Source of the DNA: Nitrospira lenta
GTDB lineage: Bacteria > Nitrospirota > Nitrospiria > Nitrospirales > Nitrospiraceae
NCBI GenBank assembly: GCA_945865525.1
Contig: CAMBDY010000003.1
Location: 1-64,000, forward strand
Direction: 5' to 3'
Length of the DNA: 64,000 bases
Made by a program: the position numbers and the translations under genes. The notes beneath the pieces are model-generated. The model saw only the letters and a list, made by a program, of their open reading frames with translations. It was not told where the DNA came from and did no database searches. Each line of letters opens with the position of its first letter. Position 1 is the first letter of the stretch. Of this stretch, positions 1-64,000 are shown one piece after another.

Positions 1-25
1 AGAAGTGGCCCCGGAAATTTGAACA
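1..25 (+). repeat. Left terminal inverted repeat of the IS3 element
   Basis: The first 12 bases match the inner right end exactly, and TTTGAACA at 18-25 matches again. The outermost two bases (expected TG) are cut off by the window edge. Confidence 0.88.
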
Positions 26-88
26 AGCCGTTAGGTGGAGGATCTGCTACCGTTGATGGCCTGACAGGGCGATGAAAGGGAGCAGACG

Positions 89-394
89 ATGGCAACACGA
101 ACGAGACGGACGCATTCAGCGGTGTTCAAAGCCCAAGTGGCGCTGGCCGCGATGGGCGGTGACAAAACGCTGGCCGAACTGGCACAGCGGTTTGACGTGC
201 ATCCCAACCAGATTACGGAGTGGAAACGGCAACTCAGCGAACGAGCCGCCGACGTATTTGGCGGTGGAGCCGCTCCGGCGGAGCCGCCGGTTGATCTAAA
301 GGCCCTGCATGCCAAGATTGGGCAGCTCACGCTGGAGAATGATTTTTTAGAAGGGGCGCTCACCAAGGTGGGATGGCTGAGCGCAAAGCGATGA
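89..394 (+). CDS. IS3-family transposase OrfA
   Basis: This 101-residue protein is the helix-turn-helix half of an IS3-type transposase, which binds the element's terminal repeats. Residues about 8-60 form the HTH_Tnp_1 domain, with a recognition helix around HPNQITEWKRQL. Residues about 75-95 are leucine-rich and probably a short zipper for dimerisation. The gene overlaps orfB by 22 bases, with orfB in the -1 frame, so OrfAB can be made by frameshifting or OrfB by coupled initiation. The length and split are usual for the family. The frame is intact, so the copy may be active. Confidence 0.9.
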   Translation: MATRTRRTHSAVFKAQVALAAMGGDKTLAELAQRFDVHPNQITEWKRQLSERAADVFGGGAAPAEPPVDLKALHAKIGQLTLENDFLEGALTKVGWLSAKR

Positions 395-1221
395 TGGACT
401 CCACCCACGCACTGTCGATCAGCCGCCAGGCACAACTGGCAGGGATCAGCCGGGGCAGCGTCTACTATGTGCCCAAGTCTGTCAGCGCAGCCGATCTGGT
501 CCTGATGCGTCGTCTTGACGCGTTGCACTTGGAGCACCCGTTCATGGGCGCGCGCATGTTGCGCGACCAGCTGAATCGGGAGGGTTGCACGGTCGGGCGA
601 AAACACGTGGGCACACTGATGGCGCGCATGGGCATGGAGGCGCTGTATAGAAAACCGGGCACCAGCAAGAAGCACCCCGGCCATGACGTGTATCCCTACC
701 TGCTGCGCGGACTCACCATCAACCGGGCGAACCAGGTCTGGGCACTGGATACGACCTACATCCCAATGGCCAAAGGGTTCGTCTACCTCACGGCCGTTGT
801 GGACTGGGCCAGCCGCAAGGTACTGGCCGAGAAGGTCGCCATCACGCTGGAGACCTGCCATGCGGTCGATGTGCTCCAAGAGGCGTTCACTCGCCACGGC
901 AAGCCGGAGATTGTGAACACCGACCAAGGCAGTCAGTTCAGCGCGCAGGAGTTTGTGCACGCCGTCAAAGAACAGGGATGCAAACTCAGCATGGACGGAC
1001 GCGGAGCCTGGAGGGATAATGTGTTCGTGGAGCGCCTGTGGAAATCGGTGAAGTACGAGCGGGTGTATTTGTACGCCTATGATTCGGTTGCCGAAGCCAG
1101 AACCTCGATCACGCAATATCTGGACTGGTACAACCAATCCAGACCGCATTCGAGCCTGGGCAAGCAAACACCTGATGAGGCGTATGCCGTGATGCTGCCG
1201 ACGGTCAAACTGGCAGCGTAG
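373..1221 (+). CDS. IS3-family transposase OrfB (DDE integrase domain)
   Basis: This 282-residue protein is the catalytic half of the IS3 transposase. The N-terminal part, about 15-100, resembles the HTH_21 region. The rve integrase core follows, and all three acidic residues are visible: D126 in WALDTTYIP, D184 in NTDQGSQF and E220 in FVERLW. The 35 residues between the second D and the E are the usual DD35E spacing. The C-terminus has the common YNQSRPHSSLG motif. The frame is -1 to orfA. It has its own ATG inside orfA preceded by AAGGTGGG, and no A6G-type slippery heptamer is visible in the overlap. No truncation or stop is seen. Confidence 0.94.
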   Translation: MAERKAMMDSTHALSISRQAQLAGISRGSVYYVPKSVSAADLVLMRRLDALHLEHPFMGARMLRDQLNREGCTVGRKHVGTLMARMGMEALYRKPGTSKKHPGHDVYPYLLRGLTINRANQVWALDTTYIPMAKGFVYLTAVVDWASRKVLAEKVAITLETCHAVDVLQEAFTRHGKPEIVNTDQGSQFSAQEFVHAVKEQGCKLSMDGRGAWRDNVFVERLWKSVKYERVYLYAYDSVAEARTSITQYLDWYNQSRPHSSLGKQTPDEAYAVMLPTVKLAA

Positions 1222-1258
1222 GAATCAGCAGAGAATCCACTTAAGAAACTCGGGCTGC

Positions 1259-1285
1259 TGTTCAAACGAATGGGGCCACTTCTCA
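1259..1285 (-). repeat. Right terminal inverted repeat of the IS3 element
   Basis: Read on the minus strand it begins TGAGAAGTGGCCCC and runs to TTTGAACA. This is the mirror of the left end and fixes the right boundary at 1285. Confidence 0.9.
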
Positions 1286-1435
1286 ACCGACCTCAGTCGA
1301 TACCTTGCATTCCATTTTAAGCTGATGTTATCATCCCTCTTCATTGCAAATCAGAAAATACATCAACCATTTGTAACCTTTGATAATTACCCTCGTTCGC
1401 CCTAGCCTGAAGGGCATCCGTGAGGAGAGTTTTGA
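1286..1435. promoter_or_regulatory. Leader of the Usp/PCP_red cluster
   Basis: The 150 bases between the IS right end and the Usp gene are AT-richer than their surroundings. They contain a GATAAT hexamer at 1382-1387 that could serve as a -10 element, although no good -35 lies at the right distance. A GAGGAG ribosome-binding site sits at about 1421-1426. The IS ends only 150 bp from the start codon, so it has replaced any more distant upstream regulation and might supply outward transcription. Confidence 0.35.
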
Positions 1436-3547
1436 ATGTATAAAACGATCTACGTACCGGTTGATAACTCTGACCATTCCAACACCGCCGTTGACATCGG
1501 AGTGCACTTTGCCAAAGCCTTCGGGTCGAAAATCGTCGGGAGCCATGTTTATGCGGCCAAAATGCATGACAAGCGCTTCAAACAGATGGAAGCGGGCTTG
1601 CCCGAAGAGTATCACGATGAAAAAGAGCTCGACCGGCAGCGCCAGATCCACGATTCGTTGATTACCCGAGGGCTCCAGATCATCACTGACTCCTACCTCG
1701 ACTACGTTGATAAAAAATGTGCGGAAAATAACCTGCCGATCGAGCGCCGCTCGCTCGAAGGCCGGAACTGGAAGGTCTTGGCAGAAGACATCAATGCCAA
1801 CGCCTACGATCTCGTGATCATGGGCGCCTTGGGCGTCGGCGCGGTGAAGGATAGTGTGATTGGCAGCAACACCGAACGCGTGCTTCGCCGCGTGCGCAAT
1901 TCGGACATGCTGATCGTTAAACAGATCCAGCCTATGACCAGCGGAAAAATCGTGGTCGCGGTGGACGGCAGCCCTTATTCCTTCGGCGGACTCATGACCG
2001 GTCTGGCATTAGGCAAGGCCTTCAACATGCCGGTTGAAGCCATCTCAGCCTTCGATCCCTACTTTCACTATGCCGCCTTCCATAGCATTTCGGGCGTCCT
2101 CAACGAGGAAGCCGGCAAGGTGTTCCGCTTCAAGGAGCAGGAAAAACTCCACGAAGAAATCATCGACAGTGGTCTCGCAAAAATCTACCAGTCGCATCTC
2201 GATATCTGCCGCGAAATCGCGCAGGCTGAACAGACCGACGTCAAGACCACCCTCCTAGACGGCAAGGCCTTCGAAAAGATCATTCAATATGTCCGCAAAG
2301 ACATCCCCGCCTTGCTCATCGTCGGACGGATCGGCGTGCACAGCGACGAGGATATGGACATCGGCAGCAACACGGAGAACCTCTTGCGCGCCGCGCCCTG
2401 CAATATTCTGGTCTCAAACAGAAAGTACGTACCCCCGATCGATACCTTGGCCGAATACACCATCGCCTGGACGGAAGAAGCCCTCCGCCGGATGGAAAAA
2501 ATTCCGATCTTTGCCAGAGGCGTGGCCAAAACTGCCATCCATCGTTATGCCATCGAGAAGGGTCATACCATCATCAGCAACACGGTCGTCGATACGGCCG
2601 TCGGCCACATTCTGCCCAAGGGTGCAATGGACGCCATGCACGCGCTGGGGGGCAATCTGGAAGCCGCCGGTATCGACCGCGACAAGATGCAGGCGGACGC
2701 GTCCGTGGCGAAGGACCTGATGGGCTCGACGCTGAGCGGCATGATGACCGAGATCGTGAAAGAACAACCGAAAGTCAGTGAAGCGACTCAGGGCTATCTG
2801 GATCGGATGAATCAGAACTACTTCGTCTGCGACGGCTGCGGCTACATTGGCAAGGGCGAAACACCGGTGAAGTGCCCCGTCTGCTCCGCCGGAGGCGACC
2901 GCTTTAAACTGGTCGACAAGACCATTTTTGAATCAGCCGCGATCTCCGAAGGAGCACTTGAAACAGACCTGACCTACGATGACGTCCCTATGCAATGGAC
3001 GAAGGACGCGAAAGAAGCCATCCGTGCGGTCCCGGCTGGCTTCCAGCGCCGACGCGCCAAAGCCAAGATCGAAAAAACGGCTCGCAAGCTCGGGATGACT
3101 ACGATCACGTTGGAATATGCAGCCCCCACGATTCAGGAAGCGGCGTCTGAAGACTACACCCCCATCTTCGCAAACAAGGGAACCGGTGCCTCGACTCAGG
3201 CCCAAGCCACCGTGGCCGCTGCCACGAACGGCGCCAATGGTGCTGCCGCTTCCCACGAAAACGGGAACGGCCAGGCAGCGGAAGTAGCCCCCGCCTCTCC
3301 CTATACCTGGTCTCCCGATGCACAGACCAGGCTCGAACGGGCGCCGGAAGGGTTCATGCGCGAGTGTACCCGTGCCCTGATCGAAAAACATGCCGAGAAA
3401 ATCGGCGTCACAGTCATTACCGCCGAAGTGGCCAATGCGGGGATCGATCAAGCCAAGGACTACATGGCAGACGCTATGAAGACCGGGAACCTGAAAGATA
3501 TGATTGCCAACCTGACCGGTACGCCAAAGTCAGAGGCTGGCCGCTGA
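1436..3547 (+). CDS. Double universal stress protein fused to PCP_red-like domains and a rubredoxin-like zinc site
   Basis: This is a 703-residue multidomain cytoplasmic protein. Residues 1-165 and 169-330 are two Usp domains, and both keep the ATP-binding pattern G-x2-G-x9-G-S (G130/G133/G143/S144 and G297/G300/G310/S311). Residues about 340-385, 517-560 and 622-665 are three short repeats of the type W-x-x-(D/E)-A...(I/A/V)P-x-(G/F)...R...IE. I read these as PCP_red domains, known from the C-terminus of dark-operative protochlorophyllide reductase subunit B. Between repeats one and two, C465-x2-C468 and C480-x2-C483 form a rubredoxin-like knuckle. Residues about 580-620 are an Ala/Asn/Gly linker. 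The stop overlaps the start of the radical SAM gene (TGATG), so the two are translationally coupled. The architecture is unusual and the function unknown; nucleotide-dependent sensing coupled to redox or tetrapyrrole chemistry is an inference. Confidence 0.85.
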   Translation: MYKTIYVPVDNSDHSNTAVDIGVHFAKAFGSKIVGSHVYAAKMHDKRFKQMEAGLPEEYHDEKELDRQRQIHDSLITRGLQIITDSYLDYVDKKCAENNLPIERRSLEGRNWKVLAEDINANAYDLVIMGALGVGAVKDSVIGSNTERVLRRVRNSDMLIVKQIQPMTSGKIVVAVDGSPYSFGGLMTGLALGKAFNMPVEAISAFDPYFHYAAFHSISGVLNEEAGKVFRFKEQEKLHEEIIDSGLAKIYQSHLDICREIAQAEQTDVKTTLLDGKAFEKIIQYVRKDIPALLIVGRIGVHSDEDMDIGSNTENLLRAAPCNILVSNRKYVPPIDTLAEYTIAWTEEALRRMEKIPIFARGVAKTAIHRYAIEKGHTIISNTVVDTAVGHILPKGAMDAMHALGGNLEAAGIDRDKMQADASVAKDLMGSTLSGMMTEIVKEQPKVSEATQGYLDRMNQNYFVCDGCGYIGKGETPVKCPVCSAGGDRFKLVDKTIFESAAISEGALETDLTYDDVPMQWTKDAKEAIRAVPAGFQRRRAKAKIEKTARKLGMTTITLEYAAPTIQEAASEDYTPIFANKGTGASTQAQATVAAATNGANGAAASHENGNGQAAEVAPASPYTWSPDAQTRLERAPEGFMRECTRALIEKHAEKIGVTVITAEVANAGIDQAKDYMADAMKTGNLKDMIANLTGTPKSEAGR

Positions 3548-4932
3548 TGGGACGGTCTCTCCCGGTCCTAAACTTTCCGGCTCTATCAGGAACGCTCGGT
3601 TCCATCCAACAGCAAGTGACGCAGTTCTTTACTCCGGCTCCCACGGGTCTTGCGCCGCACGACGGACGGACCGTCGACGACTTCAAGCCCTATCTTCTCG
3701 CGTTGAACCTTACGAAACGCTGCAATCTCAAGTGCGACCATTGCTATCTCGACGCGACAACGAAATCCGCTGGTGGAGACGACGAACTCTCAACCGAAGA
3801 ATGTTTTAAGCTCATTGATCAGATCGCCGAGGTCAATAAGGGCTGCCTCATCGTCATCACAGGGGGCGAACCGCTCGTCCGTCCTGATATCCTCGATATC
3901 GCGCGCCATGCTGTCAAACACGGCTTTATGGTGGTCTTCGGGACCAACGGCATGCTGATCAACGACCAGATGGCAAAGAGTCTGGTCGAGATCGGCGTGA
4001 TGGGCATGGGCATCAGCATCGATTCGCTCGACCCCCAGAAACATAATCAATTCCGTGGCGTCCCTGGTGCATGGGAATCCGCGCTTGCTGGCATTGAGGC
4101 CTGCAAGCGGAATGGGCTGGCCTTTCAAGTGCATTTCAGTGCACAGCCCATGAATTACCAGGAGTTGCCGGCCGTTATCGATTGGGCGCACCAGCTCGGA
4201 GCCAAAGTCCTCAATGTGTTCTTCATGGTCTGTACCGGCCGCGGTGAAGAACTAACCGACATCACCCCGACCCAATACGAAGAAGTGCTCGGCTACTTGG
4301 TGAACTGCCAGGATAACTACAAAGGCATGCTCGTCAGAGCCCGCTGTGCGCCTCACTTCAAACGGCTGGCCTACGAGAAGGATCCGAATTCTCCGATTAC
4401 CAAGGCAACCGGCTATATGGGCGGTGGTTGTCTTGCCGGTACCAACTATGCGCGAGTCACCCCGAACGGCGAATTGACCCCTTGCCCCTACATGCCGCTA
4501 TCAGCCGGGAACATCCGTGAAACCAGCTTCGTCGATCTCTGGGAAAAGTCTGACGTCTTTAATTCGTTCCGCTACCCGCAACTCAAAGGAAAATGCGGCG
4601 ATTGTGAATATACCGATATCTGCGGCGGCTGTCGGGCACGCCCCTACGTCGATCACGGCGACTGGCTGGATGAAGATGAGTGGTGTCTTTACACGCCCAA
4701 AGGTGGCCCAAAGATCACCGTCGCCTTCAATACGCCTGAGGAAGGCGATGTGGCTTGGGATGCGGACTCTGAGTCTCGGCTAAGCAAGATTCCCTACTTC
4801 TTGCGGGCCATGGTCAAAAAAGGCGTCGAAAAGCACGCGCGTGAGAATAGCATCCCCCTGATTACCATTGAGCTGATGGAAGAACTCCGCAAAAAACGAT
4901 TTGGTAACGACGCGCCAATATTCAGGCCATAA
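3547..4932 (+). CDS. AhbD/NirJ-like radical SAM/SPASM protein with a C-terminal PCP_red-like domain
   Basis: This 461-residue radical SAM enzyme starts at the ATG that overlaps the stop of the preceding gene; longer frames upstream lie inside that gene. C59-x3-C63-x2-C66 binds the SAM-cleaving 4Fe-4S cluster, and GGEP is at 106-109. A SPASM-type auxiliary-cluster region follows with C295, C313, C350, C353, C359, C362 and C380, including the motifs TPCPYMP and CGGCRAR. These motifs resemble AhbD (Fe-coproporphyrin decarboxylase of the siroheme-dependent heme pathway) and NirJ (heme d1). Residues about 402-445 add a PCP_red-like module like those in the neighbour, which standard AhbD and NirJ lack. 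Membership in the tetrapyrrole-acting radical SAM group is fairly secure. The exact substrate is not known. Confidence 0.86.
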   Translation: MGRSLPVLNFPALSGTLGSIQQQVTQFFTPAPTGLAPHDGRTVDDFKPYLLALNLTKRCNLKCDHCYLDATTKSAGGDDELSTEECFKLIDQIAEVNKGCLIVITGGEPLVRPDILDIARHAVKHGFMVVFGTNGMLINDQMAKSLVEIGVMGMGISIDSLDPQKHNQFRGVPGAWESALAGIEACKRNGLAFQVHFSAQPMNYQELPAVIDWAHQLGAKVLNVFFMVCTGRGEELTDITPTQYEEVLGYLVNCQDNYKGMLVRARCAPHFKRLAYEKDPNSPITKATGYMGGGCLAGTNYARVTPNGELTPCPYMPLSAGNIRETSFVDLWEKSDVFNSFRYPQLKGKCGDCEYTDICGGCRARPYVDHGDWLDEDEWCLYTPKGGPKITVAFNTPEEGDVAWDADSESRLSKIPYFLRAMVKKGVEKHARENSIPLITIELMEELRKKRFGNDAPIFRP

Positions 4933-4953
4933 CGTGATGGGTGAGCTGTAAAA

Positions 4954-5466
4954 ATGGACGCACTTCAAAGCCTCTTTATAGACCTCAATACGCTGATCCC
5001 CATCATCAACCACTGGTTTCACTTGCTGTCAGCGGTCATCTGGATCGGTGGGCTCGCCTTCCTCGTCTTAGCCGTAACTCCTGGACTGAAGAAAGCAGTC
5101 GCCAAGGAACAGATTAAGCCGATCACCGACGCATTCTATCAGCATTATAAAAAAGTGGCAGGCGTCCTGCTTGTAGTCCTACTCATGACCGGTGGCATCA
5201 ACTTTCACTATGTCAATCAAGTCATCACCTCGCAAACCGGTAGCGGGATTCAGCACCATGCGAAATACCTGACCATCTTCTTCATCAAGCTGTTTCTCGT
5301 ACTCAGCTTGATGACGCTCTTCCTCTACACTGTGATTTTCAAATCAGACGACGCAGAAGAAGGCGAAGAAGCCTCCTACGAGGTAATTCCCTTTCAACGA
5401 GCTGCGCTTTGGATCGGCTTCTTCATCATTCTCTGCGCCTCCGCAATGAAGCATCTGCATCAATAG
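4954..5466 (+). CDS. CopD-like four-helix membrane protein
   Basis: This 170-residue integral membrane protein has four predicted helices, at about 18-42, 68-85, 108-128 and 148-165. Conserved-looking histidines near the ends of helices (NHWFHLLSAVIWIGG near the N-terminus, MKHLHQ at the C-terminus) match the CopD/YccB-like family, in which such histidines can bind heme or copper. It lies 21 bp downstream of the radical SAM gene on the same strand and probably shares its transcript. A membrane partner, possibly heme-binding, for the Usp/radical SAM pair would fit, but that is inferred from position. Confidence 0.72.
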   Translation: MDALQSLFIDLNTLIPIINHWFHLLSAVIWIGGLAFLVLAVTPGLKKAVAKEQIKPITDAFYQHYKKVAGVLLVVLLMTGGINFHYVNQVITSQTGSGIQHHAKYLTIFFIKLFLVLSLMTLFLYTVIFKSDDAEEGEEASYEVIPFQRAALWIGFFIILCASAMKHLHQ

Positions 5467-5504
5467 GCCTCCCTTCATCTCCGGTGCCCTCCTAAAGCAA
5501 TAAC

Positions 5505-5522
5505 GGCCTCACTGGCGAGGCC
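5505..5522. terminator. Short GC hairpin in the convergent gap
   Basis: GGCCTC at 5505-5510 pairs with GAGGCC at 5517-5522 across a six-base loop. It lies between the convergent CopD-like and oxygenase genes. No T-tract follows on either strand, so this is only a weak terminator candidate. The rest of the 255-bp gap shows nothing else. Confidence 0.3.
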
Positions 5523-5721
5523 ACCTCAGATTGTCCCCATCCAGAGCCCTCTCGCCTGCTTACAGGCTGTGTAACTGTCCTCCGCAAAACCGCGTAACGA
5601 GTGCGCAAACAGCACGCTGCGCGATCAACGCGGAACGCGACAATACACATTACTTTCCCCGCTCCTTGTTCAGGGCTTACCACTCAAGGCTTCCTGGCAG
5701 GCAGGCGTTCGTAGAGTCGTG

Positions 5722-6471
5722 TTACGGGCGAGGGGTCTTGGCGGCCTTCAGCGCGTGCTTAAAAACCGTGCGGAGGCCGAAGTAGGCGAAGGAGTCTTTG
5801 AGGTTGGAATAGAACCGCTTGAAAATTCTCATGTTCGGATTAGTTACATACTCCATCGTGAGGGCAATCCGTTCCTCTCCCTCACCGAGCGGCGTCACCG
5901 CATGCCAGAGCTTATCACCGTTGAAGAGCACAAGATCGCCCGGATGAGTGATCAGCTCAAGATGCATAGGCGATTTAATCGGATCGTCTTTGAAAAGCTC
6001 GCAGACAAATTTGCATTCCGTCGAATGATCGACCAGCCCCATCAATATGGTGTAGCGAGACCCTTGGTAATACGAAGTGTCGTAGTGGAACCCGATATGG
6101 TCACCTGGCTCCGTGTAGTAATACAGGGCGCAGGAATGGGGATCATTCTCAGGGCATAGACTGAGCTTGGCCTGAACAAGACGACTGAGGAACTCGATAA
6201 AGACCTCAGACCGATAGAGCTCGAAAAAACGCGTGGCCTTCGCCATCACCGTGTAATAGCTGACACTCCCGCCTTTTTTGTGACCGGGGATATAGTTACG
6301 ATTCAGCTCACCCTTGACCCCCTGCGCCTGGGGGACCAGATATTCTTCCACTGCCAACCGAGGAAGAAACTGTGGAATAAACAGAAACTCATTCTGACTC
6401 CAATACTCGGAGGCGAGCAAGTCAACATCCAACCGTCTGACTGCGGCATCAACGACTTCAATGAAAGACAT
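5722..6471 (-). CDS. 2-oxoglutarate/Fe(II)-dependent dioxygenase
   Basis: This 249-residue protein has the jelly-roll dioxygenase signature. H129-x-D131 (in GFHYDTS) and H190 (in KLWH) form the iron-binding triad, and R201 (EERIAL) is placed to hold 2-oxoglutarate. Such enzymes hydroxylate small molecules, lipids or protein side chains; the substrate here is not evident. Nothing at the N-terminus suggests export. It sits 55 bp downstream of lolA and may be the last gene of the ftsK-lolA transcript. Length and catalytic residues are complete. Confidence 0.82.
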   Translation of the reverse strand: MSFIEVVDAAVRRLDVDLLASEYWSQNEFLFIPQFLPRLAVEEYLVPQAQGVKGELNRNYIPGHKKGGSVSYYTVMAKATRFFELYRSEVFIEFLSRLVQAKLSLCPENDPHSCALYYYTEPGDHIGFHYDTSYYQGSRYTILMGLVDHSTECKFVCELFKDDPIKSPMHLELITHPGDLVLFNGDKLWHAVTPLGEGEERIALTMEYVTNPNMRIFKRFYSNLKDSFAYFGLRTVFKHALKAAKTPRP

Positions 6472-6526
6472 GGGATGTACCTGGTCTCACTCGTCTGTTC
6501 ACAGCCTCTGAACCATCCCACAGGCC

Positions 6527-7267
6527 TTACTGCCGAGGGCTAAATACGGGCGCTCTCACCACTTCCACATCGGCCGGTAACTTCAACTCGAAAAATGCAT
6601 CGCTGAGCCCCACGTTAGATTGGAGCGACGAGAACTCAAAGCTCGCAACATTCCCACTCATTTCATGCAACGTGACCGTCCGGATGAAATAGGTCTTGGG
6701 AAATACTTCCACGACGATCCGTTGGACCGATCGTCCCGCCTCCCCCGCCTGCGATTTCGGTAAAAGGGTGAGCAGCCTGAGTCCTCCCGCACCACGACCA
6801 TTCCCTGGTGTCGGCTCAATGTGGAACGACTGCTCCAACTGCGCCACCCCGAGCAAGAGCTCTAACGGAGCTTTTGAGGCAGCCATCTGTGTCAGCTTGC
6901 CCACCAAGACCTGCTTGTGCTCCGGCACATACACTTTTACATCATCATGATTCACGAAAATGTCTTCGATCGATGGATCAAGATAACTCCACCGCAATCG
7001 GCCAGGCTTTTTAATCGAGACCTTCCCAGAAGATGTGATGGGCCGATCGAACCCCTCGATCTTAGTCTTCTGCGTAAAGTCCGCCTGAAGATCCCTAGTC
7101 TGCTCATAACGCGCCTGAAGCCGCTTGACCACCTCCCGTACTTCCTTCAGCGGCACCACATTATCCTCATCCCCAGCAGCGCGGGCCGGAGACAGGACTA
7201 GAAAGCCACAAAGAACAACATGCAGCGTCAACCAAACCGCCTTACGCTTAGGCCTGTACAGCTTCAT
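6527..7267 (-). CDS. lolA: Outer-membrane lipoprotein carrier protein LolA
   Basis: This 246-residue periplasmic chaperone takes lipoproteins from the LolCDE complex and ferries them to the outer membrane. A Sec signal peptide covers about residues 1-30 and ends at SPARA. The mature part shows the family pattern: QTRDLQADFTQ near the start, then SGKVSIKKPGRLRW, the FVNHDDVKVYVPEHKQV strand and a C-terminal FELKLPADVEVV. It is longer than Escherichia coli LolA (about 200 residues). It follows ftsK after a 124-bp gap, an order also common in other Gram-negatives (ftsK-lolA). It implies a diderm cell. Confidence 0.9.
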   Translation of the reverse strand: MKLYRPKRKAVWLTLHVVLCGFLVLSPARAAGDEDNVVPLKEVREVVKRLQARYEQTRDLQADFTQKTKIEGFDRPITSSGKVSIKKPGRLRWSYLDPSIEDIFVNHDDVKVYVPEHKQVLVGKLTQMAASKAPLELLLGVAQLEQSFHIEPTPGNGRGAGGLRLLTLLPKSQAGEAGRSVQRIVVEVFPKTYFIRTVTLHEMSGNVASFEFSSLQSNVGLSDAFFELKLPADVEVVRAPVFSPRQ

Positions 7268-7391
7268 CAGAAATGCTCGTCCCTAGCAAACCACGTGGCA
7301 TCACCTAAGGCGTGGGAGGAGCCATGACGGGTATCGAACGCGCACGGTCCATCGTACACGTTCTACACGCCCAGTAGCGCCCCTGACTACT

Positions 7392-9806
7392 TCATGCCTC
7401 TTCGGCCTCTCCTACTGGCCCTCGCCGCCCCACAACTTCTCTCCGCCCATCGCGGCCAGCTGCGCCCACGATGCCGGCTGCCTCCATTTGCTCGATCATC
7501 CTAGCAGCGCGAGGATAGCCCACCCGCAGCCGGCGTTGAATCAGCGATGCGGACGCCTGGCCGGTCGACAGGACCAATTCTTTGGCCTGCTCATACACTT
7601 CATCCAGCGCCTCTTCCTCTTTTGCATCCTCCTGTTTCAGCGCAATCTGTAAATCCTGATTATGGACTAGCTTCACTTGGTCCTTCACAAACTCGACTAC
7701 GCGACGGACATCCTCATCCGACACAAAGGACCCATGTCCGCGCATGAGACGCCCAGTCCCTGACGCCATATAGAGCATGTCCCCGCGTCCCAGAAGCGCC
7801 TCTGCGCCGTTGGCATCCAGGATGGTGCGCGAATCAGTTTTTGACGAAACTTGGAAAGCGATGCGGGCAGGAAAATTCGCCTTGATTAAGCCCGTTAACA
7901 CGTCAACCGACGGACGCTGCGTCGCCAGCACGAGATGGATACCGGATGCGCGAGCCATCTGCGCCAACCGCGCAATCTTATCTTCCACTTCCTTCGGTGC
8001 TACCATCATCAAATCCGCCAGCTCATCAATCATCACGACGATATAGGGTAAAGGTTCTGGTGGCGTCTTCGGCGGCAAGGACGATCCTGGACTCCCCTCC
8101 TGAAGAGTCGTCTCTCCAGCAGAGAGCCGCTCCTCTTGGGATAGAAACTGAATAGGCAATTCCGGCTGGTCAGCTTTGGCGGTCCTGTCGGTCTCGAGCA
8201 TACCCTGCGCCCCTGAGACCTTTCGATTGTACGCATCGATATTCCGCACCCCTGCCTCGGACAGCAGCTGGTAGCGCCGCTCCATTTCCGCCACGACCCA
8301 ACTGAGCCCGCGCGCCGCGGACTTGGGATCGGTGATGACCGGACGCAAGAGGTGCGGAATACCGTCATAAGTTTGAAACTCTAGTCTCTTGGGATCAATC
8401 AATAAAAACTTAATCTCATCGGGCTTAGCGGAAAACAACAGACTCAACAGCATCGTGTTGAGGCCAACACTTTTCCCTGCTCCGGTGGCACCAGCGACCA
8501 ACAAGTGTGGCATCGTTTTCAAGTCGGCAATCAGGGGGGCGCCAAAAATATCCTTCCCCAGAGCTAAACTAAGCTTCGATTTGGCTCGCGAGAAAGCCTC
8601 ACTTGTCACCACTTCTTTCATCGATACCATTTCGCGATAGAGGTTCGGCACCTCAATCCCGACCACCGATTTTCCAGGAACTGGCGCGACGATCCGGAGA
8701 CTGACCGCCTTTAAGGCCAAGGCCAGATCGTCGGCTAGATTCACAATGCGCGCGACTTTGGTGCCAGCCATCGGTTCAAACTCATACATCGTCACGACCG
8801 GTCCAGGACGAACCTCCGTTACTTTCCCTGCAATGCCAAAACTCAGCAGGGCGCGCGTCAACACATCGGATTGCGCCTTGATTTCTTCCTCCGTAACACG
8901 GCCCATGGGCACGGAAGGATCGCTCAAGAGCAGAGCCGGATCCGGCAAGGTATAGTCCCCTTCCTTCGCCCGGGAGACAAAAGCCGATTGATCAAGCTCC
9001 GCCTCACTCGCCTCAACTGGGTCAGGCGTCGGTTGTGGCGACGGCTGAATAATCGGCCCATCAAATACCTGCTTCGCTACCACTTCGGGCAGCGTCTCCT
9101 CCATGACCGCGCGAAGGGATTTCGATGACTTCCGGGTGGCTTTCTTAGGCGACTCAGGAGCCGGCTCTACCACTGATCGTTCCGGAATCCACCCACGCAC
9201 CTGTGCAAACACTGCACGGCCCCAGACTGGAAGCTTCAGGGCGATCTCCGATAGAGAAATTGGCGTTGTGAAAAGAAGCGAGATCAGTAGCCCAGCCATG
9301 ATCAGAATATGTGCACCGGTACTGGCGAAATAGGTGCGCAAGCCCTCGGCCAGCACCCGCCCGAAAAGGCCTCCCGCCATACCACGATAAATGAAGCCAC
9401 TCGAGAGAGTCGGCACCGCCGTGATTTCGAGATGGAGAAGCCCGCTTAGAAACAGGAGGGCCGCTAGGGAGGCGCCGGCGTTCCGCAACCGAATCGATAA
9501 GTCACTCTGGGTGAAACAGCGGATACCCATCAGGCCGAGCAGCACAGGGAAGAGATAGGCTGCGCCACCGATCAGCGAAAAGAGCGTCAACCCAAAGAAA
9601 TCTCCGACCAATCCGACCATATTTCGGCCAGAAGGCGACGCGGCAGCTGCTGATTTCAATTCATAGGGTACGAAGGACACGAGGCTGAGAAGCGTGAGCA
9701 GACTCAACGCGATCAGGACGACTCCGATCACTTCTCGTTTGATGTGTGACGGGGGAGAGGCGGCGCGGCGGGCTTCGCCACGCTTGGCCGAGGGAGTAAC
9801 AGCCAT
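7392..9806 (-). CDS. ftsK: DNA translocase FtsK/SpoIIIE
   Basis: This 804-residue hexameric motor pumps chromosome ends through the closing septum and activates XerCD recombination at dif. Residues 1-200 hold four or five transmembrane helices, 205-300 a Pro/Glu-rich linker, and 300-430 the alpha part of the motor. Walker A GATGAGKS lies at about 439-446 and Walker B with DE at 594-595. Residues 735-804 form the winged-helix gamma domain that reads KOPS sites. A hydrophilic insert of about 50 residues (530-585) lies just before Walker B. The linker is short compared with E. coli FtsK. The gene is followed by lolA. Confidence 0.95.
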   Translation of the reverse strand: MAVTPSAKRGEARRAASPPSHIKREVIGVVLIALSLLTLLSLVSFVPYELKSAAAASPSGRNMVGLVGDFFGLTLFSLIGGAAYLFPVLLGLMGIRCFTQSDLSIRLRNAGASLAALLFLSGLLHLEITAVPTLSSGFIYRGMAGGLFGRVLAEGLRTYFASTGAHILIMAGLLISLLFTTPISLSEIALKLPVWGRAVFAQVRGWIPERSVVEPAPESPKKATRKSSKSLRAVMEETLPEVVAKQVFDGPIIQPSPQPTPDPVEASEAELDQSAFVSRAKEGDYTLPDPALLLSDPSVPMGRVTEEEIKAQSDVLTRALLSFGIAGKVTEVRPGPVVTMYEFEPMAGTKVARIVNLADDLALALKAVSLRIVAPVPGKSVVGIEVPNLYREMVSMKEVVTSEAFSRAKSKLSLALGKDIFGAPLIADLKTMPHLLVAGATGAGKSVGLNTMLLSLLFSAKPDEIKFLLIDPKRLEFQTYDGIPHLLRPVITDPKSAARGLSWVVAEMERRYQLLSEAGVRNIDAYNRKVSGAQGMLETDRTAKADQPELPIQFLSQEERLSAGETTLQEGSPGSSLPPKTPPEPLPYIVVMIDELADLMMVAPKEVEDKIARLAQMARASGIHLVLATQRPSVDVLTGLIKANFPARIAFQVSSKTDSRTILDANGAEALLGRGDMLYMASGTGRLMRGHGSFVSDEDVRRVVEFVKDQVKLVHNQDLQIALKQEDAKEEEALDEVYEQAKELVLSTGQASASLIQRRLRVGYPRAARMIEQMEAAGIVGAAGRDGRREVVGRRGPVGEAEEA

Positions 9807-9900
9807 GAGTGCGATGCTAACATAGGGAATCGATCATTTCAAACGAAGAGCGGACATTGAATAACCCGTCTTCTCATCCTTAATGGGCCGGCCATGGCTC

Positions 9901-10713
9901 CTAAATCCCTTTCCGCCCCTTCCCGATCAGACGAGACAACCTGAGAAAGCCTTCGAGGGAGATTGTTTCCGCCCGTGCGGCCGGTAAGAGACCGAGCTGT
10001 GCCAACGCCCCAGCGATGGGAGGTTGATCGTATCCCTCGTCCCTGAGCGAATTGACGATCGTTTTTCGCCGATGCGCAAACGCCCCCTTTACCAGTGTGC
10101 AAAAGGCTTCTTCTTCCTGCTGGCTCAGCCCCGTCTGCACTTTCGCACGCAGCAGCACCACCGCCGAGGCGACCTCTGGCCTGGGACGGAAACACTGTGA
10201 CGAAACCCGAAAGGCTTTTGTCACATCCGCGGCATACTGCGTCATTACGGAAAGGACGCCATAATCGGATCCACCAGGCTGAGCGACCAATCGATCGGCC
10301 ACTTCAGCCTGCAGCATGAGTACCATCTTGGGAAACCGGCCACGTTGGTCAAGCAAGTGAAAAAGCAGAGGGGTTGAAATGTAGTACGGCAGATTGGCGA
10401 CGACGACCGTCCCCATTGGCAGCTGTTCAACCGGATAGGCCAGCGCGTCTGCGCAAACTAGCTCCACATTGGGAAGCTCCGCCTGCCGAGTCTGAAGATA
10501 GGCATGGAGCCGTGGATCCAGTTCGACCGCCGTAACATGACCGGCCGCCTGGCTCAGTGCCTCCGTCAGGATGCCGCGGCCTGGACCGATTTCCAGCACA
10601 TGGCTATTGGGTTCCAGCTCCGCTAACGCGACGATCTTGCGCACAATGTTGGGATCGATGAGGAAGTTTTGGCCGAACCGTTTGAGCGGCGGTGGGAGAT
10701 CCGAAATCGACAC
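9901..10713 (-). CDS. rsmA: 16S rRNA dimethyladenosine transferase RsmA (KsgA)
   Basis: This 270-residue SAM-dependent enzyme dimethylates the two adjacent adenosines in the terminal hairpin of 16S rRNA late in small-subunit assembly. FGQNFLIDPNIV at the N-terminus, the SAM loop EIGPGRGILT at about 41-50, and the catalytic NLPYYIS are all present. The start codon is GTG at 10713, three bases after the stop of the 108-residue protein gene upstream. It belongs to the larC-antiporter-pdxA-unknown-rsmA minus-strand run. The pdxA-rsmA neighbourhood is common in bacteria. Confidence 0.95.
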   Translation of the reverse strand: MSISDLPPPLKRFGQNFLIDPNIVRKIVALAELEPNSHVLEIGPGRGILTEALSQAAGHVTAVELDPRLHAYLQTRQAELPNVELVCADALAYPVEQLPMGTVVVANLPYYISTPLLFHLLDQRGRFPKMVLMLQAEVADRLVAQPGGSDYGVLSVMTQYAADVTKAFRVSSQCFRPRPEVASAVVLLRAKVQTGLSQQEEEAFCTLVKGAFAHRRKTIVNSLRDEGYDQPPIAGALAQLGLLPAARAETISLEGFLRLSRLIGKGRKGI

Positions 10714-10716
10714 CGA

Positions 10717-11043
10717 TTAACTCCCGCCGGAGGAACGAGGCGCGGCCAGCGCCAATTGCTTCGCCAAATCGGCCAGTGGCGCCTTGAAATAGTCGATGAG
10801 GTCGGTAAACTCTTCTACTAGGTCGTTTGTAAACGAAGGCCCGGGCTGGAGGGCGGCAAACTTCTGTCCCTCTTGCTGGCCCAGGGACTCCGTGAGCAGC
10901 GCCACCGTCCTGGCTTTCCATTTTGCCAGGCGTTCAGCTCCTGCCACGGTATTAAGCGTCTCCATCGTATCCCTACAAATCGCGTCCAACTCTTCCAACT
11001 GCTGGCGCACTAGCACAAGCCCCTGCTTCGCATTCTCTGTCAT
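10717..11043 (-). CDS. Unknown 108-residue protein between pdxA and rsmA
   Basis: This is a small acidic, probably all-helical soluble protein with no signal peptide or membrane segment. Its N-terminal half reads like an amphipathic coiled coil (LVRQQLEELDAICRDTMETL). I do not recognise a family. The start overlaps the pdxA stop by four bases and the stop lies three bases before rsmA. It is therefore translated from the same message, and the tight packing supports a real gene. An accessory role with RsmA or PdxA cannot be claimed. Confidence 0.7.
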   Translation of the reverse strand: MTENAKQGLVLVRQQLEELDAICRDTMETLNTVAGAERLAKWKARTVALLTESLGQQEGQKFAALQPGPSFTNDLVEEFTDLIDYFKAPLADLAKQLALAAPRSSGGS

Positions 11044-12092
11044 CTAGGCCTCTTCTTCCGTAACGAGACGGACCGCGCATCCGATCGACCCTCAGCTAGC
11101 GTGGCGGCCAGCGTGACCGCCGCGACCAGACTGCCAGGATCTGCGATACCTTTTCCTACGATATCAAACGCCGTCCCGTGATCAACCGATGTCCGGATGA
11201 TCGGCAACCCCACCGTCAAGTTCACGCAGGTGCCAAACGCGACCAGCTTCAAGGGAATCAGCCCCTGGTCGTGATAGAGGGCCACCACTCCATCGTAATC
11301 GCCCTTGGCTGCCTTACTAAACAGAGTATCAGCCGGTAAAGGATCGCTCGCCAGAATCCCCTTGGCCTGCGCCGCACGCGCTGCAGGAAGAATGATCCGT
11401 TCCTCTTCGTCCCCGAACAGACCATGCTCTCCCGCATGAGGATTCAACGCCGCGACACCAACTCTAGGCTTCTTGATTCCGAACAGGTCCCGCAAGGCCA
11501 CATGGGCCAGCCTGATAGATTTTTCGATCTTGGCCTGCGTGAGGAGCGACGACAAATCTTTAATCGCAACATGGGTCGTTACGAACATGATCCGGAGCGG
11601 ACCACCGATAATCATCATGCCGGAGTCTGGCGTCTGGGTCAGATCTGCCAGCAGTTCTGTATGGCCAGGAAAGTGGCACCCCGCCATGTTAATCGCTTCT
11701 TTATTAATCGGGGCTGTAACCATACCGTCGATACAACCGAGCTGCGATAGCTCCACCGCTTTCTTTATGAACAGCACGGAGGCAGCCCCTGTCTCAGGCG
11801 CTGCCACTCCACACGCAAACCGTCCAAGAGGCCGATCAAGCGGATCCAGTACGGCCAGCTGATTCGACCGTGAAGACACCGTCCCATGACCCTCCACTCG
11901 GACCACAGTCATCTTAAGTTTCAGACTCTTCACCGTCTGCTGCATCACAGGAAAGGAACCAATAACCAACGGGCGACACAGCCGTCGCACTTTCGTGACA
12001 GCCAGAGCCCTCGCAATCACCTCAGGACCAATCCCTGCAGGATCACCCATCGTAATGCCTAAGAGCGGTTTGTCTTTCCTCTCCATACTCAT
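11040..12092 (-). CDS. pdxA: 4-hydroxythreonine-4-phosphate dehydrogenase PdxA
   Basis: This 350-residue enzyme oxidises and decarboxylates 4-phosphohydroxy-L-threonine for PdxJ in the DXP-dependent pyridoxal phosphate pathway. It opens with the family motif TMGDPAGIGPE. Metal-ligand histidines appear in CHFPGHTE, ALNPHAGEHG and LYHDQGLIPLK, matching the dimer-interface metal site. Two alternative ATGs lie two codons apart at the start. It follows the antiporter gene after 21 bp and overlaps the next gene by four bases. Confidence 0.94.
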   Translation of the reverse strand: MSMERKDKPLLGITMGDPAGIGPEVIARALAVTKVRRLCRPLVIGSFPVMQQTVKSLKLKMTVVRVEGHGTVSSRSNQLAVLDPLDRPLGRFACGVAAPETGAASVLFIKKAVELSQLGCIDGMVTAPINKEAINMAGCHFPGHTELLADLTQTPDSGMMIIGGPLRIMFVTTHVAIKDLSSLLTQAKIEKSIRLAHVALRDLFGIKKPRVGVAALNPHAGEHGLFGDEEERIILPAARAAQAKGILASDPLPADTLFSKAAKGDYDGVVALYHDQGLIPLKLVAFGTCVNLTVGLPIIRTSVDHGTAFDIVGKGIADPGSLVAAVTLAATLAEGRSDARSVSLRKKRPR

Positions 12093-12113
12093 CTCACATT
12101 ACCGGCCACGACG

Positions 12114-13115
12114 CTACAGCCAATAGAGGTACAACACATACCCAACATACAAAATGGCACTCCCACCCAACAACCAGGGCCGCCAGAGACCGCTCCACGC
12201 AGCCTGCACCAATAAGAAAGTAGCAGCAAGCACGGCCAGCACCATGGTGATCAATGCGGTCGGGGCGAGGGCCCAATCCGTACCTATAAGGCCGACTGAG
12301 ACCGGGATCGTCCCCTGGAACACCATCGCGCCAGTGACATTCCCCACCGCCAAGCGATCTTTCTTTCGATAGAGCCAGAGAAAACTGTTCGACATCTCCG
12401 GCAACTCGGTTGCTAGGGGCGCAATAAGGAGAGCCAGGATCAGAGGCGAAATCGACAGGGCTCTGGCAATGGCTTCTGCAGCGAGTACGAAGAGATGCGC
12501 ACCGAATGCGAGGCCTACCAAGCCCAGGACTGCCTGAAGGCCAATCAATCCAAATGTGGGGACTGCGGAATTGCGAGCAAAGAACAACGGCTCCAACACG
12601 CCCCCCTCCTCATCGGCGAGCTCACTGAACTTTAGTTTAACGTAATAGAGATACAGGCTGATTAGCCCCACAGCAGCTAGGATGTGCACCATCCGAGAAG
12701 GCACAAAGGCGCAGGCCAACGCCACACTATAGGCCACCATAAAGCAGAGGAGATCGCTCGTTACATTCTTGTAGTTTAAACAGAACACCGCCGTACGCGT
12801 CCCCAATCTGGCATAAGCCACCAGTAAAATGGCCGAGATCGGAATCACGAGCGTACTCAACATAAAGGGAGCGCCGAGGATTGCGCCCAATCCGACCTCC
12901 GCTTCGGCACGGTTGGCTCCGAAAAAAATAGCGATGATCGGAATCGATGTCTCAGGTAGCGTAGTCCCGATAGCGGCTAACACGCCACCAATCGCCCCTT
13001 CAGACAGATTGAACCGTTTACCCAGCCACTCGATCGCGTTTGTAAAGAGCGTGCATGCGCCCAACGTCACCACGACCGATACCAGGAATAAAAGGCTGTA
13101 GAGAAGGACTGTCAT
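12114..13115 (-). CDS. CaCA-family Na+/Ca2+ (cation) exchanger
   Basis: This 333-residue membrane protein has about ten helices in two inverted halves. Each half carries the alpha-repeat typical of the calcium/cation antiporter superfamily: GTTLPETS with E55 and ATELPEMS with E240, the pair that coordinates the transported ion. A hydrophilic cytoplasmic loop lies at about 160-182. It probably exports Ca2+ in exchange for Na+ or H+, but the ion is not determined by sequence alone. The start overlaps the end of larC by four bases, so the two are translationally coupled. Confidence 0.88.
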   Translation of the reverse strand: MTVLLYSLLFLVSVVVTLGACTLFTNAIEWLGKRFNLSEGAIGGVLAAIGTTLPETSIPIIAIFFGANRAEAEVGLGAILGAPFMLSTLVIPISAILLVAYARLGTRTAVFCLNYKNVTSDLLCFMVAYSVALACAFVPSRMVHILAAVGLISLYLYYVKLKFSELADEEGGVLEPLFFARNSAVPTFGLIGLQAVLGLVGLAFGAHLFVLAAEAIARALSISPLILALLIAPLATELPEMSNSFLWLYRKKDRLAVGNVTGAMVFQGTIPVSVGLIGTDWALAPTALITMVLAVLAATFLLVQAAWSGLWRPWLLGGSAILYVGYVLYLYWL

Positions 13116-14317
13116 CGCTGGTCTCCTGTCCTGACCGCCCGTCGTTTGGCATAGGCCATGGCCGCATCGTCGAACACGGTCTTGAGAGGCCGGCCCGTTC
13201 GTTCGGCAATCCGCTTACAGTCAAGATATTCCGGAGCCGCCTTCGTCATCGTTTCATTCACATTGGCAATCTTCATCCTAACGACGCCTCCCGGTACCTT
13301 CACTGATATAAATCGCCTGGGGAGGATCTGCCGCATCACCTCACCAACTCGAACCCCTAACGCAGTCGTTTCCTGAAACAACACCTCGCGCACCTGGCCC
13401 AACAGAGCCGGAGCCACCAGACATGTCAGCACGACGCCTGGCCTGCCTCGTTTCATGATCACTGGTGCGAGCGTCACATCCAACGCCCCGCGGGACAACA
13501 ACTGCTCCATCACATGCTCATAGATCTGGGGGTTTACATCATCAAGGTTGGTTTCAACCTGCAACACCGTATCCTGCTCGTGCAGCCCTTGAGATGAGGA
13601 TCGCGCCAGAAACACCCGCAAGGCATTCGGCCAGCCCACGGGATCGGCATCGCCCGCTCCATAGCCAATGGCCGTTGGCGTCATCACCGGCATGGGACCA
13701 AACTCCGAAGTCAAAGTGCGCAGCAACGCCATGCCGGTCGGCGTGGTCAGCTCCCTGGCAGGGCCAGCGCTGTAGATCGGAATTCCTTGGGCCAGAATGG
13801 CGACTGCTGGACCTGGCGCAGGCAAGATCCCATGCGCTGATTGCAATGTCCCCGTTCCGACATTGACCGGAGAGGCCGTCACACGACTTGCACCCAACAA
13901 GTCGCAGCCAATCAGGCTGCCCACGATATCGACAAACGAATCCAGCACGCCCACTTCATGAAAATGAACTTGGTCCCTAGCTACACGATGGGCCTGCCCT
14001 TCCGCCTCTGCTAAGAGATCGAATACGGACCGGCTTTGCTGCTTAATCTTGTCCGGGAGACGGCTCGCGGAGAGGATCGCGTGGATCCGGCGAAGCGAGA
14101 GGGGCTTGCGCAATCCTGTCGCGATCACAACATCCACTTTCGTGGCATGAATCGGCCCTCGCTGGACTCGCCGCTTCCGAAGCGTCACCCCTGAAAGACG
14201 AAGCTGCTTGAGCCCCTTCACCAAATCGGAAAACGGTACGCCCACATCTACAAGCGCGCCGAGCGTCATATCGCCGCTGATGCCGGAATAACAATCAAAA
14301 TGGAGGTGCGAACCCAC
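13112..14317 (-). CDS. larC: Nickel-pincer cofactor biosynthesis protein LarC
   Basis: LarC inserts nickel into the pyridinium dithiocarboxylate mononucleotide made by LarB and LarE, giving the nickel-pincer cofactor of lactate racemase and other LarA-type enzymes. The N-terminus HLHFDCYSGISGDMTLGAL is diagnostic. HFHEVG in the middle and the long C-terminal domain (ETNLDDVNPQ, KRGRPG) complete the family pattern. The frame is open back to 14380. I choose the GTG at 14317 because AAAGGA precedes it at good spacing and it gives the family's usual start and length (401 residues); ATGs at 14353 and 14380 are alternatives. LarB is encoded 1.5 kb away. No larA or larE lies in the window. Confidence 0.9.
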   Translation of the reverse strand: MGSHLHFDCYSGISGDMTLGALVDVGVPFSDLVKGLKQLRLSGVTLRKRRVQRGPIHATKVDVVIATGLRKPLSLRRIHAILSASRLPDKIKQQSRSVFDLLAEAEGQAHRVARDQVHFHEVGVLDSFVDIVGSLIGCDLLGASRVTASPVNVGTGTLQSAHGILPAPGPAVAILAQGIPIYSAGPARELTTPTGMALLRTLTSEFGPMPVMTPTAIGYGAGDADPVGWPNALRVFLARSSSQGLHEQDTVLQVETNLDDVNPQIYEHVMEQLLSRGALDVTLAPVIMKRGRPGVVLTCLVAPALLGQVREVLFQETTALGVRVGEVMRQILPRRFISVKVPGGVVRMKIANVNETMTKAAPEYLDCKRIAERTGRPLKTVFDDAAMAYAKRRAVRTGDQR

Positions 14318-14487
14318 GTACGTCCTTTCTCTGCCTGATTCAACCAGCGCCATCTTACCCAAGGCGCGTACGAACGGCAATCAACTCAATCCGAGCGTTG
14401 ACAGCCTCCCAGCGCTATGTTATCCACACGGCATTGGCCCACTAGCCGGATGCCTCACAACAATAGCTCCCTTCCGCATAGAACCTC

Positions 14488-15036
14488 ATGACCATCTTCC
14501 AGCTCTTCCACAGGTTCTGCTTAACAGGACTCGGATTATTGATCGGTCGTGTCTCCCTGCTGCTCTCCGCTACGCTGCTCCTCTGGATCCCGACTGTCAC
14601 CTCGGCAGAATCAAAACCCCACCAAGGCCCACGCCATGAACCGGAGCTCAGAATCCTCGAACTGAACGTCTCCCCCAATCCCTATACGACTGCGTCTGGC
14701 TCCTTGCAGTTCTCCGTTTTAATCCAACTCCCCAAAGAGCTAACGGCCCCCACACTGCTGGAAGTCTCCTCGTTCATTACCTCGCCTTCGAAAAATTCTC
14801 TCCGGTTCCTCACGGCGCGTATCGCACTGGAACCGCACGCAGCCACAACGGACGGGGCCGCCCCCCCGCAAATGTCTGTCGTGCTGACCTGGGACGGGCT
14901 AGACCAGAAGAAAGTCACGGCAGGAGCAGGGCTCTATCACTTTGAAGTGCAGCCCAAATTGCTGGCGAATACCGAGCAGGGGCCAAAAACTCAGATGGTT
15001 GGCTGGCGGAAACGCGGAACGATCGAGGTGAAATAA
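14488..15036 (+). CDS. Exported protein with a probable beta-sandwich fold, unknown function
   Basis: This 182-residue protein has a long hydrophobic N-terminus (about 11-42) ending near VTSAES, read as a Sec signal peptide or anchor. The mature part is rich in beta-strand patterns (LRILELNVSPNPYT, SLQFSVLIQL, MSVVLTWDGL, LYHFEVQPKL) that suggest one Ig-like domain. The closing stretch WRKRGTIEVK is also strand-like. It stands alone on the plus strand between larC and larB, both on minus. I do not recognise a family. The start is the first ATG of the frame. Confidence 0.68.
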   Translation: MTIFQLFHRFCLTGLGLLIGRVSLLLSATLLLWIPTVTSAESKPHQGPRHEPELRILELNVSPNPYTTASGSLQFSVLIQLPKELTAPTLLEVSSFITSPSKNSLRFLTARIALEPHAATTDGAAPPQMSVVLTWDGLDQKKVTAGAGLYHFEVQPKLLANTEQGPKTQMVGWRKRGTIEVK

Positions 15037-15125
15037 ACTGCCTAAGATAACCGCGAATAGCGGAAAAAGTAAAAACAGTCACTCGTTCAGCATCTCATCT
15101 TTCTGGCTTGTCTCGCATTCCCCTC

Positions 15126-15884
15126 TCATCGCGCCCTTTCTGCAAGTAGGTTGATCCGATGCGCCAGACAGCCGGCCCCGAATCCATTATCAATATTCAT
15201 CACCCCGACTCCGGCTGCACAAGAATTCAACATCGTCAAGAGTGCCGCAAGCCCGCCGAAACTCGCACCATAGCCACGACTCGTCGGCACAGCTACGACA
15301 GGGTAGGGCACCAACCCACCGACTACGCTCGGTAAAACGCCATCCATTCCTGCGACCACCACCGCAACACGGGCCTTCATCAGCTGGCTCTGACGTTCCA
15401 GCAGCCGATGAATCCCTGCCACCCCCACGTCATAGAGCGTTTCGACCTTACTCCCCATCACCTCCGCCGTCACTCTCGCTTCTTCTGCGACAGGAATGTC
15501 CGACGTGCCAGCTGTAATCACTAGAATATGGCCCTGGAGCCGTTGCGTGGGGTCGCGGATCGACACAATGCGAGCCTCGTCATGGTAGACCGCTCGCTTA
15601 TCCAGCCGTTTGATCAGCGTGGCCACTTGGCGCGTCGCCCGTGTTGCTAATAGGAGGCGATGATGCTTCAGCAGGGCCTTGGCAATAGCGCGAATCTGCA
15701 CCGCTGTCTTTCCTTCACAGAAAATGACTTCGGGGAACCCTTGCCGTATTGATCGATGATGGTCAAGCGACGCAAACCCCAGATCCTCATAGGGCAAGGT
15801 GCGAAGCTGAGCGAGCGCCGTTGCCACGGTCAGAGTGCCGGCTTGTACCTTGGTCAACAATCGTTCAAGCGACTTCTGGTTCAT
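15126..15884 (-). CDS. larB: Nickel-pincer cofactor biosynthesis carboxylase/hydrolase LarB
   Basis: This 252-residue enzyme carboxylates nicotinic acid adenine dinucleotide and hydrolyses its phosphoanhydride, the first step to the nickel-pincer cofactor. The C-terminal two-thirds is a PurE-like domain with TAGTSDIPVAEEA, VAGMDGVLPSVVGGL and PTSRGYGASFGG, all conserved in the LarB group. The N-terminal 80 residues are the usual helical extension. The gene starts two bases after gpsA ends, so they are cotranscribed. LarC is encoded in another operon nearby. Confidence 0.92.
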   Translation of the reverse strand: MNQKSLERLLTKVQAGTLTVATALAQLRTLPYEDLGFASLDHHRSIRQGFPEVIFCEGKTAVQIRAIAKALLKHHRLLLATRATRQVATLIKRLDKRAVYHDEARIVSIRDPTQRLQGHILVITAGTSDIPVAEEARVTAEVMGSKVETLYDVGVAGIHRLLERQSQLMKARVAVVVAGMDGVLPSVVGGLVPYPVVAVPTSRGYGASFGGLAALLTMLNSCAAGVGVMNIDNGFGAGCLAHRINLLAERAR

Positions 15885-15886
15885 GC

Positions 15887-16903
15887 CTACCCCTTTTCTG
15901 GCTTCGCATCACGCTCCATCAGATCAGTCACAGCCTGGCGGCAAGATTTTCCTTCGAACAAGACCTTGTTGATCTCACCGACGATGGGCATCTCGACTCC
16001 ATGGCGCTGGGCCAACCCTGATGCAGCCTTGGCAGTCCTCACCCCTTCAGCCACCGCCTTCATACTACCGAGGATAGCCTCTAACTTCTCGCCTTTCCCC
16101 AACCTCACGCCGACTGTGTAGTTCCGACTGAGAGACCCGGTGCAGGTAAGCACGAGATCGCCCACACCTGAAAGTCCGTAAAAGGTTCGGGCATCGGCAC
16201 CCATGGCATGTCCAAGCCGGACGATTTCCGCCAGCCCACGCGTAATCAAGGCTGCCCTCGCATTGTGGCCGAGACCCAGCCCATCGACGGCCCCGGCGGC
16301 CAAGGCCATCACATTCTTCAAGGCCCCGCCCAATTGTACGCCGATCATATCGCTGTCCGCATAGACTCGGAGTGCCGGCGTCATCAAGGCCGCCTGAAAG
16401 GCATTCACCAGAGCACCATCCTGCCCCGCGAGACAGAGCGCTGTGGGCTGGCTCTGGCTCACTTCTGCCGCAAAGCTCGGCCCAGATAAGGCCATTAGCT
16501 TGCTATGGAACGCCAACGGCAGAACCTCCTGCATCACTTGCGTCATCAATTTAAACGTCTCTTCTTCGATCCCCTTCGTCGCACTGATCATCGGCAGGGA
16601 AGGGGGCAAAAGGGAGGCGAGCTGTTGGAGAACACGCCTGGCTACATGCGACGGCACGACAAAAAGGAGGCCATCGCAGTCGCTCATGACCTGTGCGAGC
16701 GAGTCCGTCGCACTGAGGGAGGGCGGCAAAGTTACGCCGGGCAAGAAGACCCGATTTTCGTGCGTCAGATTGATCGCCTGGACCACGTCCCGCTCATAAG
16801 CCCAGAGCTGGACGCGCAACCCTTTTTCCGCTATGTGCTTAGCGAGGGCTGTGCCCCAGGCACCAGCGCCGATCACCCCAATACAATTGATAGTCTGCAT
16901 CAT
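15887..16903 (-). CDS. gpsA: Glycerol-3-phosphate dehydrogenase (NAD(P)+)
   Basis: This 338-residue cytoplasmic enzyme reduces dihydroxyacetone phosphate to sn-glycerol 3-phosphate, the backbone of phospholipids. The Rossmann motif GVIGAGAWGTALA is near the N-terminus. SATKGIEEE, GPSFAAEV, GALKNVMALAAG (catalytic lysine) and GLSGVGDLVLTCT follow in family order. Two ATGs sit at the start, and no Shine-Dalgarno is obvious in the A/T-rich leader. It is coupled to larB downstream. Confidence 0.95.
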   Translation of the reverse strand: MMQTINCIGVIGAGAWGTALAKHIAEKGLRVQLWAYERDVVQAINLTHENRVFLPGVTLPPSLSATDSLAQVMSDCDGLLFVVPSHVARRVLQQLASLLPPSLPMISATKGIEEETFKLMTQVMQEVLPLAFHSKLMALSGPSFAAEVSQSQPTALCLAGQDGALVNAFQAALMTPALRVYADSDMIGVQLGGALKNVMALAAGAVDGLGLGHNARAALITRGLAEIVRLGHAMGADARTFYGLSGVGDLVLTCTGSLSRNYTVGVRLGKGEKLEAILGSMKAVAEGVRTAKAASGLAQRHGVEMPIVGEINKVLFEGKSCRQAVTDLMERDAKPEKG

Positions 16904-17188
16904 TTAAAAAAATAAATAAGTTCCGACCAGGGCGCCTGAGTCAATGAATTAATCACTTACTGGCGCGCGGATTATAGGAAGCCCTTCTTTCACCTGTCAA
17001 TGAACTCGCCACCCCTCAACAAGATGCTGAAATCGTTAGTCCCCATCGTTCGTGAACGGTGAACTGTAAACGTGAAAGTTTGAGCGGGGCAGCACCGACA
17101 GTCCCGCCCGGCACGTTTTACGATCCGCGGGAGCAGCTTTTTCTGCAGCTGCTAGTAAAGTGAGATGGTTCCGTGTAGCTTACCCCGT
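16904..17188. other. Divergent intergenic region with small inverted repeats
   Basis: This 285-bp spacer between gpsA (minus) and the zinc-ribbon gene (plus) holds an A/T-rich block next to gpsA, the segment CAAGATGCTGAAA at 17020-17032 that recurs inverted near 39340, and a possible hairpin AGCAGC...GCTGCT at about 17131-17154. No coding sequence or clear promoter hexamers are seen. Confidence 0.4.
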
Positions 17189-17554
17189 ATGAGAATTTGT
17201 CCAGCCTGTCGACAGGAGCTTCCGGAGATCAGTCGCTACTGTACCCAATGCGGCCAACGGCTTCATGCCGACTACGTTGAGCCCTTGCCGCTGCCAGCGA
17301 CGCCAGCCGAGCCCCCGGCAGATCAACTGAATCTCCAATGTGTTTACGGCATGCTGATGGTCCTGTGCCTCGCCATCCTCTTCCCACCCTGGGAAACTCC
17401 CCCCGCACTACCACCTGAGTTTCTTGGAATGCATTTCATCCTCACACCGCCCACACCAGAAGCCATTGTCAGCCGACTCCTGCTCACGATTGAGCTCGTC
17501 ACCATCGCCATCGCCGGCCTCTATGGGTCATTCTTCTTTCGAAGAAAATTTTGA
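17189..17554 (+). CDS. Zinc-ribbon membrane protein, unknown function
   Basis: This is a protein of 121 residues from ATG 17189; the frame is open to an ATG at 17165, which would add eight residues. It begins with CPAC...CTQC, a double-CxxC zinc ribbon at about residues 4-21. A Pro-rich linker follows, then two hydrophobic segments (QCVYGMLMVLCLAILF and the C-terminal LLLTIELVTIAIAGLYGSFFF) that look membrane-spanning. Neither start has a convincing ribosome-binding site. Related layouts occur in many bacterial zinc-ribbon membrane proteins without known function. Confidence 0.66.
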   Translation: MRICPACRQELPEISRYCTQCGQRLHADYVEPLPLPATPAEPPADQLNLQCVYGMLMVLCLAILFPPWETPPALPPEFLGMHFILTPPTPEAIVSRLLLTIELVTIAIAGLYGSFFFRRKF

Positions 17555-17667
17555 CGGCGAGTCGAACGTCTATACGTCGTCACGTTATGCGGTCATATCC
17601 CAAGCGTGCAGAATTAGACTTAGAGATGTAGGGACTTCATGGACCACCCCCGCCTCACGGGATCCCC

Positions 17668-18720
17668 TTACCCATTTTCCCTCGCCGCAGGCCCCTCGCT
17701 CACTTTCATGATTTCCCGCAAAACATTTGTTGCGTACGCACCGGGGGGAAGGGAAAAGGAGAGCGTGAGCACGGTGCCCTCCAAACTCCAGTCCAAATCG
17801 GCCAGAGGGATTCGGAGCGAACGCCGTTGACCTCGAAACCCACAGGCCTTCGCCGCTTCCGTAAGGCCCGCCGGTGTCGCTCCACTCTCAGAAACCACGG
17901 CCCGTTCGATCTCGCCCTGTTCGCCTCCGGCCCACGACACCCGCGATCCAAATAAAATACCCGTGGGACTGATCTCAAACTGATCAGCCCGAGGCTGTTC
18001 AATCGCCGCATCCTCGACCAGAAAGCACGCGCCATTGTCCATCTTCATGGCCCAGTCCCCCACCAGGATGCGATCGATCTGATCCAACCGTCTGGCCAGC
18101 ATAGCATTGAAAAAATACGACTGATAGGCGTTGAGATACCACATGCGCTTGGACCGGCTCAGCTTGTTGCGACGGGCAGTATCCGCCAATAACTCGGCTC
18201 CCGTCTGATAGTTCATGCCATCCCGTCCCTGCCGTTGAGGACCGAAATAATTCGGCACCCCCCGTCGCACCAAAAGGGCCAAAACCTGCGGGACCGTCTC
18301 ACGGGCATGCAGCGCGACATTTCGGATCACTAATCGAAAATGATTGCCCGCATGATGTCCTGTCCTCAACCGATTGCGGTGCCGGCCCAGCACCTCCACC
18401 GATAAGAGGTGTTCATCCACTTTCAATCGATCCAACTGATCCGGCATGATCCCCAACAACGAAACCATCTGTGCGGTCACGGCCCTGGCGTCTTTCAGTC
18501 CAGCCACACCGATCGCTTGCGCTTTCACCCCTAAAGTCGACGAGAGCCGGAGAACGAGATCCGGCGTCGAGAGGAGACGTTTTCTGATCTTGACGTAAAG
18601 ATGTTCCCCCTCTCCGCAAGGGAGATAGAGGGGTCGTTCGTCGACCTGAAAGTCTTCCGGAAGCGTCCGCATCTGTCCACCGATACCTGGCAGTTCTGCG
18701 GTCAAAAATGGCATAACCAT
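17668..18720 (-). CDS. truD: tRNA pseudouridine(13) synthase TruD
   Basis: This 350-residue enzyme isomerises uridine 13 in the D-arm of certain tRNAs. The N-terminus carries PEDFQVDERPLY. The catalytic aspartate lies in the GLKDARA motif, and the TruD insertion follows with GHHAGNHFRLVIRN, RRGVPNYFGPQRQG and YLNAYQSYFFN. All are hallmarks of the family. It stands as a single gene on the minus strand with no close partner. Confidence 0.93.
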   Translation of the reverse strand: MVMPFLTAELPGIGGQMRTLPEDFQVDERPLYLPCGEGEHLYVKIRKRLLSTPDLVLRLSSTLGVKAQAIGVAGLKDARAVTAQMVSLLGIMPDQLDRLKVDEHLLSVEVLGRHRNRLRTGHHAGNHFRLVIRNVALHARETVPQVLALLVRRGVPNYFGPQRQGRDGMNYQTGAELLADTARRNKLSRSKRMWYLNAYQSYFFNAMLARRLDQIDRILVGDWAMKMDNGACFLVEDAAIEQPRADQFEISPTGILFGSRVSWAGGEQGEIERAVVSESGATPAGLTEAAKACGFRGQRRSLRIPLADLDWSLEGTVLTLSFSLPPGAYATNVLREIMKVSEGPAARENG

Positions 18721-18815
18721 GACACAAGAGGCCCCTTCTTCATTCGTGTGCGATCCCCCTCACCACTCGCTCGATCTCATAAAGCATGAGGGGACTCGCA
18801 TGGTATACTTGTCCT

Positions 18816-19490
18816 ATGTCTATTCGCCTATCCTCCACCCGCACGACCGGTCCAGCCAATCATCCTCGGCTACTCAAACGGACCACCGCCCGACTGCTGG
18901 CGGTAAGGCTCGTCGTCATCCTTCTGCTACTAGCGTTCTTCCCGAACGACTCGTCGAGTAGAGAGAGCCGCGTCTTTGAAGAGTTTACCCGCCATATCGG
19001 CCAGCAGATTCATAAAGACAAACAGGCCTTTGGGCAAGCGAGCAGCTGTCTAGCCTGGTTTTATGGCAAAGCGAAAGCACCGCCGCCCCCCACTGCGGAA
19101 AAAATCAGCTGGCAGACTGCAGCCCAGCCGGAAGTGGATTGTCCCCGCACCTATCCAGGAGGGATGGATCAAGCGCGAGACGACTTTTCCAAGACCCAAT
19201 CAATGCTCTCTGTCAGTCTGACCTTCTATGAATTTGCCCTGGTCGCAGACCGGAATGACGATGGGATTTATAGTCACACTGAACTTCAAGATTTATTCAG
19301 TGCCCTCGCCCTCCCCTTCGATGACAGAGACCACGGCCAGACACAGGCCCCATCACTTGCAAAACGCTTCGACAGCTGGTACCGCAGCCGCAATATGGAG
19401 GCCTTGATACAAGGGATGAATGATCTCTATGAACGAGGATACCGCGTTACCCCTTCCGATCGCATCGAACTGAATCGAGTGATGGGGTGA
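18816..19490 (+). CDS. Exported EF-hand protein, unknown function
   Basis: From ATG 18816 this is a 224-residue protein; the frame opens at 18786. A hydrophobic segment at about 26-43 (LLAVRLVVILLLLAFFP) acts as signal or anchor. Further on, DRNDDGIYSHTE matches the 12-residue EF-hand loop with D1, N3, D5, G6 and E12, so calcium binding is plausible. Only one EF-hand is clear. A TATACT hexamer at 18804-18809 sits too close to the start to be this gene's -10 unless the transcript is nearly leaderless. No family is recognised. Confidence 0.65.
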   Translation: MSIRLSSTRTTGPANHPRLLKRTTARLLAVRLVVILLLLAFFPNDSSSRESRVFEEFTRHIGQQIHKDKQAFGQASSCLAWFYGKAKAPPPPTAEKISWQTAAQPEVDCPRTYPGGMDQARDDFSKTQSMLSVSLTFYEFALVADRNDDGIYSHTELQDLFSALALPFDDRDHGQTQAPSLAKRFDSWYRSRNMEALIQGMNDLYERGYRVTPSDRIELNRVMG

Positions 19491-19677
19491 AACCCCGCCA
19501 ATGTCTCTGGGCCAATCGTGTCCGTGCCTTCATCGGACATTCTCTGAGTACACCCTCTATCGGCTCTTCAGTCTCGTGCCCCACTGAGGAAGGGGACAGT
19601 CTGGGCATGACGCTTCCTGGCTCACCTATGTGCATAGCTCCTAATGGGCCCACGAAAAACAGCCGGGTTGGCCCTGA

Positions 19678-20307
19678 CTATTTGATCCGCTCCAATGCCT
19701 CCCGCGATCGGCTCCTGACCGTTTGATCCCAGTCATCTTTCATGACCACTGTTAGCTTTTCCTTCGCCTCACTGGCACGCAGCCGCCCCAACCCGAGGGC
19801 AGCACTGGAACGCACATAGGCATGGTCATCCTCTAGCGCCTTTAATAGAATGGGGACAACCGTCTTATCGTTTAAGACGCCCAGATGGCTGGCAGCCATT
19901 CCCCGAATCCGGTGCTGCTTGTCGTCCAAGGCCTGCTGCAAGGTCGTCACAAAAAGATTGCGCAATGCGGGGATTACCGACTCCAGTCCTTTGGCCTGAT
20001 ACTCATTCACTTCGATGAGCGCAAAGGCGATCTCTAATTTTTTGTCCCTCTCCTTCGCCTGTTCGAACAAGGCTAACAACGTCGTCCGGTTCCTCCGTTT
20101 TACTCGACGGCGCTTAACTGCCCGAACCAGTATTACCAGGCCTCCCACAATCACCAGCCCGGCAAATACCATGGGAATGGCTTGATCAATCACATACTCC
20201 TGAGTCTCCAGTGGCAGACGCTTCCAGACCCACACACACGTGATGATCAATCCGATGAGGACCACGAGCGCGGCTGGATTGGTCCGTCCTGATTCATTTT
20301 GTGGCAT
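19678..20307 (-). CDS. Membrane-anchored HEAT-repeat protein
   Basis: Read from the ATG at 20307 this is 209 residues; the frame extends upstream to 20439 with an Arg-rich stretch that looks non-coding. Two hydrophobic segments near the N-terminus (AALVVLIGLIITCVWVW and IPMVFAGLVIVGGLVILV) anchor it, followed by a basic patch RRRVKRRNR. The C-terminal half contains two or three HEAT/PBS-lyase-type helical pairs (HRIRGMAASHLGVL, AYVRSSAALGLGRL). These usually form protein-binding surfaces. The partner is unknown. Confidence 0.68.
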   Translation of the reverse strand: MPQNESGRTNPAALVVLIGLIITCVWVWKRLPLETQEYVIDQAIPMVFAGLVIVGGLVILVRAVKRRRVKRRNRTTLLALFEQAKERDKKLEIAFALIEVNEYQAKGLESVIPALRNLFVTTLQQALDDKQHRIRGMAASHLGVLNDKTVVPILLKALEDDHAYVRSSAALGLGRLRASEAKEKLTVVMKDDWDQTVRSRSREALERIK

Positions 20308-20588
20308 AGGATCTGCATCATAGGGAGGCGCACGTTGCCCCGTCAACGGAGGAGCGATAGGGCGCGGCACTTTCGTCTCTCTCGTTCTTCTCCTCATCTC
20401 TCTGGTCTCACCGGCCAGACCAACCATCCTCATCCTCACGTTTTACATCTCACACTTCGCGCATTCCTTCCCCCTCCCTCTCGCCGACGTGAAAAAACTT
20501 GAAGAGAAAATTTTACTCGTCACTCAAACTCTGATAGAGTGGTTCCATTGCGTTCAATACTTTTATCCTGAAAGGGGGGTGAGGACAG

Positions 20589-20633
20589 ATGGCAACGAAG
20601 AAAGCAGCAAAGAAGAAGGCAAAGAAGAAGTAG
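20589..20633 (+). CDS. Lysine/alanine mini-ORF MATKKAAKKKAKKK
   Basis: This frame encodes 14 residues, eight of them lysine, resembling the basic tail of bacterial histone H1-like proteins. A strong purine-rich site (GGGGGGTGAGG) lies just upstream of the ATG. The frame stops seven bases before a perfect GC hairpin. It could be a genuine micro-peptide, a leader peptide or the remnant of an H1-like gene. Codons are consistent with expression but the frame is too short to judge. Confidence 0.4.
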   Translation: MATKKAAKKKAKKK

Positions 20634-20640
20634 TTCCATC

Positions 20641-20668
20641 GAGGGGGCAGCGGCCACGCTGCCCCCTC
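20641..20668 (+). terminator. Perfect 12-bp GC hairpin after the mini-ORF
   Basis: GAGGGGGCAGCG (20641-20652) pairs perfectly with CGCTGCCCCCTC (20657-20668) around a GCCA loop. The tail is CT-rich (ACTTCTCTCCTCTCT) rather than a pure T-run. It is very likely a transcript end for the mini-ORF message or a small RNA. Confidence 0.68.
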
Positions 20669-20851
20669 ACTTCTCTCCTCTCTGATATCTCTTAGGTCCG
20701 ATCCGCAGCTCACGCTCAGCTAATCACTCGAACGATTCTTCCGTAGAACTTCTGCTTGCTTAAGCATCTAGTAAAACATTCGCAATGGAATAGTGGCTTC
20801 GTCCAAGACCAGACCTCCCTCGGCATGACAAGGCCTTAAAGCAAAAAAAAT

Positions 20852-20879
20852 GGGGAGGTGATGGCCACATCACCTCCCC
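20852..20879. terminator. Perfect 12-bp hairpin with A-tract on the left
   Basis: GGGGAGGTGATG (20852-20863) pairs with CATCACCTCCCC (20868-20879) around a GCCA loop identical to that of the hairpin at 20641. GTCTTTCTTG follows on the plus strand, and eight A's precede it, giving a T-tract on the minus strand. It could work in both directions. Confidence 0.66.
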
Positions 20880-20905
20880 GTCTTTCTTGCACCAGGGGAG
20901 AGCCC

Positions 20906-20980
20906 ATGGCGACTAAGAAAGCAGCACCCCAATCATATCATGAAAGTTTCCGTGAAAAAATAATGAATATTTTAATATAA
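20906..20980 (+). CDS. Second mini-ORF starting MATKKAAPQ
   Basis: This is a 24-codon frame whose first seven residues (MATKKAA) equal those of the mini-ORF at 20589, after which the two diverge. The DNA of those codons differs only at silent positions. A CAGGGGAG site lies upstream. The rest (PQSYHESFREKIMNILI) is not lysine-rich, and the 3' end turns AT-rich. It may be a decayed or diverged copy of the same unit. Confidence 0.32.
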   Translation: MATKKAAPQSYHESFREKIMNILI

Positions 20981-21382
20981 TCAATTACTTACGTGTTTCA
21001 TTCTTCGAGAATCCTGGCAAGGGGAGCAACCGTCACGGACTCCGAAATGAAGATTATGGGCTAGAGCTGGCAACGCGGAGAAGACCTAGCCTTCCCCAAA
21101 CAACTATCCTGGGTGATGCGGAATGAGCCTGATTGATCTTCCACTGCACGAGGCGTCTGGGGTCTCGCGCAACGGGCTTCGTCAAGCATATCTCGTTTTG
21201 GATTCGCCCGTTTCACGCTTTACGATGGACGAACGACGCTGAAGTCTACGCGTTGCACGAGTACCGCAGCCCATCTCGCTCTTTCTCCTTCCTCCTTGAC
21301 CCTTATGCCAATGCAGCCTATCCTCCCGCATGGCTTATGCCCACAATCGATTCGTGTGACAGGTCTCATGTAATAGAACGCT

Positions 21383-22135
21383 ATGCGCCTGACGATTCTC
21401 GGATCCGGTACGAATACCCACCCGACCCGCGCCGCTTCCGGTTATTTGCTATACACTAGCCAGCTACTCCTGCTCGACTTCGGGCCCCGCACGCTGATGA
21501 ATCTGATGCGGATTGGTGTGGATCGCCACAGCATTACCCATATTCTATTTTCCCATTACCATGCGGACCACTTCGCCGACTTCATCCCATTTTTTTTCGA
21601 TGCGGTCTTCTTTTCGAACCATCTCGGAACTAGGCCTGATCTGACCCTAATCGGCCCGCACGGCACCAAGAAGCTGTTTCGCACGCTAATCCAGACCCTA
21701 CCTGGATTCGACAAGGCCCGGTTTGCGGTGCGCTTCAAAGAGGTATCGGATCGGTCCTTCATGATCGGTCATACGAAAATTTCCCCTAGGACAGTCGTCC
21801 ATAGTCCCTCGCTGCACTCTGTCGGGTATCGAATTGAATATGGCAACAAGGTCTTGGCCTATTCAGGAGACGCACAATATTGTAAAAACCTCATCCGCCT
21901 CTGCGAGGATGCCAACCTGGCTCTGCTCGATTGCTCATTCCCCGCCAATAAGCCTGGACGCGGACATCTTCACGCAGGGGAATGTGGATTGGTGGCGAAG
22001 GAAGCGAGCGCCGACTGCCTAGTCCTCTCGCATTTCTATCCGATTGCGGATCGGTACAATGTCAGGGAACAAGCAGGCGAAAGATTCGATGGAAGGATTG
22101 TAGCCGGTAAGGATTTGATGACGATTAAGCTCTAA
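21383..22135 (+). CDS. Metallo-beta-lactamase-fold hydrolase, RNase Z-like
   Basis: This 250-residue protein begins LTILGSGT and contains the zinc-binding motif SHYHADH at about 53-59. Further ligands are in HSPSLHSVGYRIE, AYSGDAQY and the C-terminal LSHFYP. This pattern belongs to the RNase Z/arylsulfatase-like branch of the MBL superfamily. The long flexible arm of true RNase Z is not evident, so the substrate (tRNA 3' ends or a small molecule) is open. It is a single gene on the plus strand. Confidence 0.83.
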   Translation: MRLTILGSGTNTHPTRAASGYLLYTSQLLLLDFGPRTLMNLMRIGVDRHSITHILFSHYHADHFADFIPFFFDAVFFSNHLGTRPDLTLIGPHGTKKLFRTLIQTLPGFDKARFAVRFKEVSDRSFMIGHTKISPRTVVHSPSLHSVGYRIEYGNKVLAYSGDAQYCKNLIRLCEDANLALLDCSFPANKPGRGHLHAGECGLVAKEASADCLVLSHFYPIADRYNVREQAGERFDGRIVAGKDLMTIKL

Positions 22136-22171
22136 AAGCTAGAAAGCTGCTGGCAAACAACGCTTCACGAA

Positions 22172-23059
22172 CTACAGCCCACCTTCTTTATCGCCACCAC
22201 CCAGGATCTCGATGAATTTCGTCAGGCGAGCTTTCTTGAGAGGCTCATCGAGCTTGGTATAGATGGCCAGGAGATTCTTGATCATGCGGGAGAGAATGGC
22301 GCGTACGGGACTGTGCAGCAGATACTTCTCGTCAAATCCATAGCCGGCTTCCGTGAGAAACCGCTGGCAATTCTTCTCGGTTAGCAGGGCTCCGCCGTTA
22401 AAACAATCGACGAAAACTTTGTACCGGTTCGATTCGTACTTCACCAGAAAATGCCCCGGCATCCCAATCCCGTACATGGTAAGGCTCATCCGCTTCCCAA
22501 TAAGGAGATAGAGGATCGAGAGGCTGATGGGAATGCCAGTCCGCCGGTCGATCACGCAGTTGAGATAGCTATTTTCCAACTCGTAATAGTTCTTGGTATT
22601 CCCCTTGAAGCCCTGCTCCGTAAAAAGATACCGGTTCAGCGTCTTGATCGTTTCCTCGCCTGATGCCCGAGACCCAAGCTGGGCCTGGACTTCCTGCGCC
22701 ATCTCATCAAGCTGTCTGGCATAGGAAGACACGGTGAGGGCGGGATAGGCATAGCGGGCAACCAAAAATGCACCCTGCTCGAGATCCATCGTCCCATCGG
22801 GCAAGACCGCCAACTGCGTTAGTTCGGACTCGAGATTACTACCACGGATTTCCTCCAGCACCGACAGCAGACGGTCGGCCATTTCCGGCTGTTCGATTTC
22901 CGCTTCCTGCAGGAGGGGTACAGCCGAGGGACCAATATCGATGAGTTTCCCACTGATGGTCCGGACGACCCTCTCGTCTTCATCGGACAACAACCGGATC
23001 AGAGCCCGAATTTGGCGCTCATTGACCAGCATGGTGGGACTCCCGGACAGCCCGCTCAT
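22172..23059 (-). CDS. SirB1-type transglutaminase-like/TPR protein
   Basis: This 295-residue soluble protein has HEAT-like helices over residues 15-90 (RALIRLLSDEDERVV). The SirB1 transglutaminase-like core follows: LEQGAFLVARYAYP, then NYYELENSYLNCVIDRRTGIPISLSILYLLIG and GMPGHFLVKY. Helices at the C-terminus match the usual tetratricopeptide part. The catalytic cysteine position is present in the SYLNCVI context. Function in the family is poorly known. The start overlaps the stop of the ABC permease by one base (TAATG), so it belongs to the transporter operon. Confidence 0.84.
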   Translation of the reverse strand: MSGLSGSPTMLVNERQIRALIRLLSDEDERVVRTISGKLIDIGPSAVPLLQEAEIEQPEMADRLLSVLEEIRGSNLESELTQLAVLPDGTMDLEQGAFLVARYAYPALTVSSYARQLDEMAQEVQAQLGSRASGEETIKTLNRYLFTEQGFKGNTKNYYELENSYLNCVIDRRTGIPISLSILYLLIGKRMSLTMYGIGMPGHFLVKYESNRYKVFVDCFNGGALLTEKNCQRFLTEAGYGFDEKYLLHSPVRAILSRMIKNLLAIYTKLDEPLKKARLTKFIEILGGGDKEGGL

Positions 23060-23838
23060 TAGCCCATCGCCCGACGGAACGCTCTGGCGCTCCCATAGAG
23101 ACAGATCGCGTCAAAGATTATCATGACGACCACGACCATCGCGACGTGAGGTAGGGCCTCCGTCCAGCCGGAGAGGATCAGCGGCCGCACCGCGTCGATC
23201 GCCCAAGTCATCGGATTAAACTGCGCTAAAAAGCCCATCCAAACCGGCATTCCCGCCAAAGGCACTAGGGCTGAGCTCAAAAAAATCATCGGCAATGACA
23301 AAAAGCCTAACACCGAAAAGAAATCGCCGTGGCTTTTCACGGAAAAGGCCATGGCCATGGAAATCGCCGTAAGCCCGACGCCAAAAAGCATCCCGATCAG
23401 CAAGATCACCGCGACACCAAGAAGCCCGGTCGTAGGCTGGACACCGAACAGAAAGGCCACCCCGAGGATCACGAGTACTTGGAGTGAGGTAATCGTCATC
23501 ACGAAAATGAACCGGCTCAGGATCACCGAGCTCCGGTGGATCGGCGTGGTCATCAACCGTTCCAGAAACCCGTTCTCTTTGTCGAAGAGCAGATCGACGC
23601 CGCCGGCTAGTCCGTTGTTCAACACCGTCATGACGACTACGCCGGCCGTCAGAAAGCTGATGTAATTGGGAGCCTGCGTCACTTGCACATCCGCGGCCTT
23701 CTGAAACAGGTTGCCGAAAAAGATCAACCAGAATAGCATCGGCTGCACGAGCGTAAACAGCATGCTGAACTTCTCACGGCTGAGCCGCCGGACCCACCGC
23801 ATCGTCAACGCATGAATTTCTTGCCAGTACTGGGCCAC
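23059..23838 (-). CDS. ABC-2 type transporter permease
   Basis: This 259-residue protein has six predicted helices and the ABC-2 family pattern: an N-terminal amphipathic part (ALTMRWVRRLSREKFSM), FLTAGVVVMTVLNNGL, and a central ENGFLERLMTTPI loop that contacts the ATPase. FNPMTWAIDAVRPL before the last helix is typical of DrrB/NodJ/YadH-type exporters. It follows the ATPase gene by 10 bp. The exported substrate is not evident; lipids, polysaccharides or drugs are usual. Confidence 0.9.
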   Translation of the reverse strand: MAQYWQEIHALTMRWVRRLSREKFSMLFTLVQPMLFWLIFFGNLFQKAADVQVTQAPNYISFLTAGVVVMTVLNNGLAGGVDLLFDKENGFLERLMTTPIHRSSVILSRFIFVMTITSLQVLVILGVAFLFGVQPTTGLLGVAVILLIGMLFGVGLTAISMAMAFSVKSHGDFFSVLGFLSLPMIFLSSALVPLAGMPVWMGFLAQFNPMTWAIDAVRPLILSGWTEALPHVAMVVVVMIIFDAICLYGSARAFRRAMG

Positions 23839-23848
23839 CGTAGCTCCT

Positions 23849-24826
23849 TTATGATCCTGTCTGAATATCTTGAACTGATTCGGTCATGGACCGCCCCGTA
23901 TGGGCAATGAACACGTCATCCAGCCGAGGCCTGTGGTATTCAATAAACTCCAGGGGGCAATTCAGTCGATTGGCAGAGTCAAGAATTGCGGGCAAGGCCT
24001 TCTCCGGCGAATCGACCCGGATATCCAAACCGGCCGGCGTCGCCTTGACCGCGCGCATCCCCGGCTGCCCCGTCAGCGCAGAGACTAACACGGGGATATT
24101 GCTCTGGTCTTTCAAGGTCAGGGACACGATATCACCGCCCAGTCCGGCCTTCAGCTCGGTCGGCGAGCCAAGCGTCTTGATCTTGCCACCATCAATAATA
24201 GCGACGCGATCGCAGAGCTGGTCTGCTTCGTCCAAATAGTTTGTCGTCATTACGATCGTCATACCACCCTTCTTCAACATCCGCACATAGTCCCAGATGC
24301 GGAAGCGGCTCTGCACATCCAGGCCCAGCGTTGGCTCGTCAAGAAACAAAATCTTGGGGTTCGGCAAAAGGCCACAGGCAATATCGAGCTTTCGCTTCAT
24401 GCCCCCAGAATAGGTTTTTGCCGGACGGTCGGCCGCCTCTTCCAATTCTACAAGCTTCAGCAATTCGGCAATGCGCTTCGCGGCTTCCGCCTTCGACAAA
24501 TGGTAGAGGGCGCCGAGGAGTTCGAGATGTTCCCGACCGGTGAGGAACCGATCGATAGCCCGCTCCTGCGGTACATAGCCGATTAGTTGCCGGACGACGT
24601 CCGCGTCGCGCACCGTATCATGGCCTAAAATGCTGGCGGAGCCGGACGTCGCCGGCAGCAGCGTGATAAGCGTCCGGAGCATAGTACTTTTCCCCGCCCC
24701 GTTCGGCCCGAGGAGGCCGAAGATCTCGCCTTGATAGACCTGAAACGACAAATCCGAAACGGCGACATGGCCGCCGTCATAGGTTTTAGTGAGCCCGGAA
24801 ACCTTGATAGCGATTGCGTGATCCAT
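23849..24826 (-). CDS. ABC transporter ATP-binding protein, DrrA-like
   Basis: This 325-residue ATPase carries Walker A GPNGAGKST, the Q-loop region YVPQE, the signature YSGGMKRK (a variant of LSGGQ), Walker B KILFLDEPTLGLD and the H-loop replaced by N in TTNYLDEA, which is seen in some members. A C-terminal domain of about 100 residues is typical of DrrA/multidrug exporter ATPases. The start codon overlaps the stop of the LON-domain gene (TGATG). It pairs with the permease downstream. Confidence 0.93.
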   Translation of the reverse strand: MDHAIAIKVSGLTKTYDGGHVAVSDLSFQVYQGEIFGLLGPNGAGKSTMLRTLITLLPATSGSASILGHDTVRDADVVRQLIGYVPQERAIDRFLTGREHLELLGALYHLSKAEAAKRIAELLKLVELEEAADRPAKTYSGGMKRKLDIACGLLPNPKILFLDEPTLGLDVQSRFRIWDYVRMLKKGGMTIVMTTNYLDEADQLCDRVAIIDGGKIKTLGSPTELKAGLGGDIVSLTLKDQSNIPVLVSALTGQPGMRAVKATPAGLDIRVDSPEKALPAILDSANRLNCPLEFIEYHRPRLDDVFIAHTGRSMTESVQDIQTGS

Positions 24827-25515
24827 CAGTCCCAGCCCTTCGTACTAGACTGGTCCTGCGTCATGAACTTGATAAGATCGCTAAGACGGCGGGCTTGTTG
24901 ATGAAGGCTGTCGGCCTCCAACAAAAACTGTTTTTCCAAGGGGGTACACTCCAGGTAAGTGGATAAGGTGTTCACAAAAATCTCGTCGCTGACTTCTTTG
25001 TGAAAAAACTCCTGCCAGGTCGGCATGTCGTCGTGGGATTGGAGATAGGACTCTAGGAGAATGCAGAGACGTTGACGGACCGCCGGATCGAGCGCCGTCT
25101 CTACGCCTCGTCTCCTAACGGCAATCGTCGCCTCACGATAGGGCTTGTCGTGCCACTCGCGTTCGATCTCAAACCGCTCCAGCCCTTGCAGAAGGATGTT
25201 GGATCGGCCATCGGCCAGCGTCTGCACGCTCACCAAGCGACTGACGCAGCCCATCGGGAACACGGGTGGATGACCATTATAGTCCGGCTCCCAACCCTCT
25301 TTGAGCAGAGCCATGCCGATACATTGCCCGCTGCCTGCAGCATCGGAGACCATGTCGCGATAGCGGGGCTCGAAGATATGCAGGGGGAGATAGGTCCTAG
25401 GGAAAAGCACGACGTTCGGAAGCGGGAACACCGGAATCCGTGAGGGGATGGGAAACGGCGGCACAATTTCGCCCTGACTACCCCCCTGCGGCTCTCGCTC
25501 ATGATTGGCTTGCAT
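24826..25515 (-). CDS. LON N-terminal (substrate-binding) domain protein
   Basis: This 229-residue protein consists of the LON substrate-binding domain without the AAA+ and protease parts. IPVFPLPNVVLFPRTYLPLHIFEPRYRDM is the hallmark of this domain. CVSRLVSVQTLADGRSNILLQGLERFEI continues it, and the C-terminal 80 residues are helical. Free-standing members are widespread and of uncertain role. It is the first gene of the LON-ATPase-permease-SirB1 unit, with overlapping junctions throughout. Confidence 0.88.
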   Translation of the reverse strand: MQANHEREPQGGSQGEIVPPFPIPSRIPVFPLPNVVLFPRTYLPLHIFEPRYRDMVSDAAGSGQCIGMALLKEGWEPDYNGHPPVFPMGCVSRLVSVQTLADGRSNILLQGLERFEIEREWHDKPYREATIAVRRRGVETALDPAVRQRLCILLESYLQSHDDMPTWQEFFHKEVSDEIFVNTLSTYLECTPLEKQFLLEADSLHQQARRLSDLIKFMTQDQSSTKGWD

Positions 25516-25683
25516 CGCTTACGATAGCTGACGGCTGACAAAATTGTCAACGGTGAGCGCGGAATATATTCCACCTGCGGAAATACCGAAAACCATCATC
25601 AATACAGGAGATTTGTGCCACATACCAAAGCATGCTATAAGCACAACTGACGATTCCACCACCTCACGGAGCCTCCCTCATTC

Positions 25684-26817
25684 ATGCACAAATTGCAGCG
25701 CCACCTTCGATCCGTTCTGCTCCTAGCGAGCAGTCTCCTGATGGTCCTGCCAGGGCTCGCAAACGATACGGCAAAGGAATTTACCATTGCCACGGAAGGC
25801 TATCGCTATGCCTTTCCGCGCGATCACGGTGCACATGAAGCCTTTCGTACAGAATGGTGGTACTACACAGGTCAGCTCAAAGCAAGAAATGGCCGGGCGT
25901 TTGGCTATCAACTCACCTTCTTCCGCCGGGGGATGACGCAGGCGCAAGTGAAAACCCGGCCATCTCAGTGGGCAGTGACGCAACTCTACTTGGCTCATTT
26001 TGCTGTGAGTGACCTCAGCCAAGGGCGTTTTCACTATGCCGAAAAAATCAGCCGGACCGGCTTGGGCAAGGCCGGTTCGGATCATGATCGCCTCCATGTT
26101 TGGGTCGACCAATGGAGCGCCGAATCACTGGCTTCGGCGCCAGGGACCCAGACACTCCGGGCAGCGGATGGCGACTTCGCCCTCCAGCTCACAGTTTCGC
26201 AAGAAAAACCCCTCGTGATTCATGGCTCCAACGGCATCAGCTATAAAGGATCGACTGTGGGGCAAGCCTCCCACTACTATTCCTTCTCCAGGCTAGCCAC
26301 GACCGGCCAGCTCACGATCGGAAATGAATCGTTCGATATGACTGGTACGAGCTGGATGGACCATGAGTTCGGCTCCGCTGATCTCGACAAGGATCTAGTC
26401 GGCTGGGACTGGTTCAGCCTGCAACTTGATGACCAAAGAGACCTGATGCTCTATCGACTCCGCCGAGCCAATGGATCGACCGATCGTGTCTCCAGCGGCA
26501 CCCTCATCGACCGGGAGGGACGGGGGCAGCATCTGTCGATCAAAGACTTCACCTTGGAGCCAATCAGTTATTGGACCAGCCCCACGAGCAAAGCCCGCTA
26601 CCCGCAACAGTGGCGTCTCACCATTCCCTCACAGCAACTTTCGCTAGAATTGACTCCCCTCATGGCCGAGCAAGAACTCTCCACCAAACACAGCACGCAA
26701 GTGACCTATTGGGAAGGCGCGATCGAAGCAACCGGCTCCTCACAAGGAAAACCAACCCGCGGGCAGGGCTATATGGAATTGACGGGTTATGCGGAACGAT
26801 TTACCAAGAAACTATAG
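25684..26817 (+). CDS. AttH/CrtC-like secreted lipocalin-fold protein
   Basis: This 377-residue protein has a Sec signal peptide (about 1-26, ending LPGLAND). The mature part shows the AttH/hydroxyneurosporene-synthase (CrtC-like) pattern: FPRDHGAHEAFRTEWWYYTG, FGYQLTFFRRG, the central ...GTSWMDHEFGS and DWFSLQL. This double-lipocalin fold occurs in many Gram-negatives, often beside lipoprotein-type ABC exporters. Here it is divergent from the ABC operon across 168 bp. The usual role is unknown, and carotenoid hydration is only one known activity of the family. Confidence 0.85.
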   Translation: MHKLQRHLRSVLLLASSLLMVLPGLANDTAKEFTIATEGYRYAFPRDHGAHEAFRTEWWYYTGQLKARNGRAFGYQLTFFRRGMTQAQVKTRPSQWAVTQLYLAHFAVSDLSQGRFHYAEKISRTGLGKAGSDHDRLHVWVDQWSAESLASAPGTQTLRAADGDFALQLTVSQEKPLVIHGSNGISYKGSTVGQASHYYSFSRLATTGQLTIGNESFDMTGTSWMDHEFGSADLDKDLVGWDWFSLQLDDQRDLMLYRLRRANGSTDRVSSGTLIDREGRGQHLSIKDFTLEPISYWTSPTSKARYPQQWRLTIPSQQLSLELTPLMAEQELSTKHSTQVTYWEGAIEATGSSQGKPTRGQGYMELTGYAERFTKKL

Positions 26818-26924
26818 AGGTTGAGGATACGAAGGCCGCTGGCTCTGAGGGCGCGTGTTCCGTAAACACAGAAACTTACTATCCCCCTCGCTCCCCCCTG
26901 CTCCTTGACGCAACGGCGACGCCT

Positions 26925-27974
26925 ATGATTAGGTCGACCCCTGTTATGCTAATTCGTACTGCCACTTCATTCGCCGCGTTTGCCCTTCTCATCTTCTTTG
27001 TTGGCTGCCAGAAGGACAGCGAGGCGATCGTCTCCATCGCGCTCCATCCAACGAACGTCAACATTCTCTATGTGGCAACGAACGATGCCGTCTACAAGTC
27101 GCGGGATAGGGGCCAGCTATGGGAACGATTCCCCAGTTTCAGCGCCAGACGTGTGACGACCCTTGCCATTGATCCTCAGTTTCCTGCAACGATCTATGCT
27201 GGCACCATGGCCGACGCAGTCTATAAGAGTCCGGATGGCGGGCAACATTGGCTCCCGCACAATGTTGGGCTCAAAGAGCACGTTTCCTTTATCAATGAGT
27301 TTGTCTTTCACCCAACCGACCACGATCAGATCTACGCCGCCACGACCGTCGGTGCCTTTTATACCAAAGATGGCGGCCGTGAATGGGAAGGGCGCATGAC
27401 CGGGATGAAGGAGGTCCACATCGTGGTCTCCATCGCCATTCACCCCCGTGATCCCCGCGTCCTCTACGCGGGCACCACGGGGGGGATCTATCGATCCGAT
27501 AACGCAGCGATGGGATGGAAAAAGATTAACCGCGGGCTGATTCCTGAACAGGAGCTGATGGGGGGAATGGCGCTGGGGGTCAATGCGATCGCCTTCGATG
27601 TCGTTAGCTCGGACACCGTCTATGCCGGGACCACGAAGGGCCTCTTCCGCACCAGTACGCGCGGCGAGCAATGGGAACGGATCGGACAATCGCTTCCCGA
27701 TCCGTTCGTGAGCAGCATCCTCATCGACCCCGTCGAGCCCAAGACCCTCTATATTGGAGGACCGAGAGGAGTCTGGAAGAGCCCCGACAACGGACAGACA
27801 TGGACCGCAAGCAACAATGGACTAAACTCGCTGAACATTCGCACGCTTGCGATGAGCCAACAAGACCCGCACATCCTCTATGCTGGCACAAACGGTAGCG
27901 GGCTCTACCGCTCGACCGATGCCGGTACGACCTGGACTCCGATGCCGCTTACGGCTACGCCAGCTCAAAGTTAG
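26925..27974 (+). CDS. BNR/sortilin-type beta-propeller lipoprotein
   Basis: This protein is 349 residues from ATG 26925; an ATG at 26946 is an alternative. The frame is open further upstream but that part overlaps the AttH gene and is not coding. A lipoprotein signal ends at FFVG-C28. Seven Asp-box repeats of the form S-x-D-x-G-x-x-W (SRDRGQLW, SPDGGQHW, TKDGGREW, STDAGTTW and variants) build a propeller like that of Ycf48 or VPS10-type proteins. Such proteins bind ligands or assist assembly at the membrane. The seventh blade ends just before the stop. Confidence 0.84.
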   Translation: MIRSTPVMLIRTATSFAAFALLIFFVGCQKDSEAIVSIALHPTNVNILYVATNDAVYKSRDRGQLWERFPSFSARRVTTLAIDPQFPATIYAGTMADAVYKSPDGGQHWLPHNVGLKEHVSFINEFVFHPTDHDQIYAATTVGAFYTKDGGREWEGRMTGMKEVHIVVSIAIHPRDPRVLYAGTTGGIYRSDNAAMGWKKINRGLIPEQELMGGMALGVNAIAFDVVSSDTVYAGTTKGLFRTSTRGEQWERIGQSLPDPFVSSILIDPVEPKTLYIGGPRGVWKSPDNGQTWTASNNGLNSLNIRTLAMSQQDPHILYAGTNGSGLYRSTDAGTTWTPMPLTATPAQS

Positions 27975-28118
27975 CCTCAGAGGTCGCCGCATAGTTCGCA
28001 TTCAGCTCATACAGCCGGCGGGAGAATGCACAGAATTATTCGCGGTCCTGCTGGCAAATAGATATGGATGAACTGTTGTCATAACAGCGGCTCTTCCCGT
28101 ATCATCCTGCCAGCCGCT

Positions 28119-28463
28119 ATGCCTAAACCGACTACAACTTCAACCGACTATACCCTGACGCTCCGGGAGGAATTCCGTCATCACCTGGAAACCTTCTATG
28201 CTCAGATCAAGCTGGCCCCACCCTATGAGAGCGTCGAAAAAGCCATTCGCTCCCTCACCACTTCAGTCCATGCGCTATCACCGGTCGAGCGAGCCAGTCT
28301 GGAGACCGACGACGACGCCAAATGGAAGCATTTCCGTCAGGCCTTTGAAACGTCCGGCCTCAGCAAAAAACACCGCGGCATCATTGCCGGTCTTGCTCGC
28401 AACCGGTCCAACCTGAATCTCCCGGCTGAATATGATCAGTTCTTAAGCCTGTATCTCTCCTAA
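28119..28463 (+). CDS. Small helical protein, unknown function
   Basis: From the ATG at 28119 it has 114 residues, mostly predicted helix, soluble and without cysteines. The frame is open to 28068 but the shorter start reads better. It is preceded by the 16-base sequence CATCCTGCCAGCCGCT, which recurs at 41320. I know no family for it. The 3' end lies in a convergent gap with an inverted repeat. Confidence 0.58.
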   Translation: MPKPTTTSTDYTLTLREEFRHHLETFYAQIKLAPPYESVEKAIRSLTTSVHALSPVERASLETDDDAKWKHFRQAFETSGLSKKHRGIIAGLARNRSNLNLPAEYDQFLSLYLS

Positions 28464-28474
28464 TTTTCTTCATT

Positions 28475-28555
28475 TGGTCTATCTGGCCTGTTCAGTCTGT
28501 CTAGTCTATTCAGCCTGATCCCCTACCATCGACCAAACAGACGAGATAGACCAAG
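28475..28555. repeat. Inverted repeat with TCTGT/TCTAT-rich spacer between convergent genes
   Basis: TTGGTCTATCT (28475-28485) is a perfect inverse of AGATAGACCAA (28545-28555). Extending inward, further imperfect pairing brings the arm to about 25 bases. The spacer is built from near-repeats such as GTCTGTCTAGTCTATTC. It lies exactly between two converging genes and may act as a bidirectional terminator. Confidence 0.6.
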
Positions 28556-28561
28556 CTTATC

Positions 28562-29182
28562 TCAAGCCTGCGATCTACTCTCTTCGAGCGCTTCCCGCAA
28601 TTCTTGATAGACTATCGCCAGCCTGGCATTCTCCAACCGGTATGCGAACACCACTGTAATCGCCCCTGAAAGTACGAAGACAAGCCCCAACCCAATGATC
28701 CCGACGGCCAACACGACTCCGCCAGCTGAGCTCAGCTCACCTTCAAGGAACAAGGCGATCAGAGCCCCCACTGTGCCGGCCAACACCAGAACGAACCAGA
28801 TACCGGTGAGCAGAGCCGACGACCAGGGCGTGAGCGTTCGGTAGAGCACGGAGGTTGCGGCGCCTTGAGGGGCGAGGGAGATCAACCCTTTAAGCGGCCA
28901 CAAGGTACGAAAGCCGATTACGAAGAGCCGATATTGCTGACGAATCACAATCTGCCTAAGAGAAGGAAAAAACCGCGCGGTCCCATGCGGCAAGGTCAAC
29001 AGGCCGCCTGCATCGAACCGATCGGCCAGCTGCGTTATCGTCGTCCGGATCAAGCAATCCTGCGTGCGGGCCACTCCGCACCCATACCGACTCGCGTCCG
29101 ACGTGAGGCGCACAAAGTAAATCCAGTCTCCGAGAATGAGGCCGAGACATAACATACCGGCGAAGAATCCAGCGAGGATCAT
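28562..29182 (-). CDS. Membrane protein with three or four helices, unknown
   Basis: This 206-residue protein has hydrophobic segments at about 3-22, 118-140 and 148-178, with a hydrophilic extracytoplasmic or cytoplasmic domain between the first and second. It ends in a helical, charged tail (LAIVYQELREALEESRSQA). No family is recognised. It is convergent with the helical protein upstream and divergent from the methyltransferase that follows. Confidence 0.6.
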   Translation of the reverse strand: MILAGFFAGMLCLGLILGDWIYFVRLTSDASRYGCGVARTQDCLIRTTITQLADRFDAGGLLTLPHGTARFFPSLRQIVIRQQYRLFVIGFRTLWPLKGLISLAPQGAATSVLYRTLTPWSSALLTGIWFVLVLAGTVGALIALFLEGELSSAGGVVLAVGIIGLGLVFVLSGAITVVFAYRLENARLAIVYQELREALEESRSQA

Positions 29183-29416
29183 ACTCGTACCTATCCCATA
29201 GGGACCCAGCTTGAATCAAGTTGCGAACCCGAGGGTATCTGTTGACTCACCACGGCGAGTTGGCTACAGTAGTCCGTCTTGCAGTGCAGGCGGGGCTCCT
29301 TGCGCTAGTCAAATGCTCTGCCGTACAAATCCCCCCCCACTGGAGCTGCGATCCTCGCATCATCCCTGCTTTAGCTGGGTCCTGTAAGTCGCATAAGTTG
29401 TGGAGCCGGAGGTGAG

Positions 29417-30139
29417 ATGGATTTAGCAAAAGTTGAGCGGGTCTATACGTCCTACGCGGGAATCTACGATCGGATTTTCGGTAAAGTGTTCCACGAGGGA
29501 CGTGAATCCGTCATCCGGAATCTAGACGTCCAGCCTGACGAAAAAATTCTTGAAGTGGGAGTCGGCACAGGGCTCGCCCTGCCGATGTATCCACGCCACT
29601 GTCACCTCGTCGGCATCGATTTCTCCGAGGGTATGCTGGAGAAGGCGCGGCAGCGGGCGGCAGAACACCGGATGGACCATGTGCAGCTCCACCGGATGGA
29701 TGCCGGTGCCATGGATTTCGTAGACAATAGTTTTGATACCGTCGTGGCAGCCTACGTCGTCACCGCCGTGCCAGACTACCGCAAGCTGATGAATGAAATG
29801 ATCCGTGTCTGCCGGCCGGGCGGGCGCATCATTATACTCAACCACTTCAGTACCGACAATAAAGTTATCGCCACGATAGAGCGAGTCATCTCTCCGCTCA
29901 CGAAACATTTGGGGTGGCGAACGGACCTCTCCCTCCAAACGGTCCTCGATGGCACGTCGCTGCACGTTGCCCGGAAGCAAAGCGTCAACCCCTTGCGGTT
30001 CTGGGTCTTAGTGGAATGTGTGAACGAGAAGAACGGAAAGACCCACGTGAGTGCCGCGAAGAATGGAAGTGGCGTCGCCTATGCCCACAGTAACGGCGCG
30101 CGTCTCTCAAAGCATGCCAACGACGAAGCCCTCGCGTAA
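29417..30139 (+). CDS. Class I SAM methyltransferase, phospholipid N-methyltransferase-like
   Basis: This 240-residue protein has the class I fold. Motif I ILEVGVGTGLALP lies at about 43-55, GIDFSEGMLEKAR is the acidic loop, and RVCRPGGRIIILNHF is the post-IV strand. The order and N-terminal YTSYAGIYDRIFG resemble PmtA-type phosphatidylethanolamine N-methyltransferases and UbiE-like enzymes. I favour the PmtA type because of the N-terminal amphipathic helix, but the substrate is not proven. The C-terminal 30 residues are low-complexity and unlike the family. Confidence 0.75.
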   Translation: MDLAKVERVYTSYAGIYDRIFGKVFHEGRESVIRNLDVQPDEKILEVGVGTGLALPMYPRHCHLVGIDFSEGMLEKARQRAAEHRMDHVQLHRMDAGAMDFVDNSFDTVVAAYVVTAVPDYRKLMNEMIRVCRPGGRIIILNHFSTDNKVIATIERVISPLTKHLGWRTDLSLQTVLDGTSLHVARKQSVNPLRFWVLVECVNEKNGKTHVSAAKNGSGVAYAHSNGARLSKHANDEALA

Positions 30140-30437
30140 CGAGCGGCTAAAACAAGGGCTGCTGCTTGAGCCCTTTGACCTCACGCACTAACGGCACAGA
30201 AAATCACGGCGACGACGCTACCGCCCTCCTACCCTACACCGAATGGCGAACTGGTTCATCAACCACCGCCTCGCGTCTTAGCGTTGATTGCAGCGTCATT
30301 CCTGCTGTAGTCTTAGACTCTATCATTGAATGTTCGATCGTCATCAAGTCGACCGTCCACTACAATCCGGCCCTGACTTGAAGACTTGATGACCTGACGA
30401 CTTTAAACTGATTGATTGACGAAAGGAGCCTGTTCGC
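30140..30437. promoter_or_regulatory. Leader of dapL with an 11-bp inverted repeat
   Basis: GTCATCAAGTC at 30340-30350 and GACTTGATGAC at 30383-30393 form a perfect 11-bp inverted repeat about 45-98 bp upstream of dapL. A second related GACTTGA lies close by. The dapL ribosome-binding site is AAAGGAG at about 30421-30427. It could be an operator or an RNA stem; no promoter hexamers are clear. Confidence 0.4.
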
Positions 30438-31613
30438 ATGTCTGTTTTCCCCATTGAAGTGGCCACCCGAATCAAGACCCTCCCGCCCTACCTCTTTGCC
30501 GCCATCGACAAGATGAAGCAGGCAGCGATGGCCAAGGGGGTCGATATCATTAACCTAGGCATCGGCGATCCTGATCTGCCGACACCGGCCCCGATTATCG
30601 AAAGCCTGGCGCAAGCTGCCAAGAATCCGAAGCACCATCAATATCCCTCCTATGAAGGGATGTTGTCGTTTCGGACAGCCGTGGCCAATTGGTACAAGCG
30701 TCGGTTCAACGTCACGCTAAACCCTGCCGACGAAGTGCTGACCCTGATCGGCTCAAAGGAAGGGATTGGCCATATCCACTTGGCCTTCGTCGATCCCGGC
30801 GATATCGTCCTGGTCCCGAGCCCAGGCTATCCGGTCTATCCGGTCGGCACCGGCTTCTGCGGTGGTGTCTCACACATCATGCCCCTCACCAAGGCCAACG
30901 GATTCCTCCCGGACCTCGATGCGATCCCAAAGGACGTGGCGAAGAAAGCCAGGTTGATGTGGTTGAACTCCCCGAACAACCCGACCTCAGTCATCATGAG
31001 CAAGGACTACTTCAAGCGGGTGGTGAAGTTTGCACAAGAGAATCAGATCATCGTCTGTCACGATGCAGCCTACTCGGAGATTTATTACGACGGTAAGCCT
31101 CCGATCAGCTTCATGGAAATTGATGGAGCGAAGGATGTGGGGGTGGAGTTCCATTCCCTCTCCAAGACCTACAACATGACGGGCTGGCGGCTTGGATTTG
31201 CGGTCGGCAATAAGGACGTCCTGGCTGGGCTGGGCAAGGTCAAAAGCCAGCTGGACTCAGGCGTGTTCGAAGCGGTGCAGGCCGCGGGGATAACAGCGCT
31301 GGGATTGGATGACTCCTTCACGGACGGCCTTCGCAAGATCTATCAGGAACGGCGCGATACCCTCGTCCCAGGCCTCAAGCAACTCGGACTAGAAGTCGAT
31401 TCGCCTCCTGCCGCCTTTTACATCTGGGTCACGGTGCCGAAGGGCTATACCTCCGCCTCCTTCACCGCTCATTTGCTGGAGAAGGCGGGAATCGTCACGA
31501 CGCCAGGTAACGGCTTCGGGGCGCCGGGTGAAGGCTATATCCGGATGACGGTATGCACGACGAAAGAACGATTAGCGGAGGCAGTAGAGCGGATTAGAAA
31601 AGTAGGATTTTAG
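30438..31613 (+). CDS. dapL: LL-diaminopimelate aminotransferase DapL
   Basis: This 391-residue PLP enzyme converts tetrahydrodipicolinate directly to LL-diaminopimelate with glutamate as amino donor, bypassing the DapD/C/E steps. The N-terminus LPPYLFAAIDKMK, INLGIGDPDLPTP and HQYPSYEG are as in the DapL group. NSPNNPTS holds the cofactor-contacting region, and K243 in SLSKTYNMTGWRLGF is the Schiff-base lysine. It is not linked to the dapB-dapA-lysA cluster 13 kb away but supplies the missing aminotransferase step. Confidence 0.88.
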   Translation: MSVFPIEVATRIKTLPPYLFAAIDKMKQAAMAKGVDIINLGIGDPDLPTPAPIIESLAQAAKNPKHHQYPSYEGMLSFRTAVANWYKRRFNVTLNPADEVLTLIGSKEGIGHIHLAFVDPGDIVLVPSPGYPVYPVGTGFCGGVSHIMPLTKANGFLPDLDAIPKDVAKKARLMWLNSPNNPTSVIMSKDYFKRVVKFAQENQIIVCHDAAYSEIYYDGKPPISFMEIDGAKDVGVEFHSLSKTYNMTGWRLGFAVGNKDVLAGLGKVKSQLDSGVFEAVQAAGITALGLDDSFTDGLRKIYQERRDTLVPGLKQLGLEVDSPPAAFYIWVTVPKGYTSASFTAHLLEKAGIVTTPGNGFGAPGEGYIRMTVCTTKERLAEAVERIRKVGF

Positions 31614-31665
31614 GCTAGGGACGAGGTGCCGAGGCGAAGGCTTACTCGCGGAACGCGCCCCCTCA

Positions 31666-31692
31666 GACTGTGCTCGTTCGACGGGCGCAGTC
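31666..31692 (+). terminator. Hairpin downstream of dapL
   Basis: GACTGTGCTCGT at 31666-31677 pairs with ACGGGCGCAGTC at 31681-31692 through 12 base pairs, two of them G-U. A TCCTCTT tail follows. It is a plausible factor-independent terminator for dapL. Confidence 0.5.
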
Positions 31693-31757
31693 TCCTCTTG
31701 CCACGGCATCTGCCTGACCGTGCACCGCGATCATCCTATAGGATAGAGTAAGAAAAA

Positions 31758-32315
31758 ATGGGACGTGAGACAGTATTCATCGGGTTTGGTTCGAATGTGG
31801 GCGATCGGTTCGATTTCTGCGATCGGACCGTAACGCTACTGAGTCTCCTACCTCACTCCCAAATGCTTGGCGTGTCACTACTCTATGAAACAGAGCCGGT
31901 GAATGACCATGCCCATCCGGGGGACGGATGGTTCTTGAACGGCGTCGTGCAGCTTGAGACGGACATCACGCCACGCAACCTCTTAGCCATCCTGCGAGAG
32001 ATCGAGCATTCGCTCGGTCGGGATGAAAGCAACCGATCAGGCCCCAGAACGATCGATCTGGACATTTTGTTCTATGGCCAACGGATCATCAACGAACCGG
32101 ATCTCGCGGTGCCGCATCCTCGCATGCACCACCGTCGGTTCGTCCTCATGCCGCTCAGCGAACTCGATCCGCTGTTCCTCCATCCCTCACTTCAGCGCAC
32201 GGTCAGCCAGTTACTCGTCGAGGCGGAGAAACAACCGGAGGTCCGGCTCCTCTTTCCCCAACCCTCGACCCGCTATGGTTCACGCCCCGCTTGCAGCCAG
32301 TCCCCAAGCTCATGA
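31758..32315 (+). CDS. folK: HPPK, 6-hydroxymethyl-dihydropterin pyrophosphokinase
   Basis: This 185-residue folate-pathway enzyme transfers pyrophosphate from ATP to 6-hydroxymethyl-7,8-dihydropterin. It has GFGSNVGDR at the start, then SLLYETEPV and GDGWFLNGVVQLET. The signature RSGPRTIDLDILFYG binds metal and ATP. PHPRMHHRRFVLMPL follows. The stop overlaps the panC start (ATGA), so the folate and pantothenate genes are coupled. The C-terminal 20 residues are rich in Ser, Pro and Arg and not part of the fold. Confidence 0.94.
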   Translation: MGRETVFIGFGSNVGDRFDFCDRTVTLLSLLPHSQMLGVSLLYETEPVNDHAHPGDGWFLNGVVQLETDITPRNLLAILREIEHSLGRDESNRSGPRTIDLDILFYGQRIINEPDLAVPHPRMHHRRFVLMPLSELDPLFLHPSLQRTVSQLLVEAEKQPEVRLLFPQPSTRYGSRPACSQSPSS

Positions 32316-33160
32316 AGATTCTTCGTGCCCCACGATCCATGGCTGCCTGGGGCGAACGACTCCGCAGGGAAGGCGTCACTATCGGATTTGTGCCCACGAT
32401 GGGCGCGCTACATGACGGCCATCGCTCTCTCATCCGGGCTGCACGACTGCGATGCGATGCGCTCGTCGTGAGCATCTTCGTGAACCCAACCCAGTTCGGT
32501 CCCAACGAAGACTTGACCCGATATCCTCGTCCGATTACCCACGATCGTGCGCTCTGCCGCGCAGAAGGTGTGGATGTCTGTTTTGAACCGACGCCCAACG
32601 CGATGTATCCCAAGGGCTTTCAAACCATCGTAATGGTTCCAGAGATTGCGCAGCAGCTATGGGAAGGGGCAGCCAGACCCCATCATTTCGTCGGCGTCGC
32701 CACAGTCGTGACGAAACTCTTCGGAATCGTGCGGCCTCATCTCGCTTTATTCGGTCAGAAAGATTATCAACAAGCCACGCTGATCAAAAGACTCGTTACC
32801 GATCTGAATCTAGGAGTGACCATCGACGTCCGGCCCACGATACGGGAAAAGGACGGGCTTGCGATGAGTTCCCGCAACCGGTACCTCTCCCCTGACGACC
32901 GGCAGGCCGCCACCATCCTCTATCGAGCATTCCGGGCTGGACGCCAAGCTATCGAGGAAGGGATAAAGAATGCATCGACGGTTGAGCGCATCATGAGAAA
33001 AACGGTCGCGCAGGAACCGACTGCACATGTCGAGTACCTCGCCCTCTGCGATCCGGCAAGTTTGGAGCCCCTCAAACAGGTTCAACGCCAAATCCTCTTG
33101 CTCGGCGCAATTAGAATCGGCAAGGTTCGCCTCATCGACAATATGCTGACAGGATGCTGA
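32312..33160 (+). CDS. panC: Pantothenate synthetase PanC
   Basis: This 282-residue enzyme joins pantoate and beta-alanine using ATP. The start is the ATG overlapping the folK stop; a longer frame begins at 32291. PTMGALHDGH, SIFVNPTQFGP, FVGVATVVTKLF and LFGQKDYQQ are all conserved, as is the C-terminal KDGLAMSSRNRYLS nucleotide loop. The two HxGH-like elements and the KMSKS-type MSSRN confirm the family. Confidence 0.95.
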   Translation: MKILRAPRSMAAWGERLRREGVTIGFVPTMGALHDGHRSLIRAARLRCDALVVSIFVNPTQFGPNEDLTRYPRPITHDRALCRAEGVDVCFEPTPNAMYPKGFQTIVMVPEIAQQLWEGAARPHHFVGVATVVTKLFGIVRPHLALFGQKDYQQATLIKRLVTDLNLGVTIDVRPTIREKDGLAMSSRNRYLSPDDRQAATILYRAFRAGRQAIEEGIKNASTVERIMRKTVAQEPTAHVEYLALCDPASLEPLKQVQRQILLLGAIRIGKVRLIDNMLTGC

Positions 33161-33349
33161 GCAGTCAGTAATACGTGATGGCAGACGGGTAGTTAGGAAA
33201 AACGATGCCCGGTTCAGTGCTCATCGTTCAACGCTCAGGGAATTACTCGTAGGAACTGAGGTAGCAACGTTGGCTCACTAGGAGGCCCTTCGTTCGCGTG
33301 GCCTGACGGGATGGCAGAGACCCTGCCTATCTTAACCCTTCAACCTTAC

Positions 33350-33751
33350 TCATGAACCGGAAGCGCCATCGCGTTGCGCTAACCCCTGCGCCACAAGAAT
33401 CGGTTCGATACGCGCTGGCGAGTAGCTGGCAGGCTTCACCCATTTCCCATCGTCGCGCTTGTGCCCGCCAACTTTGCTCATGTTGGAGCGGTGCACCTCC
33501 CGAAAAACTGGGTCCATATCAATACCACAGGACACAGCCGTGCCGTACACGACGTAGAGGAGATCTGCTATCTCCTTGGCGATAGAGGCCAGATCGCCTG
33601 AGTCCAGCGCCTCTTTCAACTCGTCGGATTCTTCTTGAATCAGTTTGACCCGCAGCTCGCGCGTCCGCCCATCGACGAGCGTCGGAATGGGACTAATGAC
33701 AATATCAAATGCACGATGGAAGTCATCCACCATGGCCTGCTGATCGATCAT
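33350..33751 (-). CDS. MazG/PRA-PH-like nucleoside triphosphate pyrophosphohydrolase
   Basis: This 133-residue all-helical protein carries the family's metal-binding signature: EESDELKEAL in the first helix pair and KEIADLLYVVYG in the second (EExxE...ExxD). Members hydrolyse (d)NTPs or damaged nucleotides to the monophosphate. The C-terminal region HKRDDGKWVKP matches the standalone MazG-like group. It is divided from rmuC upstream by only nine bases on the same strand. Confidence 0.83.
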   Translation of the reverse strand: MIDQQAMVDDFHRAFDIVISPIPTLVDGRTRELRVKLIQEESDELKEALDSGDLASIAKEIADLLYVVYGTAVSCGIDMDPVFREVHRSNMSKVGGHKRDDGKWVKPASYSPARIEPILVAQGLAQRDGASGS

Positions 33752-33760
33752 GCATGCTCC

Positions 33761-35140
33761 TTATTCAGCCTCGAAAGGCAAGGCCTTAGGTGGATCAAAC
33801 TCAATTGGGTCCAACAGAGGAAACTCTTTCTCCGACGATACGCCCAGCTCCTTGAACCGACGAGCCGCCGGCAAGATCCTCGCTTCAAGCGATCCGACCG
33901 CTTTGTTATAGGCCTGAGCACTCTTCCCTAGAGCCTGTCCAATATCGTTCAAATGTTCCGTCAACACGGCCATTCGCTCATAAAGATCCTTCCCCAACCG
34001 CCCAGCCTCCTCGGCATATTCAGTCATTTTCTCCTGTCGCCATCCGGAGGCGACCCCTCGAAGAAGTGCCATCAGTGTCGTCGGGGTGGCCAAAATGATG
34101 TTTTGAAGAAACCCGTCTTCGATCAACCGCGGGTCATGCTCCAGCGCAGCGCCCAGGAACTGTTCTCCCGGCAAGAAGAGCACGACAAACTCCGGCGCCT
34201 GCGCGAATTGATTCGAGTAGCCCTTCCGGCTCAAGTCGTCCATACGAGACCGGACTTGGGCCGCATGACGGCGCATTCCTTCAAGCCGCTGTTCCTCGGT
34301 TGCCGCTTCATGCGCGTCCAGATAGCCGGCCAACACGGTCTTAGCATCTACGATAATCTGCCGCCCACCCGGCAACTGAACCACCATGTCGGGACGAAGG
34401 CGGTTACCCTCGATCGTGATGGATTCCTGCTCAAAAAAATCGCAACGGGCTACCATGCCGGACAGCTCGGCCACGCGCTTGAGCGTAATCTCCCCCCATT
34501 GGCCGCGAACAGCCGGCGCACGTAGGGCCTTCACAAGGTTACCGGTCTCCGACTGCAACTTCTGCTGCGATTCAGCTAGGAGCTTGAGGTGCTGATCAAG
34601 ACCTCCATAGGCCGCTTGCCGCGATTGCTCTAACTGCCGGAGCTGGTCATCGTATCGATGCAATGAGTCCTGTAAGGGTTTTACCAAACTGTCGATCGCC
34701 TGTTGCCGCTTGGCGAGGTCACCCTTAGCGGCAACTTGAAGCGTTTCGAATGAGCTGCGTGCGAGGTTCAGGAAAGCTTCATTGTTCTGCTTGAGGGCTT
34801 CGCCAGAAAGGGCCTGGAAGGTCTCAGCCAATTCCAGTCTCGCCTGGCCCAGCAATGTCTTTTGTTCGTTGAGATGGAGTGCGGCTTCCGCAGCCCTAGT
34901 CTCTGCCACAGCACGGGCCTGAGAAGCTTCCGCAAGGTGCTGTCTCACGTGATCGAGATCGAGGCGCTCTTGTACCGATTGACGGCGCAATTCCTCCGCC
35001 AACGACTCGGCTCGCTGCGCCCGTTCGCCGGTCGCCAGCAGTTGCGCCTGCATCTTTGCACGAACGCGGGCCGCCATCCAGAAGCCAGCGAGCAACGCGC
35101 CGACAAGAGCCCCGAGGCTAAAGGCCATACCGTCAATCAT
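33761..35140 (-). CDS. rmuC: DNA recombination protein RmuC
   Basis: This 459-residue protein has one N-terminal transmembrane helix (about 6-24), a long coiled coil (30-190) and the RmuC nuclease-like domain. RAPAVRGQWGEITLKRVAELSGM, PDMVVQLPGGRQIIVDAKT and FLPGEQFLGAAL are the conserved blocks. RmuC limits DNA inversion at short repeats; how it acts is uncertain. It precedes the MazG-like gene in the same direction. Confidence 0.93.
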   Translation of the reverse strand: MIDGMAFSLGALVGALLAGFWMAARVRAKMQAQLLATGERAQRAESLAEELRRQSVQERLDLDHVRQHLAEASQARAVAETRAAEAALHLNEQKTLLGQARLELAETFQALSGEALKQNNEAFLNLARSSFETLQVAAKGDLAKRQQAIDSLVKPLQDSLHRYDDQLRQLEQSRQAAYGGLDQHLKLLAESQQKLQSETGNLVKALRAPAVRGQWGEITLKRVAELSGMVARCDFFEQESITIEGNRLRPDMVVQLPGGRQIIVDAKTVLAGYLDAHEAATEEQRLEGMRRHAAQVRSRMDDLSRKGYSNQFAQAPEFVVLFLPGEQFLGAALEHDPRLIEDGFLQNIILATPTTLMALLRGVASGWRQEKMTEYAEEAGRLGKDLYERMAVLTEHLNDIGQALGKSAQAYNKAVGSLEARILPAARRFKELGVSSEKEFPLLDPIEFDPPKALPFEAE

Positions 35141-35244
35141 AGATGGCCATCCACGTCATGCTGCCGACCGATATTCAAGCCCGTTGTTGGATGATGCAAT
35201 GAAGGAGTAATAATTTTCGAGCGTACGAAAACTATCACGAAAGG

Positions 35245-37854
35245 TCAAGGGCGTCGGATGATAATTTCCCCTCGCTCCCCATCCAGACTGATTCGATCGC
35301 CTTCTTGAATTCTGGCAGTAAGAGCCGGCACATTGGCAATGGCTGGTAATCCGTACTCGCGGGCGATGATGGCGCCGTGAGAGAGCGTACCACCCATTTC
35401 GGCGACCAACCCTGCTGCCACACCGAACAGAGGAGCCAGGCCCGGGTCGATGACCGAAACCACAAGAATGTCACCTTGTCTGACACGGCCCCAATCCTCC
35501 ATCGACCGGATAATACGAACTGGCCCCTCAACCAGTCCCCCGCTGATGGGGATACCGTGCAAGGTCCCCTCGGACACCACAGAGGAACACGCAGCTAGGC
35601 CTCGGGCTGTATCGCGCCAATCCCGGACCGTATCCGAGACGTTGACTACGGCATACCGGTCTCGATCGGCCAGGCGAGCCTGGATTAGTCCCCGCCAATC
35701 GCGAGATTTACCTACGAGCTCGTTGTGTGTGAGATAAAAGATATCCTCCCGCGTCGAGAGGAGGCCCTGCTCCACTAGCCGCTCGCCAAGGCGCAGCAGA
35801 AGGCTGCGTACTGCTGCCGAATAATACATCAGATGATGCCGGTTCGCCTCCCGGAGGGCGAAGAACTGGCAGAGCCTACGATATAACCAAGAAAAAACGG
35901 CCCGTCGATGGAGTCGCCAGCCGAAGCGGGTGCGAATCTCTACCAAAGTCGATTCCCGTATCATGGTTTGCCGCTGAAAAATATCGGCGGGGGCTACGCC
36001 GGTGGGAGAAAGAATCTGTGTTCGCAAGACCGCCAGCAACAATTCTGGTCGATCGGAAAATCGGGGAGACTGGACGTCCGACTCGCCGACCCCTCGGTGG
36101 CCATAGTCGTCAAGATAGCAATTAAAGGAACGGAGAAACGCCGTCCCTTCCAACCGGCACCGCGTTTGACGCGCATCCCACTCCTCCGCGGTGAATAGGG
36201 ATAGGACGAAAGGATCGTGTCGAGCCCTGTCTGCCAATTCCGCCAACCGCACAATCTGCTGCGCGCTGATGACCGTCGACTGACCCTGGAGCGCCCCGTT
36301 CAGCAAGGCTCTCCAGTCTTTGCCTAACCAGCGAGGTAGCAAACTATCTAACGTTTGCAAACATTGCGATACCCCGCCCACGATAGCAAAAGTCAGTTCA
36401 TGTCGATCGAGCCATCGCTCGATCTCATCAAGGCGCAACACCAAATCTTCGGAGGAGAGAAAGCTGAGCCGCTCGGCTCGATATTTGTCCGCGATTGCCT
36501 TCATCTCCGCAAAACAGGCCGGTCCATACCTCACCGCCTGTCGCATCTTGACCATCATGACGAAACCAGCACGAGCGAAGGCCATCCATCCAAGAGGGCG
36601 GACCTCCGGCACCCTGGTAAGCGAATCGCCGCCCATCTGCTCCATCAGCAAGAAGGGATCTCCCCGTAGTTGTCCAATGAGCATATGGAACAAGGTCATA
36701 TTGATGTAGGGACGGCCCTGAAATATGCGGACAGAAGAAACTCCTTCGGGGATTCGACAACCCAAACGCCGATAGGGCGTCAGGATGTACCGCTCCATGA
36801 ACCGTTCGAGAAACGACAGGGCAAGGGGACTCGGTAGATCCGGTAGGGTTTCTTTGAAGTTAGCCCGCGACCATTCGCAGTCATCATTAGTCAGTCGCGG
36901 GACCCGAGTTCTCCCAGAAATGGGACGGGCCTGAAGTAGCCAAAGCCCGCGATGGTCGCAGAGCCATTCGAGATCCACTGGATGGCCAAACGTCTGTTCA
37001 ATCCGCTTGGCAGTGCGGGCCAGGTCAAACAATTGATCGTCCGACAAGATTGCGCGGCCTACGGCCCCAGCCGGCAAAGACACATCGCGAAGGCCCTGCC
37101 CGGTCATCCGCAACGCGGAAGTCTGGCCGACGATCCTCCTATCGCAAATCAGCATAGGCTGACCCTTCTCGTCTATCTCCACCACATACTGGTCTGGCGT
37201 CGTTCGTCCCTCCACGAGGGCGGCCGCAAGTCCTGCCACCGCATCGATCACCACCTGGGTCGTCCGTCCTGTAATCGGATGGTTGGAGTAGGCCACGCCG
37301 GCTGCTTGCGCCTCTAGCATCGGCTGAAGCAGAACTGCCATGGCTGGAACATCGCTCAACCCCGACATCGCATGATAATTCAACACCCGCTCATCCCACA
37401 TTGACAACCAAAGGTCTTTCACCGCCAAACCAATCTCCTCCGGCGGAATACCTAGACGCGTCAGGTAGAGCCCGGCAAAACTTGCAGAAGCTCCGTCCTC
37501 GTTCGTGGCTGACGACCGCACGGCCCAAAGCCTCTGCAACGAAGAATCCAGTCGCCGCACCTGCTCAAGAATCGGAGCTGTCAGCTTCGTAATATCAGCG
37601 TTTTGAATGGCGGTGCGGGACAGGGAAAGGATCCTCTGACGTTCTGCTCCTGATGTATGCAGGGCTTCGCTCCATCGTGCGGTCGGAGAAAATCCCGTTG
37701 CACGGAGCACGCCCTCGTACGCTACCGTCGTTACGCAAAATCCCGGAGGAACACAGAATCCTCCGGCAAGTAAACGCGCTAAGCCAGCGGCTTTCCCTCC
37801 AACGAGAGATCCGTCTGTACAGGAGGCCAAGGGAAGGATGAGAAGACGATCCAT
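35245..37854 (-). CDS. PEP-synthase-like protein lacking the PEP-binding barrel
   Basis: From the ATG at 37854 this is an 869-residue protein; the frame stays open to 38238 over the glycerate-kinase gene. Residues about 10-320 are the PPDK N-terminal ATP-grasp domain (VGGKAAGLARLL, WAVRSSATNEDG). A long helical region follows. The C-terminus holds the swivelling phosphohistidine domain with TLSHGAIIAREYGLPA, H826 being the phosphorylatable residue. The PEP/pyruvate TIM barrel of PpsA is absent. The architecture and length therefore match the rifampin phosphotransferase-like group, in which ATP phosphorylates an alcohol on another small molecule. The substrate here is unknown. It starts 14 bp after the glycerate-kinase gene. 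Confidence 0.83.
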   Translation of the reverse strand: MDRLLILPLASCTDGSLVGGKAAGLARLLAGGFCVPPGFCVTTVAYEGVLRATGFSPTARWSEALHTSGAERQRILSLSRTAIQNADITKLTAPILEQVRRLDSSLQRLWAVRSSATNEDGASASFAGLYLTRLGIPPEEIGLAVKDLWLSMWDERVLNYHAMSGLSDVPAMAVLLQPMLEAQAAGVAYSNHPITGRTTQVVIDAVAGLAAALVEGRTTPDQYVVEIDEKGQPMLICDRRIVGQTSALRMTGQGLRDVSLPAGAVGRAILSDDQLFDLARTAKRIEQTFGHPVDLEWLCDHRGLWLLQARPISGRTRVPRLTNDDCEWSRANFKETLPDLPSPLALSFLERFMERYILTPYRRLGCRIPEGVSSVRIFQGRPYINMTLFHMLIGQLRGDPFLLMEQMGGDSLTRVPEVRPLGWMAFARAGFVMMVKMRQAVRYGPACFAEMKAIADKYRAERLSFLSSEDLVLRLDEIERWLDRHELTFAIVGGVSQCLQTLDSLLPRWLGKDWRALLNGALQGQSTVISAQQIVRLAELADRARHDPFVLSLFTAEEWDARQTRCRLEGTAFLRSFNCYLDDYGHRGVGESDVQSPRFSDRPELLLAVLRTQILSPTGVAPADIFQRQTMIRESTLVEIRTRFGWRLHRRAVFSWLYRRLCQFFALREANRHHLMYYSAAVRSLLLRLGERLVEQGLLSTREDIFYLTHNELVGKSRDWRGLIQARLADRDRYAVVNVSDTVRDWRDTARGLAACSSVVSEGTLHGIPISGGLVEGPVRIIRSMEDWGRVRQGDILVVSVIDPGLAPLFGVAAGLVAEMGGTLSHGAIIAREYGLPAIANVPALTARIQEGDRISLDGERGEIIIRRP

Positions 37855-37868
37855 TAAATGGATAGTAC

Positions 37869-39209
37869 CTAGAGGAGGAGAAGGAGGTAAAGGTCGTTCA
37901 CGTTCGTACCGGTGGGACCCGTCACGATGAGCTGCTGGAGCTTCTTCAAGGCCGGATAGGTATTGTGGCGCCTCAGGGCACCTGCGAGATTTATCTGAAG
38001 CTGTTGCGCCCGGGCCACCGTGTCGCCATCGACCACGGCTCCAGCCGCATCGGTTGGACCATCGGTCCCATCGGTCCCGATTGCTACGACCCACACTCTG
38101 GCGAGACCGGCGATTTCCAGCGCAGCAGCGGTCGCGAACTCTTGCGCCCGCCCGCCCGTACCATTTCCCGTCACGATCACGGTAGTTTCGCCACCGGCGA
38201 CGATACAACACGGTCTTCGCAACGGTCTGCCTTTGCACAGCAGAGTCTTTGCTATAGCCCCGAATCGCTGTCCCGCTTCGCGCGCCTCTCCGGTTATGGC
38301 CTCATGCAGGATGGTCCGGAAGCCAGCCTCCCGAGCTGCGCGGACGACTGCCCTCACGGCAACTCCGTTATTCCCGACAAGGTGATGATGGACTCGATGA
38401 AACAGAATGGCCCCTGGCTTCGGCGTTTCACGGACAAGGCCCCGACAGCCCCGGTCAAGATGCTGCCGCACCCGTTGCGGGACCGTGCTCCAGAGACGAT
38501 AGCGCTTCAAGATCGCGACAGCCTCGCCATACGTCGTGGGGTCTGGCCTCGTCGGCCCTGAGGCGATAGTGCTGAAATCGTCACCCAACACATCGGAGAG
38601 GATCAACGTCACCACAGTAGCCTCTGTCGACTCGGCGAGACGCCCACCCTTAATACGTGAGAGGTGTTTGCGAACCGTATTGATTTCATGGATGATCGCG
38701 CCACAGCGCAGGAGCATCTTGGTGGTCCGTTGCTTGGCGGTGAATGTCACCCCTGCGACCGGGGCAGGCAAGAGGCTAGATGCGCCACCGGACAAGAGCA
38801 CGATCAAGAGATCTCGCCGCCCGAGTGCTGATACCATGGCGCAGAGCTTAGCTCCCGCGCGCTGGCCGAACCCGTCGGGAACTGGGTGCCCTGCTTCCGC
38901 CACAAGGATCCGTTTCATTGGCAGGCCATGGCCCTGCTTCACGACGACAAACCCGCGATGTAACCAACGGCCCAGCTTCTGCTCCACCGCTAGAGCCATC
39001 GAAGCCGTAGCCTTGCCTGCTCCGACCACGACCACTCGTTCATAGTTGTTCAGATCGTATCGGTGACGCCCGATGGTAAAAACTGCTCCGTCCTGAGAGA
39101 TGGCGCGGCCAACCGCTGCATAGGCATTGACCGCGTCCAGTCCTCGGCCGAGTATTTTTTTTAGTAGTGACTTAATAGGAGAGGAAGGAATCTGCATCGC
39201 GTTTGTCAT
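37869..39209 (-). CDS. Glycerate 2-kinase, MOFRL family (GckA/TtuD)
   Basis: This 446-residue kinase phosphorylates D-glycerate to 2-phosphoglycerate. The N-terminal domain carries VVVVGAGKATASMA, KQGHGLP, EAGHPVPDG and the catalytic loop LSGGASSLLPAP. GETTVIVTGNGTGGRAQE and the MOFRL motif GTDGTDGPTDAAGA, with TGPTGTNVNDLYLLL at the end, close it. The enzyme feeds 2-phosphoglycerate to enolase and so into PEP. Its position 14 bp upstream of the PEP-synthase-like gene is probably functional. Confidence 0.92.
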   Translation of the reverse strand: MTNAMQIPSSPIKSLLKKILGRGLDAVNAYAAVGRAISQDGAVFTIGRHRYDLNNYERVVVVGAGKATASMALAVEQKLGRWLHRGFVVVKQGHGLPMKRILVAEAGHPVPDGFGQRAGAKLCAMVSALGRRDLLIVLLSGGASSLLPAPVAGVTFTAKQRTTKMLLRCGAIIHEINTVRKHLSRIKGGRLAESTEATVVTLILSDVLGDDFSTIASGPTRPDPTTYGEAVAILKRYRLWSTVPQRVRQHLDRGCRGLVRETPKPGAILFHRVHHHLVGNNGVAVRAVVRAAREAGFRTILHEAITGEAREAGQRFGAIAKTLLCKGRPLRRPCCIVAGGETTVIVTGNGTGGRAQEFATAAALEIAGLARVWVVAIGTDGTDGPTDAAGAVVDGDTVARAQQLQINLAGALRRHNTYPALKKLQQLIVTGPTGTNVNDLYLLLLL

Positions 39210-39356
39210 CGACTAGCAGGGTAGCGACCGACAAGATGGGTGAAAGTTAGTCCAACACGGCTGCCGCGACTAAAGGCTGGAGGCGTACCCTTGGGGATAC
39301 TGATGGTCTGAATGATACGAGAACGATGCTGGCGAACTTTTTCAGCATCTTGCATA
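39210..39356. other. Intergenic stretch with inverted repeat fragments
   Basis: This 147-bp stretch between the glycerate kinase and the MltD-like gene carries GGAGGCGTACCC and TTTTTCAGCATCTTGC. The second reappears inverted near 17020 (CAAGATGCTGAAA). It may be a remnant of a dispersed intergenic repeat. Confidence 0.35.
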
Positions 39357-40424
39357 TCAGGGAATCTTCTCCTGCTTGAAGCACCGCGTCGGACAACTTT
39401 GCCGAGGAACTTGCACCTGATACACCCCGCGAGGAAGCACATCTTTTTTAAACTCAGGATTCAACATCTTGAGCTCCAAGACATAGGTCCCGAATTCCTC
39501 GGCAATTGACGTGAGCGTTCGCTGGAAATCTTTGACGTTAATGGTAACTCTTTCGGTTTCCATCGGCATGTAGAGTTCCTTCTTGCTGAGCCCCAAATAC
39601 TTCTCCGGTTGCGAATAGATTTCCTTGGCGGCAATGATGCGTGGAACATAACGCTTCGTTTCCCGCGGCCCATCCATCTTCCAATAATCAGTAATATTCT
39701 GTTCTTTCAAAAGCCGACGTACGCGCTCTTCGCCCGCATTATACGAGGCCATAGCTATGAACCAATCGTTTTTCTCAAAGTCCTTGAGGTAATGCAGGTA
39801 CTTGACTGCCGCTTCCGTCGACATTTCCAAATTGCGACGCTCGTCGCGCACCTCGTCACTCTTAAGGCGATAGCGCTTCCCCGTGGAGGGGATGAACTGC
39901 CAGGGGCCCGAGGCTTTCGCCTTTGAATAGGCGGCGGCCACACACTTGCTCTCTACCAGCAACATGTACTTAAGATCGTCCGGCAATCCGGCCTCGGCCA
40001 GCTGCTTTTCGACCGGGGGAAAACAGCGCCCGGTGCGTTTGGCCAAAATGATGCTTTCGCCCTGATCTTGAAGGAACTGATAAAATTCGTACTCGATGCG
40101 CTCACGTACCTGCCAGTTATCGAGGGGGACCGGCTTACCGGCAAAGGTCAATTTATCTGGCAGCTTGAACGAACTGAGAAAGTAGCGGTCACCTTCTCGC
40201 TTAATTTCCGGAAGGATGACGAGGCGTCCCTCTGACTCGTTCGGATTATCAAGGGGATCAATCAACACCAGATTGTGATCGATCTCGCCGTTCATTCCAG
40301 CCTGAGGGGTACTATCGTTCACCGCAGGCTGTTCTCCCTGCGGTTGGGCTTCTGTCGAAACCGGAAGCGTGACGGCCATCCACAACCCACTGATCACAAA
40401 TGCGCGCTGAACCCATGTCATCAT
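39357..40424 (-). CDS. MltD-like lytic transglycosylase
   Basis: From the ATG at 40424, ending the hydrophilic open extension, the protein has 355 residues. A Sec signal peptide covers about 1-26. The SLT domain lies in the middle, with the catalytic glutamate in LLVESKC followed by KASGPWQFIPSTGKRY and IAMASYNAGEERV, as in MltD. The C-terminal part is not a clear LysM domain but has a similar beta-alpha pattern. It cleaves peptidoglycan glycan strands in the periplasm. Confidence 0.86.
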   Translation of the reverse strand: MMTWVQRAFVISGLWMAVTLPVSTEAQPQGEQPAVNDSTPQAGMNGEIDHNLVLIDPLDNPNESEGRLVILPEIKREGDRYFLSSFKLPDKLTFAGKPVPLDNWQVRERIEYEFYQFLQDQGESIILAKRTGRCFPPVEKQLAEAGLPDDLKYMLLVESKCVAAAYSKAKASGPWQFIPSTGKRYRLKSDEVRDERRNLEMSTEAAVKYLHYLKDFEKNDWFIAMASYNAGEERVRRLLKEQNITDYWKMDGPRETKRYVPRIIAAKEIYSQPEKYLGLSKKELYMPMETERVTINVKDFQRTLTSIAEEFGTYVLELKMLNPEFKKDVLPRGVYQVQVPRQSCPTRCFKQEKIP

Positions 40425-40545
40425 GCCAGCCCTATCTCCTCTATGTATCGGAAGAGCAATCCAACGTTGCTGCCTCATGCTATCAGCACGACGAAAGACC
40501 GGCAAGCAGGATCGACGTTTAGATTCGTGCTAGACTGCGCCGACT

Positions 40546-41238
40546 ATGCGCGCGCTCACTCTCCTCAACGATCGCATCGCCGGCTGCACCGCCTGCCCTC
40601 GGCTCGTCGCCTACCGAAAAACGGTCGCGGTAGAAAAACGAAAACAGTTTGAAGACTGGGCCTATTGGGGCAAGCCGGTCCCAGGATTTGGAGACCCACA
40701 GGCCCACCTCTACGTGCTCGGGCTTGCACCAGCCGCCCATGGAAGTAATCGAACTGGACGGATGTTTACCGGTGATCGCAGCGGGGATTGGCTGTATGAC
40801 GCCTTGCATCGATTCGGCTTCGCCAATCAATCCACCTCGCGCCACCGAGACGATGGGCTAAAATTGTCGGATTGCTATATCGGCGCGACGGTCCGGTGTG
40901 CGCCACCCGACAATAAGCCGGCCCCAGAAGAGTTCACGGCTTGCCGCCCCTATCTGCGGGAGGAACTCCGTCTGTTACAGAAAATCGAGGTGGTGGTAAC
41001 CCTAGGAAAAATTGCCTTCGATCACTATTTAAGGGCGTGCCGCGATGAGGGGCTAGCACTTCCCTCGCCACTCCCGAAGTTTTCCCATGGAGTCGTCAAA
41101 ATGCTTCCCTGGGGTATCACACTGATCGGCTCCTACCATCCGAGCCAGCAAAACACCTTCACCGGACTCTTGACCCGCCCGATGTTTCAGCATGTTTTTG
41201 CAACGGCGCGTCAGCGACTCACGCAACCAGCTGACTGA
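40546..41238 (+). CDS. Uracil-DNA glycosylase, family 5-like (UdgB), with 4Fe-4S cysteines
   Basis: This 230-residue base-excision enzyme has four cysteines for an iron-sulfur cluster: C14-x2-C17 near the N-terminus, then one each in VRCAPP and FTACRPY. GLAPAAHGSNRTGRMFTGDRSGDWL is the active-site loop and SYHPSQQNTFTG the DNA-binding loop. Members of this group (families 4 and 5) remove uracil and other deaminated bases from hot or redox-active cells. The A-H-G motif favours family 5. Confidence 0.87.
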   Translation: MRALTLLNDRIAGCTACPRLVAYRKTVAVEKRKQFEDWAYWGKPVPGFGDPQAHLYVLGLAPAAHGSNRTGRMFTGDRSGDWLYDALHRFGFANQSTSRHRDDGLKLSDCYIGATVRCAPPDNKPAPEEFTACRPYLREELRLLQKIEVVVTLGKIAFDHYLRACRDEGLALPSPLPKFSHGVVKMLPWGITLIGSYHPSQQNTFTGLLTRPMFQHVFATARQRLTQPAD

Positions 41239-41333
41239 ACACTGAACGCCCAGCGCAGAACGTTAAAGCAAGAAAGCAGCCCTCACTCCCCTCTTCACCG
41301 TTCATCGCTCCCTCTTGAGCATCCTGCCAGCCG

Positions 41334-41981
41334 CTACTTCTTGGTCTGCGCGTCCCAATCCGCCAAAAACTTCTTAAGGCCACTATCAGTCAACGGATGT
41401 TTCACCATCTGCTGAAAGATCGAGAAAGGCATCGTACAAATATGACCCCCAGCCAGCGCCGCCTCAACCACATGCTGCGGATGACGCACACTGGCAACCA
41501 ACACCTGGGTTTTAAAATCATAATTTCGGTAGATCGTCAGAATCTGGCGAATCAGCTCCATCCCGTTTGAGCTGATGTCGTCGAGCCGACCGATGAACGG
41601 AGATACGCACCAGGCGCCAGCTTTCGCCGCCAGGAGCGCTTGAGTCGGAGAGAAGCAGAGCGTCACATTCACCTTGATGCCCTCGGCAGCCAATCGTTTG
41701 GTGGCCTTCAATCCCTCCGCGATCAAGGGCACCTTGACGACAATATTCTTATGAATCTTCGCCAGTTCCTTCCCTTCCGTCACCATGGCATCGGCCTCGA
41801 GGCTGACGACTTCTGCACTGATCGGCCCATCCACAATTTTGCAAATCTCAACCAGCATTTCCTTAAAACTGCGCCCTTCCTTCGCCACGAGCGACGGGTT
41901 GGTGGTCACTCCGTCGAGCAGGCCCAGGCTAGCCGCTTCCTGAATTTCTTTGACATTGGCGGTATCAAGAAAAAACTTCAT
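41334..41981 (-). CDS. Transaldolase/fructose-6-phosphate aldolase, TalC type
   Basis: This 215-residue class I aldolase carries the Schiff-base lysine K83 in VVKVPL. The N-terminus [26 protein letters not shown] and [11 protein letters not shown] are diagnostic of the compact TalC/FSA group. In most bacteria this form acts as transaldolase in the pentose phosphate pathway; sequence alone does not separate it from fructose-6-phosphate aldolase. It is a single gene. Confidence 0.9.
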
Positions 41982-42180
41982 GGGAATTATCCTTTCATGT
42001 CGAGATAAAAAATTCGTGCGCGCAATTAATATCGGTTATTCTAGAAAGAACTCGAGCCCCACTGAAACGGTTAGCTGGTTCGCCAGATTTGACAGCTCTC
42101 CGCATGGCAGTTAAGATTCGCTGTGATTGGCCTATTGATTGGCTATCTATCGACCAACGCCTACGACGAGGAGCCCTGCT

Positions 42181-42489
42181 ATGAAACGATGTGCCTGGCT
42201 AGTGTCTTTCTGTCTGCTCCTTGCTGCCTGTAGCAGTAACCCCTATCTTGAACAATCACTCAACCCAGCTGAGCTACAAGGCAAAGACAAAACCTGGTTT
42301 GAAAAGAACTGGGGAACGCCAAGCGGCAAATCCCCCAGATTTTTTGGCGGCGAAACGTGGACCTATTACCGCATTGCCGGCGGCAAATCCAGCCTACCTC
42401 TCTTTAATTTCTCGCCCAATCAGTGCCAGATCACGCTCAAGTTTGACAAAGAAGAGAAACTCTCCGACTACAGTTACTCTGGCTGTTAA
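42181..42489 (+). CDS. Small lipoprotein, unknown function
   Basis: This 102-residue lipoprotein uses the ATG at 42181, preceded by GAGGAG; the frame runs back to 42139. The signal ends in a lipobox LLAA-C16. The mature part has WFEKNWGTPSGKSPRFFGG and a strand-rich end with two further cysteines (FSPNQCQIT, SYSGC), perhaps a disulfide. It resembles outer-membrane lipoproteins of the BamE/SmpA-like size class, but I cannot place it. Its stop overlaps the convergent gene by four bases. Confidence 0.7.
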   Translation: MKRCAWLVSFCLLLAACSSNPYLEQSLNPAELQGKDKTWFEKNWGTPSGKSPRFFGGETWTYYRIAGGKSSLPLFNFSPNQCQITLKFDKEEKLSDYSYSGC

Positions 42490-42731
42490 CTGGCGAGCTG
42501 CTCCTGAAACTTGTGCGCGCAGGAGCGGCTGCAAAAATAATACGTCTGCCCCCCGATATCTTCCGTCACCGCTATACCCCTTGGCACAAAAACCCGGCAG
42601 ACCGGATCCTGCACCATCTCATCCTTATTAGGGGCAAGCCTCTCTGGCTGGCCCTTGAATTCGCGCAGCGCCCTCCGAAGGAGAAAGTACAGCACGACAA
42701 GTAGCCCAAGAATAAAGATAATTCTATACAT
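42486..42731 (-). CDS. Membrane-anchored YHS/TRASH-like metal-binding protein
   Basis: This 81-residue protein has an N-terminal helix (RIIFILGLLVVLYFLLRR) and a YHS-like domain: QDPVCRVFVPRG, then TYYFCSRSCAHKF. Cysteines C45, C67 and C71 fit metal binding as in heavy-metal YHS/TRASH modules. It could act as a small copper or other metal sensor or carrier. Its stop codon overlaps that of the convergent lipoprotein. Confidence 0.76.
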   Translation of the reverse strand: MYRIIFILGLLVVLYFLLRRALREFKGQPERLAPNKDEMVQDPVCRVFVPRGIAVTEDIGGQTYYFCSRSCAHKFQEQLAS

Positions 42732-42874
42732 GGTGGGACTCTTTCATAATGCTACATCCTATGGGACAGTCCCCCCTCTGTCAAGAACTCCATAAGCCGA
42801 TTCGCCCAGCAACTAACTGCCCTTTATCCGTGATTTCCGTTCAAATAGCCTATATAGCCTTGTACATGGGAGAG

Positions 42875-42890
42875 CCTATTCCCCAATAGG
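42875..42890. promoter_or_regulatory. Perfect 6-bp hairpin upstream of the 52-residue zinc-ribbon gene
   Basis: CCTATT CCCC AATAGG forms a small perfect hairpin about 55 bp before the zinc-ribbon start. It may be an operator or RNA element; the AT-rich TATATA lies just upstream. The evidence is weak. Confidence 0.25.
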
Positions 42891-42944
42891 ACCTAGTACT
42901 TCAGATGCATATGCCGCGAGCCTACAACATGTTAAGGTACTGGC

Positions 42945-43103
42945 ATGTTGACTTGTGATAAATGCCACGGGGCAATGTTGCCGGAACGGGCAGTGGATCT
43001 AAACGCAGGACTTGCGATCACAGTATTTGCATGTTTGAACTGTGGCCGTCGGAAATCAGCGGGTCAAGAGCCTCAACCTATTACCGCTCGACATTACGCC
43101 TAG
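42945..43103 (+). CDS. 52-residue double-CxxC zinc-ribbon protein
   Basis: This small cytosolic protein begins MLTCDKCHGAMLPE and includes ACLNCGRRKSAG: two CxxC knuckles about 26 residues apart, forming a zinc ribbon. The central AVDLNAGLAITVFA is not random. The ATG at 42945 has an AAGG site nearby. Such one-ribbon proteins are common regulators or RNA-binding adaptors of unknown target. It is too short for most gene finders, but the cysteine pattern makes it very likely real. Confidence 0.74.
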   Translation: MLTCDKCHGAMLPERAVDLNAGLAITVFACLNCGRRKSAGQEPQPITARHYA

Positions 43104-43139
43104 CCATAGAAGTCCCCCGCACACGCACGACAAGCAAAA

Positions 43140-43171
43140 GGCCACTTACGCTATCTTTCTAGCGGCTGGCC
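43140..43171 (-). terminator. Terminator-like hairpin downstream of dapB
   Basis: Outer arms GGCCA/TGGCC (43140-43144, 43167-43171) and inner arms CGCTA/TAGCG (43149-43153, 43160-43164) give a hairpin with an internal bulge. On the minus strand it is followed by TTTTG, so it can end the dapB-side transcript, about 100 bp after its stop. Confidence 0.5.
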
Positions 43172-43186
43172 CTATGACCGATCCAT

Positions 43187-43198
43187 CCCCTGCAGGGG
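43187..43198. repeat. 12-bp palindrome CCCCTGCAGGGG
   Basis: A perfect self-complementary 12-mer lies in the 175-bp convergent gap between the zinc-ribbon gene and dapB, flanked by GATCC and GGATC. It may belong to a secondary structure at the transcript ends. Confidence 0.35.
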
Positions 43199-43278
43199 GC
43201 GGATCTTCGTGACTCCACTGCGATGACCACACGGAGAACGACTGGCTTCTCTGTCTCGCACTCTAAAATATATAGCTA

Positions 43279-44082
43279 CTACTTGAGCCCTAGAACGTCC
43301 ATCATGTCATACAGGCCAGGAGGCTGCTGCACCACCCACCTCGCAGCCCGCAAGGCACCGCCGGCGAAGGTATCACGGCTGCTTGCTCGATGTGTAACCT
43401 CGATGCGCTCTCCCATGCCGCCAAAGAGAACTGTATGGTCGCCAACGATGTCGCCGGCGCGAATTGTTTGAATCCCGATCTCGCCTTTTTTTCGTTCCCC
43501 GATAAGGCCTTGCCTGGCATAGACACCGACCTGATCCAGGTCGCGATTCACCGCTTTTGCCAAGACCTCCGCAATCTTGAGTGCCGTTCCGCTCGGCGCA
43601 TCTTTTTTTAGATGATGATGTGCTTCAATCACCTCGATGTCGTATTCATCCCCCAGCGTCTTCGCCATCTCGCTGATCACCTTGTAGATGAGATTGACGC
43701 CCACGCTCATGTTGGGAGACATCACGCAGGGCACTTGACTCACAAGCGATTTCACCTCTTCGAGCTGAGCAGGGGAAAACCCCGTCGTACCGATCACCAT
43801 GGCCCGCCGATGTTGCGCGGCCAGGCGCAGATGGTTCAAAGTCGCTTCGGGAGAGGAAAAATCGATGACGACTTCGCCGTGAACAAGCAGTGCCGCAAGA
43901 TTATCGGTAATTGGAACGCGCGCGCGGCCGCAGCCGGCCGTCTCGCCGGCATCGGCACCCAATGCGCCATGGCCTTTCCCTTCGATCGCGCCGGCCAGAG
44001 AGAGAACAGTCGAATCTTTGATCAACGCCACCAACCGGCAGCCCATCCGCCCGGCAGCTCCTGCAACAATCACAGTGGTCAT
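43279..44082 (-). CDS. dapB: 4-hydroxy-tetrahydrodipicolinate reductase DapB
   Basis: This 267-residue enzyme reduces 4-hydroxytetrahydrodipicolinate to tetrahydrodipicolinate in the diaminopimelate pathway. VIVAGAAGRMGCRL is the NAD(P)-binding loop. VIGTTGFSPAQ, SPNMSVGVNLIYK and EAHHHLKKDAPSGTAL (catalytic histidines and lysine) follow, and the end is typical. It is the last gene of the minus-strand run that begins at argD. DapL (30438) uses its product. Confidence 0.95.
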   Translation of the reverse strand: MTTVIVAGAAGRMGCRLVALIKDSTVLSLAGAIEGKGHGALGADAGETAGCGRARVPITDNLAALLVHGEVVIDFSSPEATLNHLRLAAQHRRAMVIGTTGFSPAQLEEVKSLVSQVPCVMSPNMSVGVNLIYKVISEMAKTLGDEYDIEVIEAHHHLKKDAPSGTALKIAEVLAKAVNRDLDQVGVYARQGLIGERKKGEIGIQTIRAGDIVGDHTVLFGGMGERIEVTHRASSRDTFAGGALRAARWVVQQPPGLYDMMDVLGLK

Positions 44083-44112
44083 AGCATCATCACCTATACC
44101 GGAAGATCCCGG

Positions 44113-44985
44113 CTAAATAAGGCCTGCGTCCTTTAAAACCTGCGTCAGCTGTTCCTTCGCACCCGTCGTCATCTCACAGAGTGGCAATCGCAACTCCGGA
44201 TCAATCTTTCCCATCATGCCCAACGCCGTTTTTACCGGAATCGGATTGGTCTCGTAGAACAGCGCGGTGAAAAGCGACGACAGGGCGAAATGAATTCGCC
44301 GTGCCTCCTCGACCTGTCCGCTCAGGAAGGTTTTCACCAATTGCGCCATCTGGAGTGGAACGATGTTTGAGGTCACACTGATGACGCCTTTACCGCCGAC
44401 TGCCATCATAGGTAAGGTCAGGGCATCGTCGCCCGACAGCACGGTCATCCTGGCGCCACACATATTCACGATCTCGGAGGCCTGCTGGACCGATCCGCTC
44501 CCCTCCTTGATCCCGACAATGCTGGGTAACCCGCAGAGCCTAGCCACAGTGGACGGCAACATATTCACACCCGTTCGACCGGGAATGTTATATAGCACCT
44601 GGGGCAAGTCCACAGACTCCGCAATCAATTTATAATGACGGTAGAGCCCTTCCTGTGTCGGCTTGTTGTAATAGGGCGTGATGATCAAGGCCCCGTCTGC
44701 CCCGGCCTCTTTAGCATGCTTCGTCAGGGAGACCGCTTCCGCTGTACTGTTGGAACCGGTTCCAGCAATCACGGGTACGCGGTGGTTGACCACTTCAACC
44801 GTCAGTTTGACCACCCGATGATGTTCCTGGTGCGAGAGGGTGGCCGATTCGCCGGTGGTGCCGCAGGGCACTACCCCGTTCGTCCCGTTGGCAATTTGCC
44901 ATTCAATAAGGTCGCCGAAGGCCCGTTCGTCGACCTTGCCGTTCCTGAACGGAGTCACAATGGCAATCAATGCACCGGTAAACAT
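44113..44985 (-). CDS. dapA: 4-hydroxy-tetrahydrodipicolinate synthase DapA
   Basis: This 290-residue aldolase condenses pyruvate with aspartate semialdehyde. The TIM-barrel pattern is clear: GTTGESATLS, IAGTGSNSTAEAV, TPYYNKPTQEG, Y132 in LYNIPGRTG and the Schiff-base K160 in GIKEGSG. It lies 30 bp upstream of dapB on the same strand. Feedback by lysine is typical for the family, but the sites cannot be judged here. Confidence 0.96.
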   Translation of the reverse strand: MFTGALIAIVTPFRNGKVDERAFGDLIEWQIANGTNGVVPCGTTGESATLSHQEHHRVVKLTVEVVNHRVPVIAGTGSNSTAEAVSLTKHAKEAGADGALIITPYYNKPTQEGLYRHYKLIAESVDLPQVLYNIPGRTGVNMLPSTVARLCGLPSIVGIKEGSGSVQQASEIVNMCGARMTVLSGDDALTLPMMAVGGKGVISVTSNIVPLQMAQLVKTFLSGQVEEARRIHFALSSLFTALFYETNPIPVKTALGMMGKIDPELRLPLCEMTTGAKEQLTQVLKDAGLI

Positions 44986-45024
44986 ACTAGCTCCCTCACA
45001 AAGACGCGTCCGTCGCGCCGTTCC

Positions 45025-46287
45025 TCAGTCGAGAAATGCAGGAATCGTTTCGCCCTTGACTAAATCCTCGTAGGTTTCCCTCGTCTTGATAACGTGAATC
45101 TCCCCGTCTTTGATCAAGACTTCCGGCACTCGTGGTCGCGAATTATAGTTGGAGGCCATCACAAAGCCATACGCCCCGGCACTCATCACCGCGAGCAGAT
45201 CACCAGGATTGACCTCCGAGAGCACCCGATCTTTTGCCAGAAAATCGCCCGACTCACAGACTGGACCGACGACATCCACATTATGCGTAGGCCGCTTCAA
45301 GATCTCTTCTGATACAGGACGGATCTCGTGATAGGCCCCGTAGAGACTCGGCCTGATCAGATCGTTCATCGCCGCATCGACGATGATAAACCGTTTCGCT
45401 TCGCCGTCTTTCCGGTACAGGACCTTCGTCACGAGAATCCCAGCGTTCCCGACAATGACGCGACCCGGCTCCATAATGAGGGTGACATTCAAATCCTTCA
45501 GCAAAGGCAACACGGCATCCGCGAGATCCTGCGGGCGCGGTGGCGTTTCGTCCGAGTAGGTAATACCGAGCCCACCACCGATATTGACGTACCGGATATT
45601 GATGCCCTGCTTCTTCAAGGCTGCAACCAATGTCACCACCTTTTTTACGGACTCGACGAAGGGAGTCACTTCGGTCAGCTGCGACCCGATATGGTTATGC
45701 ACCCCGACGACATCGATATTGGGGAGTGAGGCAGCCAGCGTGAATTCTTCGAGCGCCCGATCGGCAGCAATCCCGAACTTGCTTTTTTTGAGGCCAGTCG
45801 AAATGTAGGGATGCGTTTTCGGATCGATGTCGGGATTGATACGCAGGGCAACCCGCGCCTTAACCCCGACGGACTTCGCCACTTCATTGATCGCCTGCAG
45901 CTCAGCCGAAGATTCAACATTGAACATGAGGATATCGGCCTTCAAGGCCTCTCGAATCTCCTCGTGGTTCTTGCCGACTCCTGCAAACACGATCTTTGAC
46001 GAAGGCACACCAGCCTTAAGGGCACGAAACAATTCCCCGCCAGACACGATATCCACTCCGCTCCCCTCTTTCGCCATAAGGCGAAGGATCGCGATATTGG
46101 AGTTGGACTTCATAGCGAAGGCAATCACGTGAGGCGAGCTCTTAAATGCCCCGTCGTAAGCGCGAACATGGCTCACAAGGGCCGCGTAACTATAGATATA
46201 GCAGGGCGTGCCAACCTCTTTCACAATCCGGCTGACTGGCACCTGCTCGCAATATAATTCGCCCTGTCGATACTCGAAATTATACAT
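45025..46287 (-). CDS. lysA: Diaminopimelate decarboxylase LysA
   Basis: This 420-residue PLP enzyme converts meso-diaminopimelate to lysine. The fold-III pattern includes IAFAMKSNSN with the cofactor lysine, GVHNHIGSQLTE, NIGGGLGITY, EPGRVIVGNAG and VGPVCESGDFLA. It completes the lysine branch of the dap cluster, which in this window lacks dapF. It is 39 bp upstream of dapA and 66 bp downstream of the small lipoprotein. Confidence 0.96.
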   Translation of the reverse strand: MYNFEYRQGELYCEQVPVSRIVKEVGTPCYIYSYAALVSHVRAYDGAFKSSPHVIAFAMKSNSNIAILRLMAKEGSGVDIVSGGELFRALKAGVPSSKIVFAGVGKNHEEIREALKADILMFNVESSAELQAINEVAKSVGVKARVALRINPDIDPKTHPYISTGLKKSKFGIAADRALEEFTLAASLPNIDVVGVHNHIGSQLTEVTPFVESVKKVVTLVAALKKQGINIRYVNIGGGLGITYSDETPPRPQDLADAVLPLLKDLNVTLIMEPGRVIVGNAGILVTKVLYRKDGEAKRFIIVDAAMNDLIRPSLYGAYHEIRPVSEEILKRPTHNVDVVGPVCESGDFLAKDRVLSEVNPGDLLAVMSAGAYGFVMASNYNSRPRVPEVLIKDGEIHVIKTRETYEDLVKGETIPAFLD

Positions 46288-46353
46288 TCTGAAAATCCTT
46301 ATTGAGAAATTCGAGACCGGTCAGAGAGAGACCCTCCGACGGCGCCATAGCGG

Positions 46354-46629
46354 CTACCGAGTCCCCACCGGTCGCAACGGAGGTAGATCCATACCCTGCT
46401 CCTCCAACAATAACAATTGCTCTAGTGGCAGATCAGGCAACTCCGATCCCGCTGCAGCTTTCCGCTCTCGCAGGAGCTCCAATTTCTCTAGCCTCTTTTG
46501 TTGCTTAATGGTCGCCTCCACACCGGCATTTCCAGGAGCAACCGGCAGCCCCACAGTCCCGCAGCCCCCCAAGAGTCCCACCATCAACATCGCTACGATG
46601 GATGTCGCGCTTGGCCTTCGTATCTTCAC
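46354..46629 (-). CDS. Small lipoprotein between argH and lysA
   Basis: This 91-residue lipoprotein starts with GTG at 46629, and its start overlaps the argH stop by four bases. The signal ends LLGG-C23, followed by GTVGLPVAPGN. The charged remainder has a coiled-coil character (KQQKRLEKLELLRERK). In proteobacteria a small lipoprotein with CGxxGPLYxP after the lipid cysteine (LptM/YifL) sits next to lysA. The position and the CGTVGLPVAP stretch are suggestive of an equivalent, but the similarity is short and the assignment unproven. Confidence 0.74.
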   Translation of the reverse strand: MKIRRPSATSIVAMLMVGLLGGCGTVGLPVAPGNAGVEATIKQQKRLEKLELLRERKAAAGSELPDLPLEQLLLLEEQGMDLPPLRPVGTR

Positions 46630-48038
46630 GAGAGCCTCCGTTCCAGCTCTTTGATCCGCTGCTCCACTCGCGCTCTAGCCGTCCCGCCTATTTGAGACTT
46701 CTGATCGATGGCGGCCATGACTGTCAGCCGAGCGAACAGGCTCTTTTCAATACGCGAAGAGAATTTTTGCAACTCCTGAAGCGAGAAGTCTGTAAGCTCA
46801 CAGCCTTGATCCAAGGCGGCACGCACCACACGGCCCGTGATCGCATGGGCTTCACGAAACGGCACCCCTCGCCCTACAAGATAGTCTGCCAGCTCCGTCG
46901 CCAATAGCCCGCCACCCTGCACCGCCTGTGCGAGAACTTTCCGATTCACGGTGAGGCGGCGCATCAATTCCGTCAAGACCTCCACCGAGGCCATGACCGT
47001 ATCGAGGGCGTCGAACAGCGCCGGCTTATCCTCTTGAAGATCCCGATTGTAGCTTAAGGGCAAGGCCTTGAGCGTCGTCAACAAATTGACCAAATGGCCA
47101 TAGACCCGACCTGTCTTACCCCGCACCAGTTCCGGGACATCGGGATTCTTCTTCTGCGGCATCATGCTGCTGCCGGTGCAGAAGGCATCGGGAAGATCGA
47201 CGAACCGGAATTCCTGCGACGACCAGAGAATCAATTCTTCGCTGAGCCGTGAGAGATGCATCATCGTGATCGAGAGCCCCGACGCCACCTCGATCATGAA
47301 GTCGCGATCGGACACGGCATCAAGACTGTTGTGCGTGATGGCCGGAAAGCCCAGCAGCTTGGCCGTGAACAGGCGATCGACCGGATAGTTGGTACCAGCC
47401 AGCGCACCGGACCCTAACGGCAAGACATTCAATCGCGCCACCGCATCACGCACCCGCCCCTTGTCCCGTTCAATCATTTCCACATAGGCTAGGAGATGAT
47501 GGGCAAACAAAACAGGCTGCGCTCGTTGGAGATGCGTATAGCCGGGCATCGCCACGGTGAGGTTCGCCTTCCCCTTGGCCACCAAAGCTCGTTGGAAACT
47601 TTCCAAGGCAACCGTGAGCAGGCCAAGCTGATCCCGCAAGTAGAGACGAATATCCAGCGCCACCTGGTCGTTCCGGCTGCGGCCCGTATGGACCTTACCA
47701 CCAAGAGGCCCGATCAATTCCGTCAATCGGCGCTCAACTGCCATGTGAATGTCTTCGTCGTGCGGCGTAAAACGGAAGCGGCCTCTATCGAGCTCGCGCT
47801 TCACCGATTCCAGCCCCTTCACAATCGTCTTGGTTTCGGTGACGGTCAATACGTGCGCCTTCCGCAAGGTCTGACAATGGGCGATACTCCCCTGAATGTC
47901 ATAGGCATAGAGCCGGCGATCAACCGCCACCGAGACGGTGAAGGCTTCCACTAACCGATTCGTCTTTTGTGTGAACCGCCCGCCCCAAGCCTTTTCGCCT
48001 TTCGACGTGGCGGGACTGCGGCCCTTTGCTCGTGCCAT
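46626..48038 (-). CDS. argH: Argininosuccinate lyase ArgH
   Basis: This 470-residue enzyme splits argininosuccinate into arginine and fumarate. It has the fumarase/aspartase-type GSSMMPQKKNPDVPEL loop, TGRSRNDQVALD, and THLQRAQPV. The first codons are basic and low-complexity ([20 protein letters not shown]). Its start overlaps the argG stop by one base (TGATG) and its end overlaps the small lipoprotein gene. Confidence 0.96.
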   Translation of the reverse strand: MARAKGRSPATSKGEKAWGGRFTQKTNRLVEAFTVSVAVDRRLYAYDIQGSIAHCQTLRKAHVLTVTETKTIVKGLESVKRELDRGRFRFTPHDEDIHMAVERRLTELIGPLGGKVHTGRSRNDQVALDIRLYLRDQLGLLTVALESFQRALVAKGKANLTVAMPGYTHLQRAQPVLFAHHLLAYVEMIERDKGRVRDAVARLNVLPLGSGALAGTNYPVDRLFTAKLLGFPAITHNSLDAVSDRDFMIEVASGLSITMMHLSRLSEELILWSSQEFRFVDLPDAFCTGSSMMPQKKNPDVPELVRGKTGRVYGHLVNLLTTLKALPLSYNRDLQEDKPALFDALDTVMASVEVLTELMRRLTVNRKVLAQAVQGGGLLATELADYLVGRGVPFREAHAITGRVVRAALDQGCELTDFSLQELQKFSSRIEKSLFARLTVMAAIDQKSQIGGTARARVEQRIKELERRLS

Positions 48039-49252
48039 CAGGTCGTGGCCTTCTTTCGTTGGGCCCGGATTTTCAATCGCAACGCGTTCAACCGGATGAA
48101 CCCCTCGGCATCTTTCTGATTATAAACCTGGTCATCTTCGAACGTGGCGATGTCGAGTCGATAGAGCGAGTGCTTCGACTTGCGCCCCGCCAACGTGCAA
48201 CTCCCCTTATAGAGCTTCACTCGCGCCGTGCCACTCACATCCTGCTGCGCCGCATCGATGGCCGTCTGAATCATCTCCCGTTCTGGACTGAACCAATAGC
48301 CGTTATAAATCAGATCGGCGAAACGCGGAATGAAACTATCTCTGAGGTGCAACACCTCGCGATCCATCGTCAAGGACTCTACGCCACGATGCGCCACATG
48401 CAGGATCGTCCCTCCTGGTGTTTCATAGACCCCACGCGACTTCATCCCAACGTACCGGTTTTCGACCAAATCGACGCGACCGATACCATGGCGGCCCCCC
48501 AGCTTATTAAGGTGCGCCAATAGCGAGGCTGGGCTCATCCTCTTACCATCGACTGACACAGGGTTGCCGGCCTCATAGCCGATTTCAACTTCGAGCGGCT
48601 TGTTCGGGGCCTTCTCTGGCGACACCGTCATTTGGAAAATTTCCTCCGGCGGAGACTTCCAGGGATCTTCCAAGATACCGCCTTCATAACTCACATGGAA
48701 CAAATTCAAATCCATACTATAAGGTTTGGCCTTCGTCACCGTGACGGGAATGCCGTGCCGATCGGCATACTCGATTAATTCACGCCGCGATCCCATCGTC
48801 CATTCACGCCACGGCGCGATGATCTTGAGGTTTGGCGCCAATGCCGTGTAGGTCAGTTCGAACCGGACCTGATCGTTGCCCTTTCCGGTGGCGCCATGCG
48901 AAACCGCCTCGGCGCCTTCCCGGATTGCGATCTCGGCTTGCCGCCGTGCAATGAGGGGCCGCGCAATCGAGGTCCCAAGCAAATAACAGCCCTCGTACAT
49001 GGCATTGCCACGCAGCATCGGAAAAACATAGTCCTTCACGAAGATCTCACGTAGATCTTCGACGTAGACTTTCTTTACACCCAGCTTTTTCGCCTTGGCC
49101 TTGATCGCCTGCAGATCTTCGCCCTGCCCTAGGTCGGCGCAAAACGCGATGACTTCGCAATCATGGGTCTCTTGCAACCACTTCAAAATCACGGAAGTAT
49201 CGAGCCCCCCAGAATAGGCCAACACGACTTTCTTCTTCTTGCCACGACTCAT
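48038..49252 (-). CDS. argG: Argininosuccinate synthase ArgG
   Basis: This is a 404-residue enzyme from the ATG at 49252; the open frame goes further up to 49399 inside argF and is not coding there. It joins citrulline and aspartate at the cost of [24 protein letters not shown] is the N-type PP-loop. [15 protein letters not shown] and APWREW are family marks. The start lies inside the last codons of argF (overlap of four bases), and argH follows directly. Confidence 0.96.
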
Positions 49253-50220
49253 CGTTTCGTTCGACTCCTGTTGCCTAAGAGGTTCGTTAAGATGGCTTTC
49301 TGCATGTGCAGCCGGTTCTCCGCCTGGTCGATAATCACGGACTGCGGACCGTCCAGCACCTCGGCGCTGATCTCCTCGCCTCGGTGGGCGGGCAAACAAT
49401 GCATAACGATCGCATCAGGCTTGGCACAATGCAACAGGCGGCGGTTCACTTGATAGGGCGCCAGGACTTTCAGCCGTCGTGCATGCTCTCGTTCGCGGCC
49501 CATACTGATCCAGACGTCCGTGTAAATGACATCCGCGTCCTTCACCGCGATATGGGGGTCCTGGCTGCTTTCAATCATGGCGCCGGTTTTTTTGGCTTCC
49601 ACTCTGGCTCGATCCACAATATGCTGCTCCAGCTGATACGCGGCCGGACAGCCGAGGGCAATGACCATCCCCATCTTGGCCGCTGCCTCGATCAGGGAAT
49701 TTGCCACATTGTTGCCATCGCCGATATAAGCGATCTTGATCCCCTTCAATCGGCCCTTCTTCTCACGAATGGTCAACAAGTCCGACAGCGCCTGGCAGGG
49801 GTGGCTCAAGTCGGTCAATCCATTGATGACCGGCATCGTCGCTTCCCGCGCCCATTCCTCAACAATCGCATGGTCGTAAGTGCGGATCACGATCGCGTCG
49901 AGGTAGCAGGACAACACGCGCGCCGTGTCGGCAACACTTTCTCCGCGCGAGAGCTGAATCTCGCCCATAGGCAAAACCAGGGCATGACCGCCCAACTGAT
50001 TCATGCCAGCCTCGAAGGACACTCGCGTCCTCGTCGAAGGCTTCTGGAACAAGAGCCCCAGCGTCTTACCAGAGAGCAGAGGGTGGGGAATCCCGCATCG
50101 TTGCTTCTCTTTCAGCAGGGCTGCGGACGTGAGCAACCGCTCCACCTCCGCCCTGCTGAGGGTAGCGATATCCAGAAGGTCTTTTTTACCAGCCTGTGCG
50201 TGTACCGTTCGTTTCGTCAT
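49249..50220 (-). CDS. argF: Ornithine carbamoyltransferase ArgF
   Basis: This 323-residue enzyme makes citrulline from ornithine and carbamoyl phosphate. [16 protein letters not shown] is the carbamoyl-phosphate site. [11 protein letters not shown], and [11 protein letters not shown] with the ornithine-side cysteine, follow. The start at 50220 (MTKRTV) is chosen; an ATG five codons upstream is the alternative. It lies 31 bp after argD and overlaps argG by four bases. Confidence 0.95.
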
Positions 50221-50251
50221 GCCCGTCTTGTCCAATCGGCTCGAGTACGAT

Positions 50252-51448
50252 TCACGCGGCCTGCTTGGGGAGAATTTGTCCGAGCGTCTCGAGCAATCGA
50301 TCGATATCCGGCTGGCTGATAATCAACGGGGGGGCGAACCTCAGCACATGCTCGCTAGTCGCATTGATCAAAATACCGCGAGCCAAACATTCGCTCACGA
50401 CGACCGTTGCATCTATGGTGAGCTCCATCCCCTGCAAAAGGCCGAGACCCCGCACCTCACGCACAACTCGGTGCCGTTCCTTACAGTCGGCTAACCCCTT
50501 GGCAAAATACTCACCCATCCGGCGCGCCTGGTCGAGCACCTGATCTTCTAGCAGCACACGGCAGACCGCCAACCCCGCGGCACAGGCCAACGGATTACCA
50601 CCGAATGTCGAGGCATGGCTACCGGCTGAAAAGGCCTGAGCTACGGAATCGGTGGCGAGACAGGCACCAATCGGCATGCCTCCGCCTAGCCCCTTCGCTA
50701 GGGTCATGACGTCAGGCTGAACCCCCAACTGCTCATACGCAAACAACGTTCCGGTCCGTCCCATCCCGGTCTGCACTTCATCAAAGATCAACAGCACGTC
50801 TCGTTTCGTGCAGAGGTCCCGCACCTGCCGCAAGTACTCACGGTTCGCGACATGGACACCCCCCTCACCCTGGATCGGCTCGAGCATGATCGCCGCGGTC
50901 TTGTTGGTCACGGCCTCTGTCAGCTCTTCGAAACTGTTGAAGGCCACATAACGGAAGCCCGGGGTCAACGGATCATAGCCCTTCTGAACCTTGTCTTGGC
51001 CAGTGGCTGTCAAGGTCGCCATCGTCCTGCCATGAAACGAGTTCTTCATCGTGACGATCTCGAAGCGCCCAGCGCCATACTTGTCATGCGAATAACGGCG
51101 GACCAACTTGATCGCCGCTTCATTCGCCTCGGCCCCACTGTTGCAGAAAAACGCCTTATGGGCGAACGAGTGGTCGACCAGCACCTGCGCCAGCCTAACT
51201 TGAGGTTCCGTGTAATAGAGATTCGAGGTGTGGATCAGCTGCGCCGCTTGGTCCTGGATGGCCCGAACCAGGTCAGGATGGCCATGTCCAAGGATGTTCA
51301 CCGCAATCCCGCCCACGAAATCGAGGTACTCACGACCCTCAAAATCGTAGACCTTCGTCCCCCGTCCCTGCGCAATCGCGAGAGGTTGACGCGTATACGT
51401 CTGCATCAAATACCGTGCGGCGTCTTGCTTCAGCTCTTCTGTCGGCAT
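50252..51448 (-). CDS. argD: Acetylornithine aminotransferase ArgD
   Basis: This 398-residue class III aminotransferase converts N-acetylglutamate semialdehyde to N-acetylornithine and may also serve the succinyl-diaminopimelate step in other bacteria. GIAVNILGHGHPD, FCNSGAEANEAAIK, LIFDEVQTGMGRTGT and the Schiff-base lysine in TLAKGLGGGMPIGA are present. The frame is open to 51487; the ATG at 51448 (MPTEELKQ) gives the usual N-terminus. It heads the arginine run, with argF 31 bp downstream. Confidence 0.94.
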   Translation of the reverse strand: MPTEELKQDAARYLMQTYTRQPLAIAQGRGTKVYDFEGREYLDFVGGIAVNILGHGHPDLVRAIQDQAAQLIHTSNLYYTEPQVRLAQVLVDHSFAHKAFFCNSGAEANEAAIKLVRRYSHDKYGAGRFEIVTMKNSFHGRTMATLTATGQDKVQKGYDPLTPGFRYVAFNSFEELTEAVTNKTAAIMLEPIQGEGGVHVANREYLRQVRDLCTKRDVLLIFDEVQTGMGRTGTLFAYEQLGVQPDVMTLAKGLGGGMPIGACLATDSVAQAFSAGSHASTFGGNPLACAAGLAVCRVLLEDQVLDQARRMGEYFAKGLADCKERHRVVREVRGLGLLQGMELTIDATVVVSECLARGILINATSEHVLRFAPPLIISQPDIDRLLETLGQILPKQAA

Positions 51449-51592
51449 GACAGACGTATCCCCTTGTAAAGTAAGGGAAGGTAGCATAGGCTTGACGATG
51501 GAAGCAACTTGAAATGGGGGGCCGAAGACGTGGCACCGCGTCGCGCTGCTTCTTTACCCAGATGACGCCGCCATTGTGATAGTCTCTGCCGG

Positions 51593-52246
51593 ATGAAACC
51601 CTGCGCGCAGTGCCAACAACAAAATCACGAAAACGCAAAATTCTGCTATCAGTGCGGGAACTCGCTGGCTACCGCGCCTGAGGCTCCAATCGTCACAGCG
51701 GCAGCAGCAGCCCCTGCCCCTGCCGCCACGCCCATGGATGAAGCCCTCTGGCGTCAATTCATCGGCCCCCACGCCGATCGCTACCTGAAAGATTTCAAGA
51801 AGTTCGGGTTAGGGGCTGAACCGAAGTTCGTGCTGACGTGGAATTGGCCGGCCTTTCTCTACATTCCCTTCCTCTGGTTTCTCTACCGGAAAATGTATGT
51901 CTATGCGCTGGTCTACGCCCTCGGCCCCATACTTTCAGCCTACCTGACCGGCGACTACTTCACGAGTCTTGTTTGGAGCATCATGGCCGGAGCCACCGCG
52001 AACTATCTGTACTATTGGCATTGCCGCGAGCAGATCGGCGAGATCAAAAAGAACGCTTGGACTGATCCAATCAAGCAGGACGAGGCCTTGAATGAGGCTG
52101 GGGGCGTCCAACCCTACGTGATCTGGGTCGGAGTCGCTATATACATTTTCTTTGTCCTGACGATGATCAAGCTACTGCAGGACGGTCTACCGGACGGAGA
52201 TCAGATGCCGACCAAACCGGCAGCGACGCGTACGACGAGTACCTAA
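51593..52246 (+). CDS. Zinc-ribbon DUF2628-like membrane protein
   Basis: This 217-residue protein has CAQC...CYQC, a zinc ribbon over residues 4-22, then an Ala/Pro linker. The DUF2628-like part follows: FVLTWNWPAFLYIPFLWFLYRKMY, then two further helices and a C-terminal helix at about 180-200. The domain is found in many uncharacterised bacterial membrane proteins. It begins divergently from argD, 144 bp away. Role unknown. Confidence 0.8.
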   Translation: MKPCAQCQQQNHENAKFCYQCGNSLATAPEAPIVTAAAAAPAPAATPMDEALWRQFIGPHADRYLKDFKKFGLGAEPKFVLTWNWPAFLYIPFLWFLYRKMYVYALVYALGPILSAYLTGDYFTSLVWSIMAGATANYLYYWHCREQIGEIKKNAWTDPIKQDEALNEAGGVQPYVIWVGVAIYIFFVLTMIKLLQDGLPDGDQMPTKPAATRTTST

Positions 52247-52438
52247 GTGCCTCGCGCGCGCTCACACCTCCATTAAGCTCTACACAGACGCGTTCCGACA
52301 AGATGGTCAAAACGACTGTTCAGCAAGGTCGTACTAAAACAACTGCGCCTAAACGATGAATGCGGAACACTGAGGTCACGATCATTTCCTTGTTCATCAC
52401 TCAACGCGCTCTCACTGGCAGACGTTTTCACCCTCCTG

Positions 52439-53263
52439 CTATCGGCGCTGCTGCCATCCGATCCACGCCTGAAACCACCCGAAATCCTTCTCGTATGCGG
52501 CAGCACCCGAATCAGAAGATTCCTGATTCTGCTCCAGCTGCGTGTAGGTACGCGGCCAGTTCTTCTGCCACCAAGACTTCAATTCATCCGGCGCATAGGC
52601 CTGACCGCTCGGCTGAAGGATGGCTGCCGCTGCACAAACTGGCGCAATTAACTGCCAGTAGCGATCTTTGCCGAGGCCGAGGCTGCGAAAATGCTCGCGC
52701 AACAGGAATACGACCCAAAGTTCGGCGCTGTGCTTCTTGTTATGCTTGAACGGCTGGGTCTGCCGGAGGGGAACCGGATCGAACTGCTTGATGACCGAGG
52801 TATAATCCGGCCCTCCATAGCTCCCTGCCACCTCGGCAATCCCTTCCAACATCTTTCCTAGGTCGACCTCCGCGATCGGAGAAGGGACCGCTCCCCCTGT
52901 GAAAGCCAACTCTGCCAGAGGGTTCGGGGTGGTCAGCAATTCGATGAGTGGCTTGAGCTCTCGCAGGCGCACGGTGGCAGCCTTGAGAATCTGTTCTGAT
53001 TCTAGCCAATAGTCAGGGTCATTCTTAGTGAGCCGCTCTCGACCCGACGGTGGAAGCACCGTCGGTACCCAGTAGCGCATGAGCACAAAGAGGAGATAAT
53101 CAGCCTGTCCGCCGGACTGCGCGATCCGATCAAAGACACGGCCCGCTCTCATCCCTGTAAAGAAATCGCGGGCCCGGTCGGCGACCTGCAGCCGTTCACC
53201 AATTCCAGTCCACCACACTTCCAGTCTGGACCAGTTCATCTCGGGGGGTGGCGAAACAGTCAT
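52439..53263 (-). CDS. Unknown 274-residue protein
   Basis: This is a soluble, mostly helical protein with a high tryptophan content (WSRLEVWWTGIG, SWWQKNWPRTY, FGWFQAWIGWQQ). No signal peptide or membrane segment is seen, and no known domain. The frame is long and free of stops, with codon use like its neighbours, which supports a real gene. It stands 142 bp from gpmA in divergent orientation. I cannot suggest a function. Confidence 0.62.
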   Translation of the reverse strand: MTVSPPPEMNWSRLEVWWTGIGERLQVADRARDFFTGMRAGRVFDRIAQSGGQADYLLFVLMRYWVPTVLPPSGRERLTKNDPDYWLESEQILKAATVRLRELKPLIELLTTPNPLAELAFTGGAVPSPIAEVDLGKMLEGIAEVAGSYGGPDYTSVIKQFDPVPLRQTQPFKHNKKHSAELWVVFLLREHFRSLGLGKDRYWQLIAPVCAAAAILQPSGQAYAPDELKSWWQKNWPRTYTQLEQNQESSDSGAAAYEKDFGWFQAWIGWQQRR

Positions 53264-53405
53264 ACTGGCAGTCTATCCTCTCTGGAGAAAATCAGGCGGA
53301 ATGGTACTGCCCGTGCCAGGCGAAAGCAACCGCTTGACTTGATCGGCTGTTCCAGTATGCTTGCCGCCTGCTGCGAAATCTCTTTCGGTGCAAGAGGAAT
53401 AGACC

Positions 53406-54011
53406 ATGGCTCGATTAGTGCTGCTGCGTCACGGCGAATCACAATGGAATTTGGAAAACCGCTTCACGGGATGGGTTGATGTGCCCTTGACGTCGAAAGG
53501 AATCCAAGAAGCCAAGAATGCGGGAGAGAAACTCCGTGGCTTCACCTTCGATCGCGCCTTCACCTCTGTACTCGAACGGGCAAACGAAACGCTCCGGCTG
53601 GCGCTGGACGTAATCGGTCAACCGACGATCCCCATCGAGCGGGACAAGGCCCTCAATGAACGGATGTACGGCGACCTGCAGGGACTGAACAAGGCCGAGA
53701 CCGCAAAGAAGTATGGTGAGGCACAAGTGAAGATCTGGCGACGGAGCTACGACGTGCCGCCGCCGGGTGGGGAAAGCCTGAAAGACACAGCGGAGCGGGT
53801 CCTGCCCTACTATGAACACACGATCAAGTCCTATCTCTTAAACGGGGGAACCATCCTCATTGCAGCCCATGGCAACAGTTTGCGGGCTCTCATCATGGAG
53901 CTGGAGCAGCTCACCCGCGAGCAAGTGCTAGAGTTGAATATTCCGACTGGCGCGCCGTTGCTTTATGAATTGGACGGAACAGGGAAGGTCGTCACGCACC
54001 GCTATCTCTAA
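53406..54011 (+). CDS. gpmA: 2,3-bisphosphoglycerate-dependent phosphoglycerate mutase
   Basis: This 201-residue glycolytic enzyme interconverts 3- and 2-phosphoglycerate. [10 protein letters not shown] with phosphohistidine H9, the [12 protein letters not shown] loop, [14 protein letters not shown] and [14 protein letters not shown] with the second catalytic histidine are present. It is the short version of the family, without the longer C-terminal tail. With glycerate 2-kinase elsewhere in the window, the 2-phosphoglycerate node is served twice. Confidence 0.93.
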
Positions 54012-54033
54012 CCGGTCGCAGCGGGCCATAGAA

Positions 54034-54528
54034 TCACCCGACGTCTTGCAGTAATTGCCCATACGTATCGACCGGCACAAAGTCGATCAATAGAGTCAGG
54101 AGGTTTTGCTGTTGCCCCTCTATGACCAGGTGGCGTTCCTCCATCAACTCAGCGGCGGCCGCACTCACTGCCAGGGGGCTCAATCCTTCCTCCACTAATC
54201 GTCCATACCGACCACGGCGCTCCTGCCATTCCGTGAGGTACGCAGTCCAAACAGCCGGCCCAACGGGATTGGTCTTGCCCCAGTCTACTTCCATCGTATT
54301 CAGGATAAAATCCGACAGCACTGCCTGATACTTCTGGGGAATATGCGCTTCAATAGAAGCAAATATCCAAAACAAGTTCAACGAAAGCACTTCTTGTGTC
54401 ATCGCCTGAGCCTGTTCCGTCGTCGCGTCAATCCCATACTCCTCCAGCTGCTGAACGGAGGGACCAATCGGCATGGCAGCCATCAAGGCGAGGGCGGCTT
54501 GTTTTGGCGTCATGGCATGAGCAGACAT
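54034..54528 (-). CDS. Unknown 164-residue helical protein
   Basis: This is a soluble protein rich in alanine and leucine, predicted as a bundle of helices, without cysteine pattern or signal. It has MTPKQAALALMAAMPIGPSVQQLEEYG at the start. I do not recognise it. It converges with gpmA. The frame's length and the absence of an overlapping candidate support its being coding. Confidence 0.58.
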   Translation of the reverse strand: MSAHAMTPKQAALALMAAMPIGPSVQQLEEYGIDATTEQAQAMTQEVLSLNLFWIFASIEAHIPQKYQAVLSDFILNTMEVDWGKTNPVGPAVWTAYLTEWQERRGRYGRLVEEGLSPLAVSAAAAELMEERHLVIEGQQQNLLTLLIDFVPVDTYGQLLQDVG

Positions 54529-54826
54529 ATCCTTCTCCTTCGATCATCGAGAGGGCCAGAGAATACGCTATAGCCACCATCATCCTCAAGCGGCTTATCC
54601 TCACTCGCTCCCCGCCCTGAGAGGCGTCATAAGAACGAGGGCCGTCGCACACTCAGGTAAGGACCCAGTCCTCCAAAATATGACAGGCGAGGAGTCGGAG
54701 GCATGAGCAGAGGCTACAGGTAGAGCGTGCCATTACTTTAGTGAGATGCCAGCCAAGACCGATGTGAATCGACGCTTGTAGCAGATCCGCCCGCTGGATA
54801 ATTGTCTTGCCCTATAAGGCCCCCGA

Positions 54827-55714
54827 TTGATGATCGACAGGTACTCGGCAGACCACGTAGAATGCCAACTTATGTCTCCATCGGCAGGCCCCTTTCACCT
54901 CAACGGCGCCATCGAACAGTTGCAAACAAAACTGCTTCGCCACGTCGGCGAAACCATCAGAGACTATGGCCTGATTGAAGAGGGCGACAAGATCATGGTC
55001 TGCCTCTCGGGGGGAAAAGACAGTTACGCCCTGCTCGACTTCTTACTGGTCTTACAGCGGCGGGCACGGATTCATTTCGACCTAGTCGCGGTGAATCTGG
55101 ATCAAAAGCAACCGGGATTCCCCGTGCATGTGCTCCCAGACTATCTCACGAAGATTGGAGTCCCCTTCCATATCGAAACGCAAGACACCTACGCCATCGT
55201 CAAGCGACTCATCCCGGAAGGACAGAAAACCTGCTCGCTCTGTTCGCGTCTCCGACGCGGCATCCTCTACAGCGTGGCCACCAAATTAGGGGCGACCAAG
55301 ATCGCCCTAGGCCACCACCGAGATGACATTGTTGAAACGCTATTCCTGAACCTGTTCTATAACGGCAAACTCAAAACGATGCCGCCGAAACTGCGCTCAA
55401 AAGATGGCAACCATCTCGTCATTCGGCCGCTAGCCGCCGTGAGGGAGAGCGATCTGGCTCGCTATGCGGACCTGCGTGCGTTCCCCATTATTCCCTGTAA
55501 CCTCTGTGGCTCACAAGAGAACCTCAAGCGGAAAGAGGTCAAAGAGTTTTTGCGCGAATGGGAGCAACGGTCACCGAGCTGCACGGACAGTATGTTTACA
55601 GCCCTCTCGAACGTGGTGCCACCGCTGCTCCTGGATCAGAGCCTGTTCGACTTCCTAGCGTTGCGCGTATCGAACCAAACGGAAGGGCAAGAGGATGCCT
55701 GGCTGGACGAGTGA
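54827..55714 (+). CDS. ttcA: tRNA 2-thiocytidine biosynthesis protein TtcA
   Basis: This 295-residue PP-loop enzyme thiolates cytidine 32 in certain tRNAs using an iron-sulfur cluster. SGGKDS at 61-66 is the ATP loop. The two cluster motifs C136-x2-C139 and C224-x2-C227 are intact, and [15 protein letters not shown] follows as in TtcA. The first 15 codons before the ATG at 54872 look like an added N-terminus; either start is possible. Its end is 42 bp from the convergent msrA. Confidence 0.93.
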
Positions 55715-55756
55715 ACGGGCGCATGCGACAGGGCAGAATCGAAGAATCCCAACTTG

Positions 55757-56320
55757 CTACGACTTGAGTTTAGCCGTGAAGAACTTGCGGAACTTAGCCA
55801 CCTTAGGTAGAACGACCGACATGCAATAGCCCTCGAAGGGGTGCTTTACAAAATATTCTTGATGGTACGGTTCGGCCTCATACCAGATCCCGGCCGACAC
55901 CACTTCCGTCACAATGGGAGAGGGATAGATCTGCTCGTTCGTCATGGCCCCAATGACTTTATCCGCTACCTGCTGCTGCTCCGGGCTATGGTAGAAAATA
56001 GCGGAGCGATACTGCGTACCAGCATCATGCCCCTGCCGGTTGAGCGTCGTCGGATCATGGATCACGAACAACACCTCCAACAATTCGCGGTAACTGACGA
56101 CATGAGGAGCGAAGGTGATGCGCACCGCCTCGGCATGGCCGGTTCTGCCACTGCAGACGGCCTCATAGGTCGGGCAATCCGTCTGACCACCGATGTAGCC
56201 AGACTCGACCGAAACCACGCCCTGCATCTGATCATAGACCGCTTCAAGACACCAGAAGCAACCACCTGCGACCGTAGCAATTTCATATTGAGTCTGCGCT
56301 GACGCGGCGGATTCCACCAT
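55757..56320 (-). CDS. msrA: Peptide methionine sulfoxide reductase MsrA
   Basis: From the ATG at 56320 the enzyme has 187 residues; the open frame further up runs into the tRNA-Arg gene and is not coding. It reduces methionine-S-sulfoxide in proteins. GGCFWCLEA holds the catalytic cysteine, followed by VVSVESGYIGG, YRELLEVLF, and GQ/AEPYHQEYF. No MsrB domain is fused. Its start is 32 bp from the tRNA. Confidence 0.94.
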   Translation of the reverse strand: MVESAASAQTQYEIATVAGGCFWCLEAVYDQMQGVVSVESGYIGGQTDCPTYEAVCSGRTGHAEAVRITFAPHVVSYRELLEVLFVIHDPTTLNRQGHDAGTQYRSAIFYHSPEQQQVADKVIGAMTNEQIYPSPIVTEVVSAGIWYEAEPYHQEYFVKHPFEGYCMSVVLPKVAKFRKFFTAKLKS

Positions 56321-56351
56321 ACGAATAGATCTCACCTCCGGACTAAAATAA

Positions 56352-56428
56352 TGGTGCGCTCGGAGGGACTTGAACCCCCAACCCCCGGATCCGAAGTCCG
56401 ATGCTCTATCCAATTGAGCTACGGGCGC
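56352..56428 (-). tRNA. tRNA-Arg (anticodon TCG)
   Basis: On the minus strand a 77-base cloverleaf with encoded CCA can be folded: acceptor GCGCCCG/CGAGCGC (one C-A mismatch), D stem GCTC/GAGC, anticodon stem TCGGA/TCCGG with loop CTTCGGA, a five-base variable loop, and T arm GGGGG-TTCAAGT-CCCTC. The anticodon TCG reads CGA (and possibly other CGN) arginine codons. The 5' part of this gene recurs 761 bp away. Confidence 0.93.
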
Positions 56429-56534
56429 ACACTATCTTCTCAGCATTTGTGCCCTGACTAGCACTTCAGCCTTTCCCCCCACATTTCTACGCATTTTCAC
56501 CCACTAAGCTAGGCAGGGGTTTGAGCCAATAGCA

Positions 56535-57047
56535 CTACTTTATCGCTTGCAGAGTAACCGTTATACCATCGACGACATTCCAAAGATATCGACGGCACCA
56601 TTTCTGAACTATCTTTGGATAAATCTTGAACGAACGAACCACATGAAATTCAGTAGATTGTATTTTATATTCACACTTCATTCCATACGCGCGCGTTTCA
56701 AATGCCTGAAATGTGTATTCGGTAAAGAATCGGATATGCGTCGGGTCTGTGAACGCTCCACGGGACGTGTAATACGGAACCGAGATGATGACCGTGGCGC
56801 CGGGCTTGCACACTCGATAAATCTCCTCCATTAACTGGATAAAATTCCTCACGTGCTCTACGACATGGGCGCTATAAATCTTGTCAACGCAATTATCCCG
56901 GAGTGGAAGCGGCTGCTCGAGATCACACAACAGATCGACACCTGCTCGTGGAACAATATCGAAGCCAAATGATTCTGGAGCCTTGGACGGACCGGCACCC
57001 AGGTCGATGGCGACGTAGGGCGATCCTAGGGGAGTGGAATGGAGCAC
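56535..57047 (-). CDS. Class I SAM-dependent methyltransferase
   Basis: This 170-residue protein starts with GTG at 57047 behind a good AGGAG. The compact class I pattern is visible: VAIDLGAGPSKAPESFGFD at the SAM site, YSAHVVEHV, and RVCKPGATVIISVPYY. It is shorter than most members and lacks a cap domain. The region is AT-richer than its flanks. It lies between the tRNA-Arg gene and the repeat copy of the tRNA end, suggesting a horizontally acquired cargo. Substrate unknown. Confidence 0.8.
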   Translation of the reverse strand: MLHSTPLGSPYVAIDLGAGPSKAPESFGFDIVPRAGVDLLCDLEQPLPLRDNCVDKIYSAHVVEHVRNFIQLMEEIYRVCKPGATVIISVPYYTSRGAFTDPTHIRFFTEYTFQAFETRAYGMKCEYKIQSTEFHVVRSFKIYPKIVQKWCRRYLWNVVDGITVTLQAIK

Positions 57048-57177
57048 TATTATCTCTCCTTGCCTATTTGGAAAATCACGATAGCTATTGTCCCGTTACT
57101 AAAAATGTCCACCACCTTAACCCCAATTTACACCTTTCCCCACAACGTCTTTCCCTTAAATGATTTCTCTCTTACAT

Positions 57178-57192
57178 AGCTACGGGCGCACA
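57178..57192. repeat. 15-bp copy of the tRNA-Arg 5' end (attachment-site-like)
   Basis: AGCTACGGGCGCACA at 57178-57192 is identical to 56417-56431, which spans the 5' end of tRNA-Arg and three flanking bases. The copies are direct repeats 761 bp apart that bracket the methyltransferase gene. This is the pattern of a recombination scar or site-specific integration at a tRNA gene. Confidence 0.68.
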
Positions 57193-57442
57193 TTTTTCAA
57201 ATATAGATGCCTTCCCCAGATATCTATATCCTCGCATCAACTCACGCTATTTTATCTAGCTTATACACTAAATAGTATCAAGGTGTTACGCTGCATCTGC
57301 GCACTAATATAGCACTGCGCGGCGGGCGTATGCGACACGCTTATATTCAATAATTTATATTGTGACTAGTAAAAAGAATGCGAAATTGCCAAGGGGAACG
57401 GACGTAATGGGTCACAGTGTTCATCCTTGGCCAAATGAACTG

Positions 57443-57474
57443 AAAAAGCCCCCGCGCTCATAAAGAGCGCGGGG
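57443..57474 (-). terminator. Strong factor-independent terminator
   Basis: CCCCGCGCTC (57450-57459) pairs perfectly with GAGCGCGGGG (57465-57474) around ATAAA. On the minus strand it is followed by GCTTTTT, so it ends the transcript of the two-helix membrane genes 38 bp after the last stop. Confidence 0.88.
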
Positions 57475-57512
57475 TGACACTAACCGAGGAGCAGACTTTT
57501 TCTAAAGCGGCG

Positions 57513-57740
57513 TCAGTTTCGTTGAAGGATGTAGATGGTGACGCCAAGCGCAACTAATCCAATGAGCCCCTTGTCGCCAAAAGCTGCGATCAACGCGATC
57601 ACATTTTTCACGACATCGCCCGGCACGAATGGTGCTCCTGAACCGAACAACACTTGCAAAACAATCGAAAGTGCAAGCAACGCGATACCAATTCGAGTCA
57701 ACCCAATTACGACCTCTTTTGCACCTGTGAGCCACTGCAT
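57513..57740 (-). CDS. Two-helix small membrane protein, copy A
   Basis: This 75-residue protein has hydrophobic helices at about 12-33 and 55-72. Around the turn it carries VLQVLFGSGAPFVPGD, shared in pattern with the gene upstream: Q-x-LFGS-x2-PF-x2-GD-x3-N, and a final GLxGLxALxxxIYxLxR. A GGGAGG site precedes the ATG. It is the second gene of a tandem pair and is followed by the strong terminator. No known family is recognised. Confidence 0.74.
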   Translation of the reverse strand: MQWLTGAKEVVIGLTRIGIALLALSIVLQVLFGSGAPFVPGDVVKNVIALIAAFGDKGLIGLVALGVTIYILQRN

Positions 57741-57774
57741 AGCTGAACCTCCCTGTGTTGATGGTCAGATTGGC

Positions 57775-58011
57775 TTACTTTGCGTTGCGGTTGAACAAGT
57801 GAAGAATGATGGCGATGGCAATCAGCCCGACGACACCATTACTGCCCAATGAGCCGACTAGTTTGACCAAGTTCCCAGTAATATCTCCACCGAGAAACGG
57901 CACCGCTGATCCAAATAGGATTTGCATCACTACCCCGAGTGCGACCAAAAGGAGTCCCATTTCGACGATACGATCCACCCACCCCTTCACCTTCCCAAAT
58001 ATCTCTTCCAT
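57775..58011 (-). CDS. Two-helix small membrane protein, copy B
   Basis: This 78-residue paralog of the next gene downstream has the same layout: helix, MQILFGSAVPFLGGDITGN, helix, and an Asn/Arg-rich end (HLFNRNAK). GAGGGAG lies seven bases before the ATG. Identity to copy A is clear along the whole length and strongest at the LFGS...PF...GD turn. The pair may form a membrane complex; homo- or hetero-oligomers of such hairpin proteins are common. Function unknown. Confidence 0.75.
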   Translation of the reverse strand: MEEIFGKVKGWVDRIVEMGLLLVALGVVMQILFGSAVPFLGGDITGNLVKLVGSLGSNGVVGLIAIAIILHLFNRNAK

Positions 58012-58349
58012 TATTCTCTCCCTCTTTTAATAGTTACACCACGTTGAGCCTGCTTCCATCCTCTACGTTGCGCGACGCCTCCTCCAGGGCATTGCACGAA
58101 CTTCATGCAAACAAAACACGGCTTCACTTTATTGCCTGCACCCTAAACAGTCGACGTTCCGTCTCCCCATTACGCCCATAACGATTGCAACGAGGAAGGC
58201 TAGATGGGGCTACGCCAATGACCACACTTCTCAGGTGATGGAGATGCTCTGCCTTTAAACGATTGAGCAGGGCCCTCAAACTCCTGACGCCAGCCACCAT
58301 TCGTTGAGGCACGAAAAGTCGAGCTAGCGAAAAACGATTTTGTTAACCG
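58012..58349. other. Gap between copy B and the cysteine-repeat protein gene
   Basis: The 338-bp stretch contains a minus-strand frame of 62 codons (58124-58312) without family features or a good ribosome-binding site, which I do not call. Near 58012-58050 lies the leader of the two-helix genes. No hairpin of note is seen. Confidence 0.4.
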
Positions 58350-58583
58350 TCATTTATTGCTTACGCACCACTGCCCTTGGGCATGCCAGCCGCTTGGGCA
58401 GGCACCCGACTTTGGGACAATTGGCTTGGAATTTGGAGAATTAGCGACGCAGTAGTTACCGTTCTTATGGTAGCCGCTGGGGCACGTCATACTGGCAGCA
58501 AAGATTGGGGATGAACTGAAAACAGCGGCAAGCGCGGAAAACGTGGCGGATGGACGGATGAGCTGACTTGGTGCTAATCGCAT
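58350..58583 (-). CDS. Small secreted cysteine-repeat protein
   Basis: This 77-residue exported protein has a Sec signal peptide (about 1-30, ending IFAA). The mature part consists of two copies of a C-P-S-G-x-H-x3-G-x-x-C-V-x-N unit: CPSGYHKNGNYCVAN (C34, C45) and CPSGWHAQGQWCVSN (C62, C73), joined by a Ser/Pro linker. Each cysteine pair is ten residues apart and probably forms a disulfide. A GGGAG site precedes the ATG. It may be a wall- or matrix-binding peptide; no family is recognised. Confidence 0.72.
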   Translation of the reverse strand: MRLAPSQLIRPSATFSALAAVFSSSPIFAASMTCPSGYHKNGNYCVANSPNSKPIVPKSGACPSGWHAQGQWCVSNK

Positions 58584-58951
58584 TCAAGTACTCCCAGCCT
58601 ACTAGGTCGCGACCATAGCACATTGAGCTTGCTTGTCAACAACAAAAAGCGACAGAGGGACGATACGGCATTTTAGCGATCTGAGCGGTATGCACGAAGG
58701 TCTGTGAAGGGGGCGAGAGAGGCTGTGCCTTTCGGTACAGGCTGAGGGAAGACCGGGGACAGGACCGGCGAGAAAAATGCAGAACAAACTTTAAGCCGTT
58801 GCCTGGCCTCCTGACACAATCACCGAACTATCTTTGACTAAAAGCACACTGTCGATTCAATAGTGTCAATCCGCTGTGCGGCCTCTGTACGCTGCGATAC
58901 CACTGCGCTAGGAGCGCATCGACTCGTACAAACACGTCGCGTGAGACCTTG
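58584..58951. other. Accessory gap before aroK
   Basis: Besides the promoter at 58612-58639, this 368-bp stretch has no supported gene. A minus-strand frame at 58828-59070 overlaps aroK in another frame and is rejected. It marks the right edge of the accessory islet. Confidence 0.4.
58612..58639 (-). promoter_or_regulatory. Sigma-70-type promoter of the cysteine-repeat protein
   Basis: Read on the minus strand, TTGACA (58634-58639) is followed after 16 bases by TATGGT (58612-58617), close to the housekeeping consensus. The start codon is 29 bases downstream, so the leader is short. Confidence 0.7.
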
Positions 58952-59461
58952 TCAAGAAGGGGGAAGCAATGCGAGCAGTACTTCAACCAATTGATCAATC
59001 GTTCGACTGTCCGTCGCAATAATGTGATCGGCGGCAGCTTGATACTTCGGCTCCCGTTCGCGCAACACATCCTGAATTTCCTCGATGAACGATTTGGTCC
59101 TGGTCAGCGAGGGGCGCTGATGATCCCCACCGATCCGGTGCGTGATCGTCTCGACGGAGGCCGTCAACCAAAACAAGGTACCGCTCTTCTTAAGGGCATC
59201 GACATTCTGTGGGCGAAGGATGGCCCCACCTCCTGTATCGATGACGAGCTGGTCGTGGCCAGCAAGATCACCGCAGACAGCAGCCTCTAGATCGCGAAAA
59301 TATTCCCATCCCTCCTGAGCGACAATCTCCGGAATCGTCCGCTTCGCTCTGGTGACGATCTCCGCATCGGTCGACAGGCAGTTCCGTCCCAACCGTGCCG
59401 CAAGCCGCTTCCCCACCGTACTCTTGCCGGTCCCTCGATAGCCGATCAGAACGATGTTCAT
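58952..59461 (-). CDS. aroK: Shikimate kinase AroK
   Basis: This 169-residue kinase phosphorylates shikimate at the 3-OH. The P-loop GYRGTGKST lies at 7-15, DAEI at about 32-36 and GGGAILRPQN in the lid region. Its start overlaps the aroE stop by four bases, so the two pathway neighbours are coupled. It is the core-genome border on the right of the accessory islet. Confidence 0.94.
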   Translation of the reverse strand: MNIVLIGYRGTGKSTVGKRLAARLGRNCLSTDAEIVTRAKRTIPEIVAQEGWEYFRDLEAAVCGDLAGHDQLVIDTGGGAILRPQNVDALKKSGTLFWLTASVETITHRIGGDHQRPSLTRTKSFIEEIQDVLREREPKYQAAADHIIATDSRTIDQLVEVLLALLPPS

Positions 59462-60312
59462 GAGAAGCGGGACTCCAGCACGGCGCGCATGACCTCAGTC
59501 GGCGCAGCCTGGTTAGTCCAGAGTTCGAACTGTGCGGCGGCTTGATGGAGGAACATCTCGAGGCCTGGAACCGTGCGACAGCCCGCCGCCTTCGCTTCCG
59601 TCAGCAACCTGGTCTCCCGGGGGTTGTACACGATGTCCATGACCGTCAGGCCCGTATGGAGCAATGACGCCGGTACCACAGTTCCCTGCACGTTGGGCGA
59701 CATACCCATTGGGGTGCAATGGATCAACACCCGCGCATCCGGCAGAGCCTGCTCCAGCGACGCGTCATCCAATGGCGATGCCTGCACGGCCAGCCCTGTT
59801 TTCGACTGGAGATCACGGGCCAAGGCTGTACGTTCCCGTTCATCGATGCCCAGCAAGGTCAAACGATTGATCCCCGACTCTGTCCCGAGTGCAAAGGCAA
59901 TCGCGCGGGCTGCGCCTCCGGACCCGAGCATGACCACATGCTGCCCCTGTAAGGTGACGCCGCCTTCGCGAAGCGCGCGCAAGGCGCCGGTTGCATCGGT
60001 ATTGTAGCCCGTCAGGCTTCCGCCCTCAGCCACAATCGTATTAATCGCGCCGATATGACAAGCAGTCGGGTCGACCGCATCGAGAAATGGAACGGCCGCT
60101 ACTTTATGAGGGATGGTCACGCTGGCGCCACGGAAGTTGCCTAGGGCCCGCAGACCCTTGATGGCGTCGCCAATCGCTTCTACAGGGAAGGCCAGATACA
60201 CAAAGTTCAGCCCGAGCTTCTGAAATGCAGCATTATGAATCGCAGGGGAAAGCGAATGTTCGACGGGATTACCAATGACGCCGCAGAACTGAGTATGTGC
60301 GTTCATGTCCAT
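59458..60312 (-). CDS. aroE: Shikimate dehydrogenase AroE
   Basis: This 284-residue enzyme reduces 3-dehydroshikimate with NADPH. The N-terminus GVIGNPVEHSLSPAIHNAAF binds the substrate. ASVTIPHK holds the catalytic lysine, GYNTDATG the aspartate and MLGSGGAARAIAFAL the NADP site. An ATG two codons downstream is possible as start. It is cotranscribed with aroK. Confidence 0.95.
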   Translation of the reverse strand: MDMNAHTQFCGVIGNPVEHSLSPAIHNAAFQKLGLNFVYLAFPVEAIGDAIKGLRALGNFRGASVTIPHKVAAVPFLDAVDPTACHIGAINTIVAEGGSLTGYNTDATGALRALREGGVTLQGQHVVMLGSGGAARAIAFALGTESGINRLTLLGIDERERTALARDLQSKTGLAVQASPLDDASLEQALPDARVLIHCTPMGMSPNVQGTVVPASLLHTGLTVMDIVYNPRETRLLTEAKAAGCRTVPGLEMFLHQAAAQFELWTNQAAPTEVMRAVLESRFS

Positions 60313-60387
60313 AAGTTCACCGTTACGACTGCGGCTTGCTCTTAGGCCGCCCGCTAGGGATTCATCGCCGTGCCTGTGAACGCTCCT

Positions 60388-61158
60388 TCACGAGGGACCT
60401 TTTCCATTGATGGTAATCCCCCCATCAACGGGAAAGGTCCCACCCGTGACCCAGGCTGCCTCATCGGAGGCAAGATAGAGCACCAGACTCGCCACTTCTT
60501 CTGGCTTCCCGGCTCGCTGGATGGGATAGCGCGCCAGAATGGGGGCTAGCTGTTCGGGATTGTTCATCAAAGGAGCCGCCATTGGCGTATCAATCAGGCC
60601 TGGGCTCACCACGTTGCAGCGGATGCCATCTTTGGCATAGTCGACCGCTAGGGCTCTAGTCAGGGAATCCAGCGCCCCCTTGGAGGCGGCATAGGCCGGC
60701 AAGGTCGGGAGCCCGATCAGGCTCGCAATAGAAGAAATATTCACGATCACGCCTGCGCCCTGCTTCAACATCTGCGGGAGGGAGGCTCGCGTCATGCGAA
60801 ATACCCCGTTCAGATTGACGTCGAGGATATGCGTCCAGGTTGCATCATCGGTCTCATGTAGACGTTTACCAAAATCCCCAATTCCCGCATTGTTAACGAG
60901 GATATCCAACCGCCCGAACTGCTGCACCGTCCGCCGCACTACTTCCCGGACATGTAATTCATCGGTGACTGAACCGGCCACCGCCACAACCATGCCCTGC
61001 CCCTGTACGATGTCGCCCACGACTCGGTCCAGCTCTGCTTGCCGTCTCCCCGTAATCACAACTGAGGCCCCTTCGCGCGCAAAGGCTTTCGCGATGGCTT
61101 CACCAATACCGGCATTACCTCCCGTAACGATCGCGACCTTACCCCTTAATCGATTCAT
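60388..61158 (-). CDS. Short-chain dehydrogenase/reductase
   Basis: This 256-residue NAD(P)-dependent oxidoreductase has TGGNAGIGEA at 12-21 for the cofactor, NNAGIG at about 89-94 and the catalytic S142/Y156/K160 (YAASK) tetrad. It resembles the 3-oxoacyl-ACP reductase/glucose-dehydrogenase branch, but the substrate is not determined. Its start overlaps the trmI stop by four bases. Confidence 0.87.
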   Translation of the reverse strand: MNRLRGKVAIVTGGNAGIGEAIAKAFAREGASVVITGRRQAELDRVVGDIVQGQGMVVAVAGSVTDELHVREVVRRTVQQFGRLDILVNNAGIGDFGKRLHETDDATWTHILDVNLNGVFRMTRASLPQMLKQGAGVIVNISSIASLIGLPTLPAYAASKGALDSLTRALAVDYAKDGIRCNVVSPGLIDTPMAAPLMNNPEQLAPILARYPIQRAGKPEEVASLVLYLASDEAAWVTGGTFPVDGGITINGKGPS

Positions 61159-62024
61159 CGCGCGTCGTCCTCTTGCTCGTCATGGTCATCGGGAGCATCA
61201 TCTCCCCCCTCAGCCGCTTGCCCGGTGGGCCACAAACCAAACTCGATTTTTCTGGCCACCGTAATAAAGCCTGAATGGGCGACCATGCGATGATCGGGCC
61301 TCACGCTACGGCCCTGAATCGACCAGGTCCTCAACAGCGTTTCAAAGGTTTCGATCATACCGAAGACCATCGCTTTCTCAAGGGCCTCAACTGTCTGCAC
61401 TACTTGAGGGACGGTGGGCACAAAGCTCAAATAGATCCCACCGGAACGAAGAGCCTGAGCCGCATGGGGCACCACCTGCCAGGGCTCCGGAAGGTCGAGG
61501 ACCAGACGATCGAATGGCAAACCATCGTCGAGCAGGCTGATCCCCTCATACACGTTTCGGCGAAGCGGGATGAGATTCGGCATCGGGCCCATATACCGTT
61601 CAATGTTCATCATCGCCGTTTTGGCAAAATCCTCGCGAACTTCGTGGGTCACGACCAGACCGCGTGGGCCCACGGCACGCAGGAGAGCCATCGTCAGAGC
61701 TCCAGAACCGGTCCCCGCTTCGAACACACGCGCACCTGGATAGACATCTGCCCACATGGGAATGAGGGCTAAATCTTTGGGATACAACACCTGCGCGCCC
61801 CGTGGCATCTTCAACACATAGTCACCGAAGGTCGGCTTGAGCGCTAACATCGTTTTATTGCCAGAAAGCGTGACCAGAGAGCCGTCCGGCTTTCCAATAA
61901 GGTCGTCATGATCAATTTTGTGACCACTCAGTTGATAACGATCTCCCGCCTTTAAGGTCAGGGAATACTGGCGCCCCTTCTTATCAACCAAATGAATACG
62001 CTCGCCCGATTGAAATTGTGCCAT
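61155..62024 (-). CDS. trmI: tRNA (adenine-58-N1)-methyltransferase TrmI
   Basis: This 289-residue SAM enzyme methylates A58 in the T loop of tRNA. MPRGAQVLYPKDLALI precedes the SAM motif EAGTGSGALTMALLRAVG, and LDLPEPWQV carries the catalytic aspartate region. The N-terminal beta domain and tetramer-type interface are as in bacterial and archaeal TrmI. The end is acidic and low-complexity. It is coupled to the SDR gene. Confidence 0.9.
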   Translation of the reverse strand: MAQFQSGERIHLVDKKGRQYSLTLKAGDRYQLSGHKIDHDDLIGKPDGSLVTLSGNKTMLALKPTFGDYVLKMPRGAQVLYPKDLALIPMWADVYPGARVFEAGTGSGALTMALLRAVGPRGLVVTHEVREDFAKTAMMNIERYMGPMPNLIPLRRNVYEGISLLDDGLPFDRLVLDLPEPWQVVPHAAQALRSGGIYLSFVPTVPQVVQTVEALEKAMVFGMIETFETLLRTWSIQGRSVRPDHRMVAHSGFITVARKIEFGLWPTGQAAEGGDDAPDDHDEQEDDAR

Positions 62025-62419
62025 AGGCGCCCATTCTAGAAGCGCGGCGCCTAGTTTTCAACCGGATGGACACGCGCTTCCCTCGCATCGCTTTTCACAA
62101 CGGTTGTTTCAGCGTCTTGCAATGTCACAATTGCGCCTGCGCCCTCTCGTCGCACCGACCGACTTGTGCACGGTTGCCCCACAACCTCTTCCTTGTCCTC
62201 ATTAAACCACTCTAAGAATCCTGCCTTTTCGATGGATTGCGAGCGGCCGCTCTCATCAACCATCCAGCGCAGGATTTGCTCGATAGAAAACACAGAGCAG
62301 CGTCACGATGAATCGTTTTACGAATCACTCGCTCTTACTGTAGTGAGAAAAGAATCAAACCGGCCGGGGCCACAACCCTGCGGGGCACAACATCAGATAA
62401 CCAGAGGAGGGGCGACGAC
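62025..62419. other. Divergent region upstream of the sigma factor
   Basis: A 395-bp spacer between trmI (minus) and the sigma-factor gene (plus). It contains the doubtful minus-strand frame 62051-62293. The sigma-factor ribosome-binding site is GAGGAGGGG at about 62403-62411. No clear promoter hexamers or stable hairpins are seen. Confidence 0.35.
62051..62293 (-). CDS. Doubtful 80-residue frame upstream of trmI
   Basis: This frame begins with GTG at 62293 without a good ribosome-binding site. Its text (LEWFNEDKEEVVGQPC, AIVTLQDAETTVV) looks more ordered than random but matches no family. It is on the trmI strand and ends 27 bp before trmI. It may be real or a chance frame in a long spacer. 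Confidence 0.28.
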   Translation of the reverse strand: MFSIEQILRWMVDESGRSQSIEKAGFLEWFNEDKEEVVGQPCTSRSVRREGAGAIVTLQDAETTVVKSDAREARVHPVEN

Positions 62420-63676
62420 ATGCGAGAATCTTTACTCCCAACCCCTGAACCAGAAGAATTGGTCACGATTGCACCTGACGTCGATACCGACGCCCCTGAA
62501 GCAAGCGGACTCCTGGGTGCGATCGGTGAGGATGCTTCAGAAGAAGACGAGCCTGTCGCACCGGCAACGGCTGTGACGCGCACCGCTGTAAGCGGCGGTC
62601 CCTTCATGCTGGAGTCACTCTACTTCCGCTCCTTCGGCAAACAGACCTTGTTGACTAGAGAAGAAGAAGTCGAGCTGGCAAAGAAGATCGATAGCGGGAC
62701 GAGCACCATCCGAAAGGCCCTTCGCCGCGCCATCCAAGGGGTCCCCAAGCTCAAACGGACTGCTTCTGTGATCGAGGCGGTTCAGACTCTCCAGCTGGTC
62801 AAGGGATTGAGCGGACTCTCAGCCATATCGCTCGATAAGGCCATTCAGAGTCTGACCGAGATCATCTCGCAAGGAACAGGACCACAAAAACTTCCGGCGG
62901 CCATCGCCAAGCAGCTCAAGGAAGAGTTGGCCACCCTCCGCTCTGCCCGAATCATGCTTGAACAGGCCAAGGACGAATTGGTCCGCTGCAACCTTCGACT
63001 TGTCGTGGATATCGCCAAGCACTACACGGGCCGCAGCCTGACCCTGCTGGATCTCGTGCAGGAAGGCAATATCGGGCTCATGAAAGCAGCCGAACGCTAT
63101 CAATACCGCAAGGGATTCAAATTCAGCACCTATGCAACCTGGTGGATCCGTCAAGGCATCACCCGAGCGCTATCGGATCAATCGCGGACCATTCGCATCC
63201 CAGTTCACCAGACCGAAGCCTCGCACCGCATCCTTCGCGTGACCAGACGACTTGGACAACAGCTAGGCCGTTCGGCTCGCATCGAGGAAGTGGCCGAGGC
63301 ACTGGGGATGAGACCGGAGCGACTCCACGAAACCGTACAAGCTTTTCAAGAGCCGGTCGCCCTCGAGAAGCCAATGGGTGACGGGACCACGGAATTGGGA
63401 GAACTGCTCCCGGACCTACAAGCCGTCCCACCGGACGCGCATGTGCACCTAAGGGAAAGGGCGCAGCAGCTTGAACGAATTCTTGGCCTGCTCACGCCGC
63501 GAGAGCAGGCCGTCATTCGGCTACGATTCGGGATCGGCTACGATGAGGCCTGCACGTTGGAGCAGGTGGGGCAGAGCCTCTCAGTGACGCGAGAACGAAT
63601 TCGCCAAATTGAAGCCAAAGCGCTCAAGAAGCTGAAGACTCCTCAGATTAAAGAGATGTTTGCCACCATCCAGTAA
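62420..63676 (+). CDS. RNA polymerase sigma-70 factor, RpoD/SigA-like
   Basis: This 418-residue sigma factor lacks region 1.1. Its N-terminus is acidic and disordered (1-58), followed by region 1.2 (YFRSFGKQTLLTREEEVELAKKI) and region 2 (DLVQEGNIGLMKAAERY and STYATWWIRQGITRAL). Region 3 carries IRIPVHQTE, and region 4 has LTPREQAVIRLRFGI and TRERIRQIEAKALKKL for the -35 element. An insertion of about 70 residues lies between 1.2 and 2.1. It may be the primary factor or a group-2 (RpoS-like) paralog. A good GAGGAGGGG ribosome-binding site and a clear terminator frame it. Confidence 0.9.
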   Translation: MRESLLPTPEPEELVTIAPDVDTDAPEASGLLGAIGEDASEEDEPVAPATAVTRTAVSGGPFMLESLYFRSFGKQTLLTREEEVELAKKIDSGTSTIRKALRRAIQGVPKLKRTASVIEAVQTLQLVKGLSGLSAISLDKAIQSLTEIISQGTGPQKLPAAIAKQLKEELATLRSARIMLEQAKDELVRCNLRLVVDIAKHYTGRSLTLLDLVQEGNIGLMKAAERYQYRKGFKFSTYATWWIRQGITRALSDQSRTIRIPVHQTEASHRILRVTRRLGQQLGRSARIEEVAEALGMRPERLHETVQAFQEPVALEKPMGDGTTELGELLPDLQAVPPDAHVHLRERAQQLERILGLLTPREQAVIRLRFGIGYDEACTLEQVGQSLSVTRERIRQIEAKALKKLKTPQIKEMFATIQ

Positions 63677-63694
63677 GCGCGGCGCATCCGGCAA

Positions 63695-63725
63695 AAAAGG
63701 GGCGAGGATCATCCTCGCCCCTTTT
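63695..63725 (+). terminator. Factor-independent terminator of the sigma-factor gene
   Basis: GGGGCGAGG (63699-63707) pairs with CCTCGCCCC (63713-63721) around ATCAT, extended by AAAA/TTTT. TTTTCTATTC follows. The location 20 bases after the stop is ideal. Confidence 0.9.
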
Positions 63726-63793
63726 CTATTCTACGGCTTTCCCCTTGAGAGCACTTATGCGACAATGAGGCCCTCCCGAATAGATGAGGCCTC

Positions 63794-64000
63794 ATGATGA
63801 CTGTGCGCACAAAAACAATCTGCTCTCTCCTCTTTCGCTTCATGTCCATTCCGCTTCTTCTTGCCAGCTCTTGGGCACTAGAGGGGCCAACCGCCTCAGC
63901 TGAGCCAGTGATGGGGTTGGTCCTCTCCCATGAAAAACCGCATGAAGATAGGAGAGTATTTCCTCTCTCGGTCCCAGCCGTCGTGGCAAAAGTACGCCCG
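63794..64000 (+). CDS. Exported protein, 5' part only
   Basis: This frame begins with ATG ATG at 63794-63799 and stays open to the window edge (69 codons seen). The N-terminus is a Sec signal: basic start, hydrophobic core (MSIPLLLASSWAL) and a likely cleavage near TASAEP. The rest (VMGLVLSHEKPHEDRRVFPLSVP) gives no family. It follows the sigma-factor terminator and is probably a separate transcript. Confidence 0.55.
   Translation, partial: MMTVRTKTICSLLFRFMSIPLLLASSWALEGPTASAEPVMGLVLSHEKPHEDRRVFPLSVPAVVAKVRP

Follow-up and report, generated by a model that had tools for sequence, protein, structure and literature searches.

The question raised by this locus is what PCP_red, a domain that to our knowledge was familiar only from the end of a chlorophyll enzyme, is doing in two of three consecutive genes near the start of the window (the whole 64,000-nucleotide stretch of Nitrospira lenta DNA that was analysed). 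The genes encode a Usp protein, a radical SAM protein (rSAM) and a small CopD-like membrane protein (Table 1). The original prediction was that they form a tetrapyrrole- or heme-handling system outside photosynthesis. Our analysis indicates that the trio is probably an undescribed machine making or modifying heme-like pigments. The component families are known; no description of such an assembly turned up in the literature searched. The open-access literature search returned no paper on PCP_red outside the dark-operative protochlorophyllide reductase (DPOR) and none on this gene set, and PF08369, the Pfam model of PCP_red, was named in a single paper, incidentally.

Table 1. Genes, domains and motifs of the trio, with positions in the window
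Feature	Position	Strand	Details
Usp-PCP_red protein, 703 aa	1436–3547	+	Two Usp, PCP_red, rubredoxin-like site, two further PCP_red
ATP-type Usp motif GALGVGAVKDSVIGS	1823–1867	+	First Usp domain, aa 130–144
ATP-type Usp motif GRIGVHSDEDMDIGS	2324–2368	+	Second Usp domain, aa 297–311
PCP_red domain 1 (Usp protein)	2468–2599	+	PF08369, 52.0 bits
Rubredoxin-like Cys4 site, CxxC...CxxC	2822–2908	+	aa 463–491; RUBY_RBDX, marginal
PCP_red domain 2 (Usp protein)	2996–3115	+	PF08369, 41.4 bits
PCP_red domain 3 (Usp protein)	3308–3433	+	PF08369, 39.7 bits
Radical SAM/SPASM protein, 461 aa	3547–4932	+	C-terminal PCP_red
Radical SAM cluster motif CNLKCDHC (CX3CX2C)	3721–3744	+	C59-C63-C66
Full SPASM motif C-X27-C-X17-C-X36-C-X2-C-X5-C-X2-C-X17-C	4345–4686	+
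PCP_red domain 4 (rSAM C-terminus)	4756–4890	+	PF08369, 55.9 bits
CopD-like membrane protein, 170 aa	4954–5466	+	Four helices; invariant His23 (helix 1), Lys112 (helix 3)

A gene trio with four PCP_red domains

At least four PCP_red modules had been predicted in the trio. There are exactly four, all above the Pfam gathering cut-off of 32.5 bits, and eight more elsewhere in the genome. These 12 matches in a genome of 1.80 Mb (39 contigs) lie in five ORFs, all of Usp, rSAM or multi-PCP type. A second of these proteins is flanked by DUF420 and CydA-like proteins; a third adjoins a NUBPL P-loop NTPase. None of the 12 matches belongs to a BchB-type frame or a chlorophyll reductase, and BchB models align only to the PCP_red end (72 bits vs 509). 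With no BchB-type frame in the genome, the placement of the trio outside photosynthesis holds. The likeness to BchB/ChlB of DPOR is the PCP_red domain itself, which PDB 2kru and other entries match by sequence. The host has no BchB-type body or DPOR, and its PCP_red recurs as a module in proteins of Usp, rSAM, Cys-rich and stand-alone type.

The conserved residues of PCP_red are a Trp, a Pro, Phe-x-Arg, an Ala and a Gly. No Cys or His is conserved across 454 domains, which speaks against PCP_red as a ligand of a metal or of heme iron. Because there is no conserved metal ligand, docking or side-chain binding would be a likelier role for the domain than iron ligation.

The Usp domains score 109.6 bits (PF00582, cut-off 24), and both have the G-2X-G-9X-G(S) motif, so that two domains of the ATP-binding type, as proposed, are supported by sequence. 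The proposed rubredoxin-like site (Cys pairs CDGC465 and CPVC480) is real, but its score is marginal at 27.2 bits against a cut-off of 26.5. The three genes are as tightly packed as first described – the Usp stop and the rSAM start overlap by one base (TGATG at 3545–3549), and 21 bp separate the rSAM stop from the CopD-like start.

This arrangement is widely conserved. Across the phylum, 200 of 396 genomes have a match to the Usp protein, and in the window's class 162 of 164 do (a class size counted from kinship assignments among the 396 genomes); identity of the Usp protein within the window's family is about 80–97%. Where a class-level locus has both Usp and rSAM on a single contig, Usp is upstream on the same strand in 36 of 36 cases, and the CopD-like gene is downstream of rSAM in 35 of the 36. 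The trio genes are therefore co-conserved in related genomes, as a single system had been expected to be; since all four PCP_red domains are also over the cut-off, the check proposed at the outset went in favour of the system. Another 25 loci have both genes, with Usp before rSAM in 23 and the order reversed in two. Families f7 and f10 have a multi-PCP_red protein added after rSAM; in families f4, f8 and f9 rSAM is absent from the trio locus, and several of these genomes keep it elsewhere. In some genomes, long open frames of 1147–1179 aa suggested a Usp-rSAM fusion; the loci examined carry two genes.

Genes of this type are also found in other phyla. The best 80 loci in an rSAM profile scan of named genomes include Nitrospirota, Nitrospinota, Planctomycetota (Brocadia, Scalindua, Anammoxibacter), Poribacteria, Proteobacteria, Gemmatimonadota, Chloroflexota, Rokubacteria and Thermodesulfobacteriota. 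A tandem Usp lies upstream of rSAM in 45 of these best 80, and some Nitrospinota and Brocadia loci have rSAM-PCP_red with no adjoining Usp or oxidase. PCP_red is present in all 50 of the rSAM relatives sampled. The Usp partner outside the class has 0, 1, 2 or 3 PCP_red domains, and in deep Nitrospirota lineages rSAM-PCP_red sits next to an unfused tandem Usp. Since rSAM keeps its PCP_red outside the class while the Usp partner varies, the Usp-PCP_red fusion is likely the derived state. Together, Usp, rSAM and the gene in the third slot probably make up one system.

The radical SAM protein and its relatives

Radical_SAM and SPASM domains are both over cut-off in rSAM, and its Cys spacing falls inside the range published for AhbD, CX3CX2C with CX20-33CX17CX36-37CX2CX5CX2CX17-35C (PMC10452713). 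The best NCBIfam models are NirJ2 (TIGR04055, 331.8 bits) and AhbD (TIGR04545, ca. 316 bits). The description of rSAM as an AhbD/NirJ-like SPASM enzyme was thus right as to its nearest models, but both scores are below the curated cut-offs of 500 bits each, so that rSAM is not assigned to NirJ2. It resembles NirJ and NirJ2, the heme d1-type radical SAM proteins (TIGR04051 and TIGR04055), in having NirJ2 as its top-scoring model, but no nir genes were seen among the scanned neighbours of the trio, in a search that did not include nirS.

Relative to AhbD, the shared features are a radical SAM domain with a full SPASM domain, equal Cys spacing and a sister position in the tree, and one protein of the AhbD clade likewise has PCP_red. 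There are also differences. After the radical SAM cysteines the trio protein has HCY and AhbD has HCR, and only the trio protein has a Usp partner. No score for TIGR04545 exceeded 500 bits in the 15 genomes scored. In the tree, 58 rSAM-PCP_red sequences (a group that excludes the AhbD-PCP_red of genome G016) are grouped apart, with support of 88/96, from the AhbD clade (100/96). In two genomes, G083 and G264, a hem operon contains an AhbD-type gene and rSAM-PCP_red lies at a separate locus, and G016 holds both AhbD-PCP_red and rSAM-PCP_red. The sub-cut-off score, the separate clade and this coexistence led us to reject rSAM as the AhbD of the host; judging from the sequences, rSAM-PCP_red is a sister clade to AhbD and distinct from it.

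A structure model of rSAM (pLDDT 83.7) has its best fold match in SuiB (Z 28.7, 3.5 Å over 327 residues); in a published study of AhbD, SuiB likewise headed the DALI hits for the model of that enzyme (PMC10452713). Fold searches with the rSAM model return peptide-modifying SPASM enzymes, and most of the SPASM enzymes with solved structures act on peptides (SuiB, PqqE, anSME, SkfB). It is conceivable, though improbable, that rSAM is a maturase for a peptide or for a subunit of a respiratory complex, with PCP_red recognising the substrate; the cytochrome and molybdenum-enzyme genes that adjoin some loci would then supply possible substrates. The top HMM matches to NirJ2 and AhbD, as well as the HemY proteins and the PCP_red fusions described below, indicate porphyrins instead.

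The third slot, PCP_red fusions and respiratory neighbours

The third gene of the trio differs from lineage to lineage. The protein of the window scores 22.3 bits for DUF4149 (cut-off 24.6) and 19.7 bits for CopD (PF05425, cut-off 32.1). It is under every curated cut-off, so the label CopD is a loose one – a four-TM protein that is CopD-like, as proposed, but not a member of the family by score. PF05425 matches 22 of 26 of its relatives at E ≤ 0.05, and HemJ (PF03653) matches 12 of the 26 at the same threshold, with the window protein not matched. The likeness to HemJ is in a helix-1 His and a helix-3 Lys, which are invariant across the 26 relatives; their counterparts in HemJ sequences are His8 and Lys84, the latter equated with Lys112 by position only. 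However, the CopD-like protein is under the family cut-off, and a profile-to-profile alignment (hhalign) covers 18 columns, a single helix, with a probability of 14.6% and an E of 0.0018. A fold search gave no match under E 0.1. An identification as HemJ is not supported by the alignment and the fold search.

The CopD-like gene, originally counted as part of the system, is not a constant member: it is restricted to Nitrospiria and to loci of the Poribacteria type, and other lineages have HemY, a CydA-like protein or another gene in its place. The occupant in Proteobacteria and family f21 is a HemY-type (HemY/CgoX) protoporphyrinogen oxidase (TIGR00562), with matches in all 17 HemY-type members at E ≤ 1e-20 and, at locus L169, a score of 230.5 bits against a cut-off of 97.85. 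The operon HemY homologues are spread over several clades of the tree. As they are not one clade, HemY may have been recruited into these operons more than once.

This variability, and the greater closeness of the CopD-like protein to copper-resistance CopD than to HemJ, are what would be expected of co-expressed stress genes with no shared pathway, in which Usp is a sensor and rSAM and a copper-related CopD-like protein have separate roles. Such an explanation is very unlikely given the one-base overlap of Usp and rSAM, a gene order kept across phyla, and the presence of PCP_red in both proteins.

Fusions of PCP_red to other enzymes point to tetrapyrroles. The AhbD-clade protein of G016 has a C-terminal PCP_red (39.7 bits) and scores 488 bits for TIGR04545, just under the cut-off of 500. 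In families f8 and f9, five genomes (G263 and four others) encode a protein of the ChdC/HemQ family (PF06778) with an N-terminal PCP_red (44.2 bits); its best NCBIfam match is HemQ, under the cut-off of that model, and it has no sequence relation to the trio rSAM. Together with BchB, these AhbD and ChdC-family fusions put PCP_red repeatedly in the company of tetrapyrrole enzymes. The absence of rSAM from the trio locus in f8 and f9 gave rise to the idea that the ChdC fusion had replaced it; this was discarded, as rSAM-PCP_red is still present, at another position, in G157, G161 and G297.

The neighbours of the pair outside the class are respiratory – CydA-like, cytochrome c, EB_dh, NarJ-like and type II DMSO-reductase genes. 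Thermodesulfovibrionia-like loci have CydA-like, cytochrome c, cytochrome c-EB_dh and CRP regulator genes, and at locus L119 this run extends to a NarJ-like chaperone and the alpha subunit of a type II DMSO reductase. Outside the class, EB_dh is found in 29 of 38 Usp-positive genomes versus 27 of the 194 remaining ones (p = 4.7e-14 by Fisher's test, ignoring phylogeny; 3e-15 when two marginal Usp hits are dropped).

In the host, HemY and an unfused ChdC-family copy (PF06778, C2:118103) are located away from the trio, and no true HemN was seen (best score 157 bits, compared to 325). For these reasons, ordinary heme synthesis in the host, as read from its genes, probably follows the coproporphyrin route independently of rSAM-PCP_red. 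An alternative is that rSAM-PCP_red is a second, oxygen-independent coproheme decarboxylase with the activity of AhbD, making heme b beside the peroxide-dependent ChdC. The SPASM spacing is that of AhbD, and PCP_red is likewise found on AhbD and a ChdC-family protein. G119 and G369, of family f5, have rSAM-PCP_red with no PF06778 match and no HemN over cut-off, a search that did not extend to HemF; G119 has a ferrochelatase and HemY, and its sole strong AhbD-like rSAM is rSAM-PCP_red. We nevertheless consider this alternative unlikely, given the three genomes in which an AhbD-type gene stands alongside rSAM-PCP_red, the unreached AhbD cut-off and the separate clade.

A proposed function in tetrapyrrole metabolism

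On balance we favour a dedicated tetrapyrrole assembly, in which rSAM would carry out radical chemistry on a porphyrin whose product feeds respiratory heme complexes; we hold this with moderate confidence. The link to tetrapyrroles is drawn from HemY in the third slot, PCP_red on AhbD and ChdC-family proteins, and the AhbD-like SPASM spacing. The tetrapyrrole or heme handling originally proposed is strengthened by the HemY genes, the fusions and the respiratory heme neighbours. The proposal as a whole is supported in part: the redox or nucleotide gating that it included is represented by sequence motifs only, and the CopD-like protein is not a constant member. Several observations weigh against it: SPASM enzymes are mostly peptide modifiers, PCP_red has no conserved Cys or His that could bind heme iron, the profile comparison does not establish the CopD-like protein as HemJ-like, some loci have no adjoining Usp or oxidase, and the operon HemY proteins are not from a single clade.

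Starting from the observed domains, synteny, phylogeny, fusions and neighbourhoods, we infer the following scheme for substrate, product, electron path, docking and ATP dependence. The rSAM-PCP_red protein would bind SAM at the [4Fe-4S] cluster of its CX3CX2C motif and direct 5'-deoxyadenosyl-radical chemistry at a porphyrin side chain, the likeliest reaction being oxidation or decarboxylation of a propionate of an iron porphyrin, with electrons leaving through two SPASM clusters. The third-slot protein – HemY-type in Proteobacteria, the four-TM CopD/HemJ-like protein in Nitrospiria – would supply or accept porphyrin and electrons, by porphyrinogen oxidation or electron exchange. The tandem Usp protein would be an ATP-binding partner through which the binding of ATP is coupled to the rest of the assembly. 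PCP_red would be a docking or substrate-handling module common to BchB, AhbD, the ChdC family and the trio rSAM, and would hold the parts of the assembly together. The product, heme b or a new heme, would be delivered to respiratory heme complexes.

A bolder version of this scheme is possible but doubtful: that the product is a hitherto unrecognised modified heme, a side-chain-altered iron porphyrin, made for respiratory complexes of the membrane or periplasm, and that PCP_red is a general docking domain of tetrapyrrole enzymes. The recipients would then be cytochrome bd-like proteins and EB_dh-containing type II molybdenum oxidoreductases, among them relatives of nitrite oxidoreductase.

PCP_red appears here as a module on tetrapyrrole enzymes of non-photosynthetic nitrite oxidisers, anammox bacteria and sulfur oxidisers, an occurrence that opens its function to experiment. 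Should rSAM turn out to make a special heme, key nitrogen-cycle enzymes would have to have their cofactors re-examined; should it prove to be a heme synthase that works without oxygen, a gap in the heme synthesis of a major nitrifier lineage would be filled.

Heme enzymes and other proteins carrying PCP_red

PCP_red is fused to heme enzymes in other genomes, at the C-terminus of an AhbD-clade heme synthase in G016 and at the N-terminus of a ChdC/HemQ-family protein in G263 (Table). The host itself encodes three multi-PCP_red proteins beyond those of the trio, all on the minus strand of their loci.

Table. Coordinates of features discussed in the text
Feature	Location	Strand	Remarks
AhbD-PCP_red fusion	L211:993-2378	minus	genome G016
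PCP_red-ChdC/HemQ fusion	L222:1801-2748		genome G263; adjoins hemY
4x PCP_red protein	L009:6187-7188	minus	host; adjoins sppA
Cys-rich protein, 2x PCP_red	L010:6459-7217	minus	host; adjoins NUBPL/Mrp P-loop NTPase
2x PCP_red protein	L011:7722-8216	minus	host; flanked by DUF420 and CydA-like proteins
Two-ORF transposase	window 89-1221		orfA 89-394, orfB 373-1221; IS3-like layout by eye
HalD/2OG-Fe(II) oxygenase-like gene	window 5722-6471	minus	convergent to trio
PhyH-type 2OG oxygenase gene	L177:9357-10076		Poribacteria
Conserved protein, ~220 aa	L099:3787-4458		relatives in L093, L098, L100-L103, L107, L118, L219
hemE-hemY	L218:6443-9233		host contig C8

Genes bordering the trio and its rSAM relatives

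The transposase immediately precedes the operon. Because base 1 of the window is also where contig C3 starts, the assembly leaves out the native upstream neighbour. The HalD-like gene adjoins the trio convergently in many genomes of the host's family (f1) as well, and in Poribacteria the PhyH-type gene lies immediately 3' of the rSAM gene.

In Thermodesulfovibrionia-like loci, rSAM-PCP_red is followed by the conserved ~220 aa protein, for which there was no Pfam match. The rSAM of L117, a locus labelled Nitrospira japonica, clusters with Thermodesulfovibrionia-like sequences; that label, or the bin, is probably erroneous. Anammox and related Planctomycetota (Brocadia L122 and L133; L121, L149) encode an rSAM with three PCP_red modules and no adjoining Usp gene. 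In Brocadia locus L122, the one whose neighbours were scanned, the genes downstream of the rSAM encode a sensor histidine kinase, a response regulator and a transglutaminase-like protein; the neighbouring genes in the other three loci match these in size.

Ferrochelatase in the host and its relatives

No match to ferrochelatase (PF00762) was found in the host or in two complete relatives, G081 and G251. hemE directly adjoins hemY in the host and in G251 (L227), and hemH occupies exactly that spot in genome G055 (L221), between the same two genes. Given the missing PF00762 match in all three genomes, either hemH was overlooked or iron is inserted by another enzyme.
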